DNA from: a virus
Strand: one strand, 5' to 3'
Virus record (IMG/VR): IMGVR_UViG_3300030406_002796
Location: 1 to 52,397 of that record
Length of the DNA: 52,397 nucleotides
The first letter of the stretch is position 1. Every line of letters begins with the position of its first letter. Shown piece after piece: positions 1 through 52,397 of this stretch. The translations under genes and the position numbers were made by a program. Under the pieces are notes generated by a model. The model made no database searches. It was not told the origin of the DNA and was given only the letters and a program-made list of their open reading frames with translations.

Positions 1-531
1 TTCGTAGCCTAGCTCTAAACTATGTTCATGGAACTGTTTAGCTTCTTTCTCGCTACTAACTAATTGTGTAAATACACCATTAATACAATCACGTATTGGC
101 AGATTTTGCACAATAAAGTTCCTACGCTGTTCATAGGTTTTAGTGGTATCTATTATATCATAACAATGAAAGTGTACATTCTGGGCTGATATATATCTGT
201 CCTCATCAGTCGGTTTTGTTTTTCTGACCATAGATATTATAGACTCAAAATCGTCTTTAAAATCATGATTATACAACTCACCGTCGAGTACAACATTTGG
301 GTGTTTGTGAAAAAAAGGTGTCAACTCTTCTAATATATGGTTGATATTTTTCCACTCTTTGTCGTTACGTGAATACGCAACAACTTTACCCTTATCCATA
401 AAATTAGGACCGGTCTTTTCGTACTGTATTAAGCAACGCACGCCGTCAAGCTTTGGTTGCATATACACTACACTTTTGTAGTCTATTGGTTTGTCACTTA
501 CTGGGTAAGCTAACATTGGTTTATATTTCAT
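1..531 (-). CDS. ATP-dependent DNA ligase (N-terminal part, cut by window edge)
   Basis: The 177 visible residues carry the nucleotidyltransferase core of ATP-dependent DNA ligases. Motif I is KLDGVR at residues 27-32 (K27 would be the adenylated lysine), a motif Ia-like SRNDKEW lies at 54-60, motif III VLDGELY at 81-87 and motif IIIa FHCYDI at 121-126. Such ligases seal nicks during phage replication and repair. The reading frame runs off the left edge, so the C-terminal OB domain is not seen. The start codon overlaps the end of the upstream gene by 11 bases, which suggests translational coupling within the early operon. An mRNA-capping or RNA-ligase relative is possible, but the small N-terminus with KxDGxR fits phage DNA ligases best. 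Confidence 0.88.
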   Translation of the reverse strand, partial: MKYKPMLAYPVSDKPIDYKSVVYMQPKLDGVRCLIQYEKTGPNFMDKGKVVAYSRNDKEWKNINHILEELTPFFHKHPNVVLDGELYNHDFKDDFESIISMVRKTKPTDEDRYISAQNVHFHCYDIIDTTKTYEQRRNFIVQNLPIRDCINGVFTQLVSSEKEAKQFHEHSLELGYE

Positions 532-808
532 CTTCATCTTCAAAATTCATTAAGTTTGGGTCAATCGGTAGACCTAATCTATCGCTTAACTCCATAATTC
601 GTATTTTCATTATAGCACATTTTTCGTATTCTTCGCGATCTAAGTAAAGATTTTGAAGGGTGACACAGCGTGCTAACTCACCTATTTGATGGTCTTTTAT
701 GTTAGTGGTAGACCAGTCTGGACCACTTGTTTCTTTTGCTAAGTTTACTAACTCTTCAGCAATAAACTTAGCTAATCGTTTTAAATTTTCCTCAGGTATA
801 TTATCCAT
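521..808 (-). CDS. Small early protein with UVR-like helical hairpin
   Basis: I do not recognise this 95-residue protein as a named family. Its C-terminal half (LYLDREEYEKCAIMKIRI, about residues 54-71) resembles the UVR motif of UvrB/UvrC and McsA, a short helical hairpin used for protein contacts. The N-terminus is a charged helix and the C-terminus is very acidic (FEDEDEI). The gene lies between the ligase, which it overlaps by 11 bases, and the 137-residue gene, whose stop abuts its start. A similar motif occurs in the gene at 4205-4492. The function is unknown. Confidence 0.75.
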   Translation of the reverse strand: MDNIPEENLKRLAKFIAEELVNLAKETSGPDWSTTNIKDHQIGELARCVTLQNLYLDREEYEKCAIMKIRIMELSDRLGLPIDPNLMNFEDEDEI

Positions 809-1221
809 TAGTCATCGTATTTTGTTTGCAATTGTTTTGGTTTACCTACAAAGATGCACTCATCACCATCAAATATGCTAATCCATATGTCTTTATGGTA
901 ATCGCCCCACACATAATACTCATAATCTATCCAACTATGAGGCCTTTCTGGGTCTTCTATATATACATTACCTGGTTCATCTTTTAGCTCTGCTATGATA
1001 GAAGCTGCCATACATGCGATACCATTAAAACAATTTTTATCGTCTCTATTTAGACCATTAGTTATTTTTTTATCTTCTAGATAATTAGCTAATGTCACAC
1101 CTAAATATTCAGGGTAACCATCATAGTGATGATAAATACTTACCAGTTTTTTATCTGGTTTTTCACTAAACGATACTCCTTCTTCACGCTTAGCTATGCT
1201 TATTGTTGCTCTTGTTCCCAT
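808..1221 (-). CDS. Phage protein of the MGTR-start family, function unknown
   Basis: This 137-residue protein begins MGTRATISIA and contains YHHYDGYPEYLG. That combination recurs in a widespread but uncharacterised family of phage and bacterial proteins in which an MGTR start is followed by a DGYP sequence. It is soluble, has a Trp/Tyr-rich C-terminal half and shows no signal or membrane segment. Its stop shares one base with the start of the next gene, so the cluster is tightly packed. The family resemblance is from memory, and no function is known to me. Confidence 0.8.
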   Translation of the reverse strand: MGTRATISIAKREEGVSFSEKPDKKLVSIYHHYDGYPEYLGVTLANYLEDKKITNGLNRDDKNCFNGIACMAASIIAELKDEPGNVYIEDPERPHSWIDYEYYVWGDYHKDIWISIFDGDECIFVGKPKQLQTKYDD

Positions 1222-1222
1222 A

Positions 1223-1324
1223 TTATTTAATTTTAGTTTGTATAGCTAGTATTGTAAATATAGCTAAGTAAAAAAATGCGACAGTAGTTATACTTAAACC
1301 ACCGTCTGTTATAAATTTTTCCAT
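1223..1324 (-). CDS. Tiny single-span membrane protein (33 aa)
   Basis: This is a 33-codon frame starting MEKFITDGG, followed by a hydrophobic run (about residues 11-28: ITTVAFFYLAIFTILAI) and a short basic tail. It fits exactly between its neighbours, ending one base before the start of the next gene, which supports it being real. It is probably an inner-membrane peptide made early. Function is unknown. Similar-sized membrane peptides are at 2623-2718, 4060-4203 and 5028-5159. Confidence 0.6.
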   Translation of the reverse strand: MEKFITDGGLSITTVAFFYLAIFTILAIQTKIK

Positions 1325-1325
1325 A

Positions 1326-1589
1326 CTACCCTGTTATTGAAACTGTATAATCTTCATCATCAGAAATTAAAAATCTATCACCATACAGTAAATCCATATG
1401 ACTAATAGATAATAAATTAGTATGTGAAAAGTTAATAAGCTTACTAACATCATGTACTTTCAAGTCAGACCAAAAGCTTGCTGCTTTTAAGCTGTCAATT
1501 AAAGCCATGGTTGTAGTAGGATATTTTTTTAAGTCTTCCTGAATACCATCGCGTATTTCGGGTTTTAGTTTTTCGTATAAATTTTTCAT
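1326..1589 (-). CDS. Hypothetical early protein (87 aa)
   Basis: This soluble 87-residue protein begins MKNLYEKLKPEIRDGIQ and is rich in helix-forming residues. I recognise no family. Its start codon lies only 5 bases beyond the end of a 31-bp promoter-like motif, so its mRNA leader would be very short or absent. It heads a transcription unit that continues toward the ligase. Confidence 0.7.
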   Translation of the reverse strand: MKNLYEKLKPEIRDGIQEDLKKYPTTTMALIDSLKAASFWSDLKVHDVSKLINFSHTNLLSISHMDLLYGDRFLISDDEDYTVSITG

Positions 1590-1594
1590 ATTAT

Positions 1595-1625
1595 TATTAT
1601 CTTACTTTATTTGTATTTAATTTGT
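1595..1625 (-). promoter_or_regulatory. Early promoter-like 31-bp motif, copy 1
   Basis: On the minus strand this reads ACAAATTAAATACAA, seven variable bases, then AAGATAATA. It fits the consensus ACAAAYWAAATACRA-N7-AAGATAATA shared by seven sites in the early region. The GATAAT part resembles a -10 box and sits just upstream of the 1326-1589 gene. Confidence 0.7.
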
Positions 1626-1641
1626 ACAAAGAACGAGGCCG

Positions 1642-1738
1642 GGCAGGTGTGGTTCGTATAAACATCTGTCAAGTGGTTTCGTTGACATCACTAATCGGCC
1701 CAATTCACCACTATCGTTTATATCTGCTTTATCCTGCC
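1642..1738 (-). ncRNA. Structured RNA element, nested long hairpin
   Basis: On the minus strand the 97-nt segment opens with GGCAGG and closes with CCTGCC. Inside, ATAAAC pairs with GTTTAT, then AGTGGT with ACCACT, then TTG with CAA, all correctly nested. Four stacked complementary pairs in one segment are unlikely by chance, and no protein-coding frame on the minus strand uses it. It follows the tRNA-like genes in the same direction, so it may be a tRNA-linked non-coding RNA or a processing signal. I could not match it to a known RNA family. Confidence 0.5.
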
Positions 1739-1742
1739 GTTT

Positions 1743-1782
1743 GCGTGGAGGACTCGAATACCTCATACACGCGTTACCACGC
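1743..1782 (-). ncRNA. 40-nt tRNA-like minihelix (T-arm plus acceptor-like stem)
   Basis: On the minus strand GCGTG at the 5' end pairs with CACGC at the 3' end. The inside carries GAGG-TATTCGAGT-CCTC, a T-arm-like hairpin with TTCGAGT. There is no room for a D-arm or anticodon arm, only a 12-nt linker. A second 40-nt element of the same design is at 4940-4979. It may be a degenerate tRNA or a small tRNA mimic. Confidence 0.35.
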
Positions 1783-1800
1783 TCACCTCGTATTTATAGT

Positions 1801-1881
1801 AGCACGGGTAGGAATCGAACCTACCAACTCGTCAGTTAACAACACTAGCAATTACTTGCATCATCATGCCCAGTCCGTGCT
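1801..1881 (-). tRNA. tRNA-like gene, best fit tRNA-Thr(UGU)
   Basis: A perfect 7-bp acceptor stem (AGCACGG with CCGTGCT) and a perfect T-arm (GTAGG-TTCGATT-CCTAC) are present over 81 nt. The best anticodon hairpin is CTAGT-GTTGTTA-ACTGA, giving UGU (Thr) with one C-A mismatch at the base of the stem. The D region is abnormal: 26 nt instead of about 19, with no clear D-stem or GG pair. The gene could therefore be degenerate or of another isotype. No CCA is encoded. Confidence 0.6.
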
Positions 1882-1887
1882 ATTGCA

Positions 1888-1952
1888 GCAAGAAGGTTAG
1901 ATGGTCGTGTACTTAATCCGATTGTCGGCGTATTGACCTACACTCCCTTCGC
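1888..1952 (-). ncRNA. Structured RNA element upstream of the tRNA-Thr-like gene
   Basis: On the minus strand GCGAAGG pairs with CCTTC (and GC beyond a TT bulge), enclosing GTGTA with TACAC, which encloses the tight hairpin CCGA-CAA-TCGG. The 5' GGTC and 3' GACC could also pair, giving a pseudoknot alternative. It sits between the stop of the 1961-2134 gene and the tRNA-like gene. No known RNA family is recognised, and a processing stem for the tRNA precursor is one possibility. Confidence 0.4.
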
Positions 1953-1960
1953 CTGCGTTT

Positions 1961-2134
1961 TTAGTTTCCGTATCTATCTCTCAGCGCAGAATAGTTTTGC
2001 ATAATGCTAACTATTTTATCTTTACTTAATCCTGAATAGTCGGAAACTACAGAAGTATTAAACATGTTAGTTACTCCTGATTCTCTTACATCTTCGTAAG
2101 CTTGGAAATCATCTTGTGTTATTTCTACTGTCAT
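1961..2134 (-). CDS. Small acidic hypothetical protein (57 aa)
   Basis: This 57-codon frame starts MTVEITQDDFQAYEDVRES and continues through a predicted helical region (GLSKDKIVSIMQNYSALRDR) to a clean stop. The gene is packed 6 bases from the stop of the upstream gene, as elsewhere in this operon. The C-terminal half could be a short helix-turn-helix-like unit, but that is a guess. Just downstream the strand switches to structured RNA. Confidence 0.65.
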   Translation of the reverse strand: MTVEITQDDFQAYEDVRESGVTNMFNTSVVSDYSGLSKDKIVSIMQNYSALRDRYGN

Positions 2135-2140
2135 ATTATA

Positions 2141-2356
2141 TTATTTTAACATAGTACCGTAGCCGCGTCTGCGAGTTTTTTTCAGTATGAACTCAGCATC
2201 TTCGCTAGACATGATTTGAATCTCGTTACCAGTCTTGTGATTTGTTATTGGTATACAACCATAACGCATTACTGACGAGCAGTTAACGCAAACCTTATAG
2301 CCAAGATCGAGGCGGCCTTGTGGTACATTATTATTACATTTTAAACATTGTTTCAT
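2141..2356 (-). CDS. Zinc-ribbon protein, DksA/TraR-like
   Basis: This 71-residue protein has two CxxC knuckles, C4-C7 and C23-C26, which would bind one zinc ion, followed by YGCIPITNHKTGNEIQIM. The spacing and tail recall small phage DksA/TraR-type or zinc-ribbon proteins that bind nucleic acid or RNA polymerase. The C-terminus is basic (KKTRRRGYG). It lies directly downstream of promoter motif copy 2 with a 7-base gap, so it is probably an early regulator, although that role is an inference. Confidence 0.75.
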   Translation of the reverse strand: MKQCLKCNNNVPQGRLDLGYKVCVNCSSVMRYGCIPITNHKTGNEIQIMSSEDAEFILKKTRRRGYGTMLK

Positions 2357-2363
2357 ACGTATA

Positions 2364-2394
2364 TATTATCTTGTAGTGATTGTATTTTGTTTGT
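2364..2394 (-). promoter_or_regulatory. Early promoter-like 31-bp motif, copy 2
   Basis: The minus strand reads ACAAACAAAATACAA, seven variable bases, AAGATAATA, matching the early consensus at every fixed position. It lies immediately upstream of the zinc-ribbon gene at 2141-2356 and just after the stop of the preceding gene. Confidence 0.7.
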
Positions 2395-2395
2395 A

Positions 2396-2623
2396 TTAAA
2401 ATATATCATCTAAATCGATAGTATAGCTATGATCGCTACTATTTTCACTAGCGGCTACTATAGCGGCTTGCAAACCGTCTAAGTAACCTGCTTTGTAAAG
2501 AGCTGTTTCGTGAGGCGTAATTACTTTATTATTTATTAATAAAAATTCTTTAGCATCACTATAAGCTTCTGGACTCATCTCATCCATTGCTTCTTGTTCT
2601 AAATCTTTTAATTTTTCTATCAT
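2396..2623 (-). CDS. Hypothetical early protein (75 aa)
   Basis: This acidic soluble protein begins MIEKLKDLEQEAMDEMSPEAY and ends SYTIDLDDIF. It is helix-rich, with no motif I recognise. Its start overlaps the stop of the 31-residue membrane peptide gene by one base (TAATG), indicating coupled translation. Confidence 0.7.
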   Translation of the reverse strand: MIEKLKDLEQEAMDEMSPEAYSDAKEFLLINNKVITPHETALYKAGYLDGLQAAIVAASENSSDHSYTIDLDDIF

Positions 2624-2718
2624 TATTTACTTAATTTATCAATATCATTACTTATTTGCGTAGTTACGTACATACCTGCACAAAAACCTACTACAAATAC
2701 TATTATTATTTCTATCAT
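2623..2718 (-). CDS. Tiny single-span membrane protein (31 aa)
   Basis: This is a 31-codon frame starting MIEIIIVFVVGFCAGMYVTT, with a hydrophobic N-terminal span and a polar C-terminus. It is flanked by genes only one base away on either side, which supports it as a real small gene. A glycine-cysteine-alanine-glycine patch in the span could allow helix packing. Function is unknown. Confidence 0.6.
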   Translation of the reverse strand: MIEIIIVFVVGFCAGMYVTTQISNDIDKLSK

Positions 2719-2719
2719 T

Positions 2720-3289
2720 TTAACTTAAATTATAACGGTGACCGTTGATTACTACTTTAATATCATTATTATCTATAAAACTATCACGCTCTACTGTTTC
2801 TTCAAACGGTAAATCTTGCGGTTCTGGTTTTACATTTTGCATTAAACTTACTTGATAGTCATTAATTCTATAAAAACTAGCACCAGTTTGATTTCTGTAG
2901 TAGTTTTTAAGTATATAATTACAAAGGTAAACAAAGCGATCTTCATGATTAGGTATCATTATTCGCTCTTTACCAACATATCTATTATACTTACCTGTCC
3001 AGTTACCATCAAGGTCGTAGTCTTTATAGTATTTTGGTGCAATACGAGTTCTATTTAGTTGATAGCAACAGTAGCTAGCACCTTTACTATTAACTAACAT
3101 TTTACGCACATAGCCACTTTTGTAAATAGTAAATCTGTTTACTTCTTTGTAGCCGTTAGCGTACATAGTTTTAAATGGTAACTCAAAAACTTGAGTACCT
3201 TTTTTACTCTGCCAGTCTTTAGTGACATCTTTAATACCAAGCAAGTCAAATATAGCTCTTGCTTCGTGTATATTTTTTACTTTATTCAT
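2720..3289 (-). CDS. Hypothetical early protein (189 aa)
   Basis: This is the longest complete protein of the leftward block. It is soluble, rich in Tyr, Asn and Arg, and has a basic central part (residues about 50-110, including RTRIAPKYYKDYDLDGNW) and an acidic stretch before the C-terminus. I recognise no family and no catalytic motif. A nucleic-acid-binding role is possible from its composition, but unproven. It is packed with one base between it and both neighbours. Confidence 0.75.
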   Translation of the reverse strand: MNKVKNIHEARAIFDLLGIKDVTKDWQSKKGTQVFELPFKTMYANGYKEVNRFTIYKSGYVRKMLVNSKGASYCCYQLNRTRIAPKYYKDYDLDGNWTGKYNRYVGKERIMIPNHEDRFVYLCNYILKNYYRNQTGASFYRINDYQVSLMQNVKPEPQDLPFEETVERDSFIDNNDIKVVINGHRYNLS

Positions 3290-3290
3290 A

Positions 3291-3476
3291 TTAATTATCT
3301 TTTATTATTCTATCGCTTTCATGGCACATCCACTGACAGCAACTTAAACTATGACCTTTGCCTGTTATAAAATCTTCAAAAGCTTCATTATCAGGTAACC
3401 ACGCGTTACCTATTTTGTATTGAAATACTTCACCGACTTCAAAATCTAGCACCGTTATATAGTTAACTCTTTTCAT
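3291..3476 (-). CDS. Phage protein with VLDFEVG motif, function unknown
   Basis: This 61-residue protein contains YITVLDFEVGEVFQY and EDFITGKGHSLSCCQWM. Small proteins with a VLDFEVG start and a GHxL signature recur in flavobacterial and marine phages, though I know of no function. It has a Cys-Cys pair near the C-terminus. It sits in the packed early operon, two bases after the next gene's stop. Confidence 0.75.
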   Translation of the reverse strand: MKRVNYITVLDFEVGEVFQYKIGNAWLPDNEAFEDFITGKGHSLSCCQWMCHESDRIIKDN

Positions 3477-3478
3477 TT

Positions 3479-3682
3479 TTAATATTTTAATATTTGTGGT
3501 AAATATTTTTCATATAAAGCATTAGATTCATCACTTAAACCAGCGTCATCTAGCGCTTCCATTACTTTACTTATAGTTTTCCAAGCGTTTTGACCACGCT
3601 CGTATACACTATAATCATCACTATATTGGTAAAACCAGTCGTGATTTTGCAGTAATTCTTCTAATGTTTTTAATTTACTCAT
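3479..3682 (-). CDS. Hypothetical early protein (67 aa)
   Basis: I chose the start MSKLKTLEELLQNHDWFYQ because it overlaps the stop of the upstream 45-residue gene in the usual way. An upstream in-frame ATG would force a long overlap with that gene. The DWFYQYSDDYSVYERG segment resembles a Trp/Tyr-Asp-Asp motif seen in other small phage proteins. The C-terminal half is an acidic helix. Function is unknown. Confidence 0.7.
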   Translation of the reverse strand: MSKLKTLEELLQNHDWFYQYSDDYSVYERGQNAWKTISKVMEALDDAGLSDESNALYEKYLPQILKY

Positions 3683-3812
3683 AATTTTTATGTTTTTTCT
3701 TACGACTATAAGTCTTTTTACTTTTATGAACACGCTTGAAACGAGAGAATTGCCAAAAAGGATTACCTTTTCGATACTCTTTTGACTCTATTTTAATAGT
3801 TATTCTCTTCAT
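3675..3812 (-). CDS. Small very basic protein (45 aa)
   Basis: This 45-codon frame begins MKRITIKIESKEYRKGNPFW and ends in a strongly basic tail (KSKKTYSRKKKHKNYE). It overlaps both neighbours by 4-8 bases (ATGA-type junction with 3809-3934), a packing that supports a genuine coupled gene. The charge suggests nucleic-acid binding. No family is recognised. Confidence 0.6.
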   Translation of the reverse strand: MKRITIKIESKEYRKGNPFWQFSRFKRVHKSKKTYSRKKKHKNYE

Positions 3813-3934
3813 TTCTTGCGCTTTTTATCGCAACACTTGTAATCTAATACATCTTGTCTAGTTATCTTGCCTTCCATTTGCTTGATAATTAGACTAGTGT
3901 AGTTAGCTTTACAGTATTTGCATTCATATCTCAT
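3809..3934 (-). CDS. Small cysteine-rich zinc-finger-like protein (41 aa)
   Basis: This 41-codon frame starts MRYECKYCKANYTS and has a CxxC knuckle at C5-C8 and a CC pair at C34-C35, so one zinc could be held by four cysteines. The C-terminus is basic (DKKRKK). It is the first gene after promoter motif copy 3, with only 5 bases between motif and start. It may bind RNA or DNA. Confidence 0.65.
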   Translation of the reverse strand: MRYECKYCKANYTSLIIKQMEGKITRQDVLDYKCCDKKRKK

Positions 3935-3939
3935 AATTA

Positions 3940-3970
3940 TATTATCTTATAGTGTTCGTATTTTATTTGT
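3940..3970 (-). promoter_or_regulatory. Early promoter-like 31-bp motif, copy 3
   Basis: The minus strand reads ACAAATAAAATACGA, seven variable bases, AAGATAATA, a full match to the early consensus. It starts 5 bases downstream of the tRNA-Arg 3' end and is directly upstream of the 3809-3934 gene, so it restarts transcription after the tRNA. Confidence 0.7.
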
Positions 3971-3974
3971 ATAG

Positions 3975-4048
3975 TGATCGAGGTAGGAATCGAACCTACA
4001 CTCTACAGCTTAGAAGGCTGTTGCTTTATCCAGTTAAGCTACTCGACC
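3975..4048 (-). tRNA. tRNA-Arg(UCU)
   Basis: All four arms fold. The acceptor stem is GGTCGAG with CTCGATC (one G-T pair), and the D-stem is GCTT with AAGC around a loop with GG. The anticodon stem is ACAGC with GCTGT around CTTCTAA, giving anticodon UCU, and the T-arm is GTAGG-TTCGATT-CCTAC. It reads AGA and by wobble AGG, and AGA is the main arginine codon of this phage. No CCA is encoded. It lies within the leftward operon between a tiny membrane protein gene and promoter copy 3. Confidence 0.93.
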
Positions 4049-4059
4049 GAAGTTTAATA

Positions 4060-4203
4060 TTATTTCTTTTCTTCTACTTCTTCATCTTCTTCAAGAAAAT
4101 CTAAGTGATTTTCCTTCTTTTCATAAAGTGTAGGACCATAGTAGTCTTGATACATTATGTAAATCCAGTGAAGAATTAGTAATGTTATTATTAAATCGCA
4201 CAT
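4060..4203 (-). CDS. Small membrane protein with acidic tail (47 aa)
   Basis: This 47-codon frame begins MCDLIITLLILHWIYIMYQ, a single hydrophobic span, followed by a strongly acidic cytoplasmic-type tail (DFLEEDEEVEEKK). It sits one base downstream of the previous gene's stop and just before the tRNA. Function is unknown. An inner-membrane modulator of the host is possible. Confidence 0.6.
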   Translation of the reverse strand: MCDLIITLLILHWIYIMYQDYYGPTLYEKKENHLDFLEEDEEVEEKK

Positions 4204-4204
4204 A

Positions 4205-4492
4205 TTATTGTAGTGTTATACCGTTATTACTTGCTAATTTATCTAAAAACATGTCAATATCTGCTACATTTTTAGCGTCTATTAGCTCCTTTATTTCGCT
4301 GCAATACTCATATTCTTCAGTATTTTCAAAGTATTCTAACATTTCTTGTAGTTCTTCAGTGCGAAAGTCAAATGGATTACCATAAAACATTGCGCCTGCT
4401 CCGCTATATTGAGTTAAAACATCTTCAACACTCATCCTATTAGTGAGTACTCCAAACGAGTTTCTCATTAAATTATCTATATCTATTTCCAT
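4205..4492 (-). CDS. Acidic early protein with UVR-like motif (95 aa)
   Basis: This 95-residue acidic protein contains MLEYFENTEEYEYCSEIKEL at about residues 51-70. The segment follows the UVR hairpin pattern (Glu-x-x-x-x-Tyr-Glu-x-Cys-x-x-x-Lys/Arg) also seen in the 521-808 gene. I do not recognise the rest. Its start overlaps the end of the 110-residue gene by 10 bases. Confidence 0.7.
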   Translation of the reverse strand: MEIDIDNLMRNSFGVLTNRMSVEDVLTQYSGAGAMFYGNPFDFRTEELQEMLEYFENTEEYEYCSEIKELIDAKNVADIDMFLDKLASNNGITLQ

Positions 4493-4815
4493 AATTTACT
4501 TAATTTTTTAGTCATTTCTTCAGTAGTAAGAGTAGATTTAGCAGTACTAACTAAGTGTATTACTTTAGCCACTTCGTCTGTAGTAGTGTAACCACGAACT
4601 ACATCATACTCTAACATCACCATTTTACCATCGCGAGTACTCCAAACAGCTATTTCTGCATTATTAGAATCCCAGCAATCAGTGTTTTTAGGTGAATCAT
4701 AGTTATCTTCTCTTCGCTCACAGTAGTTACCTGGACCGAATTGTACACTCACTTGCCAACTATTGTTGAACTTTAAGTGAAAACCTTTATGATTTGTTAT
4801 ACTAAATCTACTCAT
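4483..4815 (-). CDS. Phage protein with FGPGNYC motif, function unknown
   Basis: This 110-residue protein contains WQVSVQFGPGNYCERR followed by a mixed Trp/Asp segment and TTDEVAKVIHLVS. Proteins with SVQFGxGNYC are common in the early regions of diverse phages and in some plasmids. I know of no experimentally defined function. It overlaps both neighbours by 8-10 bases. Confidence 0.78.
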   Translation of the reverse strand: MSRFSITNHKGFHLKFNNSWQVSVQFGPGNYCERREDNYDSPKNTDCWDSNNAEIAVWSTRDGKMVMLEYDVVRGYTTTDEVAKVIHLVSTAKSTLTTEEMTKKLSKLWK

Positions 4816-4924
4816 CTTTATACCAATATTCGTTTAAAATTTCTATTTGTTGCTCAAAATTGCAAGTGTCAAAGCCGAACTCGCCAAATCTTTCTTGCGC
4901 TAGTTTATTTATTTTTTCTATCAT
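4808..4924 (-). CDS. Small hypothetical protein (38 aa)
   Basis: This 38-codon frame begins MIEKINKLAQERFGEFGFD and is largely helical and acidic. It overlaps the start of the FGPGNYC gene by 8 bases, a junction typical of this operon, and begins just downstream of the 4940-4979 tRNA-like element. No family is recognised. Confidence 0.55.
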   Translation of the reverse strand: MIEKINKLAQERFGEFGFDTCNFEQQIEILNEYWYKDE

Positions 4925-4939
4925 AACTTAATTTTTAGT

Positions 4940-4979
4940 GGTAGTGGTGAGAATCGAACTCACTTAAACCATTACTACC
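4940..4979 (-). ncRNA. 40-nt tRNA-like minihelix (T-arm plus acceptor-like stem)
   Basis: On the minus strand GGTAGT pairs with ACTACC at the ends, and the inside holds a perfect T-arm, GTGAG-TTCGATT-CTCAC, contiguous with the 3' acceptor strand exactly as in a tRNA. The remaining 10-nt linker leaves no D-arm or anticodon arm. A longer tRNA reaching up to about 5027 is conceivable, but its acceptor stem would pair at only 5 of 7 positions. The element lies in a 103-base gap between genes. Confidence 0.4.
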
Positions 4980-5027
4980 TTTTACTCATTCGTATTATTT
5001 TTAGTTGCTAAACAAGTGGAACTACAA

Positions 5028-5159
5028 CTATATACTCATATTTACGCCACTAGTAGCGACGTTGTAAATTAGCATTCCGAGAACGTATACTATACTTGCA
5101 CACATACTTACAATTACTGAAGTAATTATAACTTCCTCGTGAGTGAATTTACGCTTCAT
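5028..5159 (-). CDS. Small membrane protein (43 aa)
   Basis: This 43-codon frame starts MKRKFTHEEVIITSVIVSMC and has one hydrophobic span (about residues 10-33) with a positively charged N-terminus, predicting a cytoplasmic N-terminus. Its start shares one base with the stop of the 5159-5392 gene (TAATG), supporting coupled translation. Function is unknown. Confidence 0.6.
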   Translation of the reverse strand: MKRKFTHEEVIITSVIVSMCASIVYVLGMLIYNVATSGVNMSI

Positions 5160-5392
5160 TAGGTAATATCTTCATTTCTTACCATCATTGGTATGTTATT
5201 ACTCGCAGTATAAGACTTGTACTTTAACCAACATGGCATTGCTTCAAGTTTATCTTTCATAATAGCAAACACTTTATCGTGATTGTAAGTGGCAGTTTTA
5301 CCATTTTTGAACTCTACGTTTATAGTCTTGTTCTGACCTACTAGTGACTGCCTCACTACAAATCTTTTAGACTTAATTACATTATTTTCCAT
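5159..5392 (-). CDS. Early protein, paralogue of 5822-6043 (77 aa)
   Basis: This 77-residue protein aligns end to end with the 73-residue product of 5822-6043. Both share a KRFV(V/I)R(Q/K)SL(V/I)G start, a central YNHD(K/E)V, then MPC, KYKSYT and a C-terminal (V/C)RN. The conserved MPC-KYKSYT block looks functional. I recognise no family. It has its own promoter motif (copy 4), with a 22-base gap before the start. Confidence 0.75.
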   Translation of the reverse strand: MENNVIKSKRFVVRQSLVGQNKTINVEFKNGKTATYNHDKVFAIMKDKLEAMPCWLKYKSYTASNNIPMMVRNEDIT

Positions 5393-5414
5393 AACTATTT
5401 AATTTATTTATTAT

Positions 5415-5445
5415 TATTATCTTTACTATTTTGTATTTAGTTTGC
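5415..5445 (-). promoter_or_regulatory. Early promoter-like 31-bp motif, copy 4
   Basis: The minus strand reads GCAAACTAAATACAA, seven variable bases, AAGATAATA, with only the first base off consensus. It precedes the 5159-5392 gene and lies just after the stop of the 55-residue gene. Confidence 0.7.
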
Positions 5446-5447
5446 AA

Positions 5448-5615
5448 TTATATTACTGTACAAAAATCAGCATTCACTTCTATATCATCTCTTCGATGTA
5501 AATCATCTTTTATTCTTGATAATTCTATACATGTTTTAGTGTATAATTCTAACTTTGTATATTCATGATTAGTGAATCCAAGTATATAATTTACTAAGTA
5601 ATTTTTATAATCCAT
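5448..5615 (-). CDS. Small hypothetical protein (55 aa)
   Basis: This 55-codon frame starts MDYKNYLVNYILGFTNHEYT and is soluble with mixed charge. It is supported by its own promoter motif (copy 5) 24 bases upstream and by a clean stop two bases before copy 4. No family is recognised. Confidence 0.6.
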   Translation of the reverse strand: MDYKNYLVNYILGFTNHEYTKLELYTKTCIELSRIKDDLHRRDDIEVNADFCTVI

Positions 5616-5639
5616 AACTATTTATTTTATTTACATTAT

Positions 5640-5670
5640 TATTATCTTTGCTCTTTCGTATTTAGTTTGT
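5640..5670 (-). promoter_or_regulatory. Early promoter-like 31-bp motif, copy 5
   Basis: The minus strand reads ACAAACTAAATACGA, seven variable bases, AAGATAATA, a full consensus match. It is upstream of the 5448-5615 gene. Confidence 0.7.
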
Positions 5671-5679
5671 AAAAGTATA

Positions 5680-5766
5680 TTATTTGTTTATACATTTATT
5701 TTCGTTAGCGCATACTCCGCCACTTCTCTCATTGTATAAATGAAAGTTATAATTATAGTATGACAT
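5680..5766 (-). CDS. Possible 28-residue peptide
   Basis: A short frame starting MSYYNYNFHLYNERSGGVCA lies between promoter copy 5 and the 5822-6043 gene. It has two cysteines. Without homologues or a ribosome-binding signal it may be chance. Otherwise the 5616-5821 gap contains only promoter copy 5. Confidence 0.3.
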   Translation of the reverse strand: MSYYNYNFHLYNERSGGVCANENKCINK

Positions 5767-5821
5767 TAGCAATATAAGTACTTAGAGTAACTAGCTATTG
5801 TCACAGTATTTAGTAGAAATA

Positions 5822-6043
5822 TTACTCAGTAATTTTCATATTTCTACAAAATGCTGGCATACAATTAGTATTAGTATACGATTTATACTTTTGAAAACAA
5901 GGCATACTATCAAATCTTAGTTTGTGAAATTTATACACTTCATCGTGATTATACTTTACTACTTCACCTTTCTTGTTAGTGAACTCTACTACTACGTCTT
6001 TACCGATTAAAGACTTTCTTATTACAAATCTTTTTAATTTCAT
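5822..6043 (-). CDS. Early protein, paralogue of 5159-5392 (73 aa)
   Basis: This 73-residue protein is the first gene of the leftward block and the partner of the 77-residue protein at 5159-5392. They share KRFVIR-SLIG, YNHDEV, MPC, KYKSYT and RN at matching positions. Two promoter-like motifs (copies 6 and 7) precede it, so it is probably transcribed first and strongly after infection. Function is unknown; early host-takeover factors often occupy this position, but that is inference. Confidence 0.75.
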   Translation of the reverse strand: MKLKRFVIRKSLIGKDVVVEFTNKKGEVVKYNHDEVYKFHKLRFDSMPCFQKYKSYTNTNCMPAFCRNMKITE

Positions 6044-6075
6044 ATTATTATATTTTATATTATTAAACTTCTATA

Positions 6076-6106
6076 TTATTATCTTTATTGTTTTGTATTT
6101 TGTTTG
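6076..6106 (-). promoter_or_regulatory. Early promoter-like 31-bp motif, copy 6
   Basis: The minus strand reads ACAAACAAAATACAA, seven variable bases, AAGATAATA, a full consensus match. It lies 32 bases upstream of the first leftward gene, which would give a leader of about 25 bases. Confidence 0.7.
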
Positions 6107-6142
6107 TTAGTAATTTAGTTTATTATTTAAATTAGTTATATA

Positions 6143-6173
6143 TATTATCTTATTATACTTGTAGTTACTATGT
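6143..6173 (-). promoter_or_regulatory. Early promoter-like motif, degenerate copy 7
   Basis: The minus strand reads ACATAGTAACTACAA, seven variable bases, AAGATAATA. It keeps 12 of 15 bases in the first block and all 9 of the second, with the same spacing. It may be a tandem promoter for the leftward block. Confidence 0.45.
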
Positions 6174-6211
6174 ATATAGAATTATATAAATTCTAAACGC
6201 ATAAAATCGAT

Positions 6212-6268
6212 GGGGGCTGGGTGAAATAATGGGGTTCTGTGGAGGGGGTGGGGGTGAAGGGGAGGGGG
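6212..6268 (+). other. G-tract cluster (potential G-quadruplex) in the divergent control region
   Basis: Seven runs of three to five G (6212-6216, 6219-6221, 6231-6234, 6244-6248, 6250-6254, 6259-6262, 6264-6268) lie within 57 bases of an otherwise very AT-rich genome. They fall in the 340-base gap (6044-6383) between the leftward and rightward gene blocks, on the strand read by the late genes. The last four runs are separated by 1-4 bases and fit the pattern for an intramolecular G-quadruplex. Possible roles are a replication origin, a packaging signal or a transcription block. The rest of the gap holds promoter copies 6 and 7 and AT-rich sequence. Confidence 0.85.
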
Positions 6269-6322
6269 ATATACGCTATACTCCTATATTTATAATACGG
6301 AAGAAAAGTAAATATGCTAAAC

Positions 6323-6346
6323 ACTATGTAATTATGTAAAGTATGG
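6323..6346 (+). promoter_or_regulatory. Possible rightward (late) promoter
   Basis: ACTATGTAATTATGTAAAGTA resembles the late-type motif ATGTAAYTATAATATAGTA at 24314 and 36115 over its first nine bases and last four. It lies 38 bases before the first rightward gene. The match is loose. Confidence 0.35.
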
Positions 6347-6383
6347 AATAACGGAACTAACCGTATAAATAAACAATACAAAT

Positions 6384-7250
6384 ATGGCAACAGTAAAAAC
6401 TACATTATCAATATCTAGCTCGGATTTATTATCTGATTCGCTAAGCTTTTCAACCACGGCAACTGTAACTAGAGACAGTCACTCATCTGGTTTAGCTAGA
6501 GAAAATATAACTAGTACAACTAAAGTAATGAAAATATCTTGTTTAGACGGAGATGCTTCTACAGACGGTGCTACTTTACAAGGACAATATTTAGATATAA
6601 CAGATAACCACGGGTTAAAAAGAAGATACGTAGTTGTAGACGGTGCCGCTACATCAGTGGCTACTGGAGATGTTATTACTTCAAGTACAGATATTGGATC
6701 TGACACTCCAGCTAATTTAGGTTTACCAGAGTTAGTTGGTGGTATAGCAATAGACGTACCAGCTGCCCAAACACAACACGCTGTACTTACACTACTGAAA
6801 GCAGCTATTGAACATGCTAATGGTCATAACGGATCTATTACTGTTGCTGCTGTATCTGGTACAGGTACTGGTCCACAAAATATTACATTAACAAACGCTA
6901 TTACTACAGAGAGTGGTATGTTCTTAGTTGATGCTGCAGGATCTAACTTGTCTATATTAGATAACACGGGAGATGCTGACGCTACACATAGTCAACAAAA
7001 CCACGCTAAATTAGTAGAAAAAGGTAAATATACTTCTCCCGCACAAGTTTATGTTAAGAACACTGCTACATATCATGCAACAAACAATGTTATATTTTTA
7101 TACTATGACAATCATGCTGCTGAAAATATTATGGAGATAAGAGGTGGTGAACACGCATTTATGCCAGTAACTGGTACAAACAATTTATGGGCCTATGCTT
7201 CAACAACTGGAACGGTTGCTGAATTTATGATAATAGGTACCGAAGCATAA
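6384..7250 (+). CDS. Probable virion (capsid-associated) protein
   Basis: This 288-residue protein is rich in Thr, Ser, Ala and Gly with alternating hydrophobic residues, as in beta-sandwich virion proteins. It starts MATVKTTLSISSSDLLSDS and has no signal peptide or charged tail. It is the first gene of the late block, next to the G-tract region and followed by a small hairpin, a layout that suits an abundantly made protein. It may be a decoration or fibre protein. No catalytic motif is seen, and the assignment rests on composition and position. Confidence 0.7.
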   Translation: MATVKTTLSISSSDLLSDSLSFSTTATVTRDSHSSGLARENITSTTKVMKISCLDGDASTDGATLQGQYLDITDNHGLKRRYVVVDGAATSVATGDVITSSTDIGSDTPANLGLPELVGGIAIDVPAAQTQHAVLTLLKAAIEHANGHNGSITVAAVSGTGTGPQNITLTNAITTESGMFLVDAAGSNLSILDNTGDADATHSQQNHAKLVEKGKYTSPAQVYVKNTATYHATNNVIFLYYDNHAAENIMEIRGGEHAFMPVTGTNNLWAYASTTGTVAEFMIIGTEA

Positions 7251-7266
7251 TAAGGAAAATCCTTAT
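7250..7266 (+). terminator. Short hairpin after the first late gene (weak)
   Basis: ATAAGGA-AAA-TCCTTAT forms a 7-bp stem directly behind the stop codon. It is not followed by a U-tract, so it may stabilise or attenuate the mRNA rather than terminate it. Confidence 0.3.
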
Positions 7267-7292
7267 ACCTAATTAATTAAAACCAAAATAAC

Positions 7293-7586
7293 ATGACATA
7301 CATATACTATAAAAGTAGTTCATATACTACAGAACCTAAAATTTCAGAAAAACAATTAGATGAGTGGAGACACTTAGCTAATAAAAAGAACTGGAGAATA
7401 ACCCAGTTACCTAATGGTTATTATCAAACAGAGGTTAATAAACCTGAAGATAAAGATCAGTGGGTAGATATAACAAGAAGAGAAACGATGGAAGGCGCCG
7501 AAGCCGCTATAGATGGTAGCGTTGATCATTTCTCAAAAAAACTAGAGTACGTTAAAGGACCTAAAGTAGTAAAAACTTTTAAATAA
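7293..7586 (+). CDS. Hypothetical protein (97 aa)
   Basis: This basic soluble protein begins MTYIYYKSSSYTTEPKISEK and contains QLDEWRHLANKKNWRITQLP and a GYYQTEV strand. I do not recognise it. It lies between the first late virion protein and the HExxH protein, 6 bases before the latter, so it is likely a virion or assembly component. Confidence 0.7.
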   Translation: MTYIYYKSSSYTTEPKISEKQLDEWRHLANKKNWRITQLPNGYYQTEVNKPEDKDQWVDITRRETMEGAEAAIDGSVDHFSKKLEYVKGPKVVKTFK

Positions 7587-7592
7587 AACAAT

Positions 7593-7952
7593 ATGGCATT
7601 TAAACTAGGTAGCAGAAAAAATACACCAACACATATGGGAGGAGTAAGAGTTGTTACCACGCCATTAGATAAAGGTGCTATAGCGGAAGCTAGAAATGAT
7701 GGTAGTATAGCCATCAGCCCTGATGTAGATCAGTCCAATAAAAAACAAATGAATCGCATCATTAAGCATGAAATGAAACACATGCGAGATATGAAAGAAG
7801 GTAGAGCCGATTACGGTGATAACTGGATGATGTGGGACGGTAATATATACATCAGAAAAAATGGAGTGATAGATGGTCCTAACGGTAGTTGGCCAGAAGG
7901 CCATCCAAATCACCCATGGGAACAAGAGGCAATGCAAGCCGAAAATGAATAA
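7593..7952 (+). CDS. MAFK-tagged mini zinc-metallopeptidase-like protein
   Basis: This 119-residue protein starts MAFKLGSRKNTP, the N-terminal tag shared with other putative virion proteins here. A zinc-peptidase signature, HEMKH, lies at residues 59-63 in the helix RIIKHEMKHMRDM, and a possible third ligand region (PWEQEA) is near the C-terminus. The size is small for a peptidase. It could be a virion-borne protease acting on the cell wall or on other proteins, or a fold that has lost activity. The HExxH is visible, but enzymatic activity is inferred. Confidence 0.65.
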   Translation: MAFKLGSRKNTPTHMGGVRVVTTPLDKGAIAEARNDGSIAISPDVDQSNKKQMNRIIKHEMKHMRDMKEGRADYGDNWMMWDGNIYIRKNGVIDGPNGSWPEGHPNHPWEQEAMQAENE

Positions 7953-7976
7953 ATTAATCGATTAAATATTTAAAAA

Positions 7977-9503
7977 ATGGCATTTAAAATGGGACGCCCA
8001 GATATGGGTAAAGGAACTGGAATGAGTTCACAAAAAATGATGAGGCCAGGTTCTTCACAAAAGATGAAGCCTAGCCCACAAAGATTAGTAAGTAAGGCTG
8101 GAAAAGCAGCTGGTAGAGTAAGTAAAAGAATGACAAGAGCTGCTAGAGAAGCGGCAATGAACGCTGCTAGATCAGCAACGGGCGCAAGCGCTGGTAAAGT
8201 AATGGGTAGAGCAATGGGTGCAGGTGCTGGTAACACACTAAGCAAAGGTGTATCACCGCAAAAGCTTAGTGCAGTTGGAAAAGTTGTAAGAAAAGGAACT
8301 AGCAATATTATAAAAAAAGTAGGCACAAAAGGGAGAGTTTCTAAGGCTGTAAGAGCAGCGGGCAAAGCAATGAAATCAGGAGAAGCAAGAGCAATTGGTG
8401 GAGTAAAAATGGGTGGTAGAAGTTTTGGAGAAACAAAGTCACCACAAAAGATGGTTGGGGTTGCAAAAGCCGCAATGAGAGGAACTGGCAAGGTCGTAAG
8501 AAAAACAGTAGGAACATCTGTACGAAAATCTGTTCAAGCAGATCCAACAAAACTTAGAGCATCACGTGCTGCCGAGAAAGCAAGAAGAATGTCAGGTAAA
8601 GGAAAGGCAGTTGGTAAAAGCGCTGATTCACCACAAAAAATTGCGGGAGTCGTAGCTAGAGTTGGAAGTAGAGCATTGCCAGCTATTGCAAAAGGTGGTA
8701 AAAATCTTATTAAAAAAGGTAAAAATTTAATCAAGGGCAATAAAGGTAAAGCCGCTGGAACAGCAGCATTTACACCGGACATGTTTAAAAAAGCAGGTGG
8801 ATCTAAAGCTGGAAATATATTAAAGAATGTAATTAAGTATGGAACTCCTGCTGGAATAGCTTATAGTGCTATAAGTTCTCTCATGGGTGGTGGTAAAGGA
8901 AAAGGTTCGGAAGATGCTAGCAAAGGAGCTGGAGATGCTGCTAAAAAAGCTGCTGATAACGCAAAATACAGAGCAGCTAAGAAAAACAATCCTAAATTAG
9001 ATGCACTTATTAAAGAGCGAAAGAATCATAAAAAAGGATCTGACAAGTATAATGCTATACAAAATCAGATTAATAAAGCTTATGGATCTGGTAAAAGACA
9101 TGGTGTTACTGAAACTAAAGGAACAAAAGGTAGAGATACTGTAAAAAGAAAAAGAGTTCCTGGTTTATCAGATGAAGCTACGCTTATAAGAAGAAGAAAA
9201 GTAGGTGGAAACAAAATGATAAAGAGAGAAAAGAATTTAGAAACTGGAACTTCTAGAGAGGTTAAACTTAAACCAGGTTCTAAGAAAATGAAGATGAGAG
9301 ACTATGATGCTGCTGGAAACTTAACTAAGAAAACGAAAGTTAAAGGAGGAGGAGATAAAGTTAAGGTTACTAAAAGAGGCGCTGACACTGTAACTAAAAT
9401 TAAAATAAACAAAAGAACTGGACAGACTAGAACTAGAACTAGAAAGAAAAGATTTGAAGGTTTAGGTAATTTGATAACAGGTAAAAGAGGAGGTAGAAAG
9501 TAA
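7977..9503 (+). CDS. Large, very basic MAFK-tagged protein with SPQK repeats
   Basis: This 508-residue protein is extremely rich in Lys, Arg, Ala and Gly, like a histone H1 or protamine. It begins MAFKMGRPDMGKGTG. SSQK occurs at residues 17-20 and 26-29, and SPQ(K/R) at 33-36, 93-96, 155-158 and 218-221, a spacing of 60-63 residues, each followed by an Ala/Gly/Val-rich helix. Residues 331-370 (KKNNPKLDALIKERKNHKKG and on) form a module repeated at the C-terminus of the 49656-50297 protein. The last 130 residues are a Thr/Arg/Lys-rich strand-like tail. It probably binds DNA inside the capsid, but no family is recognised. Confidence 0.75.
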   Translation: MAFKMGRPDMGKGTGMSSQKMMRPGSSQKMKPSPQRLVSKAGKAAGRVSKRMTRAAREAAMNAARSATGASAGKVMGRAMGAGAGNTLSKGVSPQKLSAVGKVVRKGTSNIIKKVGTKGRVSKAVRAAGKAMKSGEARAIGGVKMGGRSFGETKSPQKMVGVAKAAMRGTGKVVRKTVGTSVRKSVQADPTKLRASRAAEKARRMSGKGKAVGKSADSPQKIAGVVARVGSRALPAIAKGGKNLIKKGKNLIKGNKGKAAGTAAFTPDMFKKAGGSKAGNILKNVIKYGTPAGIAYSAISSLMGGGKGKGSEDASKGAGDAAKKAADNAKYRAAKKNNPKLDALIKERKNHKKGSDKYNAIQNQINKAYGSGKRHGVTETKGTKGRDTVKRKRVPGLSDEATLIRRRKVGGNKMIKREKNLETGTSREVKLKPGSKKMKMRDYDAAGNLTKKTKVKGGGDKVKVTKRGADTVTKIKINKRTGQTRTRTRKKRFEGLGNLITGKRGGRK

Positions 9504-10081
9504 TGGGTTTTAAATTAGCAGGAATGACATTTGGTGAGGGTACTGGTTCTGAGAATCAAGTACCCATTACCAATGCAAATCAAAGAAGAATAGATCGTAA
9601 AAGAAGAAAGGCTGAAAAGCTTAGAGAAAGAGCTGAAGAGCTTAGACAAAAAGGTGGTAGCGATAGAAGACTACAAAGATTAGAAAGAAGAGCATCGTCT
9701 AAAGAAATAAGAGCTGGTGTAAAAGAAGATATGGCTGATAACTTAGAAGCTGGTAAAGACAAGAAAGCTGATCTAGTAGATCCAAGAGGAGGTCAAACAC
9801 CAGGTTTAGAACATAGAGTTGAAAGACCTAAAATGTACGATGAAACAGGTGACTATATAGAAGGAACAGGTAAAAAAGATTCTGAACCAGTAGAGCCTAA
9901 AAAAGAAGAGCCGATAAACTACGACAACATGAGTTTTAGTGAAGCATACAGAGCTGCAAGAAACAAAAATAAAGAAGCTGGTATAGCTCACTACGGAGAT
10001 GAAAGAGGTTATTTTACTTATAAAGGTAAAAAATATAATACTGAATCTAGAGAAGAAAAAGCTAAGAGAACAGGAAAGTAG
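9503..10081 (+). CDS. Basic, charged MGFK-tagged virion-type protein
   Basis: This 192-residue protein begins MGFKLAGMTFGEGTGSE, a variant of the MAFK tag. A highly charged coiled-coil follows (residues about 27-85), then a Pro/Glu-rich linker. The C-terminal module SFSEAYRAARNKNK ... FTYKGKKYNT resembles a short motif seen at the end of several marine-phage proteins. Its start shares one base with the stop of the preceding gene (TAATG). It is likely an internal or capsid-associated protein; function is unknown. Confidence 0.7.
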   Translation: MGFKLAGMTFGEGTGSENQVPITNANQRRIDRKRRKAEKLRERAEELRQKGGSDRRLQRLERRASSKEIRAGVKEDMADNLEAGKDKKADLVDPRGGQTPGLEHRVERPKMYDETGDYIEGTGKKDSEPVEPKKEEPINYDNMSFSEAYRAARNKNKEAGIAHYGDERGYFTYKGKKYNTESREEKAKRTGK

Positions 10082-10128
10082 TAGAGCTTTAAATCTACAA
10101 AATTAAATTAAATTAAATTAAATACATT

Positions 10129-11694
10129 ATGGAATATAACTTACCAAGCGATTTGGTTAAAAATCTAGACTTTGGTAGTGACGCTAAAAAAAGAGTTATT
10201 ACTGGAGTTAATAAATTAGCCCAAGCCGTTAAATCAACATTAGGTGCATCAGGAAAATGCGTTATATATGAAGATGGTAGAGGCAAACCGGTCATAACAA
10301 AAGATGGGGTAACCGTTGCAGAAAGCGTAGTCTTATATGACCCGGTAGAAAACATGGGTGCTACTTTAATCAAAGAAGCTGCCAGAAATACAGTTAAGGA
10401 TGCTGGTGATGGCACAACAACTGCTACAGTATTAGCTGAAGCAATAATCAAACAAATAGATACTGCGGTCGCAGAAGGTCTAACAATCAGAGAAATTAAA
10501 GACGGGGTTAACAGTACATTAAAAGATGTTATTGATTACTTAGATAGTGTAGCTATTGAAGTAAAAGATGATATGCTAAAAGCTGTTAGTGCTATATCAT
10601 GTAACAACGATAAGAAGCTAGGAGCTATTATAGCTGAAGCTTATGATAAGGTTGGTAAAAATGGTGTAGTGCTAATGGAAGAAAGCGAATCAGAAGATAC
10701 ATACGTTGATATTGTAGACGGTGTTAAAATAGATTGTGCTATAACTTCTCCACATTTTGTTACTAATACAGAAAAACAAACTTGTGAATTAGATAATCCT
10801 TTAGTACTTATATGTTCTTCTGAAATACCTAATGTGCGTAAGATACAAAATATACTAGAGTATGTTATTAAAAACAATAGAGCTTTATTAATAGTAGCGC
10901 CAGTGGCACAACAAGTTAAAGCCGCTTTACTTATGAATAAAGTAAAAGGTACTATTAAAGTTAATGTTATAGACTTACCAGGCTTTGGTCCTACTAAAAA
11001 AGACGCTACAGAAGATTTAGCTATATTAACTGGAGCTACAGTAATGAATGAAGAACTTGGTGATGATTTAGATTTAATGAAGCCAGAGCATTTAGGTGAA
11101 GCTGACTTCGCTGTAACTGATGATAAAAATACTGTGCTAACACTAGAAGGTATGAATCAAGATATTGAAGATAGGATAGATGAGTTAAATAAACATTTAG
11201 CTGAAGAGCAAAATAGTTTTATTAAAAAGAAACTAGAAGACAGGTTAGTTATGTTATCTGGTAGTGTAGGTATAATAAGGGTAGGCGCTAACTCTAAGGT
11301 TGAGTTAAAAGAAAAGAAAGACAGAGTTGAAGATGCTATATACGCTACTAAAGCAGCATTGCAAGAAGGTATTGTACCAGGAGGTGGCGTAGCATTATTA
11401 AACGCTAGCCAAAAAATTTCGACCAGCAGAGCTGGTAAGGTATTGCTTAATGCTTTATCCTCACCGTTTAATACTATATTAGATAATGCTGGTTTAGAAC
11501 AAGTAGCACCAAGACCTATTAAAGGTATAGGTGTAGATGTAGTAACCAGCAAAGAAGTTAACATGGTTGAGTCTGGTATTATTGATCCAGTGCTTGTAAC
11601 TAAGTCTGCACTTAAAAATGCTGTAAGTGTAGCTTTAACTATTATGTCAGCAGACTGTGTAATATCAAATATAAGAGTAAATGAAAGCAGTTAA
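10129..11694 (+). CDS. groEL: Phage-encoded GroEL-type chaperonin
   Basis: This 521-residue protein is a full-length group I chaperonin. It has the ATP-binding GDGTTTATVLA motif (D94), an apical domain, and a C-terminal equatorial segment with RVEDAIYATKAALQEG, whose D402 corresponds to the catalytic Asp398 of E. coli GroEL, then VPGGGVALL. The Gly-Gly-Met tail of host GroEL is missing. It would form an ATP-driven folding ring, probably for phage proteins. The groES gene follows with a 14-base overlap, the reverse of the usual host groES-groEL order. Its divergence and order argue for an old phage gene rather than recent host capture. Confidence 0.95.
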   Translation: MEYNLPSDLVKNLDFGSDAKKRVITGVNKLAQAVKSTLGASGKCVIYEDGRGKPVITKDGVTVAESVVLYDPVENMGATLIKEAARNTVKDAGDGTTTATVLAEAIIKQIDTAVAEGLTIREIKDGVNSTLKDVIDYLDSVAIEVKDDMLKAVSAISCNNDKKLGAIIAEAYDKVGKNGVVLMEESESEDTYVDIVDGVKIDCAITSPHFVTNTEKQTCELDNPLVLICSSEIPNVRKIQNILEYVIKNNRALLIVAPVAQQVKAALLMNKVKGTIKVNVIDLPGFGPTKKDATEDLAILTGATVMNEELGDDLDLMKPEHLGEADFAVTDDKNTVLTLEGMNQDIEDRIDELNKHLAEEQNSFIKKKLEDRLVMLSGSVGIIRVGANSKVELKEKKDRVEDAIYATKAALQEGIVPGGGVALLNASQKISTSRAGKVLLNALSSPFNTILDNAGLEQVAPRPIKGIGVDVVTSKEVNMVESGIIDPVLVTKSALKNAVSVALTIMSADCVISNIRVNESS

Positions 11695-11938
11695 CGATTA
11701 TGTAATAGTTGATATAATAAAAGAAGGGCCAAAGAAAGTCGGAGGCTTTATATTAACAGATGAAACAGATGAAACAAATAGATATAAAAAAGCTAATATC
11801 ATATCTGTTGGGAATATGGTGGAAGTGGTTAAAGCTGGGGATAGTATATACTATGATGCTATTGCTGGTCATGATATTAGTTATAATGATAGTATGTACA
11901 GGGTAATACGTGCTAGGGATATAGTTATAGTAGAATAA
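11681..11938 (+). CDS. groES: GroES-type co-chaperonin
   Basis: This 85-residue protein has the co-chaperonin plan: a conserved start (KAVNDYVIVDIIKEGPKKVG), a mobile-loop region with GGFILTDETDETN, a middle GDSIYYDAIAG strand and the final RVIRARDIVIVE. It should cap the GroEL ring. It overlaps groEL by 14 bases, so the two are translated as a pair, presumably giving stoichiometric supply. Phage co-chaperonins such as T4 gp31 are known to adapt GroEL for capsid folding. Here the phage appears to bring both halves. Confidence 0.9.
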   Translation: MKAVNDYVIVDIIKEGPKKVGGFILTDETDETNRYKKANIISVGNMVEVVKAGDSIYYDAIAGHDISYNDSMYRVIRARDIVIVE

Positions 11939-12054
11939 TTACTATTTAGTAAAAACGTGTAATTACTATTAAAGTAGATTATACATAAACTATAAACCAT
12001 AAACAACAAACATAAAATCAAAAATTAATTATTAATCTTTAAAAAATTTAAAAA

Positions 12055-12822
12055 ATGGATAGATTCGTTTATATTAGAAACGGTGAAGATGATGCTTATA
12101 TGAATAAGGTGTCAAACTTCAAAGGCATGGAGCAATCAGGTTCTGCCGAAGTATTACTTCGTTTTGAAGCTGCTGCAGGTGCTGCTGGTAATAATGCTGG
12201 CTTTGATTTAATAACTTTATCTGTAACAGATACAAAAGAAAAAGAAGCTATGTTCGCTATTGGTGGGGCTTTAGCTGGTGGAAAATCAGGATCAACAGCT
12301 GTTATAGCTGATGACCACGGAAATGTTTATTGCGATGACAACGTAACTGGAGTTACTAGTATTACTAAAAATACTTTAGGTAATAATACTGTTGATATAG
12401 AGCTTGTAACTGTAAATGATACACTTACTTCAGCTGACTCAGGAAAAACATTTGTATTTAACGATGCTGATGGTGCTGTTTTAACATTACCAGATTCAGG
12501 CGCTGGAGATATTGTAGGTTGGTTTGCTGATTTTTACATCAATGTAACTGCTACTTCAAACGCTCATAAAGTTGTTAATGCAGATACTAGTAATGAAAAA
12601 ATGTACGGTGTATTACACAATACAGATACTGATTCATCTGACGCAGATGTAACTTTTGCGGCTGTAGATGGCGATGGGTTTTCTGCCGTTAGTTGCGATG
12701 GTAGTACAACTGGTATTCAAGGTACTAGTTTTAGAGTTACTAATGTAGCAGCAGACAAATGGCACGTTACAGGAGATATACTTGCTACAGGCTCTCCTGC
12801 TACTTCATTCGCTGCTTCATAA
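12055..12822 (+). CDS. Virion structural protein, beta-rich
   Basis: This 255-residue protein is rich in Ala, Thr, Asp and Gly. It begins MDRFVYIRNGEDDAYMNKVS and contains a segment, AVIADDHGNVYCDDNVTGV, that I associate with uncharacterised virion proteins of marine phages. A long AT-rich leader (116 bases, 11939-12054) with a possible late promoter precedes it, and no other gene lies in that gap. It may be a capsid fibre or decoration protein. Confidence 0.7.
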   Translation: MDRFVYIRNGEDDAYMNKVSNFKGMEQSGSAEVLLRFEAAAGAAGNNAGFDLITLSVTDTKEKEAMFAIGGALAGGKSGSTAVIADDHGNVYCDDNVTGVTSITKNTLGNNTVDIELVTVNDTLTSADSGKTFVFNDADGAVLTLPDSGAGDIVGWFADFYINVTATSNAHKVVNADTSNEKMYGVLHNTDTDSSDADVTFAAVDGDGFSAVSCDGSTTGIQGTSFRVTNVAADKWHVTGDILATGSPATSFAAS

Positions 12823-12828
12823 TAGCAA

Positions 12829-13269
12829 ATGCGATTAACTAGTCACGATTTACGTGATTTACAAATCCTTAAGTATTACAGGCTCGTTAGAAAATGGGCC
12901 TGTAAGACTTACGGGTTAACAGATGCTGATCTTGAATTACTAATTTATTTAGATTGTAAAGGAAGATTTACGCGTCAAGAATTTATCGACGGTACTTACA
13001 CAATGAGTTGGGATAAGAACCGTTGGGAAAAATTAAGGAGGAATGGTTGGATAGAAACGTGGAGACACAGAAATAGAACAACCATCAAATACTCTGTATT
13101 CAAAACCTCCTTTAAGTGTTCACACTTAATAAGTAGAATATATCGTATACTTTTAGGGGAAGAAGATATACCTACTTCAGAAAAGAGTGTGTTTTTTACT
13201 AACCAATCATACACCGATAAGGTCATGAATAAGTCTATCGATGATATGATAAAAGATAATAAACGATGA
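12829..13269 (+). CDS. Winged-helix DNA-binding protein (MarR-like)
   Basis: This 146-residue protein shows a MarR-like order of helices. LTDADLELLIYLDCKGRFTR (residues about 26-45) is followed by a recognition-helix candidate (MSWDKNRWEKLRRNGW), then a wing (TTIKYSVFKTS) and a C-terminal helix. It overlaps the next gene by 4 bases. A DNA-binding protein inside the structural block could be a late regulator or take part in DNA packaging. Homologues in marine phages are, to my memory, only described as MarR-like or hypothetical. Confidence 0.65.
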   Translation: MRLTSHDLRDLQILKYYRLVRKWACKTYGLTDADLELLIYLDCKGRFTRQEFIDGTYTMSWDKNRWEKLRRNGWIETWRHRNRTTIKYSVFKTSFKCSHLISRIYRILLGEEDIPTSEKSVFFTNQSYTDKVMNKSIDDMIKDNKR

Positions 13270-13691
13270 TAGGAAAAATTGCAAATGGCTTATTCGGCAA
13301 GATAGTAGACAATGCGGAAGGAATACTTGACAAGGTTATTACGACAGACAAAGAAAGAGATGAGGCTAAGCTCGCTCTTAGAAGAGTTTTACTCGAAGCC
13401 GAAGCTGAAGCTTTCGCCAAAGAAGTTGAAGACAGAAAGAGCGCTAGGGATATGTATAAAGACGATGCGTTCATTCAAAAAGTACTTGCGACGTTATTTA
13501 CGGCAGCGTACTTTGGATTAAGCTTTATGATGTTTAGATACTTCGTAGTGGGTGATATACAAATGGGTGAGTTTGAAATTAGTTTCATCTCAACTATATT
13601 TGGTGCTATGAGTGCTAAAGTTAATACGGTAGTCGATTTCTTTTTCGGCGGATCGTCTAAAAAGAATCAAGAACAAAATAAAAATAAATAA
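13266..13691 (+). CDS. Holin-like membrane protein
   Basis: This 141-residue protein has a charged amphipathic N-terminal half with DRKSARDMYKDDAFIQK (residues 56-72), then two membrane segments (about 72-95 and 104-130), and a short Lys/Gln/Asn-rich tail. The DRxSAR sequence before a first span, and FGAMSAKVNTVVDFFFGGS at the end, recall small phage or gene-transfer-agent holins that open the inner membrane for lysis. The endolysin gene is far away (49045), which is unusual but not rare. Confidence 0.7.
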   Translation: MIGKIANGLFGKIVDNAEGILDKVITTDKERDEAKLALRRVLLEAEAEAFAKEVEDRKSARDMYKDDAFIQKVLATLFTAAYFGLSFMMFRYFVVGDIQMGEFEISFISTIFGAMSAKVNTVVDFFFGGSSKKNQEQNKNK

Positions 13692-13693
13692 TT

Positions 13694-14047
13694 ATGGGAA
13701 TAAATTCAACACAAGTTTCTTATGGCTTTGGCCAAATGGGTAGCGCTTATTGCGACACTGCAACAGCAGTTACTCCACCAGCTGGTAAAGTTATTGTGGC
13801 TATATACTTTATACAAGATAATACCCCAACAGCTTTAGTAGCTGAAGATCCATTAATGTATTTTAATACCGTATCTGCGGCACACGAGCAAGATACAACT
13901 GGAACAAACGCAACTGATCACGGTGATGGTGGTTTAGTTTTATCTGGCGCTAAGTTTAGAGGTGGATCTGTTATATATGGAAGGTGGACTAGTGTTACAC
14001 CTCAGGCTGATACTGATGGTGGTATAATCTGTTATTTCGGAGATTAA
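13694..14047 (+). CDS. Small virion protein with QVSYGFGQ start
   Basis: This 117-residue beta-rich protein contains STQVSYGFGQMGSAYCD, TPPAGKVIVAIYFIQDNTP and a C-terminal GGIICYFGD. This type recurs in marine phages as an uncharacterised virion protein. No transmembrane or catalytic feature is seen. It shares its last base with the next gene's start, so the two are co-translated. Confidence 0.72.
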   Translation: MGINSTQVSYGFGQMGSAYCDTATAVTPPAGKVIVAIYFIQDNTPTALVAEDPLMYFNTVSAAHEQDTTGTNATDHGDGGLVLSGAKFRGGSVIYGRWTSVTPQADTDGGIICYFGD

Positions 14048-14655
14048 TGTTAGGATTAGGAAATTCGTTAACACAAGGCGGGATTCAAATTGGTTTGTTA
14101 CATACGTATACTAGTGATTTTTCTGGAGGTGCTGGTGACGACTCAAGTGACTGGGAGGCTTTTAGTGTACAAAACTCAGCTAGTGATTTAACTTTAGCAA
14201 CGAATCAAACGGCACCAGGGTCTGGCGAAGCTGGTTGGCTAAAAGGTACGTTCGCTGTAACTCAAACAGATAGTAATGGGGCAGGTATAAAAAACACAAA
14301 TTTTTTTGCACCAGCTTCAGGCTTAGCTTTAAGTTCAGGTGGTTATCATGAGATTACTTTTAAATTATATCTAGATAATCCTGGTGGTAGTATAGGAGAC
14401 TATTGGGGCGGCACTGACGAAGTTAGAACGTATTGCGTTTTGAATAACATAGGTATAAACGACGATGGAGCTGGAGATGACCCAGGTGTACCACAGCATC
14501 AAGTTGCTACATTTGGACCTTCTATTTCTAATCAGTTTTCAGTATCTCAAACCACTGATACAGCAAAAATATATTGGGCTCAACTTGGCGATAGGCCCGC
14601 TGCCAATGCTGTATTTTATATAAAAGATATAGTGTGGAAAGTATACGGTTATTAA
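14047..14655 (+). CDS. Beta-sandwich virion or adhesion protein (MLGLGNSL start)
   Basis: This 202-residue protein starts MLGLGNSLTQGG, a start I recognise from flavobacterial phage and prophage proteins. The rest is jelly-roll-like, with DFSGGAGDDSSDWEAFSVQN and a long run of strands, similar in style to carbohydrate-binding modules. It could bind host polysaccharide or decorate the particle. It is coupled to the preceding small virion protein by a one-base overlap. Confidence 0.65.
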   Translation: MLGLGNSLTQGGIQIGLLHTYTSDFSGGAGDDSSDWEAFSVQNSASDLTLATNQTAPGSGEAGWLKGTFAVTQTDSNGAGIKNTNFFAPASGLALSSGGYHEITFKLYLDNPGGSIGDYWGGTDEVRTYCVLNNIGINDDGAGDDPGVPQHQVATFGPSISNQFSVSQTTDTAKIYWAQLGDRPAANAVFYIKDIVWKVYGY

Positions 14656-14680
14656 ATTATAAATTAAATTAAATTAAATT

Positions 14681-14962
14681 ATGGGAAAAAAAGAAAAAGT
14701 GATTGACCTTAAACCTAAGGTTGATAAGATATCAGACAAACATTTATCTGATTTACAAAAAGTAGTTAATACTATAAATGCTATACAATTTAATGTTGGC
14801 AAGATAGAGGCTCAAAAGCATATGTTACTACACAATTTAGATGAAGCACAAAAGGGTGTTAAGAAAATGCAAGACGTGCTAGTTAAAGAATATGGTACTT
14901 TTGACGTTAATTTAGACGATGGAACTATCAACTGGCCTAAAGAAAAGAAAGATGAAAAATAA
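14681..14962 (+). CDS. Small coiled-coil protein (93 aa)
   Basis: This Lys-rich protein has a long coiled-coil (residues about 15-70, with LQKVVNTINAIQFNVGKIE and MLLHNLDEAQKGVKKM) followed by EYGTFDVNLDDGTINWP. Proteins with the same coiled-coil and YGTxDxNxxDGTIxxP ending occur widely in marine and flavobacterial phages as hypothetical proteins. It lies just upstream of the packaging genes, behind a leader with repeated TTAAA units. Confidence 0.75.
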   Translation: MGKKEKVIDLKPKVDKISDKHLSDLQKVVNTINAIQFNVGKIEAQKHMLLHNLDEAQKGVKKMQDVLVKEYGTFDVNLDDGTINWPKEKKDEK

Positions 14963-15176
14963 TATCATCAGGAAAATTACCATAGGTAAAGACTATAAAA
15001 ATGATGCCATGCATTATGCTGTTGGTCAAGAAGTCTATGGTGGTCATAAAATTTGTGATATAATAGAAGAAGAAGATAAGTACTCTATTTATATTAGAAA
15101 AGACGATATAGTTATACCTTGGAAAGATTTTAACAAGAATATGGCTATATCAGTTGAGTATAACTTAGAATATTAA
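14952..15176 (+). CDS. Small phage protein (74 aa), IGKDYK family
   Basis: I chose the start MKNNIIRKITIGKDYKNDAM because it matches the flavophage pattern IIRKxxIGKDYKxAMHYxVGQ. A longer frame upstream is only the overlap with the preceding gene, which this start overlaps by 11 bases. The rest (IYIRKDDIVIPWKDFNKNM) follows the same family plan. Function is unknown. It stands next to the packaging genes. Confidence 0.72.
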   Translation: MKNNIIRKITIGKDYKNDAMHYAVGQEVYGGHKICDIIEEEDKYSIYIRKDDIVIPWKDFNKNMAISVEYNLEY

Positions 15177-15745
15177 TGAATGCTTATAAAGATTTTATTG
15201 TCTCTCCTATTGGTGAGCGCTATGATAATACTAAGCAAGTTGATGACAAAAGATTAATACTTAATACAGAAGTATCAAATCATCAATTTGTAAATAGATT
15301 AGCAAAAGTTATCGCTACTCCATTATTATTTCAATCACCCATTAACGTGGGTGATGAGGTAATAGTTCATCATAATGTTTTTAGAAGATGGTATGATGTT
15401 AAAGGTAGAGAAAAAAATAGTAGATCATATTGGAAAGAAGATAAATATATAATATCAGAAGATCAAATATATTTATACAATAATAAAGCTATGCCTGGCT
15501 ATAGTTTTATTAAACCACTAAAATCTAATGATAAATTTACTAATGACAAAGAAAGACCTTTAATAGGTGTAGTTAAATACTCTGATGGTAGTTTTAATAT
15601 AAATGATTTAGTAGGATTTGCGCCTAGTATGGAGTATGAGTTTATTATAAACGGAGAGAGATTATATAGAGTTATGAATAAATTTATTACAATTAAATAT
15701 GAATATAAAGGAAACGAAGAAGAATATAATCCAAGCTGGGCATAA
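15176..15745 (+). CDS. Conserved phage protein with a possible GroES-like barrel
   Basis: This 189-residue protein contains ERYDNTKQVDDKRLILNTEV, a VNRLAKVIATP segment and NVGDEVIVHHNVFRRWYDV, a set conserved among flavobacterial phages. The succession of strands, with GDEVIVHH followed by QIYLYNN, is reminiscent of the GroES fold, and remote similarity to co-chaperonins is possible. It sits between the small IGKDYK protein and the small-terminase candidate, so a head-assembly role is likely. The GroES relation is speculation to be tested structurally. Confidence 0.68.
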   Translation: MNAYKDFIVSPIGERYDNTKQVDDKRLILNTEVSNHQFVNRLAKVIATPLLFQSPINVGDEVIVHHNVFRRWYDVKGREKNSRSYWKEDKYIISEDQIYLYNNKAMPGYSFIKPLKSNDKFTNDKERPLIGVVKYSDGSFNINDLVGFAPSMEYEFIINGERLYRVMNKFITIKYEYKGNEEEYNPSWA

Positions 15746-15974
15746 AGCGGTTGAAGAATTAATCAAGGTAGCTAAAGAAGCTATTGTTGATTCTGGAGAT
15801 GATGTTTCCGCTGATAGATTAAAAAATGCAGCTGCTACAAAAAAGTTAGCTATATTTGATGCATTTGAAATATTAAACAGAATCCATGAAGAAGAGGGTT
15901 TATTAGAAGGTAAACCTATAGAAGAAAAGAAAGAGAATAAATTCAAAGGGTTTGCAGAAGGTAGGTCTAAATAA
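15699..15974 (+). CDS. terS: Putative terminase small subunit
   Basis: This 91-residue protein is mainly helical (IIQAGHKAVEELIKVAKEAI, then DDVSADRLKNAAATKKLAIF). It lies immediately before the terminase large subunit, with which it shares one base (TAATG), and overlaps the end of the previous gene by 47 bases in another frame. Position, size and helical content suit the small subunit that recognises phage DNA. I recall similar proteins directly before terminase genes in marine phages, but a clear helix-turn-helix is not visible. Confidence 0.55.
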   Translation: MNIKETKKNIIQAGHKAVEELIKVAKEAIVDSGDDVSADRLKNAAATKKLAIFDAFEILNRIHEEEGLLEGKPIEEKKENKFKGFAEGRSK

Positions 15975-16402
15975 TGTATAACCAAAACTTATTTAAGGTT
16001 GTAGAACCTATAAAAATAAATACCATTAAAAGACTTAACAAGTCTAAAAAATGGAAGTATGGTTATGATAAAGAAAATGATATAGTTATTATATCTAAAA
16101 CCGGTATGATCGGCGATATCATAGAAATACAAGGTTTACAAATAGCTTTACCTAAACAACCTAAAGAAATATATAGTTGTAGTAAAATAAAGTCAGAGCA
16201 AAAGTGGAAACAATTTCCAGCTAACTCAGCTTTTAAAAGAATTAAAACTGTATTTGATTGGCAAACATATCCAGATGATTTTAAACAAAGTCATTATGAA
16301 TATATAGACGAAGAGTTTAAAAGAAGAGAAGAAGGTTTTTGGTTTATGAATAATGGCAAGCCAACCTACAGGCACACACTATATGTATTTACAATGGAGT
16401 AA
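15974..16402 (+). CDS. terL: Terminase large subunit, N-terminal fragment (frame-shifted)
   Basis: These 142 codons match the N-terminus that flavophage terminase large subunits normally carry: YNQNLFKVVEPIKINTIKRL, KWKYGYDKENDIVIISKTG, IEIQGLQIALPKQPKEIY and FKRREEGFWFMNNGKPTY. After NNGKPTY the frame turns to nonsense (RHTLYVFTME) and stops, while the next frame continues the expected GTHYMYLQW. The change point is at TAC-A-GGC around 16367-16373 and needs a +1 shift. Relative to the YITGTHYMYLQW I remember in relatives, two residues are also missing, which suits a 5-base deletion or an assembly error as well as recoding. Expressed alone it would be inactive. Confidence 0.8.
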   Translation: MYNQNLFKVVEPIKINTIKRLNKSKKWKYGYDKENDIVIISKTGMIGDIIEIQGLQIALPKQPKEIYSCSKIKSEQKWKQFPANSAFKRIKTVFDWQTYPDDFKQSHYEYIDEEFKRREEGFWFMNNGKPTYRHTLYVFTME

Positions 16403-18203
16403 AATAGATGTAGGCGCGCCAGATTATAGAGAAGCAAATAGATTATTCTATATATTTTGGGAAGCTTGTAAAGCAGATAAAAGAAGTTACGGAATGTGTT
16501 ATTTAAAAAATAGACGTTCTGGTTTTTCATTTATGAGTTCAGCTGAAACTGTTAATTTAGCTACATTAGCTAGTGATAGTAGATTTGGTATATTATCTAA
16601 AACAGGTGCCGATGCAAAGAAAATGTTTACAGACAAAGTAGTACCGATTAGTATTAATTATCCTTTCTTCTTCAAGCCAATACAGGACGGTATGGACCGA
16701 CCAAAGTCCGAGCTCGCTTATAGGGTACCTGCTAAAAAGTTTACTCGTAAAAAAATACGTGAACGTGAAGAGATGGACGACGTTGAAGGTCTTGACACAA
16801 CTATAGACTGGAAAAATACAGGTGACAATAGTTATGATGGTGAAAAACTAAATCTATTAGTTCATGATGAAAGTGGTAAATGGGAAAGACCTGACAATAT
16901 AAAAAATAACTGGAGAGTTACAAAAACTTGTTTGCGATTAGGTAGTAGGATAGTAGGTAAATGTATGATGGGAAGTACATCTAATGCTTTAGATAAAGGA
17001 GGGGATAATTTTAAAAACTTATATTATAATTCAGATGTCACAAAACGAAACAGAAATGGACAAACTAAATCAGGACTTTATTCTTTGTTTATACCCATGG
17101 AGTGGAATTATGAAGGTTTCATTGATGGATATGGACAGCCTGTATTTAACGATCCTAGTGAACCAGCATTTGATCCCCACGGCATAGAGATAGATCAAGG
17201 TGTAATCGATCATTGGGAAAATGAAGCTGATGGTTTAAAAGAAGATCAAGATGCTTTAAATGAATTTTACCGTCAGTTTCCTAGAACAGAAGAACACGCG
17301 TTTAGAGATGAAACAAAAAATAGTTTATTTAATCTTATAAAGATATACGAACAAATAGATTATAACGAAGGTAATAGAAACTCTTCAGTAACTACGGTTG
17401 GTAACTTTCAATGGCTTAATGGGAAAAAAGATACGATGGTTGTTTTTAACCCAAATCCTAACGGTAGATTTAAGGTTAGTTGGGTGCCAAGTTCTAGATT
17501 ACAAAATAACGTTATTATTAAAAATGGCGTACGATATCCAGGTAATGAACACATGGGAGCTTTTGGCTGTGACTCATACGATATATCTGGAACAGTAGAT
17601 AAACGAGGTTCAAAAGGTGCTTTGCATGGCTTAACAAAGTTTTCAATGGAAGATGCGCCAGCAAATACTTTTTTCCTTGAATATATAGCAAAACCTCAAA
17701 CTGCTGAAATATTTTTTGAAGACGTTTTAATGGCATTAGTATTTTATGGAATGCCAATACTTGCTGAAAATAATAAACCAAGATTATTATACTATTTAAG
17801 AAGAAGAGGTTATAGAGGATTTAGTATGAACAGACCTGATAAAGTTTGGAATAAGTTATCAGTTGCAGAAAAGGAAGTAGGTGGTATACCAAACTCTAGT
17901 GAAGATATAAAGCAAGCTCATGCTGCTGCTATTGAAATGTATATCAATGACCATGTTGGATTATTACAAGACGGTACTTATGGTACTATGTATTTTAATG
18001 AAACTTTAAATGACTGGTCTAGGTTTGATATAAATAAAAGAACTAGGCACGATGCTTCAATAAGTTCTGGTTTAGCAATTATGGCTTGTAATAGACATTT
18101 ATATAGACCAAACCCTATTAAACAAAAACAACCATTAAATTTAACTATATCAAAATATAATAATTCTGGATTTTCATCTACGATAATTAAAAATAAAATA
18201 TGA
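16353..18203 (+). CDS. terL: Terminase large subunit, main part (ATPase and nuclease)
   Basis: The frame opened at 16353 carries the packaging motor: a Walker-A-like loop KNRRSGFS (residues 52-59), Walker-B-like LLVHDE (D172-E173) and a nuclease domain starting near FGCDSYDISGT (D407). The ATG at 16353 lies inside the upstream fragment, and its first few residues are probably not native. True terminase sequence begins at about 16371 (GTHYMYLQWSKIDVGAPD). The whole protein would be about 740 residues with the upstream fragment. It translocates DNA through the portal and cuts it. It ends with a 4-base overlap to the portal gene. Confidence 0.9.
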   Translation: MASQPTGTHYMYLQWSKIDVGAPDYREANRLFYIFWEACKADKRSYGMCYLKNRRSGFSFMSSAETVNLATLASDSRFGILSKTGADAKKMFTDKVVPISINYPFFFKPIQDGMDRPKSELAYRVPAKKFTRKKIREREEMDDVEGLDTTIDWKNTGDNSYDGEKLNLLVHDESGKWERPDNIKNNWRVTKTCLRLGSRIVGKCMMGSTSNALDKGGDNFKNLYYNSDVTKRNRNGQTKSGLYSLFIPMEWNYEGFIDGYGQPVFNDPSEPAFDPHGIEIDQGVIDHWENEADGLKEDQDALNEFYRQFPRTEEHAFRDETKNSLFNLIKIYEQIDYNEGNRNSSVTTVGNFQWLNGKKDTMVVFNPNPNGRFKVSWVPSSRLQNNVIIKNGVRYPGNEHMGAFGCDSYDISGTVDKRGSKGALHGLTKFSMEDAPANTFFLEYIAKPQTAEIFFEDVLMALVFYGMPILAENNKPRLLYYLRRRGYRGFSMNRPDKVWNKLSVAEKEVGGIPNSSEDIKQAHAAAIEMYINDHVGLLQDGTYGTMYFNETLNDWSRFDINKRTRHDASISSGLAIMACNRHLYRPNPIKQKQPLNLTISKYNNSGFSSTIIKNKI

Positions 18204-20578
18204 ACTCACAACACTCAATACATTTTCCATCACAAGCTGTTAGCGATTTAGAAAAACTAAGCGAAGATTATGGATTAAAGGTTGCAAGAGCAATACGACA
18301 TGAATGGTTTTCTGGTGCTACATCTAAGTACAATAGTTTTAAAAATAACTTTCACACACTAAGACTTTACGCAAGAGGGGAACAACCTATACAAAAGTAT
18401 AAAAATGAGTTGTCTATAAATGGTGATTTATCTTATTTAAATCTTGATTGGAAGCCAGTACCTATTGTACCTAAGTTTGTTGATATAGTTGTTAATGGTA
18501 TGGCTCAAAGAAATTATCAAATAAACTGTTATTCTCAAGATGAATATGGTGTAAGCAAAAGAACTGAATATATGGAGTCTTTGCTTAGAGATATGAGAGC
18601 TAAAAAGTTTGACAACATAATTCAACAGCAGTATGATATTGATATGAAAGAAAATGAGCCTGAAAAATTACCAGACTCAGAGGAAGAATTAAAGCTTCAT
18701 ATGCAGTTAGATTACAAGCAAGCTGTTGAGTTAGCTGAAGAACAGGCATTAAATGTTTTACTAGAAGGTAGTGATTATGATTTAGTAAGGCGTAGAGTTC
18801 TTTATGACTTAACTGTACTAGGTATCGGTGCTACTAAAACTACATTTGATTTTAGCAGCGGTGCTAAAGCGGAATATGTTGATCCAGCAAATTTAATATA
18901 TTCACACACAGACTCTCCTTATTTTGATGATGTATACTATGTTGGTGAGGTAAAAGAAATACCAATAAACGAACTAGTAAAACAATTTCCTAATTTATCT
19001 GAAAAAGAAATAAAAGAAGTAGCAGATAAACAATATAGACCTTTAGATCATACATCTAACTACGATAAAAATAAAGTAAACGTTCTTTACTTTAATTACA
19101 AAACACACATGAATAATGTTTATAAGTTAAAAAAGTTAGGAACTGGAGCTGAAAGAGTTATTGAAAAAGATGATACGTTTGATCCACCTGTTGAAAGCAT
19201 GGATGGTGAATTTAAAAAACTAGAAAGAGTTGTTGAGACTTTATACGAAGGTGTTTACTTAATAGGCTCAGATAAAATACTTAGTTGGAAAATGTGCGAT
19301 AACATGATGCGTACAGACTCTGATTTTAGTAGAGTAAAAATGAATTACCAAATTGTAGCGCCTAGGTTATATGAAGGTAGAATAGAAAGCTTAGTAAGTA
19401 GAATAACTAGCTTTGCAGATATGATACAGTTAACACATTTAAAGTTACAGCAAGTTATGGCGCGTATGGTTCCAGATGGTGTATACTTAGATGCTGATGG
19501 TTTAGCTGAAATAGATTTAGGTAACGGAACAAACTATAATCCGCAAGAAGCTTTAAATATGTTTTTTCAAACTGGTTCTGTTATTGGTAGAAGTTTTACA
19601 TCAGAGGGCGATCCTAATCCTGGTAAAGTTCCAATACAACAAATAAGCAATGGTGTTAATAGTGGTAAGTTACAAAGTTTAATTTCAACTTACAATTATT
19701 ACTTACAAATGATACGTGACGTAACCGGATTAAATGAAGCAAGAGATGCTAGCACACCTGATCGTAACGCATTAGTTGGTGTACAAAAAATGGCAGCTGC
19801 TAATTCTAATACAGCTACCAGACATATTTTACAATCAATGCTATTTATAACTGCTCAAGTTGCAGAGTGCTTATCATTACGTATAGCTGATATCATAGAG
19901 TACTCACCAACTAAAGATGCTTTTGTTAGAGCATTAGGCGCTCATAACGTCGCTACGTTAGATGAAATGAAAAACTTACATTTATATGACTTTGGTATAT
20001 TTATAGAGTTAATGCCAGATGATGAGGAAAAACAAATGTTAGAAAACAATATACAAGTTTCTTTACAGCAAGGTAGTATAGATTTAGATGATGCTATTGA
20101 TTTGCGTAATATAAGAAACGTAAAGTTAGCTAATCAAATGCTTAAAGTAAAAAGAAAAAAGAAACAAGAAAGAGATCAGCAAATGCAACAACAAAATATG
20201 CAAGCACAAGCTCAAGCTAACGCACAAGCACAACAAGCTGCAGCACAAGCTGAAATACAAAAAAATCAAGCAAAGATGCAGGCTGAAATGCAATTAGAAC
20301 AAACTAGAGGTCAATTAAAATCTCAGTACTTACAAGCTGAAGTTTTAGCTAAAAAACAACTAATGGCTTACGAGTTTGAATTAAACTCTAAAATGGAAGC
20401 TATGAAACAAAGAGTTTCTAATGAAAGAGAAGATGAAAGAGAAAACAGAAGAGATAATAGAGTAGATATGCAAGCTCAACATCAAATGAATATGATTCAA
20501 AGAAGAACTGAGGGTAATCCACTTAAAAGCTTTGAGTCATCAGGTAATGATACTATAACGGGGAGCGCTAATATGTAA
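18200..20578 (+). CDS. Portal protein
   Basis: This 792-residue protein directly follows terminase with an ATGA overlap. It has the portal-type start with KVARAIRHEWFSGATSKY and LYARGEQPIQKYKNEL, and then VPIVPKFVDIVVNGMAQRNY, which I know from flavophage portals. A long mixed alpha/beta core follows, and then a Gln/Met/Ala-rich coiled-coil from about residue 650 to 745. The dodecameric portal forms the DNA gate at one capsid vertex. The Q-rich tail could form the extended barrel inside the head. The length is large but normal for podovirus-type portals. Confidence 0.9.
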   Translation: MNSQHSIHFPSQAVSDLEKLSEDYGLKVARAIRHEWFSGATSKYNSFKNNFHTLRLYARGEQPIQKYKNELSINGDLSYLNLDWKPVPIVPKFVDIVVNGMAQRNYQINCYSQDEYGVSKRTEYMESLLRDMRAKKFDNIIQQQYDIDMKENEPEKLPDSEEELKLHMQLDYKQAVELAEEQALNVLLEGSDYDLVRRRVLYDLTVLGIGATKTTFDFSSGAKAEYVDPANLIYSHTDSPYFDDVYYVGEVKEIPINELVKQFPNLSEKEIKEVADKQYRPLDHTSNYDKNKVNVLYFNYKTHMNNVYKLKKLGTGAERVIEKDDTFDPPVESMDGEFKKLERVVETLYEGVYLIGSDKILSWKMCDNMMRTDSDFSRVKMNYQIVAPRLYEGRIESLVSRITSFADMIQLTHLKLQQVMARMVPDGVYLDADGLAEIDLGNGTNYNPQEALNMFFQTGSVIGRSFTSEGDPNPGKVPIQQISNGVNSGKLQSLISTYNYYLQMIRDVTGLNEARDASTPDRNALVGVQKMAAANSNTATRHILQSMLFITAQVAECLSLRIADIIEYSPTKDAFVRALGAHNVATLDEMKNLHLYDFGIFIELMPDDEEKQMLENNIQVSLQQGSIDLDDAIDLRNIRNVKLANQMLKVKRKKKQERDQQMQQQNMQAQAQANAQAQQAAAQAEIQKNQAKMQAEMQLEQTRGQLKSQYLQAEVLAKKQLMAYEFELNSKMEAMKQRVSNEREDERENRRDNRVDMQAQHQMNMIQRRTEGNPLKSFESSGNDTITGSANM

Positions 20579-20612
20579 TCTCTTAATTTTTAATATTTTA
20601 TAAAATTTTATT

Positions 20613-21791
20613 ATGGAAGAACTAAATGAAGAAGTTGTTGAAGAGACAACTGAATCTGTCGATCAGACAGAAGAAAATAACGAACAACCTTTAGAAGAAG
20701 AGGTTGAACAAGTAATAGATAACACTAAGTTTGACAGTGCTGATGATGAAAGTGTATTTAAAGTAGACTTAGACATGCCACCAAAAGCTGAAGATATCGT
20801 AGACGAGCAAGATAACGTAGAACAAGAGGTAGTTGAAGAAGTTTCAGAGCAACCTATAATGGAAGAGGTTACAGAAGAAGAGCCTCAAACGGTTGAACAA
20901 GCTGAAGAAATAATTGAAGAAGCGGTTGAAGAAATGCAAGAGACTGGTCAACCATTACCAGAAAATGTAGAGAAGTTAATAAACTTTATGCAAGAAACTG
21001 GTGGTGATTTAAACGACTATGTACAATTAAACAGAGATGTTTCTAAAATGGATGATTCTGATATACTAGATGAATACTATAGATCAACCAAATCTCATTT
21101 GTCAGCTGAAGAAAGAAACTTTTTATTAGAAGACACCTTTGGTGTTGATGAAGAAATTGACGACGAGAAAACAATACGTAAAAAGAAAATAGCCCTTAAA
21201 GAGCAAGTTGCCGAGGCTAAAGCCTACTTAGACGGGCAAAAGTCTAAATACTATGATGAAATTAAATTAGGGTCAAAGTTGACACCTGAACAGCAAGAAG
21301 CTATTAATTTTTATCATCAATATAATGAAGATCTGAAAAATCAACAGGAAGTATCTGACGCAAGTCAAAGTGCTTTTATTAAACAAACCAATAATGTTTT
21401 TAATAATAACTTCAAAGGTTTTGAATATAATGTTGGAGACAAAGTTTATAGGTTTAATGTTAAAGATGTAGATAAAGTAAAAGAAACTCAAAGTGATCTT
21501 AATAATTTCGTAAACAAGTTTGTTGGCGAAGATGAAACAACTATTAAAGATGCTATAGGTTATCACAAATCTTTATATACAGCTATGAATCCAGATGCTA
21601 TTGCTAAGCATTTTTATGAGCAAGGTAAAGCGGATGCTATAAAAGAAAGAGTTGCTAAAGATAAAAATATTAATTTAGAACCTAGAAAAACACACGGTGA
21701 ATTTAATGCAGGTGGTGTTAAATATAAGGTTGTAGGTCAAAATGCTTCTGACATGAGAAACAGATCTTTTAAGATTAGAAAAAGAAAATAA
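20613..21791 (+). CDS. Scaffolding protein
   Basis: This 392-residue protein has an extremely acidic, Glu/Gln/Val-rich N-terminal third (first 110 residues), a helical middle, and a basic C-terminus ending NRSFKIRKRK. Placement between portal and major capsid gene, acidity, coiled helices and a positively charged tail are the usual marks of a phage scaffold that binds capsid protein through its C-terminus. No protease motif is visible, so maturation presumably does not use a fused protease. Confidence 0.8.
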   Translation: MEELNEEVVEETTESVDQTEENNEQPLEEEVEQVIDNTKFDSADDESVFKVDLDMPPKAEDIVDEQDNVEQEVVEEVSEQPIMEEVTEEEPQTVEQAEEIIEEAVEEMQETGQPLPENVEKLINFMQETGGDLNDYVQLNRDVSKMDDSDILDEYYRSTKSHLSAEERNFLLEDTFGVDEEIDDEKTIRKKKIALKEQVAEAKAYLDGQKSKYYDEIKLGSKLTPEQQEAINFYHQYNEDLKNQQEVSDASQSAFIKQTNNVFNNNFKGFEYNVGDKVYRFNVKDVDKVKETQSDLNNFVNKFVGEDETTIKDAIGYHKSLYTAMNPDAIAKHFYEQGKADAIKERVAKDKNINLEPRKTHGEFNAGGVKYKVVGQNASDMRNRSFKIRKRK

Positions 21792-21812
21792 CAATTTTAA
21801 AATAAATTAATT

Positions 21813-23345
21813 ATGGCAATTACAAATGGAAATAATTTGAATAGTGTTCCTTCGCATCAGCAAATGACACTATCTACAAATTACTTAGATTTTACATCGG
21901 GCTCTAACGACTGGGCTCAACAATACTTGCCTGAACTTATGGAAAAAGAAGCTGAGGTTTTCGGACCGAGAACTATCTCAGGTTTCTTAGACAAAGTTGG
22001 GGCAGAAGAATCTATGTCTTCAGACCAAGTAGTTTGGTCGGAGCAAGGTAGATTACACTTATCTTATAAAGGTAAGGTAACTTCAGCAGCTGGCGGTACT
22101 GATTCATGTGCGCAAATACTAATTCAATTTGATATTGATGAAGCAGAAGGTAACAACTCTGGTATTAGTACTGGCGCTCTTGGAGCTTCAGCTTCACCAG
22201 CGTTTTTAAATCACGGTATTAGAGTTAACGACACTATTATAGTAGCTGATGCTACAAACGGTGTTGTTAAAATGATAGTTACTAAAGCTGACGCTGATAC
22301 AATTGAAGCTGCTACTTATAACACTGCGGCTGCGCTTTCTGGTACTACTACTGATAAACAAACAACTATATTAGTTTATGGTTCTGAATTTACAAAAGGT
22401 TCTAGATATAACAACGCTGACGGTTCATCTGGAGGTTCAGATTCTAGACCTTCTAACGAACCAGCTTTCAAAACTTTTACTAACAAGCCAATTATTATGA
22501 AAGACTACTTTGAAGTATCAGGATCTGATACAGGTAGAATCGGTTGGGTAGAAGTTGCTTCTGAAAGTGGACAATCAGGATATCTTTGGTATCTAAAAGC
22601 TGAGTCTGATACAAGAGCTAGATTCAATGACTACATTGAGATGGCAATGTTAGAAGCAGAAAAATTAGATGGTAGTGGTATAGCTGATACTGCTGGTAAT
22701 GTTTTAGATAGAGATCCTGTTGGTACTGAAGGTTTGTTTGCTGCTATTGAAGATAGAGGTAATTTAACTTCTGGTGTAACAGGTGTTAACGCTGCTACTG
22801 ATTTAGCAGAGTTTGACGCTATCTTAGCTGAGTTCGATAAGCAAGGTGCTATTGAAGAATACATGATGTTTATTAACAGAGCTACTAGTTTAGCTGTTGA
22901 TGATATGTTAGCTTCAATGAATTCTTACGGAGCTGGTGGTACTTCTTACGGAGTATTTGACAACGACGAAGATATGGCATTAAACTTAGGTTTCTCAGGA
23001 TTTAGAAGAGGTTCTTATGACTTCTACAAATCTGACTTTAGATACTTAAATGACAAAGCTACAAGAGGTGGAATTAACGATGCTGCTGGTTCTGAAGCAA
23101 TCAGAGGTGTTATGATTCCAGCTGGTGTTTCTACAGTTTATGACCAAACTATGGGTAAAAACTTGAAGAGACCTTTCTTACACGTTAGATATAGAGCTTC
23201 ACAAACAGACAATAGAAAAATGAAAACTTGGACTACTGGTTCTGTTGGTGCTGCTACATCAGCGTTAGATGCAATGCAACTACACTTCTTAACTGAAAGA
23301 TGTTTAGTTGTTCAAGGCGCTAACAACTTTATGTTAATGAAGTAA
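21813..23345 (+). CDS. Major capsid protein
   Basis: This 510-residue protein starts MAITNGNNLNSVPSHQQMTL and has a helical N-terminal arm (WAQQYLPELMEKEAEVFGP), a beta-rich insertion (residues about 90-200) and a C-terminal region with RPFLHVRYRASQTDNRKMKT. Position after the scaffold, length and its own strong terminator all indicate the HK97-fold shell protein. The Gly/Ala/Thr-rich insertion may be a surface domain. Expression appears isolated from the next gene by the hairpin at 23358. Confidence 0.88.
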   Translation: MAITNGNNLNSVPSHQQMTLSTNYLDFTSGSNDWAQQYLPELMEKEAEVFGPRTISGFLDKVGAEESMSSDQVVWSEQGRLHLSYKGKVTSAAGGTDSCAQILIQFDIDEAEGNNSGISTGALGASASPAFLNHGIRVNDTIIVADATNGVVKMIVTKADADTIEAATYNTAAALSGTTTDKQTTILVYGSEFTKGSRYNNADGSSGGSDSRPSNEPAFKTFTNKPIIMKDYFEVSGSDTGRIGWVEVASESGQSGYLWYLKAESDTRARFNDYIEMAMLEAEKLDGSGIADTAGNVLDRDPVGTEGLFAAIEDRGNLTSGVTGVNAATDLAEFDAILAEFDKQGAIEEYMMFINRATSLAVDDMLASMNSYGAGGTSYGVFDNDEDMALNLGFSGFRRGSYDFYKSDFRYLNDKATRGGINDAAGSEAIRGVMIPAGVSTVYDQTMGKNLKRPFLHVRYRASQTDNRKMKTWTTGSVGAATSALDAMQLHFLTERCLVVQGANNFMLMK

Positions 23346-23357
23346 GACTATTTATTT

Positions 23358-23391
23358 ATAAGGGCGGTCTAGTATCGCCCTTATATTTTTA
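23358..23391 (+). terminator. Rho-independent terminator after the capsid gene
   Basis: ATAAGGGCG and CGCCCTTAT form a perfect 9-bp stem with a 9-base loop, followed by ATTTTTATT. It begins 13 bases after the capsid stop codon and is one of two good intrinsic terminators in the window. Confidence 0.85.
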
Positions 23392-23414
23392 TTAATTATA
23401 TTATATATTATATT

Positions 23415-24239
23415 ATGGCAAAGAAAAAACAAGTGACTAAGGTTGTAGAACCTGTTGCTGAAGAAACAATGGTTGTTGAACAACCTAAGGTTGAAGCTCC
23501 TAAAATAAAAGCTAAACCAAAGTGGGAAATAAAAGATAGGATGTATTATTTAAAAGGTAGAAAATCACCTTTATCTAGATCTATAAAATCTGCTAACTTA
23601 TTTTGGTTTGATGAAGAAAAAGGTTACGAAAGGGAAATAAAGTATTGTCAAAATCAAAGAACAGTTTTTGTTGACGAAATGAAAGGTGATCAAAGATTAG
23701 AACACGTTGTATTTAGAAGTGGTTCATTGTTTGTACCAAAAGAAAAAACAACTTTACAAAAGTTTTTATCTTTATACCACCCTGATAATAATAAAATATT
23801 TTATGAATATAAACCTGTTGAGGTAGCCGAAGCTGAAATAGATAGACTTGAAATGGAAGCTGATGCAATATTAATGGCTAGACAAATGGATATTGATATG
23901 GTAGAAGCTATTATGAGAGTAGAGAAAGGATCTGAGGTATCTAAGATGAGTTCTAAGGAACTTAAAAGAGATTTGCTACTATTTGCTAGGAATAATCCTA
24001 AACTGTTAATAGAGCTAGCTACAGATGATAATGTTCAGCTTAGAAACTTTGGTATTAAAGCTGTTGAAGAAGGAATATTAAAACTATCAAATGACCAACG
24101 ATATTTTTCATGGGCGTCTACTGGTAGAAAATTAATGACAATTCCTTTTGATGAGCATCCATATACAGCATTAGCACATTGGTTTAAAACTGATGAAGGT
24201 ATGGAGATATATCAAAACATAGAAAAAAGATTTAACTAA
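23415..24239 (+). CDS. Head-associated conserved phage protein
   Basis: This 274-residue protein has a Val/Glu/Lys/Pro-rich disordered start, then WEIKDRMYYLKGRKSPLSRS and NLFWFDEEKGYEREIKYCQN, a block shared by flavophage proteins placed after the capsid gene. The C-terminal half is helical. It lies between two intrinsic terminators, so it forms its own small transcription segment. It could be a head-completion or decoration protein. Exact function is unknown. Confidence 0.7.
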   Translation: MAKKKQVTKVVEPVAEETMVVEQPKVEAPKIKAKPKWEIKDRMYYLKGRKSPLSRSIKSANLFWFDEEKGYEREIKYCQNQRTVFVDEMKGDQRLEHVVFRSGSLFVPKEKTTLQKFLSLYHPDNNKIFYEYKPVEVAEAEIDRLEMEADAILMARQMDIDMVEAIMRVEKGSEVSKMSSKELKRDLLLFARNNPKLLIELATDDNVQLRNFGIKAVEEGILKLSNDQRYFSWASTGRKLMTIPFDEHPYTALAHWFKTDEGMEIYQNIEKRFN

Positions 24240-24259
24240 TAATCTTTTAACTAATATTA

Positions 24260-24290
24260 ATAGCCACTCATTACGGGTGGCTATTTTTAT
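24260..24290 (+). terminator. Rho-independent terminator
   Basis: ATAGCCAC and GTGGCTAT pair in an 8-bp stem with the 9-base loop TCATTACGG, followed by TTTTATTT. It follows the 23415-24239 gene. Confidence 0.85.
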
Positions 24291-24312
24291 TTAGGCTAAC
24301 CTTTCACTTTAT

Positions 24313-24333
24313 TATGTAACTATAATATAGTAT
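24313..24333 (+). promoter_or_regulatory. Late promoter-like motif
   Basis: ATGTAACTATAATATAGTA (24314-24332) matches the motif at 36115-36133 at 18 of 19 bases. It stands after a terminator and about 15 bases before the start of the next gene, exactly where a restart of transcription is needed. TATAAT serves as the likely -10 box. Confidence 0.6.
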
Positions 24334-24346
24334 AAAATGCACTAAT

Positions 24347-24514
24347 ATGAATAAATCAAAAGGACTTGGCGATACTGTAGAAAAATTTACTAGAGCTACT
24401 GGAATAAAATCTTTAACTGAGCTTGCTGTAAGAGCAGCTGGTTACAAAGATTGTGGTTGTGATAAAAGAAAAAAATGGCTTAATCAACAATTTCCTTATT
24501 ATAAACAAAAATAA
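24347..24514 (+). CDS. Small GLGDTVEKFTRATGI protein (55 aa)
   Basis: This 55-codon frame reads MNKSKGLGDTVEKFTRATGI, then a helix, then DCGCDKRKKWLNQQFPYY. The combination GLGDTxEKxTxATGI with a CGCDKRK motif is a widely distributed small protein in marine and flavobacterial phages that I recognise, although its role is unknown. Two cysteines next to a basic stretch could bind metal. It lies between the late promoter-like motif and the connector genes. Confidence 0.82.
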   Translation: MNKSKGLGDTVEKFTRATGIKSLTELAVRAAGYKDCGCDKRKKWLNQQFPYYKQK

Positions 24515-24516
24515 TT

Positions 24517-25248
24517 ATGGCTGTAGACATAGATAACGTATATCAAAAAGTATTAGCGCTAGCTAATAAAGAACAAAGAGGCTATATAACTCCGCAAGAA
24601 TTTAATCTATTTGCTGACAAAGCACAAAACGAAATATTCGATAATTACTTTCATGGATTTAAAACTGCACAAAGAAAACCTAGCGATCAAATGCTATATG
24701 CTGATGAGGTTGAAATGCTAGAAGAAAAGCTACACCCTTTCCATGTTGACACAACTGTTAATGTTACAGCTTCTACTTTAACTCTTCCAGAGATTCATAA
24801 AATAATTAGTATTACTAGAGCAAATGGAACTCAACTATCTCAAGTTAATAAAACTCAAATAACATTTACCGAAGGCAATCCTTTAACTAAAGCTGTTTTA
24901 AAAAGATCTGTATTTGTAAGAGAAGATTCAAGCACTGTAACGGTTTATCCACCAGCTTCTTCTGCTACTTATAATGTAGATACAGATGGTAATGGCTCAA
25001 ATGATGCAGAGGGTTTTGAAGTTAGTTATTATAGAGCACCTTCAACTCCTAACTGGTCATATGTAGTTGCCGCAGAAAAAGCTTTATATAATGCTAATGG
25101 TTCAACTAACTTTGAATTACACGTTGGTGAAGAAGAAAATTTAGTATCAAGAATACTTATGTTAGCTGGTGTTACTATACAAAAACCAGAAATACAGCAA
25201 GCTGGTATTCAAGATATACAACTAATGAAACAACAACAAAATAGTTAA
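24517..25248 (+). CDS. Head-tail connector (adaptor) protein
   Basis: This 243-residue protein starts MAVDIDNVYQKVLALANKEQ, with RGYITPQEFNLFADKAQNEI, a signature of uncharacterised virion proteins next to the portal-tail region in flavophages. A helical N-terminal half and a beta-rich central part (TVTVYPPASSATYNV) suit an adaptor of the gp11/tubular-A class, but the assignment is by context and style. Confidence 0.65.
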   Translation: MAVDIDNVYQKVLALANKEQRGYITPQEFNLFADKAQNEIFDNYFHGFKTAQRKPSDQMLYADEVEMLEEKLHPFHVDTTVNVTASTLTLPEIHKIISITRANGTQLSQVNKTQITFTEGNPLTKAVLKRSVFVREDSSTVTVYPPASSATYNVDTDGNGSNDAEGFEVSYYRAPSTPNWSYVVAAEKALYNANGSTNFELHVGEEENLVSRILMLAGVTIQKPEIQQAGIQDIQLMKQQQNS

Positions 25249-25250
25249 TT

Positions 25251-26156
25251 ATGGGATTACTAGACGGAACAACACAAGCTCAATATTATAACTCAAGTAA
25301 CTCTGCTAATTATGGTAATTATCAATTTACTACACTAGAAAACATTATAAATGCTTTTATGTTTATTTATGTAGGTGAAGGTAAGATAATATCAAAGATT
25401 AGTAGAACCGACGTGCAGTTTCACGCAATGAGAGCTATACAAGAATTATCATATGATGTGTTAAGATCTTTTAAATCTCAAGAAATAGAAGTTCCAAACA
25501 CCTTGTCTATGGTATTACCTCAAGACTACGTTAACTATATTAGATTAGTTAGAATAGGTAGTGATGGTTTAGAAAGACCTTTATATCCAGCACAAAGAAC
25601 ATCAGACCCATTTGCCATAACTCAAGACGCAAATGGTAACTATCAATTTACAGACACAGACTCTGATGGGGTTGAAGATACTCTAACAGAGCAAACACCT
25701 AGTGACACTTCAAATAACTTTGAAAGCCAAACTCCTGTAAACTACCAACTATACGATATCAATTACAGCAATGATGTAGAGATATCACCACAAGGTAGAA
25801 GATATGGTTTAGATCCGCAGCATACACAAATAAACGGTAGTTATTTTATAGATAACTCTAGAGGTTTAATTAAGTTTGGTTCTGCTTTAGCTGGGGTTAC
25901 TGTAACGTTACATTATGTTAGTGATGGTTTAGGTACTGACTCTGAAATGGTAGTGCACAAGTTTTGTGAAGAAGCTTGTTATAAATGGATAGCATATGGA
26001 ATATTATCTACAAGATCTAATATACCACCGTTTATTGTTCAAAGATTTAAAAGAGAAAAGTTTGCTGAAACTAGAAAAGCAAAAATTAGATTATCAAATA
26101 TTAAGATAGAAGAATTTACGCAAGTACTTAGAGGTATGGGTAAACAAATAAAATAA
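25251..26156 (+). CDS. Head-tail connector protein
   Basis: This 301-residue protein contains IINAFMFIYVGEGKIISKIS, FHAMRAIQELSYDVLRSFKS and the C-terminal KREKFAETRKAKIRLSNIKI. The pattern is that of a conserved virion protein which follows the previous gene in flavophages. It probably forms a ring below the portal, sharing the tail-tube or stopper role. It ends 4 bases before the giant tail gene. Confidence 0.68.
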   Translation: MGLLDGTTQAQYYNSSNSANYGNYQFTTLENIINAFMFIYVGEGKIISKISRTDVQFHAMRAIQELSYDVLRSFKSQEIEVPNTLSMVLPQDYVNYIRLVRIGSDGLERPLYPAQRTSDPFAITQDANGNYQFTDTDSDGVEDTLTEQTPSDTSNNFESQTPVNYQLYDINYSNDVEISPQGRRYGLDPQHTQINGSYFIDNSRGLIKFGSALAGVTVTLHYVSDGLGTDSEMVVHKFCEEACYKWIAYGILSTRSNIPPFIVQRFKREKFAETRKAKIRLSNIKIEEFTQVLRGMGKQIK

Positions 26157-26160
26157 AATT

Positions 26161-29100
26161 ATGGGAGAAATTAAACATGGTTTTACGGCTGGCAAGATGA
26201 ATAAAGATCTTGATGAGCGATTAGTTCAGCAAGGTGAATATAGAGATGCCATGAATATTCAGGTAAGAACCACATCTGGTGATGGTGATGGTACAGGCAT
26301 TGGTGACTCTGGTGTAGTACAAAACTTACAAGGTAATATTGAAGTTGGCTCTGCTACTGGTGATGTGTTATCTTCGGCTTTTGCAGACTCTGAATTTACT
26401 TGTATAGGTTCTATTGCTAATGAAAAATCAGACTGTGCTTACTTTCTTTTTACTACAGATGTTTTACCTTTAATAACTACAGCAGAAGAATTAGTTAGAA
26501 TTGATACTATAATAGAACATAATGTTTCAAGTGGTGCTAACACACCAGTAGTTGTAGACAGATGGGCGTTAAGAACTTTAACGTCTAATGTATGGAGCTC
26601 AGCACCAACTGGTACTATTACTACATTTGAAGCTATATCTACTCTTCCAGCGAAAATAAGGGAAAACATGACTATCACTTTCTACGATAATGCTAATCCT
26701 ACTGATATTATAACTGTTAAAATAAAAAAGATAGACGGTAACACTATTCACTTATACGAACAAGCTACTGCTACTTGGAGTAACTTTACCCACGCAAGAT
26801 TTCAACACCCAAGAGTTTTAAACTTTTCTAAGAAAACTTTAATAAACGGTATTAATATAATTGATGATTTATTATTTTTTACCGATGGTAAGCATGAACC
26901 TAAAAAAATAAATATTACTAAATGTAAATCAGGCACTGACGCCAGTGGCGTTTTACATACTAAATTACTTATACAAGATCCTACTGTAGATCAATTAACA
27001 AATGCTGGTGATGCAGAACTAGTAGGATTAAATGCTGATTTGCTAGAAGAGCACGTTACCGTATTAAGACCTGCTCCTAAAACACCACCAACTATAGAGA
27101 CTGAAACTAGAGATGACGCTGAGTTACAGTTTAATTTAGATGATTTTTTCGTAGCCAACGGTGATGCAGAAATAAACGCTTGGGGTGAAGATCCATCTGC
27201 TGGCGATATGGTTTTAATAGGGACAAATTTTGATAACGACGGTAACGAAATTACTTACGGCTCTGTCACTCCTAATTTAAGTCAAGTACCTTTTCAAACA
27301 GGTGATATATTTACTGTTACACAAGAAGATGTAGAGGAAGGTTATCCTGAAGTAAATTTTAAAGTTAAATTTTTAGGATATTTTGCTGGATATCCAACCG
27401 CTGAACCTCAAGACGTACCAACAGATTTAATAAAAGTTCAAATATTAACAGAGCCAAACTACAATATAAGTAGTAGCATGCAATCTTGGTCGTTTAAACT
27501 TTCAAGCAAACAAGATTCTAAATTTGAATTAAAGTTTCCAAGGTTTGGTTACAGATATAAATACGATGACGGTGAATACTCTGCGTTTTCACCTTGGTCT
27601 GAATTAGCTTTTGACCCTGGTTTATTTGATTACGATACAGTTAAAGGTTATAACTTAGGTATGGTTAATACCATAAAGAAGATAATAGTAAAAGACTTTA
27701 TACCTTACTATACTGAAAGACCTTTAAATGTTGTAGAGGTTGACTTGTTATATAAGACTACTGAGTCACCAAATATATACACAGTCAAAACAATTAAAAA
27801 AATAAAAGATGGCGAGTGGGAATTATTTACTCCTGATGGTAATTTAGATAGTAATGACTCTACACAAAACTCTTTAGCTACCGGCGCGTTAGAAATAACT
27901 ACAGAGGCTATATACAAAACATTACCTTCAACTCAATTATTAAGAACTTTTGATAATGTACCTAGACGCGCTCTTGCTCAAGAAATAACAGGTAGTAGAA
28001 TATTGTATGGTAATTACACACAAGGGTTTGATATAAAATATCCAGTAGGTTTAGAACAAAATGTTACTAGTGAAACGGTTGAAGGGCAACCTAAAAAATC
28101 TCTTAAGTCTATAAGAGATTACAAAGTAGGTATGGTGTTTGGGGATATATATGGAAGAGAAACTCCAGTTATAGCATCTAATAAGATATCTGAAGTTGCT
28201 AACAATTTAGGTGGAACAGATTACTTAGCGCAAACAGATGATTTAACCGTACCAAAAGAGCTATGTGCAAAGTCTAATAGATTATCAGTAAAGCAAATAT
28301 GGGACAAACCTGGCTTACCTGCTGGAGACCCAACTGAGATGACATGGATGGAATACGTAAAATACTACGTGAAAGAAACATCTAATGAATATTATAATTT
28401 AGTTTTAGATAGATGGTATAAAGCTAAAGAAGAAAATAACATTTGGCTTTCTTTTCCTTCGGCCGATAGAAACAAAGTAGATCTTGAAACCTATTTGTAT
28501 TTAAAAAAGACACATGGTAACGACGAGGCTGTATTAGAAAAAGCTAGATATAAAATAATAGATATAAAAAACGAAGCTCCTGATTTTATAAAAACAGATA
28601 CAAGGAACTTTGGTTTAATAAATATAACAGGTGATCCAACCGCAGATGATTATGAATCCCCAATAGGCGCTGCTGATCCTCAAATAAACGAACCTTCTTT
28701 GCTAACTTCGCCTAGTAATACTAGAATAGCTGTTCCAGGTAATTCATGGAATGGTTTTTTAAATTTATATGGTGAAAATAAAAGAGGGCAATTGTTTGTA
28801 AGAGTAGTTGGTAGAACAGAAAACCCAGCTTCTGGCGCTGTGTTTAAACAATTAAATAGTGGAGACTTTAAAAAAGTTACACACCATTACGTTGATGGTG
28901 CTGGCGACGGTGTTGTTATATACAATGAGTCATTTTTACAATCAGCAGATATGGTTGAAAGATTTGCGCAAGCAAACTTTGATATAGATGGTAACTGTGC
29001 ATCTCAATGTTTACAGTATTTTTTTGAGTTCAAAGAAGAGGTTGTAGAAAACAAACCTGAGTTTGATGGTAGATTCTTTGTGTTAATAGAAAAAGACGAA

Positions 29101-32100
29101 ACCACTCAAGATCAAATAGAAATAACTTCTGATAATGAAGTACAATTTACTGAAATAGATTTAATAACTTTAAATTACGTAGATTCTCAACAATACAACC
29201 CAGCTCAGCAAGGTCCTTATTCTAGACTAGCTACTCCAACAGCTGGTGAACCTTCGGTATATAATGCTACCACTGGTTTGTTTAGAGAAGAAGATGTCGG
29301 TGGTGAGGTGCTAACTGATTTTACTCAACCTCATGAATGGTGGGGATTTGGTAGGTTTTCAAATAATCCTCAGCCATACCCTGGATATTGGAGCGCTTCA
29401 ACTACTAATGCTGTTACATCAAACTATCCTAGTGGAACTCTTGGCGACGCTGGAAATTGGCAATATGATTCTAAACAAGTTCATTTTTTTGCATTAGGTT
29501 GTAGAGCTGCTTCAGAAGGAATGAACGTAGATCTCGATGGTGATGATTACAGTGAGACGACTTATCATTTTGGTTATCAAAATATAACAGCTGGAGATGA
29601 CGGCCAAGCTACAGTTAAATACCCTGGCACAGCTAACTACGGTGGTATCACTTTAGACTACTGGGCCACTTATAAAAGATTTCATAGATCATCAGGTAAT
29701 TACAGCGAAACTGATGACAAGGGTTATGCTAATCCGCATTTAGTATTTTTAGATGGCGCTAGAGCTAATCAATATCAGCTAATGGAATTTGGAACTAACG
29801 AGACTGAAACTAACGAACAAGGTGTTCAGTCTATAAATGATTCAAATATAATATTAAGTAACGATAGTATAGCTGAAGGTGGTATATACCCTACTGATGG
29901 TAGTTACCCGTATGCTCCTTCTATATACAACTATAAGCCAACAGCGTTAGATCAAGGGCATGCCGACGAAGGTACTTTAGGTAGAATGGCTTTAAGTAAA
30001 ATAGGTGATTGGGGAGTTGGCGCAGGTGGTAGTGGCGCGCCCGCTATATATAATTATTTTGCTGGAGCTTCTGCAGCTGGTACTTACTTTTCTTTTAAAG
30101 ATGATAAATCTGATATGTCTGATCCAGACTTTCCAGATGGCAAACCTTATGTTTATAAAGTAATTACAGTTCACCCTGATGACGATGAAATTAGTTTACC
30201 GGTTCAAAAATCAAAACCACTAGCTAATAGAAACTTTGGTTATCAATTCAACCATGGTCAGTACGATGATAGCGACTCTGGTTGTGATAATAACGGTGGC
30301 GTTAACTTTGTAAGAAGTAGACAGTGGGCGCCAACTACTAGCGTTCCTAATGATGATGGCGCTTACTTTTTAAACTTTGGTGGAGAAAATGCTAATTGCG
30401 TAGATGAAGAAGGTAATGAAGTTAACTGTTTTGAAGGACTGTATAGTAACTTTGCTTTATCAGAAATATTCGACTTTGAAACGCTTGATAGTACTACACA
30501 TATTAGAACTGGTATGTATAGGAATACAGGGGGATTTTGCAATAATAGATTTCATAGAATATGCGGTCAATGTGACTCATCTGTTTCAACTGGTCCTTAT
30601 GAAAGTGGAACTGTATGTAGAAGAGAGTCTATAAGATTTGAATTTAGAAGAATAAACCCAGTAACTGGAGGTGTAACAAATGAAGGTATAGTACCAGATG
30701 AGTTTGATCCAAGAGGTTGGGCTAAGCACGATGGAACACATGGTGGTATAAGAATATCAATATTACAACCTGGTGTAGTAGCTGGTGGTAAAGAAGTTAA
30801 AATCGAAGAAGATAGAGCTGTTTGGGAAACAGAACCAAAAGAAGATGTTGGCTTAGATTTATATTATGAGGCTACGCACGCTATACCAATGAAATTAAAA
30901 AAAGGTAATGTATTATCTTACGCTCCTTTAAAATCTAAAGTTTTAGTAGAAAGAGTTGATCCAGCTACAGGCGTTACGGTTATAGATAATCTTAATGTAG
31001 CTAATTATAATGGTCAGCAGTATGTAGATGTTAGTGTAGGCGGGGCAGAGTATTTACAAGACGATGTTATAATAAAAGTTGTATCAAGAAGCGTCACGCT
31101 TATAGACTTGAATGGTAATGCGGACTTTGGGTTACACCAATACAATATAGGTATAGGTGATATACTTATATTCCAGCATAGCAGTGGCATGCAAACAAGA
31201 ACTGTAGTCGAAGACTATTATGTAGCACCAACTGGTGGTGAGAACTGTACATATGTTCCACAAACTACTTACACTACTACGTTTACTTACGACGCTGATG
31301 CTGATACTATATCACTAGCAAATGCTACAAATATTGTAACAGGTATGAACATTAGTGGTGAAGGTTTACCTGATGGTTTATTTGTATCAGGTAATCCTAA
31401 TGGAACTGAAATTCAAGTTGTTGGGTGGCCAACGTCAGCATTCTCTTGGTTTGGAGGTAATAGTAGCACACTTAGTAATATAGAATTTAAAAGCCCTACG
31501 GGCTATTATAAAGTAAATAAAGATGTTTACAAATACAAAGTTGATCTTGGCTGGCATAATTGTTATTCATTTGGTAATGGAGTTGAGTCTGATAGAATAA
31601 GAGATGATTTTAACGCACCAACAATCGATAATGGTGTTAAAGTTTCTACTACTATAGATGAGTATGGAGAAGAAAACAGAACAAGTGGTTTGATATTTTC
31701 AGGTTTATATAATACTACATCTGGAGTAAATGATTTAAATGAGTTTAATATGGGTGAAAAAATAATTAAGGATTTAAACCCGGACTATGGTACTATACAA
31801 GCTTTAAAAACTAGAGATACTAATGTTGTTGTTTTTTGTGAAGATAAAATATTAAAAGTAATTGCTAATAAAGAAGCTGTGTTTTTAGCAGATGGTAACC
31901 CTCAATTAACCGCTACTGATAGAGTGTTAGGTCAAGTGTCTACATTCTTAGGTGATTACGGTATATCAAGAAATCCAGAATCATTAGCTAAAGATAATTA
32001 TAGATTATATTGCACTGACTCACAAAGAGGCGCGGTACTTAGAATATCAATGGACGGTATAACACCTATATCAAATGTTGGTATGAGAACTTGGTTTAGA

Positions 32101-32814
32101 GAAAATATAGTAGGTTCTAGTGGGTATGGCACTCAAATGATAGGAACTTTTGATATGGTAAAAGGTGAATATAACTTAGGTATTAGTAACCAAACAATGG
32201 TAGCATTTAACGAAGGTTCTAAAGGTTGGGTTAGTTTTAGATCTTTTATACCAGATCAAGGAGTATCAGTTTCTGGAAAATACTTAACAACTAAAAGAGG
32301 TAAAATTTATAAACACCACGTGGACACTTTTGATCCAGATACTGGAGAAATAAATAATAGAAATTTATTTTATGGCGCTACTACTTTAGAGCCTGAAGCT
32401 GAATCTACAATTACCGTAATGTTTAATGATGTACCTGGCCAGGTTAAGTCTTTTAAAGCTATGAACTATGAAGGCACACAGGCTAGAGTAGATCAATTTA
32501 TATCTGAAACAATAGATGGTTTATCTTATACAGATGGCGAGTATTATAACTTAATTAATAAAAAAGGCTGGTGGGTAAGTGATGTCAATACAGATTTACA
32601 AGAAGGTAAAATAACTTGGTTTATTGATAAAGAAAACAAATGGTTTAATAATATTAGCGGTGTCGCTACTTCGCTTGAAAATTTAGATACTAGTGAGTTT
32701 ACAGTGCAAGGTATCGGTAGCCCTACATTAGTAACACTACCTCCTCCTACTGATGGGGATCCTACTAACACGTTTACTCTAACTATAAAGAATAAAACAA
32801 ATAATGATTTATAA
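26161..32814 (+). CDS. Giant tail/stabilisation protein
   Basis: This 2217-residue protein begins with KHGFTAGKMNKDLDERLVQQ and GEYRDAMNIQVRTTSGDGDG, a start I recognise from podovirus-type tail-hub or stabilisation proteins. It is beta-rich throughout. Near residues 1870-1990 it reads DYGTIQALKTRDTNVVVFCE ... YRLYCTDSQRGAVLRIS, propeller-like blades also in the N-terminal part. A Cys-rich patch (FCNNRFHRICGQCDSSV, around 1458) may bind metal or form disulfides. It would plug or cap the tail and bear fibres. Its size is several times that of T7 gp12, so extra domains have been inserted. Confidence 0.75.
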   Translation: MGEIKHGFTAGKMNKDLDERLVQQGEYRDAMNIQVRTTSGDGDGTGIGDSGVVQNLQGNIEVGSATGDVLSSAFADSEFTCIGSIANEKSDCAYFLFTTDVLPLITTAEELVRIDTIIEHNVSSGANTPVVVDRWALRTLTSNVWSSAPTGTITTFEAISTLPAKIRENMTITFYDNANPTDIITVKIKKIDGNTIHLYEQATATWSNFTHARFQHPRVLNFSKKTLINGINIIDDLLFFTDGKHEPKKINITKCKSGTDASGVLHTKLLIQDPTVDQLTNAGDAELVGLNADLLEEHVTVLRPAPKTPPTIETETRDDAELQFNLDDFFVANGDAEINAWGEDPSAGDMVLIGTNFDNDGNEITYGSVTPNLSQVPFQTGDIFTVTQEDVEEGYPEVNFKVKFLGYFAGYPTAEPQDVPTDLIKVQILTEPNYNISSSMQSWSFKLSSKQDSKFELKFPRFGYRYKYDDGEYSAFSPWSELAFDPGLFDYDTVKGYNLGMVNTIKKIIVKDFIPYYTERPLNVVEVDLLYKTTESPNIYTVKTIKKIKDGEWELFTPDGNLDSNDSTQNSLATGALEITTEAIYKTLPSTQLLRTFDNVPRRALAQEITGSRILYGNYTQGFDIKYPVGLEQNVTSETVEGQPKKSLKSIRDYKVGMVFGDIYGRETPVIASNKISEVANNLGGTDYLAQTDDLTVPKELCAKSNRLSVKQIWDKPGLPAGDPTEMTWMEYVKYYVKETSNEYYNLVLDRWYKAKEENNIWLSFPSADRNKVDLETYLYLKKTHGNDEAVLEKARYKIIDIKNEAPDFIKTDTRNFGLINITGDPTADDYESPIGAADPQINEPSLLTSPSNTRIAVPGNSWNGFLNLYGENKRGQLFVRVVGRTENPASGAVFKQLNSGDFKKVTHHYVDGAGDGVVIYNESFLQSADMVERFAQANFDIDGNCASQCLQYFFEFKEEVVENKPEFDGRFFVLIEKDETTQDQIEITSDNEVQFTEIDLITLNYVDSQQYNPAQQGPYSRLATPTAGEPSVYNATTGLFREEDVGGEVLTDFTQPHEWWGFGRFSNNPQPYPGYWSASTTNAVTSNYPSGTLGDAGNWQYDSKQVHFFALGCRAASEGMNVDLDGDDYSETTYHFGYQNITAGDDGQATVKYPGTANYGGITLDYWATYKRFHRSSGNYSETDDKGYANPHLVFLDGARANQYQLMEFGTNETETNEQGVQSINDSNIILSNDSIAEGGIYPTDGSYPYAPSIYNYKPTALDQGHADEGTLGRMALSKIGDWGVGAGGSGAPAIYNYFAGASAAGTYFSFKDDKSDMSDPDFPDGKPYVYKVITVHPDDDEISLPVQKSKPLANRNFGYQFNHGQYDDSDSGCDNNGGVNFVRSRQWAPTTSVPNDDGAYFLNFGGENANCVDEEGNEVNCFEGLYSNFALSEIFDFETLDSTTHIRTGMYRNTGGFCNNRFHRICGQCDSSVSTGPYESGTVCRRESIRFEFRRINPVTGGVTNEGIVPDEFDPRGWAKHDGTHGGIRISILQPGVVAGGKEVKIEEDRAVWETEPKEDVGLDLYYEATHAIPMKLKKGNVLSYAPLKSKVLVERVDPATGVTVIDNLNVANYNGQQYVDVSVGGAEYLQDDVIIKVVSRSVTLIDLNGNADFGLHQYNIGIGDILIFQHSSGMQTRTVVEDYYVAPTGGENCTYVPQTTYTTTFTYDADADTISLANATNIVTGMNISGEGLPDGLFVSGNPNGTEIQVVGWPTSAFSWFGGNSSTLSNIEFKSPTGYYKVNKDVYKYKVDLGWHNCYSFGNGVESDRIRDDFNAPTIDNGVKVSTTIDEYGEENRTSGLIFSGLYNTTSGVNDLNEFNMGEKIIKDLNPDYGTIQALKTRDTNVVVFCEDKILKVIANKEAVFLADGNPQLTATDRVLGQVSTFLGDYGISRNPESLAKDNYRLYCTDSQRGAVLRISMDGITPISNVGMRTWFRENIVGSSGYGTQMIGTFDMVKGEYNLGISNQTMVAFNEGSKGWVSFRSFIPDQGVSVSGKYLTTKRGKIYKHHVDTFDPDTGEINNRNLFYGATTLEPEAESTITVMFNDVPGQVKSFKAMNYEGTQARVDQFISETIDGLSYTDGEYYNLINKKGWWVSDVNTDLQEGKITWFIDKENKWFNNISGVATSLENLDTSEFTVQGIGSPTLVTLPPPTDGDPTNTFTLTIKNKTNNDL

Positions 32815-32816
32815 TT

Positions 32817-34307
32817 ATGGCTCAATTATATAACTGTCAACCCGTAGAGCCTTTTGTGGCTGAGGAATTTTATGGTGATAACTTTGCTGATAGCACTTTG
32901 CAAAATCAAGCGCCTCCAACAGGGGCTCTTATATCTTCTACGCCTATAAATACTTGGTACTTTTTAAAAATAAAAGCTTCACCAGGTTATCGTATAGACG
33001 CTGGTATGATAAATATATACGGAGATAATGATGTTTTAATAAACCCTAACACTGAAGCACAAGCTGCAGATACTGGTCAAGGGTACCCTAATGGTATATA
33101 TGTGTATAATTTGTTTGGAGAAAATGCTAGCTTGCCTTATGTTTATACTATTAGGATGTTTGATTCGTTAGCTGGTGATTATGGTCAATGCGATAATGAA
33201 GTTATTGTAGAAGTGCAACTAGATCCGGCTTTTGAAATGCCACAAGTCGATACTACTATAGCTATAGATTTTGGTGGGCAAGCAATAGAGTGTGATCCTA
33301 GCACTGTTACTAATCCAGACAATACTGTGGTTAACCCGCCTAGCGAAACTAATAACGTAGCAAGTTCTGAAATATATTCTTCAGAATTATTTATTTCAAA
33401 TTACGACCCTGGCGATAGCTTGGATTATTATATAGCTTTATATTATCAAAGCGAAACCTACGCTTCATCTAATTTTAATTTAGAAAACGAAAGTTACTCT
33501 GGTATTAACCCTTACGCTAGTATACCTTTTGCTAGTTACTTACCAACCTATGATTACAATGGTAATTACGCTTTAGCATTTCCTGAGGTTTATACAGACT
33601 GTATAGACTCTTATCAACCTACTTGTTACATTAGATATGAAAATGCTTTTGAGGCAAATGAATTTTATGAAGCTCCCACTGATCTAGCTCCTAATGTTAT
33701 AACAACTGTTTGCGGACAAGTATCGGCATTAAATAACAGTATTAGTCAATATCAACCAAATGACCCAAACCATCCTAATATTAATAACCCAATGTTAGTT
33801 CAGCAAGGTGGTGTAACTAGAAATAAATTCATTGCTAAATGCAGTGCTAATTCTAATAACGAAAGATATTTACCTATAGGTGAATATCCAACCATAACAC
33901 CTGGCGATGAAGTTCTTCAAAGCTCAGTTTGCTATTACGTTAATGTTAGCGAAAATTCTGGAAAAGATTTAATTGCTAATTCAGCATTTATAGATGTTTG
34001 GAAAATAGTAACTATAGACGATAGAACTGAAACGCCTGCATATTCTGGAACACCACCAAGTAATACATGCGATCTTAATACTGAGAACTTTAATTATTTT
34101 GTTTCTGATAATGGAACTAATGAAAGTGATTTAGATATTAACAATATAACATTAACTCAAATAAATGCTCAAACTGTTAAAATAGAAATACCTTATAAAA
34201 ATGGTTTATCTATTGATAGGTATGGGCCTGAAGGAAATATAGACTACAAAAGAATAAATAAAATATTTGTAAATATATATCCAACGGATAGTGATCAACC
34301 ACTGTAA
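32817..34307 (+). CDS. Tail protein (496 aa)
   Basis: This acidic, Asn/Tyr/Ser-rich beta protein begins MAQLYNCQPVEPFVAEEFYG and contains about ten cysteines spread along its length. It stands directly behind the giant tail protein, 2 bases away, and is likely a tail or fibre component. I recognise no domain, and its low charge and high Asn content suit an extracellular adhesion role. Confidence 0.6.
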   Translation: MAQLYNCQPVEPFVAEEFYGDNFADSTLQNQAPPTGALISSTPINTWYFLKIKASPGYRIDAGMINIYGDNDVLINPNTEAQAADTGQGYPNGIYVYNLFGENASLPYVYTIRMFDSLAGDYGQCDNEVIVEVQLDPAFEMPQVDTTIAIDFGGQAIECDPSTVTNPDNTVVNPPSETNNVASSEIYSSELFISNYDPGDSLDYYIALYYQSETYASSNFNLENESYSGINPYASIPFASYLPTYDYNGNYALAFPEVYTDCIDSYQPTCYIRYENAFEANEFYEAPTDLAPNVITTVCGQVSALNNSISQYQPNDPNHPNINNPMLVQQGGVTRNKFIAKCSANSNNERYLPIGEYPTITPGDEVLQSSVCYYVNVSENSGKDLIANSAFIDVWKIVTIDDRTETPAYSGTPPSNTCDLNTENFNYFVSDNGTNESDLDINNITLTQINAQTVKIEIPYKNGLSIDRYGPEGNIDYKRINKIFVNIYPTDSDQPL

Positions 34308-34323
34308 ATAACAAAATATAATT

Positions 34324-35733
34324 ATGGCATTAAATAATACAACTAATTTAATATTAAAAGTTGCTGCTAAAACTAAAGTAGGCTTAACTGCGTATAGTAT
34401 TAGTGGTGTAGCTGTTTCTCAAAATATTAAAGTTAAAGCCAAACAATTATCATATGGTAATTCTACTATATCAAATGGTTTTATAACAGTAAATAATACA
34501 ACGACAGTAGGCACAGGCGTGGTGACTGACAGTGGAACTATAAATCAAGTAGAGACTATTCCAGTTTCCGCTATAATGCCATTAAATGAATCCGTTAAAA
34601 TAGCATCGATAACTTTATCGCCAGCCGCTGGATATGAAATATCTAAAAAACCTAACGTGTCTTTTAGAAAAATTATACCTGGATTAAAAGTTTTTATAAA
34701 ACAAACTACAACGGCTAACGTGTATGACTTGATATGTAATATAGAAAGAGATATAACTGAAGTTGACGAAGCTATTATTGATTTAAATTACTCTTCAATA
34801 AAGCAACCTACAATTCTAACTAACACTATAAGTAAATTATATGTTGGCTCTTTAAATATACCTACAGCTGGAGTAACTAGAGAAATAAAAATATATGGCG
34901 CGCCTAAAACTCCATTTGAGTTAAGCGTGTTAGATGCTAGTGATAACTCTTTAATACGCAACTCTGAAGATACGGTAGTTCTACCTTCTGGTACTAAAAA
35001 CGCAATATCAAGTAAGCTTAACTCAAGAGGTTATTATTCTTACTTTCAAAAATTTCCTAGACTACCAATTATTTTAACAACAAAAGTTAACGTAGGTGGT
35101 GGGGTTAGTAACGCAAGGCAAATTACTTTTGATAGCTTAACAGGCGTTCAAGTTGGTGATGAGATAATAACGTCAGATACTAGAGGCGCTAGATTAAATG
35201 AAGGTGAAACAATAAAAGTTTCATCAATTGATAGTACATATGTTTGCACATTATCAAAACCTGTTACGCTTGCAGACAATAAAGTAGTTCAGTTTAGAAG
35301 ATCAACTAGTTATAAAATTAATTTAGAAACAACTGGCACTAAAGGTAGTTCATTGAGTTCTATTTATCCAACCTATACAATGACTCAAAACATAGGTACT
35401 ATATTAACTATAAATGCTACCACTGCTAATGGCGCTGTCCAAATAAACGGTGGCTCTGGTGGAGCAACTTATACTACTAGTTTTGGTAAAACAAAAACCG
35501 CGTCAAGAAGAGTGCAGCTTGTATATACGTACACAGGTAAAACTTTTAATGTTAGAGCCGGTAGGCCTACGCTAGATCAAATAGCTATTACTAGTGGCGA
35601 TGCTGCGATTAGTGGTAATATTAGTTTTTCTGGTAGCGGAACAAGTACATTCAAATTGTTTTTAGATTTATTAATAGACTATGGAACTGAAGACACAGTA
35701 GCTAATTTAAACATTGACAACATAACAACATAA
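34324..35733 (+). CDS. Tail protein (469 aa), beta-rich
   Basis: This 469-residue protein is Thr/Ser/Ile-rich and begins MALNNTTNLILKVAAKTKVG. Alternating strand-like segments run throughout. No catalytic or membrane feature is present. By position it belongs to the tail or fibre block, but I cannot say which part it forms. Confidence 0.6.
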   Translation: MALNNTTNLILKVAAKTKVGLTAYSISGVAVSQNIKVKAKQLSYGNSTISNGFITVNNTTTVGTGVVTDSGTINQVETIPVSAIMPLNESVKIASITLSPAAGYEISKKPNVSFRKIIPGLKVFIKQTTTANVYDLICNIERDITEVDEAIIDLNYSSIKQPTILTNTISKLYVGSLNIPTAGVTREIKIYGAPKTPFELSVLDASDNSLIRNSEDTVVLPSGTKNAISSKLNSRGYYSYFQKFPRLPIILTTKVNVGGGVSNARQITFDSLTGVQVGDEIITSDTRGARLNEGETIKVSSIDSTYVCTLSKPVTLADNKVVQFRRSTSYKINLETTGTKGSSLSSIYPTYTMTQNIGTILTINATTANGAVQINGGSGGATYTTSFGKTKTASRRVQLVYTYTGKTFNVRAGRPTLDQIAITSGDAAISGNISFSGSGTSTFKLFLDLLIDYGTEDTVANLNIDNITT

Positions 35734-35735
35734 TT

Positions 35736-36095
35736 ATGCCAGCATTAGATTTAACATTTAACTCTCCAATAAATATTTCGTGTAAAGTAGGTGACACCGC
35801 TTATTACGTAAACACTACTACAATGGGTGGACATAGCGTGGCTGGTGAAACTTATTTAATAGGAACTATAAATTCAATAACAACATCTGGTTCTAGTATT
35901 ATTTTAAATGTAGAAATGGAAAGTGATTACGCGGAGTTTGTGACTGAAAGTAGTTTTATATTTTTTAGTAAAAATAATTTAGTAGAAACAGGTTCTATAT
36001 TAGGGTATTTTGCTAAAGCTAAATTTAGAAACAACTCTACAAATAAAGCAGAGCTTCATGCTACCGCATTTGAGATCGAGCAAAGCAGCGATTAA
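35736..36095 (+). CDS. Small beta-rich virion protein (119 aa)
   Basis: It starts MPALDLTFNSPINISCKVGD and alternates hydrophobic strands, including TTTMGGHSVAGETYLIGTIN. It follows the tail proteins 2 bases away and comes before a 49-base gap with a late promoter-like motif. It is probably a minor tail protein; no family is recognised. Confidence 0.6.
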   Translation: MPALDLTFNSPINISCKVGDTAYYVNTTTMGGHSVAGETYLIGTINSITTSGSSIILNVEMESDYAEFVTESSFIFFSKNNLVETGSILGYFAKAKFRNNSTNKAELHATAFEIEQSSD

Positions 36096-36114
36096 TGTAA
36101 ATAAATAGCAATAA

Positions 36115-36134
36115 ATGTAATTATAATATAGTAA
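36115..36134 (+). promoter_or_regulatory. Late promoter-like motif
   Basis: ATGTAATTATAATATAGTA differs from the 24314 copy at a single base. It lies 11 bases before the start of the internal virion gene at 36145, in a gap that carries no gene. Confidence 0.6.
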
Positions 36135-36144
36135 ATTATTTAAT

Positions 36145-37077
36145 ATGAGCGAAACAAATTATATGTATAACATACCTAACATACCTGCTGATCAAACTGG
36201 AGGGCAAGCTGGAGGTAATGTAAACTATCAATATCAAATACCTTTTCTTCCTGGTGGTGGTGGTGATGCTAGCTATGGCCCAACAAATCAAACAGCTGGT
36301 AATGTACTTGGTAATGTAGCTACTAATGTAGTTAGCAATGTAGCGACAGATGCTTTAAGCAATGTAGCTACTAACGTTATGGGCGATGTTGTAAAAAAGG
36401 GTTTAGGCTCTGGTATTGCTGGTGCTCTAGGTAGTGTAGCAACCCCACTTGGCATTGGGTTATCTTTAGCTAGTAGTGTGATAGGATTTAGAAAAGCTAG
36501 AAAAGCAGAAAGGGCAGCTAAACGAAGAGCTAAAAAAGCTGAAGCTGAAAGAAAAAGACAAGAAGAAGCTTATAGAAATTTAGATACAAGTAATCCGTAT
36601 TTAAATATGGAAAATACAATGGAAGATTTAACTATAAATCAAAAGCAATCTCAGTTTGAAAAAGAGCAGTTTCAACAAGGTCAAGCTAATATACTAGATA
36701 GTTTACGAGGATCGGCTGGCGGTGGTGGTGTAGCAGCATTAGCACAAACGCTAGCTAGAGAAAATCAGTTAGCTTCTCAAAGAGCTGCCGCTGATATAGG
36801 TAGACAAGAAGCTGCTAATCAGCAAGCTGAAAGAGCAATGGCTGGTAACATACAAAGCGCAGAACGAGAAGGTGAAGTTTATTCAAGAAATTTAGAAAGA
36901 TCAAAAACAGAAACTTTATTTGGTATGGCGCAGCAAAGAGCTGCTGCTAGTAAAAAAGCTGTAGCAGATGCTAAGGCGGCTAAGATGCAGGCTATAACCG
37001 GTGGTTTAATGGGAGCTGCTAATATGTTTGCTGGATTTGGCGCACAGCCTGGAACTAGTGATGAAGATACAGAGTAA
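36145..37077 (+). CDS. Internal virion protein, ejection-type
   Basis: This 310-residue protein has a Gly/Gln/Asn-rich N-terminus, a hydrophobic Gly/Ala segment (GSGIAGALGSVATPLGIGLS), a highly basic helix (KARKAERAAKRRAKKAEAER), then NPYLNMENTMEDLTINQKQS and a long Ala/Gln-rich helix. Proteins with NPYxNMENxMEDLTxNxxQ recur in marine podovirus-like phages next to other internal virion genes. It probably spans or crosses the membrane during DNA ejection, as T7 gp14 does, but that role is inferred. Confidence 0.75.
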   Translation: MSETNYMYNIPNIPADQTGGQAGGNVNYQYQIPFLPGGGGDASYGPTNQTAGNVLGNVATNVVSNVATDALSNVATNVMGDVVKKGLGSGIAGALGSVATPLGIGLSLASSVIGFRKARKAERAAKRRAKKAEAERKRQEEAYRNLDTSNPYLNMENTMEDLTINQKQSQFEKEQFQQGQANILDSLRGSAGGGGVAALAQTLARENQLASQRAAADIGRQEAANQQAERAMAGNIQSAEREGEVYSRNLERSKTETLFGMAQQRAAASKKAVADAKAAKMQAITGGLMGAANMFAGFGAQPGTSDEDTE

Positions 37078-37095
37078 TAATAATAAATAATCAAT

Positions 37096-38439
37096 ATGAA
37101 TAGAGCATTAGTAGAAGGCGCTGCACAAGTAGCGGAGGCAAAAGAGCAAGCAAGGTCAGGGGACCTAATGGCTTCACAGGCGGCTACTAGCGTAGGTGCT
37201 TACTTAGCTGAAGGTATAGGTGCGGTTGTACAAAAAAGAAATAACGAGTTCAACGATATAATGAAAAAACAGTTAGGTAAAGAAGGCTTGACTAACGAAG
37301 AGTACCAAAGACTGTATAAAAAATTTAAACGAAGAAGAGGTGCTTTTGTTTATTTAGACAAAAAAGAGCAGATGGATTTTGAAAGAGACTTAATGGAGGA
37401 AGCAGAAGACTTTAAAAAAAATGAAGCTGATAGGGAAGAGATAGCAGAGATATTAACAGATGAAAGTAATGAAATAAATATAGAAGAAATAGATGATGGC
37501 GCTTTACAAGATATAGTAACAGGGGAAATAGAGCCTACTAAAGATGATAAAGGTAGAGTTGGTTACGCTTTAAATAGCGACGCTTTGAAAGAATTTGTTG
37601 TGCAAGACGAAAAAGGTAACAACGTATTAAAGAGTTACAAAGGAGCTTGGGAAGACAAAAGATTTACTATTTCTGAAGATGGTAAATATAAGACAGATAA
37701 GTTTGGTAATAAGTACACAAATGATAAAGCTGGTTTTCAAAAGTTTCAAAGAGATGCTAAACTGTACTGGATAAGAAAAGCTAGAGAAACAGGAGATAAA
37801 ATGTTAATGTATAATTCTACTACAGGCAAAAGAGAATATTTAACTCCAGATGAAGCAGAGGCTTTATTGAAAGATGAAAAGCAATTTGTCACAGTAGATG
37901 AGATAAAAGAACACGTAAACAGTAGAGCTAAGGATGTAAACTTAGCTAATCAGTTAGAAACAAATATGGTTAATGGATCACAGCAGGCCTCTAACTTAAA
38001 ACAAGGTGATAGCTTAGTTTTTCCTATAGAGCAAGCTAGAAGTAGGGTTGACAAGATGTTACAGGGAAAAGATTTGTATAAAGCTGCTACAAAAAATATG
38101 ATAGGTGATACTTCTTTTAAAGATGATTTAATGGAAAAGTTAACCACAATGGATTACACTTCTTTAGGTATAGATGAGAAAACTGTAAAAAGTTTAGACC
38201 CAACTAATGATGGTAAGATATCTAAAGACGATGCTAGAGTTATAACAAACAAAGTACTAGAAAACCAAAAGCTGTTAAAAGGAATGTTAACAGAATATTT
38301 TACTGCATATGCAGAAAGAGAATTTAACGCCAACATACCGCAGGAATTAAAAACACAAAAAGAAATGGCATTTGACGGTGACATTGCTGGAGCATTTGCT
38401 GGAGGGCAAATTAAAGATGGTGAGTGGATTCCTAATTAA
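37096..38439 (+). CDS. Internal virion protein with EF-hand-like loop
   Basis: This 447-residue protein is helical and highly charged. It starts MNRALVEGAAQVAEAKEQAR. Near residues 368-379 it has the loop DPTNDGKISKDD, with Asp/Thr/Asp/Gly/Ile/Asp at the positions 1, 3, 5, 6, 8 and 12 of an EF-hand, so calcium binding is plausible. It lies between the ejection-type gene and the giant polyvalent gene, the usual place for internal virion proteins. No enzyme motif is visible. Confidence 0.65.
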   Translation: MNRALVEGAAQVAEAKEQARSGDLMASQAATSVGAYLAEGIGAVVQKRNNEFNDIMKKQLGKEGLTNEEYQRLYKKFKRRRGAFVYLDKKEQMDFERDLMEEAEDFKKNEADREEIAEILTDESNEINIEEIDDGALQDIVTGEIEPTKDDKGRVGYALNSDALKEFVVQDEKGNNVLKSYKGAWEDKRFTISEDGKYKTDKFGNKYTNDKAGFQKFQRDAKLYWIRKARETGDKMLMYNSTTGKREYLTPDEAEALLKDEKQFVTVDEIKEHVNSRAKDVNLANQLETNMVNGSQQASNLKQGDSLVFPIEQARSRVDKMLQGKDLYKAATKNMIGDTSFKDDLMEKLTTMDYTSLGIDEKTVKSLDPTNDGKISKDDARVITNKVLENQKLLKGMLTEYFTAYAEREFNANIPQELKTQKEMAFDGDIAGAFAGGQIKDGEWIPN

Positions 38440-38473
38440 TAAAATTAATAACACGGGTAACTAACGAAACAGT

Positions 38474-41400
38474 ATGAAAGAATATATATTAAATGGAAAG
38501 ACTGTAAAAGTCTCTTCAGAAAACGAACAAGCATTTATTAAAGCAAATCCTAATGCTAAAATAAAGGAAACAAGCTGGTGGCGAGGAGAAGAAGGTTGGA
38601 TTCCAGATGAACTAGAGTTCTGGAAAAGAAAAGAGGAGTCGCCGGGAAAGTCAATAGGGGCAAGTCAGCCCCAAGAAAATCAAACAGAAAATACGGATTC
38701 ATCTTCGGCAACTGGTTTGTTGGGGTTTGTAAAATATAAACTTGGTGAAAAGTTTGTTAAGGTAGCTCCTGCTAATACTAAAGCATTTGAAAAGGAAAAT
38801 CCAGAAGCTACGCAAGCAACCTTTCAAAAAGGAACTATATTAGATAAAATAACAGATGATAAAGATACTATACCACAAGATAAAGGTTATCTTTCAGAAT
38901 TAGTATTATCATTAAAGCAAGGTAAAAGAGGTTTAACTACTGATGGCGCCTTTGATTTAATGCGTCATGGTAAAAATATAACTGACGAAAAGTTACAAGA
39001 GTGGGTTAGAGATGTAGAAAAATATGGTGGCGTGCCACAAACTCAAGCTCAAATAGAATATAATAGAAAACTAGAAGAGAATGGTGGTGGAATATGGGGT
39101 CACATAAAAGTAATGAGTGATCCTAGAAATACGATGTTAAGTTTAGAGTGGGTACCTCAACAAATACTAGGTTCTCTATCTACTATGGCTACGTCTCTTT
39201 ATGGATCTGATGAAGTAAGAGTTTCTGCGGCTGGTGGTGCAGGAGCGGGTGCTGTGGCTACAAGAAGTCCTTATGGCGGTGTAGCTGGTGCTTATAGTGC
39301 TGGTATAGGTGCTATGGAAGCAGGTCTAGAATTTACTGAGTTATTAAAAGAAGAGTTAGCTGAAAAGGGTGTAGATCCAAATGATTATGATAATGGTTTT
39401 ACAGCTGACAATATTAGATCTTTGATATTAGAAGATCCAGCTTCTTTAGAAAAAATTAGAAAAAAAGCTCTAGCAAGAGGTATGTCTATGGCGGTAGTAG
39501 AAGCTATGACGTTTGGCGTAGCGAGAGGTACTGGTAAATTAGTGTTAGATAAAACAATGTCTAAAAGTAAAACAGCGCTTGCTGTTACTGGAACAGAGAT
39601 GGTTGGTGGTGCTGCTAGTGAAGCCGCTGGACAATTTGCGTCTGGAGGTACAGCAGAGCCTGGCGGGTTTAGTGTTCAAAAAGGTATTGAAAACTTAGAT
39701 AGTGGAGATATTTTTATTGAAGGTATATTAGAAGGGCCAACAGCTGTTTTAAATACTGACATATTATTTTCTGGATCAAGAGGTGAAAAGTATACTATTA
39801 ATGGAAGTGAGGTAACTAAAAAAAGAGTTGTTAGCATACTTCAAGATAATGATCTTACAACTCAAGAAAAAGCAAAAATTCTTTCTAATATAGAAATAAC
39901 TAACGATAAAACTCTACAGTCTTATTTAGATAAAGCTTTAAGTGATATAAATATAGAAATGAATATAGACGCTAGAGTTGTTGATAGAGCTGATAGAAAA
40001 CGTTTGGTTGAGCTAGAAAATCAAAGAAGAAAAGCAGAAGCTGATACTAAAAAAACTGGAGTGTTTTCTGTTTCAGATGCAGATAAAAAACTAAATGATA
40101 TAAATTTAGCTATAGAAGAAATACTAGCTCCATATCAAAATCAAATAGATAAAAATCTTTCAGATGTACAAATACAAAGAGATCAAGCAGCTGAGTTTAA
40201 TCAGAACATGTCCGAAAGAATTTTTAAAAGTAATTTAGAGTTTGCTAAAAAACATAGTGCCTTGTATGGTTTAAATGTAAATGATACTTTAACTAGAGAG
40301 GAAATACGTAAAGCCTATGGAGATGAGGCTGCTGATGCAGATGGATTTATTGATGGTGATCAAATAATTATAAATAGCGAGGTAGCTCAGTTTACAGATG
40401 CTGTTAATGTTGGTAACCACGAGTTGTTGCATGGTATACTTAGAAAAGAAATGAAGAACAACCCAAACCAATTTGCCAATATAAGGCAAGAGTTGTCTCA
40501 ACAAATAGGTAATCAATGGCAGTATGTAGAAAACAGAGTTAAAGAAGCTGGATATACAGAGCAGTATATGATAGAAAATCCTGATGAGTGGATTACGTTA
40601 ACTTCAGATGCTATAGCTAACGGTCAGATAACCTATAGTGAAAGTGTGTTCCAACCATTAATGGATTTTATTTTACCTATACTTAGGGCTGCTGGATTTA
40701 AGAAAATAAAGTTTGATAGTGGTAAAGATGTATTTGAGTTCTTAAAAGAATACAATAGAAGTATACACAAGGGCTCGCTGAGTAGTGGTATAGTTAGTGC
40801 TACACAAGGAGTAACGCAAGTTGAAGGAGGACCTAAGTTTGCTAAGTCTAATTTAGCTGGTATGTTAGATCGATTTGATGGTAACACTAGACGTATGATA
40901 AATCAAACTGTTGCTAGACAAGCTAATGGCGAACCAGTTGCGTTTAGAGAAGATAAATTTGGTAATTATATATCTAGTGTAGATTCAGAATTTGGACAAG
41001 AAGTAATGCCTATAGTTGAAAGTATAACAAAAAGATTATTTGATCCTATACCTACTAACATAGCAGATCAAGCCTCTGTATCAAGAGGTAGTTATCAATC
41101 AGATTTAGTAAATGAAGCTGCTACGTTAGTTAACAACGAGTATAATGGTAGACAACCACTTGATCAATTTGTTAGTAACAGATTAAATTTAAGAGCTCAA
41201 AGTTTAGCTCGTAGATTAGGTATAAAATCTGTAGAAGAAAGTTCTAAAGAAACAAGAATAAATCAAGGAGACTCTCAGCTACAAGTACAAGATAGAGACC
41301 AAACAGATACAGCGTTTGAAGAAAAAGATCTTTCACCACAACAGCAACGTAAAGATTTAAAAGAAGATACTAGACAAATAAACTCAGGTGAGTTTGTTAA

Positions 41401-44400
41401 AGATATATATATGTTTGACAACGAAACAACCATTGAGCCTTTGCGACAAACATTAAACGAAATTAATTACGACGCTAGCGGTTCTTACGAGCAGTTAGCT
41501 GCTGATATGGTTAGTCAACAAAACCCAGCAGAAAGTTCTAAAAACAAAGTTAAACCTACTGGTGTTTTATATCCCGCTCATAAATTACTATCAGAGTCTT
41601 ATTGGCAAGTTAATCCTAATTCTATAATAGCTAAACCTCAAACTCTAACGGTTCCAGAGTCTAATAATATTAGAACAAAAATAATAGAAGCTATAAAAAA
41701 TACTAGAACAAAAAAAGGTTTATCACCGGTAAAAAGAGTTGTAAGCGCTATATTACCAAAAACTAATTTAAATCCTAACACATTAACTTCTATAGGGCTA
41801 AGCACTAAAACATTAGAAGTATTTTATTTAGACAGAAATATAGAAACTGGTGAAACAACTAGACCTAAAAATTTAAAAGCTCAAGCGCTTAATATAAATA
41901 ACATGGCTGACTCTGATATACTAATGAACATTGGTATTACAAATGAGTTAACATTAATGCCTCATGATAGAAAATTTAATCCTATATTAAAAAGTTTTGT
42001 AAAGCAAGGTAATGCTTTAGTTATAAATCAAGAGATAAGAAGCTTAATAAAAGATCAAGCCGCTAACATTGGTGTTGGTAGACCAGATATATTATTTAGT
42101 AAGAGTGTTAAAAATTCTTATAGAAAAAGTCCTGCTGATTTAGCTAATGATTATAATATAAAATTAGTACCTGGTTCTTCTAAAACAAGAGCCAAAAACA
42201 GTATGTACAACGAAACCGAAACTTGGGCGCAGGCTAGAGACAGAGTGCTTAGAGAGTATTTAACCGAGTACCCTCAGTACAGAGTATTAATGCAAAAAGG
42301 TCTATGTGCTAGTAGTAAAAGAACTATGTATACTAGCGTTAAAGAGTTTAATGAAGCTGCTGGCCCTATGCCACCAGGTGTTGATATTATTAACGCTCTT
42401 AAAACTGAATATAATGTTAAAAGAAGGTTTACTCCAAAAGCTTTTAAAAAATTTAAAACAGAAAAATTTAAACAAGGTGAGGCAAAAAAATTAGAAACTT
42501 TGAAAGATTTTTTTGTGTCAATACAAGAATTTTCAGAGTCTAAAAAAATTGATGGAAAAGTAAGCCCTGATATGTTTTTGTTTTTAGAAATGTTAAGAGA
42601 TAGTTCGACTGGTGGCCAGGCTCATATTATTAGAATATTAGCTCCAGTTAAATTCTATACAGTTGACCAAAGAACTAGAAAACCAATATACGATAAAGAG
42701 GTTGTAGAAGAACATACTGATCCTCAAAATCAAATAGGTACAGCTTTAATGGACGCTGCTATAAACGGAAATGTAAACGAAGTGTTTGATGTTATAGGTG
42801 GTTCTTATATGCAAGGTTCTTTATTAGAAACGTCTGACAACTTGATAGCTAACAAAGAGAAAAACCCTAACAAAAGAGATTTAACTAGAGATATGCCAGA
42901 TTTTTATTTTGATGAGGTAATACCTAGAATAAAAAGTGGTGAACTAAAGTTACCAGATGGTATGGCATCTGTAGTTAGGATGGCGATACAAGGTGTAAAC
43001 TTAAATGAGCTAATGCTTATTGATTCTAATCAAACTATAGCAGAGTTTTTTAATGTTGGTATTGATACTAAAAATATGACTGATGCTCAAATAGAATATT
43101 TAATACCTTATCAAAATGACTTAATAATAAAACAGTTGACTACTAAAACGATGACCAAAACAAAGGCTCGTAATTCTATAAATAAAATATCTAAAACAGT
43201 TTACAAAAAAAATGCTAAACAACTACAATCTAGTTTAGATTCAAGTAAAGCTATTATTAATACATATAAATATAGTAAGTCTGGTAAAACAAGAGGTATG
43301 TCAACATTTGATTTTGATGATACATTAGGTTTTACTAAGTCTGGTGTTAGAGCTAATATACCTAACAACGATGGTCTACCTAAACCAGAGCGTAAAGTTA
43401 TATTCTTAGCTGGTGGTGCTGGTAGTGGTAAAGGTAACGTAATAAGAAAACTTAATTTAGAAAAAGACGGTTTTAAAATTGTAAACTCAGATATATCTTT
43501 AGAGTGGTTAAAGAAAAACTCAGGACTACCTGCTGATATGCGAGACTTAACTAAAGAACAAAGAAGCACATTAGGTAAGCTAGGAGCTCAAGCTAGAAAA
43601 ATAGCTAGAGGTAAAATGATGAAGTACCAGGGTAACGCAAATGGAGTTGTTGTCGATGGTACTGGTGGATCTGTTAGAACAATGCAGAAGTTAGTAGATG
43701 AATTTAAATCTAAGGGATATGATGTTAGCATGATATTTGTAGATACATCATTAGATGTAGCCTTACAACGTAACAGGGCTAGACAAGAAAGATCGTTGTT
43801 AGATAAAATAGTTATACGTAATCATGAAGCTGTTCAAGGAAATAAATCTTCTTTTAAAGAAATGTTTGGCGATAGATTTATGGAAGTTAATACAGATAAC
43901 TTAACGCAACAAAGCCCCATGCCGACTGATTTAGTTAACAATGTTACTGACTTTGTTTCTGGTTATGAAAGACGTAGATTAGATGCTGAAGAGTTTGCCG
44001 CAGAAGGAGATGCTATATTAGAACAAGGTGGTGAGTTTGATTTTTCAGAGTTTAATGATGTTGTTGACGGAACGCCAGGTCCTTTACTAGAAAAAGCTAG
44101 ACAAAGGGCAGCTAAGTATGGAACGAAAGACATGTTTGTTTTAACTGCTAGACCTCAAGCTGCCGCACCAGCGATAAAACAATTTTTAAAATCACAAGGT
44201 CTAGATATACCATTAAAAAATATAACTGGCTTAGCTAACAGCTCTGGTAATGCTAAGGCTCAATGGATGTTAGGTAAATTTGCAGAAGGCTATAACGATA
44301 TGTACTTTGTAGATGATGCTTTACAAAATGTTGAAGCCGTTAAACAGGTGTTAGATCAATTAGATATTAAGTCAGATGTTGTGCAAGCTAAAAGAAAGTT

Positions 44401-46507
44401 TAGTAAATCAGCTAGTCAAAACTTTAATACAATACTAGAAGAGTCTCAAGGGACTAACAGGAACAGAACGTTCTCTTATCAAGAAGCTAAACGTTTAGGT
44501 AAAAACAAAGGTTGGTGGAGAATATTTGTACCACCTTCGGCTGAAGACTATAAAGGTTTATTGTATAGATTTTTAGGTACAGGTCGTCAAGGTGAGTTAC
44601 ACATGAAGTATTTAAAAATTAAACTGCTAGACCCGTTTGCTAAAGGTATAAGATCGTGGAATATATATAAGCAAGAGATGGTAAATGAATATGCTCAATT
44701 AAAAAAGAATCTACCTAACGTTGCTAAAGGTTTAACCGCTAAAGTAGGTGAGACTGGTTTTACTACAGATGACGCAATAAGAGTTTACTTGTGGGATAAA
44801 AACGGATTTAATATTCCAGGTATTGATGATGCTACAAAACAAGAGCTAATTGATTTTGTAAACAGATACGGTAACGTTAAAGCTTTTGCTGATACTTTAA
44901 GTAGAATAACTAAGACACAAGAAGGTTATGTTGCACCAACTGAAAACTGGTCACTTGGTAGTATATCAACTGATTTAAATAATGTCGTTAACAAAGTTGG
45001 TAGAAAACAATTTTTAGCAGAGTACTTAGCTAATTCAGAAGCTATATTTACTCCTGAAAATATGAATAAGATAGAGGCTTTATATGGTACTACATTTAGA
45101 GAAGCTTTAGAGAATATAATGTATCGTATGGAAAACGGTGGTAACAGAAGAGTTAGTACTGATAGAAATGTAAATAGAATGCTTAATTGGATTAACGGTT
45201 CTATTGGCGCTATTATGTTTTTTAACATGAGATCTGCATTACTACAAACTATATCTACGGTTAACTTTATAAACTGGAGTGATAATAATATATTTAAAGC
45301 ATCAGCCGCATTTGCTAATCAACCTCAATTTTGGACGGACTTTGCTACACTATTTAACTCACCACAATTAAAACAAAGAAGAAAAGGTATACAAATAGAT
45401 GTATCTGCTTCAGAATTATCTAGAGCTTTTTCTGATGGTAAAGGCACACCTCAATCTGTTATTAGCTGGTTATTAGAAAAAGGTTTCACCCCAACACAAG
45501 TTGCGGATAGCTTTGCTATTTCTTTTGGTGGCGCTAGTTTTTATAGAAACAGACTTAACAAATATAAAAAACAAGGATTTTCAGAGCAACAAGCTAATGA
45601 AAAGGCTATGTTAGATTTTCAAGAGATAGCTGAAGAAACACAACAGTCTTCAAGAGAAGATTTAATATCACAGCAACAGGCTAGTGTATTAGGTAGATTA
45701 ATACTAGCGTTTCAAAACGTTACAATGCAATACACTCGTTTAACAAAGAAAGCTTTATCTGATTTAATAAATGGTAGGGGGGATATGAAAACAAATATAT
45801 CTAAGATACTATATTATGGTATGGTACAAAATTTAATATTTGCTAGCTTACAATCGGCCTTGGCATTTGTTATTTGGGGAGACGATCAAGAAGACATAGA
45901 AGATAAAACTCTTAGAACAGCTAATAGCGCTTTAGATTCTTTTTTACGTGGTACTGGTATATACGGAGCAATAGTATCTACTGTAAAAAATACTATTATA
46001 CAGGCTGAAAAACAAAAGAAGAAAAGCTGGGGTAGAGAAGATGGTAGAACTTTATTAGAGTTAACTAATATATCTCCACCTATAGGTAGTAAGTTAAGAA
46101 AAATATACAACGCTATTAAAACAGAGCAGTATAACAAAGGTGTATCTGAAGAATTAGGACTTAGAATAGAAAACCCAACATTACATAAATGGGCTAGTAT
46201 AATTGAAGCAACTACAAATATACCAACACAAAGATTAATTAAGAAAGCTAATAACTTAGAAGAAGCTATAACAGGCAATCACTTAACATGGCAACGAATA
46301 GCCTTAGGTCTTGGCTGGAATAGATGGGATATTGGTGTTAAGGACGAAGAGCTTGAAGCTGCTAAAAGTGCCGCTAAGTCTAAAAATAAAAGTAATAAGA
46401 AAAGCAATAAGTCTAGTAGTAAAAGATGCTCTGCTATAAAGAAAAGTGGTGGAAGATGTAAGAACAATACTAGAAATAAAAGCGGTAGATGTTATGCTCA
46501 CCAATAA
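38474..46507 (+). CDS. Giant polyvalent internal virion protein (2677 aa)
   Basis: The N-terminus holds two copies of a short Tyr-Ile/Lys-Leu module (YILNGKTVKVSSENEQAFIK and YKLGEKFVKVAPANTKAFEK). A zinc-peptidase HELLH lies at 649-653. A HAD phosphatase is built from motif I FDFDDT (D1613, D1615), motif II T1891-A-R-P, K1928 and D1947-D1948. Between motifs I and II sits a P-loop kinase (GGAGSGKG at 1647-1654, with RNRARQERS near its lid), a layout like polynucleotide kinase/phosphatase. Long helical stretches follow, and the end is a CCCH-type knuckle (C2652, C2662, C2673, H2676). Proteins of this type are packed in the head and ejected into the cell, where their enzymes act. The ejection role is inferred. 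Confidence 0.82.
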   Translation: MKEYILNGKTVKVSSENEQAFIKANPNAKIKETSWWRGEEGWIPDELEFWKRKEESPGKSIGASQPQENQTENTDSSSATGLLGFVKYKLGEKFVKVAPANTKAFEKENPEATQATFQKGTILDKITDDKDTIPQDKGYLSELVLSLKQGKRGLTTDGAFDLMRHGKNITDEKLQEWVRDVEKYGGVPQTQAQIEYNRKLEENGGGIWGHIKVMSDPRNTMLSLEWVPQQILGSLSTMATSLYGSDEVRVSAAGGAGAGAVATRSPYGGVAGAYSAGIGAMEAGLEFTELLKEELAEKGVDPNDYDNGFTADNIRSLILEDPASLEKIRKKALARGMSMAVVEAMTFGVARGTGKLVLDKTMSKSKTALAVTGTEMVGGAASEAAGQFASGGTAEPGGFSVQKGIENLDSGDIFIEGILEGPTAVLNTDILFSGSRGEKYTINGSEVTKKRVVSILQDNDLTTQEKAKILSNIEITNDKTLQSYLDKALSDINIEMNIDARVVDRADRKRLVELENQRRKAEADTKKTGVFSVSDADKKLNDINLAIEEILAPYQNQIDKNLSDVQIQRDQAAEFNQNMSERIFKSNLEFAKKHSALYGLNVNDTLTREEIRKAYGDEAADADGFIDGDQIIINSEVAQFTDAVNVGNHELLHGILRKEMKNNPNQFANIRQELSQQIGNQWQYVENRVKEAGYTEQYMIENPDEWITLTSDAIANGQITYSESVFQPLMDFILPILRAAGFKKIKFDSGKDVFEFLKEYNRSIHKGSLSSGIVSATQGVTQVEGGPKFAKSNLAGMLDRFDGNTRRMINQTVARQANGEPVAFREDKFGNYISSVDSEFGQEVMPIVESITKRLFDPIPTNIADQASVSRGSYQSDLVNEAATLVNNEYNGRQPLDQFVSNRLNLRAQSLARRLGIKSVEESSKETRINQGDSQLQVQDRDQTDTAFEEKDLSPQQQRKDLKEDTRQINSGEFVKDIYMFDNETTIEPLRQTLNEINYDASGSYEQLAADMVSQQNPAESSKNKVKPTGVLYPAHKLLSESYWQVNPNSIIAKPQTLTVPESNNIRTKIIEAIKNTRTKKGLSPVKRVVSAILPKTNLNPNTLTSIGLSTKTLEVFYLDRNIETGETTRPKNLKAQALNINNMADSDILMNIGITNELTLMPHDRKFNPILKSFVKQGNALVINQEIRSLIKDQAANIGVGRPDILFSKSVKNSYRKSPADLANDYNIKLVPGSSKTRAKNSMYNETETWAQARDRVLREYLTEYPQYRVLMQKGLCASSKRTMYTSVKEFNEAAGPMPPGVDIINALKTEYNVKRRFTPKAFKKFKTEKFKQGEAKKLETLKDFFVSIQEFSESKKIDGKVSPDMFLFLEMLRDSSTGGQAHIIRILAPVKFYTVDQRTRKPIYDKEVVEEHTDPQNQIGTALMDAAINGNVNEVFDVIGGSYMQGSLLETSDNLIANKEKNPNKRDLTRDMPDFYFDEVIPRIKSGELKLPDGMASVVRMAIQGVNLNELMLIDSNQTIAEFFNVGIDTKNMTDAQIEYLIPYQNDLIIKQLTTKTMTKTKARNSINKISKTVYKKNAKQLQSSLDSSKAIINTYKYSKSGKTRGMSTFDFDDTLGFTKSGVRANIPNNDGLPKPERKVIFLAGGAGSGKGNVIRKLNLEKDGFKIVNSDISLEWLKKNSGLPADMRDLTKEQRSTLGKLGAQARKIARGKMMKYQGNANGVVVDGTGGSVRTMQKLVDEFKSKGYDVSMIFVDTSLDVALQRNRARQERSLLDKIVIRNHEAVQGNKSSFKEMFGDRFMEVNTDNLTQQSPMPTDLVNNVTDFVSGYERRRLDAEEFAAEGDAILEQGGEFDFSEFNDVVDGTPGPLLEKARQRAAKYGTKDMFVLTARPQAAAPAIKQFLKSQGLDIPLKNITGLANSSGNAKAQWMLGKFAEGYNDMYFVDDALQNVEAVKQVLDQLDIKSDVVQAKRKFSKSASQNFNTILEESQGTNRNRTFSYQEAKRLGKNKGWWRIFVPPSAEDYKGLLYRFLGTGRQGELHMKYLKIKLLDPFAKGIRSWNIYKQEMVNEYAQLKKNLPNVAKGLTAKVGETGFTTDDAIRVYLWDKNGFNIPGIDDATKQELIDFVNRYGNVKAFADTLSRITKTQEGYVAPTENWSLGSISTDLNNVVNKVGRKQFLAEYLANSEAIFTPENMNKIEALYGTTFREALENIMYRMENGGNRRVSTDRNVNRMLNWINGSIGAIMFFNMRSALLQTISTVNFINWSDNNIFKASAAFANQPQFWTDFATLFNSPQLKQRRKGIQIDVSASELSRAFSDGKGTPQSVISWLLEKGFTPTQVADSFAISFGGASFYRNRLNKYKKQGFSEQQANEKAMLDFQEIAEETQQSSREDLISQQQASVLGRLILAFQNVTMQYTRLTKKALSDLINGRGDMKTNISKILYYGMVQNLIFASLQSALAFVIWGDDQEDIEDKTLRTANSALDSFLRGTGIYGAIVSTVKNTIIQAEKQKKKSWGREDGRTLLELTNISPPIGSKLRKIYNAIKTEQYNKGVSEELGLRIENPTLHKWASIIEATTNIPTQRLIKKANNLEEAITGNHLTWQRIALGLGWNRWDIGVKDEELEAAKSAAKSKNKSNKKSNKSSSKRCSAIKKSGGRCKNNTRNKSGRCYAHQ

Positions 46508-46530
46508 ATGTGTGATTATATTATAGAATC
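46507..46530 (+). promoter_or_regulatory. Possible late promoter (degenerate copy)
   Basis: ATGTGTGATTATATTATAG is related to the late-type motif at 24314 and 36115 (shared TGT, AT and TATAG core) and lies 13 bases before the next gene. The match is weaker than between the other two. Confidence 0.35.
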
Positions 46531-46543
46531 AAAACTTTAAAAT

Positions 46544-46723
46544 ATGATAAACTGGATTAATTCTTGGAAATCAGGAAACAAAAAAGAAATATACGAATTA
46601 ACTTTTAGATTAGGAACATGGACAATGTTTGAAGTAATGTTTTGTCCTTGTGCTAAGTGTAAAAACAAAGGCACATGTCCTAGATTTAGATTTATGATTT
46701 TAAACTTTGGGTTTGAAATATAG
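46544..46723 (+). CDS. Small cysteine-rich protein (59 aa)
   Basis: This 59-codon frame begins MINWINSWKSGNKKEIYELT and holds C34, C36, C39 and C45 in FCPCAKCKNKGTC, which could bind one zinc. It ends directly against the tail-fibre gene (TAG-ATG), which supports it. It may bind metal or nucleic acid. Function is unknown. Confidence 0.65.
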   Translation: MINWINSWKSGNKKEIYELTFRLGTWTMFEVMFCPCAKCKNKGTCPRFRFMILNFGFEI

Positions 46724-48412
46724 ATGATGAAATGGATAGGTCAACACATATGGGATTATATATCTAGATTTCGTAATGATGTCTACCTAGAAGATGTAGA
46801 CTCTGGTACCATCGTTAGCGGTGGTAACCTGGGTCTAGATTCAAATAATAAAATAGTAAAAAATACTGTAAGCAGCACGACAGATTTAACCAGTGATGTA
46901 ACTGGTGTATTACCCGTGGCAAATGGAGGCACTGGAGCTAGTAGTCTTACTAGTAATAGGGTACTAACAGGTAATGGATCTAGCGCTATACAAGCTGAAG
47001 ATAATTTATACTTCCAACACCCATCGTTAATAATAGGTGCTGATGACGACTCAATGTCAATAATAGAAAAAGCAGAGCATAGTGATGGTCATGGAGGCGT
47101 ATTTAAAATACAAGGTGCTCCAGCTAACGCTGGTCAAACTGATAAAAACGGTGGTGATATATATATTTCTGCTGGAAGACCTACCGGTGCAGGAACATTT
47201 GGTGAAATACAATTTTATGGAGGAGATGTTGAAGGAACTGGTACTTCATTAAGAACTAATAGTTTAATTTCAAAATTAGCTGGTAATGCTGCTACCTCAA
47301 CTGATTTTTATTTATACGAAAGAGCTGGAGCTAGTAGTGATGATTATTTTAAAGCCTCTGTTGCAGCTAATGGAGCAACAACGCTTTCTACTACGGATGG
47401 GGCGGGTACATCAGCGGGAACGTTAACTTTAGACGCTGATGGTTTAATTAACATAGACGCTGATAGAAATGGTGATGTAAATTTTCAAGACAATAGTGTA
47501 ACATTTGCAAGGCTTAATAATGTTGGTAGCACTTCTAATTTATTTTTATATGAAGCCGCTGGAGCAAGCTTTAGCGATTATTTTAAAATAGCTACAAACA
47601 CTAATGGTGATACAACGATAAGTACTGTAGATACTGCTGGCACGGACGCTAATTTAACATTAGATATCGATGGAACAATAACAATAGATTCAACTGACGG
47701 TATAGTAAATTTTGATGAGGATACAGCCTCTATGGCAAGAATACAAAGTGGGTTAGGCAATATATTAGAAGTGTTTGGAAACTCGAATGGATCTGGTAAA
47801 ATATCATTAAGTGAAGATACAGACAATGGTACAAATGATATTACAATACAAGCACCTATTGACATAAGTGGTAACCGAATTCAACAATTAGCTGATGCTA
47901 GTGGTTATATTGCTTTAACAAACGATACTTCCGGCAGACAGTTTTGGATGCAAACTATAGGTGGTTATAAAACAAATAACAACTCTAGTACGTTTTATTA
48001 TTTTCCATTTAGAGGAGCAACTGGCGATAATTGGGGTAATTCTGATAGCTCTATAAGTTCTATAAACCAATATGATGCTGCTGCGCATTTCATGATAGCG
48101 CCAGCAAGTGGTGTGATAACAAATATAAAAGTTCACGGATATGTAACTGGAACAACAGACCCGTTTAAATTTTACATTAAACATAGTGCTATGACGAATA
48201 ACGCAACTAGTATATCATTAACAGACATGTTTAATACCTCTACTATAACTCCTTCAACTACCGCAAGAACCTGGAGCCATACTGAGGATTTTAGTTCTAA
48301 TAACACTTTTGATGAAGATGATATGTTATTTTGTTTTATAAAAAAAGATTCAACATCTGGAAACTCTTCTCACTATTTTCAAATGACAATAAGTGGATAT
48401 ATAAACGTATAA
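46724..48412 (+). CDS. Tail fibre protein
   Basis: This 562-residue protein begins MMKWIGQHIWDYISRFRNDV, an N-terminal tag I recognise from flavobacterial and marine phage fibre proteins. Near residues 64-74 it has PVANGGTGASS, a repeat found in many tail fibres. Residues about 195-365 hold two tandem repeats that both contain a FYLYE/FLYE-AGAS-DYF pattern. Its C-terminus is beta-rich and probably binds the host receptor. The start may be M1 or M2, as two ATGs are adjacent. Confidence 0.85.
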   Translation: MMKWIGQHIWDYISRFRNDVYLEDVDSGTIVSGGNLGLDSNNKIVKNTVSSTTDLTSDVTGVLPVANGGTGASSLTSNRVLTGNGSSAIQAEDNLYFQHPSLIIGADDDSMSIIEKAEHSDGHGGVFKIQGAPANAGQTDKNGGDIYISAGRPTGAGTFGEIQFYGGDVEGTGTSLRTNSLISKLAGNAATSTDFYLYERAGASSDDYFKASVAANGATTLSTTDGAGTSAGTLTLDADGLINIDADRNGDVNFQDNSVTFARLNNVGSTSNLFLYEAAGASFSDYFKIATNTNGDTTISTVDTAGTDANLTLDIDGTITIDSTDGIVNFDEDTASMARIQSGLGNILEVFGNSNGSGKISLSEDTDNGTNDITIQAPIDISGNRIQQLADASGYIALTNDTSGRQFWMQTIGGYKTNNNSSTFYYFPFRGATGDNWGNSDSSISSINQYDAAAHFMIAPASGVITNIKVHGYVTGTTDPFKFYIKHSAMTNNATSISLTDMFNTSTITPSTTARTWSHTEDFSSNNTFDEDDMLFCFIKKDSTSGNSSHYFQMTISGYINV

Positions 48413-48425
48413 TTAAATTAACAAA

Positions 48426-48743
48426 ATGGCTATAACTAAATTTACAGACGATAAAAGTAATAATAAATACGACGAAGTAATACCTACTAATGAAGAGGAA
48501 ATGGACACAATGCAACATTTTTTAAAAAAGCTAGTTGACAAAACTGATGAAGGGGTAGATAAAACAAACGAGCATATAAATAAAATTATAACAGTAGGAT
48601 CCAACACAACGCTATCATTTGGTGATATGGTTTTTACTACAGTAAAAGGTAAGACAACTTATAGTATAGTAATGACTGTAGCGTACACTGATCCTTCTAG
48701 TAGCAAGGTAACAACAAAATCAACAACGTTAACACTAACATAA
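48426..48743 (+). CDS. Small tail-fibre-linked protein (105 aa)
   Basis: This protein begins MAITKFTDDKSNNKYDEVIP with a helical stretch (DTMQHFLKKLVDKTDEGVDK), followed by beta strands. It shares its stop base with the next gene's start. It may be a fibre chaperone or tail component. No recognised family. Confidence 0.6.
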   Translation: MAITKFTDDKSNNKYDEVIPTNEEEMDTMQHFLKKLVDKTDEGVDKTNEHINKIITVGSNTTLSFGDMVFTTVKGKTTYSIVMTVAYTDPSSSKVTTKSTTLTLT

Positions 48744-49045
48744 TGGCAAAATATATAAATCAAAGTGGAGATACCGGTGGTGGTGATTTAACGTTATTAC
48801 AAAAGCACGTTAATAAAATTATAGTTAAGTCTATAACTATAACGTGTACTCACGCGTCTAATGATTTGGTAATTGATAGACTTTATTTAGATAATGGTAC
48901 TAATGAGTTCGATATACTACATGCTGTTACGGTTCCTTTGGGTGCCACACTTTTATTAGACGAAGGTTTTAACTATGACTTTAAGAATTTTGATTTAAAA
49001 ATAGAAACATCAGGTTCTTCAAGTTGTTCAATAATAATTATATAA
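48743..49045 (+). CDS. Small beta-rich protein (100 aa)
   Basis: It begins MAKYINQSGDTGGGDLTLLQ, contains KHVNKIIVKSITITCTHASN, and ends in a Ser/Cys/Ile-rich strand (SSSCSIIII). Its last base is the first base of the endolysin start (TAATG), so the two are coupled. It resembles a small virion or fibre component. The function is unknown. Confidence 0.6.
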   Translation: MAKYINQSGDTGGGDLTLLQKHVNKIIVKSITITCTHASNDLVIDRLYLDNGTNEFDILHAVTVPLGATLLLDEGFNYDFKNFDLKIETSGSSSCSIIII

Positions 49046-49653
49046 TGAAACTAACAAAAGAAATAATAGAGAAAGCCGTAAAAGAAAAAGGCTATAAATG
49101 GTTTGAAACAGGTGACTATAATATTAATATAGTTGGCGTAAGAAACTCTGATACAGGAAATGAAGTCACAAATAAGTTTGATGATAAAATTACTTTATCA
49201 TTTAAATGTGATGGGCAATGGGAGTTTTACGAGTACGATTGCACTACAGATCCCGGTAAATATTGGGTGGAGAATATAATGAGAAAGGAAGGTGTTGCTG
49301 TATTGAAAGAAGGGCAGTATCGTGGTTCTCATAAAATTAGATTACATCAAGGTAGATACGAAGCGTTAGGACAAAACGGTCCTGTTACAGTTTACCGTGA
49401 TGCTAATAAAGATAATAAGTTTGATTTAAGTAATGAAAATACTCAAACAGGTTTGTTCGGTATTAATATACATAGAGCAACTAAATGGGGTGGTAAAAAA
49501 TCTAAGCAAGTAGACAAATGGTCTGCTGGCTGCCAAGTTATAGCAGCTAATGATGATTGGCACGAGTTTATGGATATATGCAGAGTTGCTAGAGATAAAT
49601 GGGGTAATAGCTTCACATACACATTAATAGAAAGTAAAGATTTAAAATTATAA
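49045..49653 (+). CDS. Endolysin, L,D-transpeptidase-like
   Basis: I chose MKLTKEIIEKAVKEKGYKWF because it starts one base inside the previous stop; a longer frame would begin with an implausible MFNNNYI. The 202-residue protein contains GLFGINIHRATKWG and KWSAGCQV, with H143, S160 and C163 matching the His/Ser-x-Gly-Cys catalytic pattern of YkuD-type L,D-transpeptidase folds. In flavophages such proteins serve as peptidoglycan-degrading lysins. It lacks a signal peptide, so holin or another route must release it. Confidence 0.78.
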   Translation: MKLTKEIIEKAVKEKGYKWFETGDYNINIVGVRNSDTGNEVTNKFDDKITLSFKCDGQWEFYEYDCTTDPGKYWVENIMRKEGVAVLKEGQYRGSHKIRLHQGRYEALGQNGPVTVYRDANKDNKFDLSNENTQTGLFGINIHRATKWGGKKSKQVDKWSAGCQVIAANDDWHEFMDICRVARDKWGNSFTYTLIESKDLKL

Positions 49654-49655
49654 AT

Positions 49656-50297
49656 ATGGCACGTACAAATAAAAAAGGTGGTAACACAGCAGGATTAAAA
49701 GGTTGGTCTGCATTTACTCCTCAAGAAAAATCAATGAACAGATCTTCTCAACCTGATGGAAGAGCTAAAAGTAGTTCTATGCAAATGAAGTCTCCTAAAG
49801 ACTTTAATCCTGGTTTAAGGGCAGCATCGAAAGCTGGTAAGTTAGATAATAACCCTAAGTTTAAAGCCGCTGTTGACAATAGCTCTCCACAGAAAGTAGT
49901 TCCAGCTATAATGGCCGGCCTTACAGCTGCTGACTTATTATATCAAGGTTATAAATATGTTAAAAAAAGAAGTGGTAAAGCTGCTAGAACAGTAAAGAAC
50001 GAGATAAACAAAAGAAAAAGAGCAGATCTAATGAAAAGGTATAATGCTTTACCTCCTGAGATGAAGAAAAAAATAGGACCGCCTCCAACAATGCCTAAAG
50101 CCGGTGGTACTAAAACAGATAAACCTAAGTCTACAATTGGAAATGCAGGAAAGAAAACTAAGAAATTAACTTACGCCGAGGCTAAGAAAAATGATCCTAA
50201 TTTAGGGGCGTATGTTGCTGAAAGAAAGAAGCATAAAAAAGGATCTCCTGAATATAAAGCCGTGCAGGCTAAAATAAATGCTGCATATAGAATATAA
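49656..50297 (+). CDS. Basic protein with SPQK motif, relative of 7977-9503
   Basis: This 213-residue Lys/Arg/Ala-rich protein contains SPQK at residues 77-80 and a C-terminal module (EAKKNDPNLGAYVAERKKHK and GSPEYKAVQAKINAAYR, about 175-213). That module closely matches residues 331-370 of the protein at 7977-9503. It also has a second TPQE motif near the N-terminus. It is likely a DNA-binding internal virion protein. It lies next to the endolysin. Confidence 0.65.
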   Translation: MARTNKKGGNTAGLKGWSAFTPQEKSMNRSSQPDGRAKSSSMQMKSPKDFNPGLRAASKAGKLDNNPKFKAAVDNSSPQKVVPAIMAGLTAADLLYQGYKYVKKRSGKAARTVKNEINKRKRADLMKRYNALPPEMKKKIGPPPTMPKAGGTKTDKPKSTIGNAGKKTKKLTYAEAKKNDPNLGAYVAERKKHKKGSPEYKAVQAKINAAYRI

Positions 50298-50307
50298 CAA
50301 TTGTAAT

Positions 50308-51351
50308 ATGAAAAATTTATTATTATTATTTCTGTTGGTTAGTACTATAAGTACGGCACAGATAAAAGATTTTTTTCAGTACTCAACCTTTTACTCATCG
50401 ATGTCTATGAATACGTCGTTTGTTGAGAGAGAGGACTATAGAGCTGTAAACAAGGGTTATGAAGACATAACTGAAATTAATGCGTACGATTACAATTTAA
50501 CGTTAGGATTACGCAAAATAGCTAGATTTGATTATGAGACAAAAAGACAAACATGGTACACTGGAACCGAAAGAAATACTGCAGACAATGTTACTATTGG
50601 TAATGCTAATGGCTGGGAGTATTTGTTTAATTATTCTTTTATACGTAATCGTGGTGAAAAGTTTACTGAGCAAAATTTTTGGTTACGTTACTTGGGTGAT
50701 TGGTTTGTGGTTAAAGCACAGTACGCGGATAATGAAAGGGTAAACTTAAGGTATTCATCGTTAGATTATAGAATAAGATTTAACAAAGGTAACTGGGATT
50801 TTACTATTGGAACTATATTTAGAGTACATCCAGTATATGGAGTAAATCCTATTGAAGATTTTTGGATACCAGGTGAAAGTACGTTTCAAGATTTAGCAGG
50901 AGACTTTGGTTACGTACCACAACCTTGGAATCAAGGTTTTTATATAGACCAAAATTGGTACGACGTTAGTGGTGGAGACTCAGTGCTAGTAGCTACTTCT
51001 AACGATGAGTTCTTTAATCATTACTTTGGCGACGCGGTTGCTAGATACAACGAGCGTGAACTTGAAAAATTAGGTATGCAAAAAGAATTAAGTGCTGTTA
51101 TTGGTGTTGCTTATTATAAGTATACACCTAACTTTTGGCTACATACATGGTATAATTTTTTACCATACCATAAAGGATTAGATGATTACTCGTATGAATA
51201 CGAAGACAGTATGGCAGAGTGGGATGCTGGTATTATATTTGGAACTAAGATAACTAGAAGTTTAGGTCTATTTGTAGAAGGTACTCACATGAGATACTGG
51301 GGTAAAGAAATATACGAAGTAAAATTTGGGTTTAACTATTTAATATTTTAA
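50308..51351 (+). CDS. Exported outer-membrane beta-barrel-type protein
   Basis: I chose the start MKNLLLLFLLVSTISTAQIK because it gives a classical Bacteroidetes signal peptide (hydrophobic core, then STAQ cleavage). The longer frame would add ten residues before it. The mature protein (about 329 residues) alternates aromatic residues in strands and ends in FGFNYLIF with a C-terminal Phe, the usual sign of an outer-membrane beta-barrel. It lies 2 bases before the next exported protein. A phage-borne barrel could block receptor sites for other phages or modify the envelope. No domain is recognised. Confidence 0.78.
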   Translation: MKNLLLLFLLVSTISTAQIKDFFQYSTFYSSMSMNTSFVEREDYRAVNKGYEDITEINAYDYNLTLGLRKIARFDYETKRQTWYTGTERNTADNVTIGNANGWEYLFNYSFIRNRGEKFTEQNFWLRYLGDWFVVKAQYADNERVNLRYSSLDYRIRFNKGNWDFTIGTIFRVHPVYGVNPIEDFWIPGESTFQDLAGDFGYVPQPWNQGFYIDQNWYDVSGGDSVLVATSNDEFFNHYFGDAVARYNERELEKLGMQKELSAVIGVAYYKYTPNFWLHTWYNFLPYHKGLDDYSYEYEDSMAEWDAGIIFGTKITRSLGLFVEGTHMRYWGKEIYEVKFGFNYLIF

Positions 51352-51353
51352 TT

Positions 51354-52043
51354 ATGAAAAAATACATTATAATTTTATTTGCGTTTATAAGCTCGTTCGC
51401 TTATACGCAAGAACTAGACTTTCAAGAATTATGCATTGCATGTGCAGAGCAAAATGGTTTTTATTGTGGTGATGACCCAGCAAACTGGACACAATATTCT
51501 CCTAACGGTTGTGTACCTAATGGCCCAAATTTATTTTACTTAAACGACGGGTGGGAAGATTGTGTAGATGGTAGCGATGAAGCAAATGCTGTACCAACTT
51601 TAATAGAAGACTGCGGACCTATTGGACCTCCACCTTGTGATACAGTTTATGTAGACGTTATACAATATGAAACTATATTTGATACTATACCAGAGTATAT
51701 ATATGAAATTATAATTGATACTGTAGAAGTTGAGGTGTTTGTGCCTGAATATATTTATATTACTGATACGGTAACGGTATATGAAGATATATTAGATACT
51801 TTATTTGTTGATGTTATAGAATACGTAGATGTTTTTGTTTACGATACTATAGTACAAATAGAATACGTAGAGTTTATAGAATATGTTGACTGTGATACTG
51901 GTATGCCTTGTAGCTCTAATATACAAGAGATAATAAATAACTCTAAAAAAAATAATACAATATATAATATTAACGGGCAGGCAATAAAAGAACCAGAAGG
52001 ATTATATATTGAAGATGGTAAAATAAAACTTAAAATAAAATAG
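51354..52043 (+). CDS. Exported protein with LDLa-like domain, repeats and C-terminal sorting-like motif
   Basis: The 229 residues begin MKKYIIILFAFISSFAYTQE, a signal peptide. Residues 27-87 hold six cysteines and the sequence GWEDCVDGSDE (66-76), the calcium-binding signature of LDL-receptor class A repeats. A long Tyr/Val/Asp/Glu-rich beta repeat follows (about 95-180, with YVDVI, YIYIT, DTVTVYEDI). The end (IYNINGQAIKEPEGLYIEDG) resembles the short C-terminal sorting domain of Bacteroidetes secreted proteins of the type IX system. It appears co-transcribed with the barrel gene, so the two may work as a surface pair. Function is unknown. Confidence 0.7.
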   Translation: MKKYIIILFAFISSFAYTQELDFQELCIACAEQNGFYCGDDPANWTQYSPNGCVPNGPNLFYLNDGWEDCVDGSDEANAVPTLIEDCGPIGPPPCDTVYVDVIQYETIFDTIPEYIYEIIIDTVEVEVFVPEYIYITDTVTVYEDILDTLFVDVIEYVDVFVYDTIVQIEYVEFIEYVDCDTGMPCSSNIQEIINNSKKNNTIYNINGQAIKEPEGLYIEDGKIKLKIK

Positions 52044-52045
52044 TT

Positions 52046-52327
52046 ATGGCATTTAAAATGAAAGGTTTTTCAGGTTTTAAACTTGAAGAAGATAAAAAGT
52101 TTAAATCACGTTCATCAGACGTTATGGCTAAAGAAGGTGAATACAAAGGACAAATGGTTGATCCTAGAACAGGCATGCCTAAAGGCGTTTCTAAACCACC
52201 AAGTGACATGGAGGCAACAAACAAAGATAAAATAGATGCGTTAAGAATTAAGATGAAAAACGCTGAGCCTTTTAGTGATGAAGCAGAAAATATTAGACAA
52301 CAAATATTAAAACTAAGAGGAAAATAA
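52046..52327 (+). CDS. MAFK-tagged small basic protein
   Basis: This 93-residue protein starts MAFKMKGFSGFKLEEDKKFK, the same N-terminal tag as the proteins at 7593, 7977 and (variant) 9503. It has a VDPRTGMPKG linker and a C-terminal helical hairpin (DKIDALRIKMKNAEPFSDEA, then IRQQILKLRGK) reminiscent of the module in the SPQK proteins. It probably belongs to the same virion set. It shares a base with the next gene (TAATG). Confidence 0.68.
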   Translation: MAFKMKGFSGFKLEEDKKFKSRSSDVMAKEGEYKGQMVDPRTGMPKGVSKPPSDMEATNKDKIDALRIKMKNAEPFSDEAENIRQQILKLRGK

Positions 52328-52397
52328 TGGCAAAAGAACTTTCAGAAGAAAGCAAGTTTCAAATTAGCGTTAAAACATTAATCAGTATAGTAGTAGC
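52327..52397 (+). CDS. Start of a gene cut by the right window edge
   Basis: The first 23 codons read MAKELSEESKFQISVKTLIS followed by hydrophobic residues. This type of start occurs in small membrane or coiled-coil proteins of marine phages, but too little is visible to assign a function. Confidence 0.5.
   Translation, partial: MAKELSEESKFQISVKTLISIVV

Follow-up and report, generated by a model that had tools for sequence, protein, structure and literature searches.

A conserved gene cassette of uncultured marine viruses encoding a predicted outer-membrane barrel and a candidate type IX secretion cargo

Genes at the right end of the window

The DNA analysed here (the window) is one entire uncultured viral record of 52,397 bases, whose terminase and portal have relatives in Flavobacterium 'elemo', Cellulophaga, Maribacter Panino and Tenacibaculum phages. 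Near its right end lie two genes, A and B, with 2 bases between them (A ends at 51351 and B starts at 51354), as a preliminary description of this DNA had stated (Table 1). Upstream of A we find an endolysin-like ORF and, by inspection, also a tail-fibre-like ORF, while downstream of B a small ORF is followed by the first 71 bases of a third gene, C, the rest of which is cut off by the contig end. The start of A was set at the ATG at 50308, the mechanical ORF beginning at 50278.

Table 1. Positions of the genes and protein features around A and B in the window
Feature	Positions	Strand	Basis or remark
Endolysin-like ORF upstream of A	49042..49653	+	phrog_3000 E 5e-35; phrog_33083 (endolysin) E 7e-15
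Gene A, exported outer-membrane beta-barrel protein (predicted), 347 aa	50308..51351	+	signal peptide, AF2, Foldseek
A signal peptide, predicted cleavage before Q18	50308..50358	+	sequence, Q-rule check
Gene B, exported surface-type protein (head, stalk, C-terminal signal; predicted), 229 aa	51354..52043	+	89/89 linkage to A
B signal peptide, predicted cleavage before invariant Q19	51354..51407	+	Q-rule check
B head, six-cysteine LDL-receptor class A-like domain, residues 27-87	51432..51614	+	PF00057, PDB profile matches
B stalk, acidic, K/R-free, DTVYVDV/IEY-type	51639..51887	+	sequence; AF2 pLDDT <50
B putative C-terminal signal 'YNINGQAIKEPEGLYIEDGKIKLKIK', T9SS-type-A-like short form	51963..52040	+	profile comparisons; PMC3120885
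Small ORF between B and C, 93 aa, variable slot	52046..52327	+	
Gene C N-terminus, membrane-anchored coiled-coil protein	52327..52397	+	begins MAKELSEESKFQISVKTLISIVV..., as full-length C of relatives

Bacteroidota signal peptides follow a 'Q-rule', in which a glutamine occupies the cleavage site (PMC5837995). Both proteins were said to carry signal peptides of this Bacteroidetes type, and we find Sec/SPI signal peptides in both families, with a hydrophobic core and a glutamine at the expected cleavage site in 51/55 relatives of A, and with a hydrophobic core and an invariant cleavage-site glutamine in all 68 relatives of B.

Gene A had been read as barrel-like with a C-terminal aromatic residue, with structure prediction named as the check. 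An AlphaFold2 model built from 55 sequences (mean pLDDT 78.7, pTM 0.74) consists of about 12 long antiparallel strands and an 84-residue insert with a helix, and the terminal residue is a phenylalanine, as it is in most members of the family. Within the strands the alternation of hydrophobicity exceeds that of shuffled sequences (p about 0.01; 0.011), and the best Foldseek matches in the PDB are outer-membrane barrels (NanC, FapF, autotransporter beta domains and OMPLA; E 3e-5 to 1e-3). Because all Foldseek TM-scores lie below 0.53, this resemblance is one of fold class and not of family. With its signal peptide, its amphipathic antiparallel strands closing a barrel in the model and its C-terminal aromatic residue, A is, as predicted, an outer-membrane-type barrel, and the lack of a signal peptide or barrel that would have spoken against the earlier proposal is not observed. 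One viral model in the structure database (A0A516LKJ4) is a clear relative (Foldseek E 8e-27, 30% identity), and relatives occur on at least 523 viral contigs in IMG/VR. No sequence family in Pfam, PHROG or the PDB fitted A, and, in keeping with the earlier view of the pair as uncharacterised, tblastn found no named-phage relatives of A or of B. Host genome contigs, where candidates came from two short patterns only, held no relatives of A, nor did a Crocinitomicaceae metagenome-assembled genome (MAG). The family is under purifying selection (median dN/dS 0.15). Conservation of the loops is similar to that of the strands, with no hypervariability, so nothing points to an arms race with other phages; this argues instead for a conserved partner.

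Gene B had been described as a cysteine-rich repeat protein. It does possess nine cysteines (six in residues 27-87, one at 95 and two at 180/186), but the repetitive part (about residues 96-178) is free of them. The six cysteines of the head are invariant among relatives, and 48 of the 68 match PF00057 weakly at E<=1 (best 4e-4), the window B itself scoring 14.7 bits, below the cut-off of 24.1. When a profile of the head was compared with the PDB almost all matches were LDLa-containing chains, the best single-domain chains standing at around 1e-4. Together with its six cysteines the head carries the calcium-site acidic motif DxxxDC.D.SDE, with an N at the position of Cys4 and an extra cysteine on the N-terminal side, and from these features it is predicted to be an LDL-receptor-class-A-like domain that is one canonical cysteine short. 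The stalk measures 7-175 residues among relatives. Foldseek was uninformative for B, whose stalk is poorly modelled, the weak matches being LDLa proteins, and the regions of B are under purifying selection (median dN/dS 0.19-0.32).

The tail of gene B and its host relatives

The C-terminus of B follows a pattern that is conserved among relatives (YN..GQ.I..P.GLYI.NGK.K). The curated T9SS models TIGR04183 and PF18962 matched none of the 68 members, and gave nothing above cut-off in 40 viral records. When profiles were compared, the B tail matched the 27 T9SS domains of the Crocinitomicaceae MAG with P 1e-4 to 4e-4, over 9-10 aligned columns only, and control profiles (the C-termini of A, those of D, described below, and reversed B) gave P 0.2-0.4. 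We also find the B-type short tail at the very end of three exported Flavobacteriales proteins, which are likewise missed by TIGR04183. Surface translocation of GFP in Porphyromonas depended on the final 22 residues (motifs D and E) of a cargo signal (PMC3120885), which makes a short T9SS signal plausible, although the B tail is shorter than the seven-stranded C-terminal domain of characterised T9SS cargo (PMC11285876). The three Flavobacteriales proteins (L196, L197 and L198), which end in 'YDLLGREI...LYIQNGKK' and are missed by Pfam as well, might possibly represent an unrecognised short class of T9SS signals.

A host counterpart of the head was found in a chromosomal Crocinitomicaceae protein (L157:7956-11372), to two tandem domains of which the B head is 68-70% identical. 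Similar to B this protein possesses the six-cysteine domain, a signal peptide and a T9SS tail, the latter putative in B; it differs in its length of 1138 aa, its two tandem heads, its full-length TIGR04183 sorting domain at the end and its chromosomal location in a genome from which the family A barrel is absent. The two-copy head fragment passes the PF00057 cut-off (37.2 vs 24.1 bits). Across the 395 class and 114 family genomes that were searched with the B head, the only clear match came from the one Crocinitomicaceae MAG; a second match (E 9e-4) was rejected as an unrelated Cys-rich protein without a signal peptide. A Sec signal peptide, as expected of T9SS type A cargo, is present in 68/68 B relatives. 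The tail and the host-like head make B a candidate phage cargo for the host T9SS, and Crocinitomicaceae and other marine Flavobacteriales are candidate hosts of the phages that carry it.

The cassette across viral contigs

The neighbours of A were compared in 107 non-redundant loci. Wherever 2.5 kb or more of sequence follows A (89 loci), B comes after A without exception, either directly (mostly at 1-4 bases) or behind a small insert, which bears out the proposed tight linkage of a phage-borne barrel with an exported partner. Of the 51 loci that extend 7 kb or more downstream, 47 have C and 49 have a fourth gene, D, and C and D are adjacent in each of the 45 loci containing both, with a 4-base overlap in many loci. 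Starting from D, where 5 kb or more of upstream sequence is present, the contig also carries A and C in 60/60 loci and B in 58/60. The two D loci that are without B are L273, where A is distant and encoded on the opposite strand, and L275, where the order is A-C-D-M15 endolysin-3TM holin; A-C-D without B is also found on several shorter contigs. In place of the two-gene system that was first proposed we thus observe a larger A-B-C-D cassette, in which A, C and D form the steadier core while some loci are without B.

By inspection the short C protein has a single membrane segment and a coiled coil. D is an exported protein with a thioredoxin fold (PF00085, 31-35 bits vs a cut-off of 23.5) in which CXXC is absent in 90/90 members, most having WNxxN instead. 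Among named phages tblastn returned no relatives for C and only weak thioredoxin matches for D. The D family (e.g. L002:11672-12067) is present on at least 531 viral contigs, and its type of N-terminal leader is also seen on some A proteins.

In 83/101 loci a gene of lysis type, be it endolysin-like, M15 peptidase, holin or DUF5675, is located no more than 6 kb from A, a figure that includes DUF5675 although its assignment is uncertain. Siphovirus-type portals neighbour the cassette in 20 loci, and in about 60 its neighbours are giant virion proteins or a terminase of podovirus type; it is therefore not bound to one capsid type. The distance matrices of A, B, C and D correlate (r 0.45-0.81), which shared ancestry explains, so that the correlation is not evidence of contact.

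In three loci where B was not found (L274, L279 and L282) another exported protein with a B-like C-terminal tail directly follows D. Against a combined B/host profile these tails gave E 1e-4 to 5e-3, the best non-B matches among 6952 ORFs. Only in L274 is B clearly missing, since L279 and L282 are cut near A. These alternative proteins are encoded at L274:4811-5350, L282:883-1434 and L279:633-1181; a 'DTYGDGWNG' motif was read in that of L274, and those of L274 and L282 have no Pfam family. Between C and D, L274 also encodes a small DUF2279/YfiM-like protein (4141-4443; PF10043 E 1e-4, below cut-off).

Candidate functions, known systems and other genes of the window

The preliminary description had suggested superinfection exclusion, receptor masking or outer-membrane disruption, a range which the T9SS-like tail, the host-derived LDLa-like head and the position near lysis genes narrow. 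We tentatively favour, with somewhat less than even confidence, a late-expressed cassette ('late' being read from gene position only) with which the phage remodels the exterior of its Bacteroidota host cell during infection, most likely against re-adsorption of released or rival phage before lysis. In such a scheme host BAM machinery would insert A into the outer membrane, Sec would take B across the inner membrane, and recognition of the B tail by the host T9SS would lead to its display on the surface, where the stalk would hold the disulphide-rich head away from the cell and A, with its long conserved loop, may anchor B or cooperate with it. The coated or altered surface would then stop released or rival phage from re-adsorbing before lysis. 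This reading is supported by the exported type of A and B, by the barrel fold of A, by the A-B linkage and C-D adjacency across different head modules, by the host-like head and T9SS-like tail of B, by the B-like tails that follow D where B was not found, and by the Cryophage precedent given below. Against it stand the failure of curated T9SS models to recognise B, the shortness of its tail, the missing canonical cysteine and low PF00057 score of its head, the lack of hypervariable loops in A and the cassettes that lack B, and the lysis-gene neighbourhood suits a role in lysis equally well.

Such a role, the chief alternative though one that we consider somewhat unlikely, would make A-C-D (with or without B) an envelope-spanning module that breaches or destabilises the outer membrane after the endolysin, with C in the inner membrane and its coiled coil in the periplasm (an i-spanin-like topology), D in the periplasm and A in the outer membrane. 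It would fit the greater constancy of A-C-D (A and C accompany every one of the 60 D loci, A being distant in L273), the frequent C/D overlap, the gene order of L275 and the lysis-type genes near A, uncertain DUF5675 included. However, no spanin family was matched, D is neither a lipoprotein nor a fusion protein, it is hard to see what a B bearing a host-type surface tail would do in lysis, and C-like proteins look widespread in marine phages, which we also count against it. Although the topology of C, by inspection, is compatible with a spanin pair, a lipoprotein partner was not recognised, and C/D was not adopted as a classical pair, D being a thioredoxin fold with an SPI-type signal.

LDLa domains are calcium-dependent binding modules, and with the variable stalk length and the exchange of the exported protein between cassettes this would suit a role in adhesion and spread, in which the B head binds neighbouring cells, particles or calcium-bridged polymers and infected cells clump near new hosts; in a variant of this idea A alters nutrient uptake as an auxiliary metabolic function. 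For a metabolic function, however, a position next to the lysis genes would be late, and we hold this alternative to be quite improbable. There is also a small chance that A-B-C-D is a dedicated, barrel-based envelope machine, in which D, a redox-dead thioredoxin fold, connects C at the inner membrane with A in the outer membrane and B or its replacement is an exchangeable, T9SS-delivered surface effector; if true, phages would have here a new means of controlling the didermal envelope as infection ends, in place of spanins or alongside them. That A and B are virion or tail-associated proteins, which the preliminary description had named as what would speak against its proposal, is very unlikely, for although they adjoin virion and tail genes in several lineages, their signal peptides are conserved, with the cleavage glutamine of B invariant, unrelated head modules accompany them, and the head and tail of B are host-like.

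Phage-encoded T9SS cargo is already known. Among Bacteroidetes phages, Cryophage encode cargo with type A C-terminal signals that varies between phages, and superinfection exclusion was proposed for it (PMC7468147); those proteins are enzymes or PA14 proteins in variable islands, whereas B is an LDLa-like stalked protein fixed beside a barrel within a conserved cassette, with a tail that is shorter than the Cryophage signals and that no curated model recognises. T9SS sorting domains were also reported for BACON-bearing gut phages (PMC6949934). The arrangement of a barrel gene beside a T9SS cargo gene resembles PorP/SprF in Flavobacteriia, but kinship of A with that family was rejected, the PF11751 profile giving P 0.45 (reversed-A control 0.056) and Pfam no match. 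Lambda Lom and Cor-type proteins are likewise phage-encoded outer-membrane or surface proteins, and Cor excludes superinfection; A has no countable sequence relation to them (one member matched phrog_1119 'Cor' at E 0.06), and barrel size and partners differ. In a partial literature search we found no description of the A-B-C-D cassette, of an LDLa-like phage surface protein or of family A, and the conserved cassette is apparently undescribed. It occurs on hundreds of uncultured marine viral contigs and on no named phage in the searched collection, and so would escape isolate-based work. If our favoured reading of a remodelled cell surface is right, Bacteroidota phages routinely borrow host type IX secretion and a eukaryote-like binding domain to redress the cell, which predicts T9SS-dependent display of a phage protein, bearing on superinfection exclusion or lysis in a major marine group.

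Two further genes of the window deserve mention. Positions 10129-11694 encode a GroEL-like chaperonin (phrog_5725, E 1e-135), and positions 38474-46507 a giant ORF of 2677 aa with a zeta-toxin/AAA_33 kinase domain at residues about 1640-1774 (PF13671 39.7 bits, PF06414 34.1 bits). HAD-like motifs (FDFDDT and VDDA), the HAD part being read by eye, lie on both sides of the kinase domain, and the ORF looks like a polynucleotide kinase/phosphatase within a probable virion protein.
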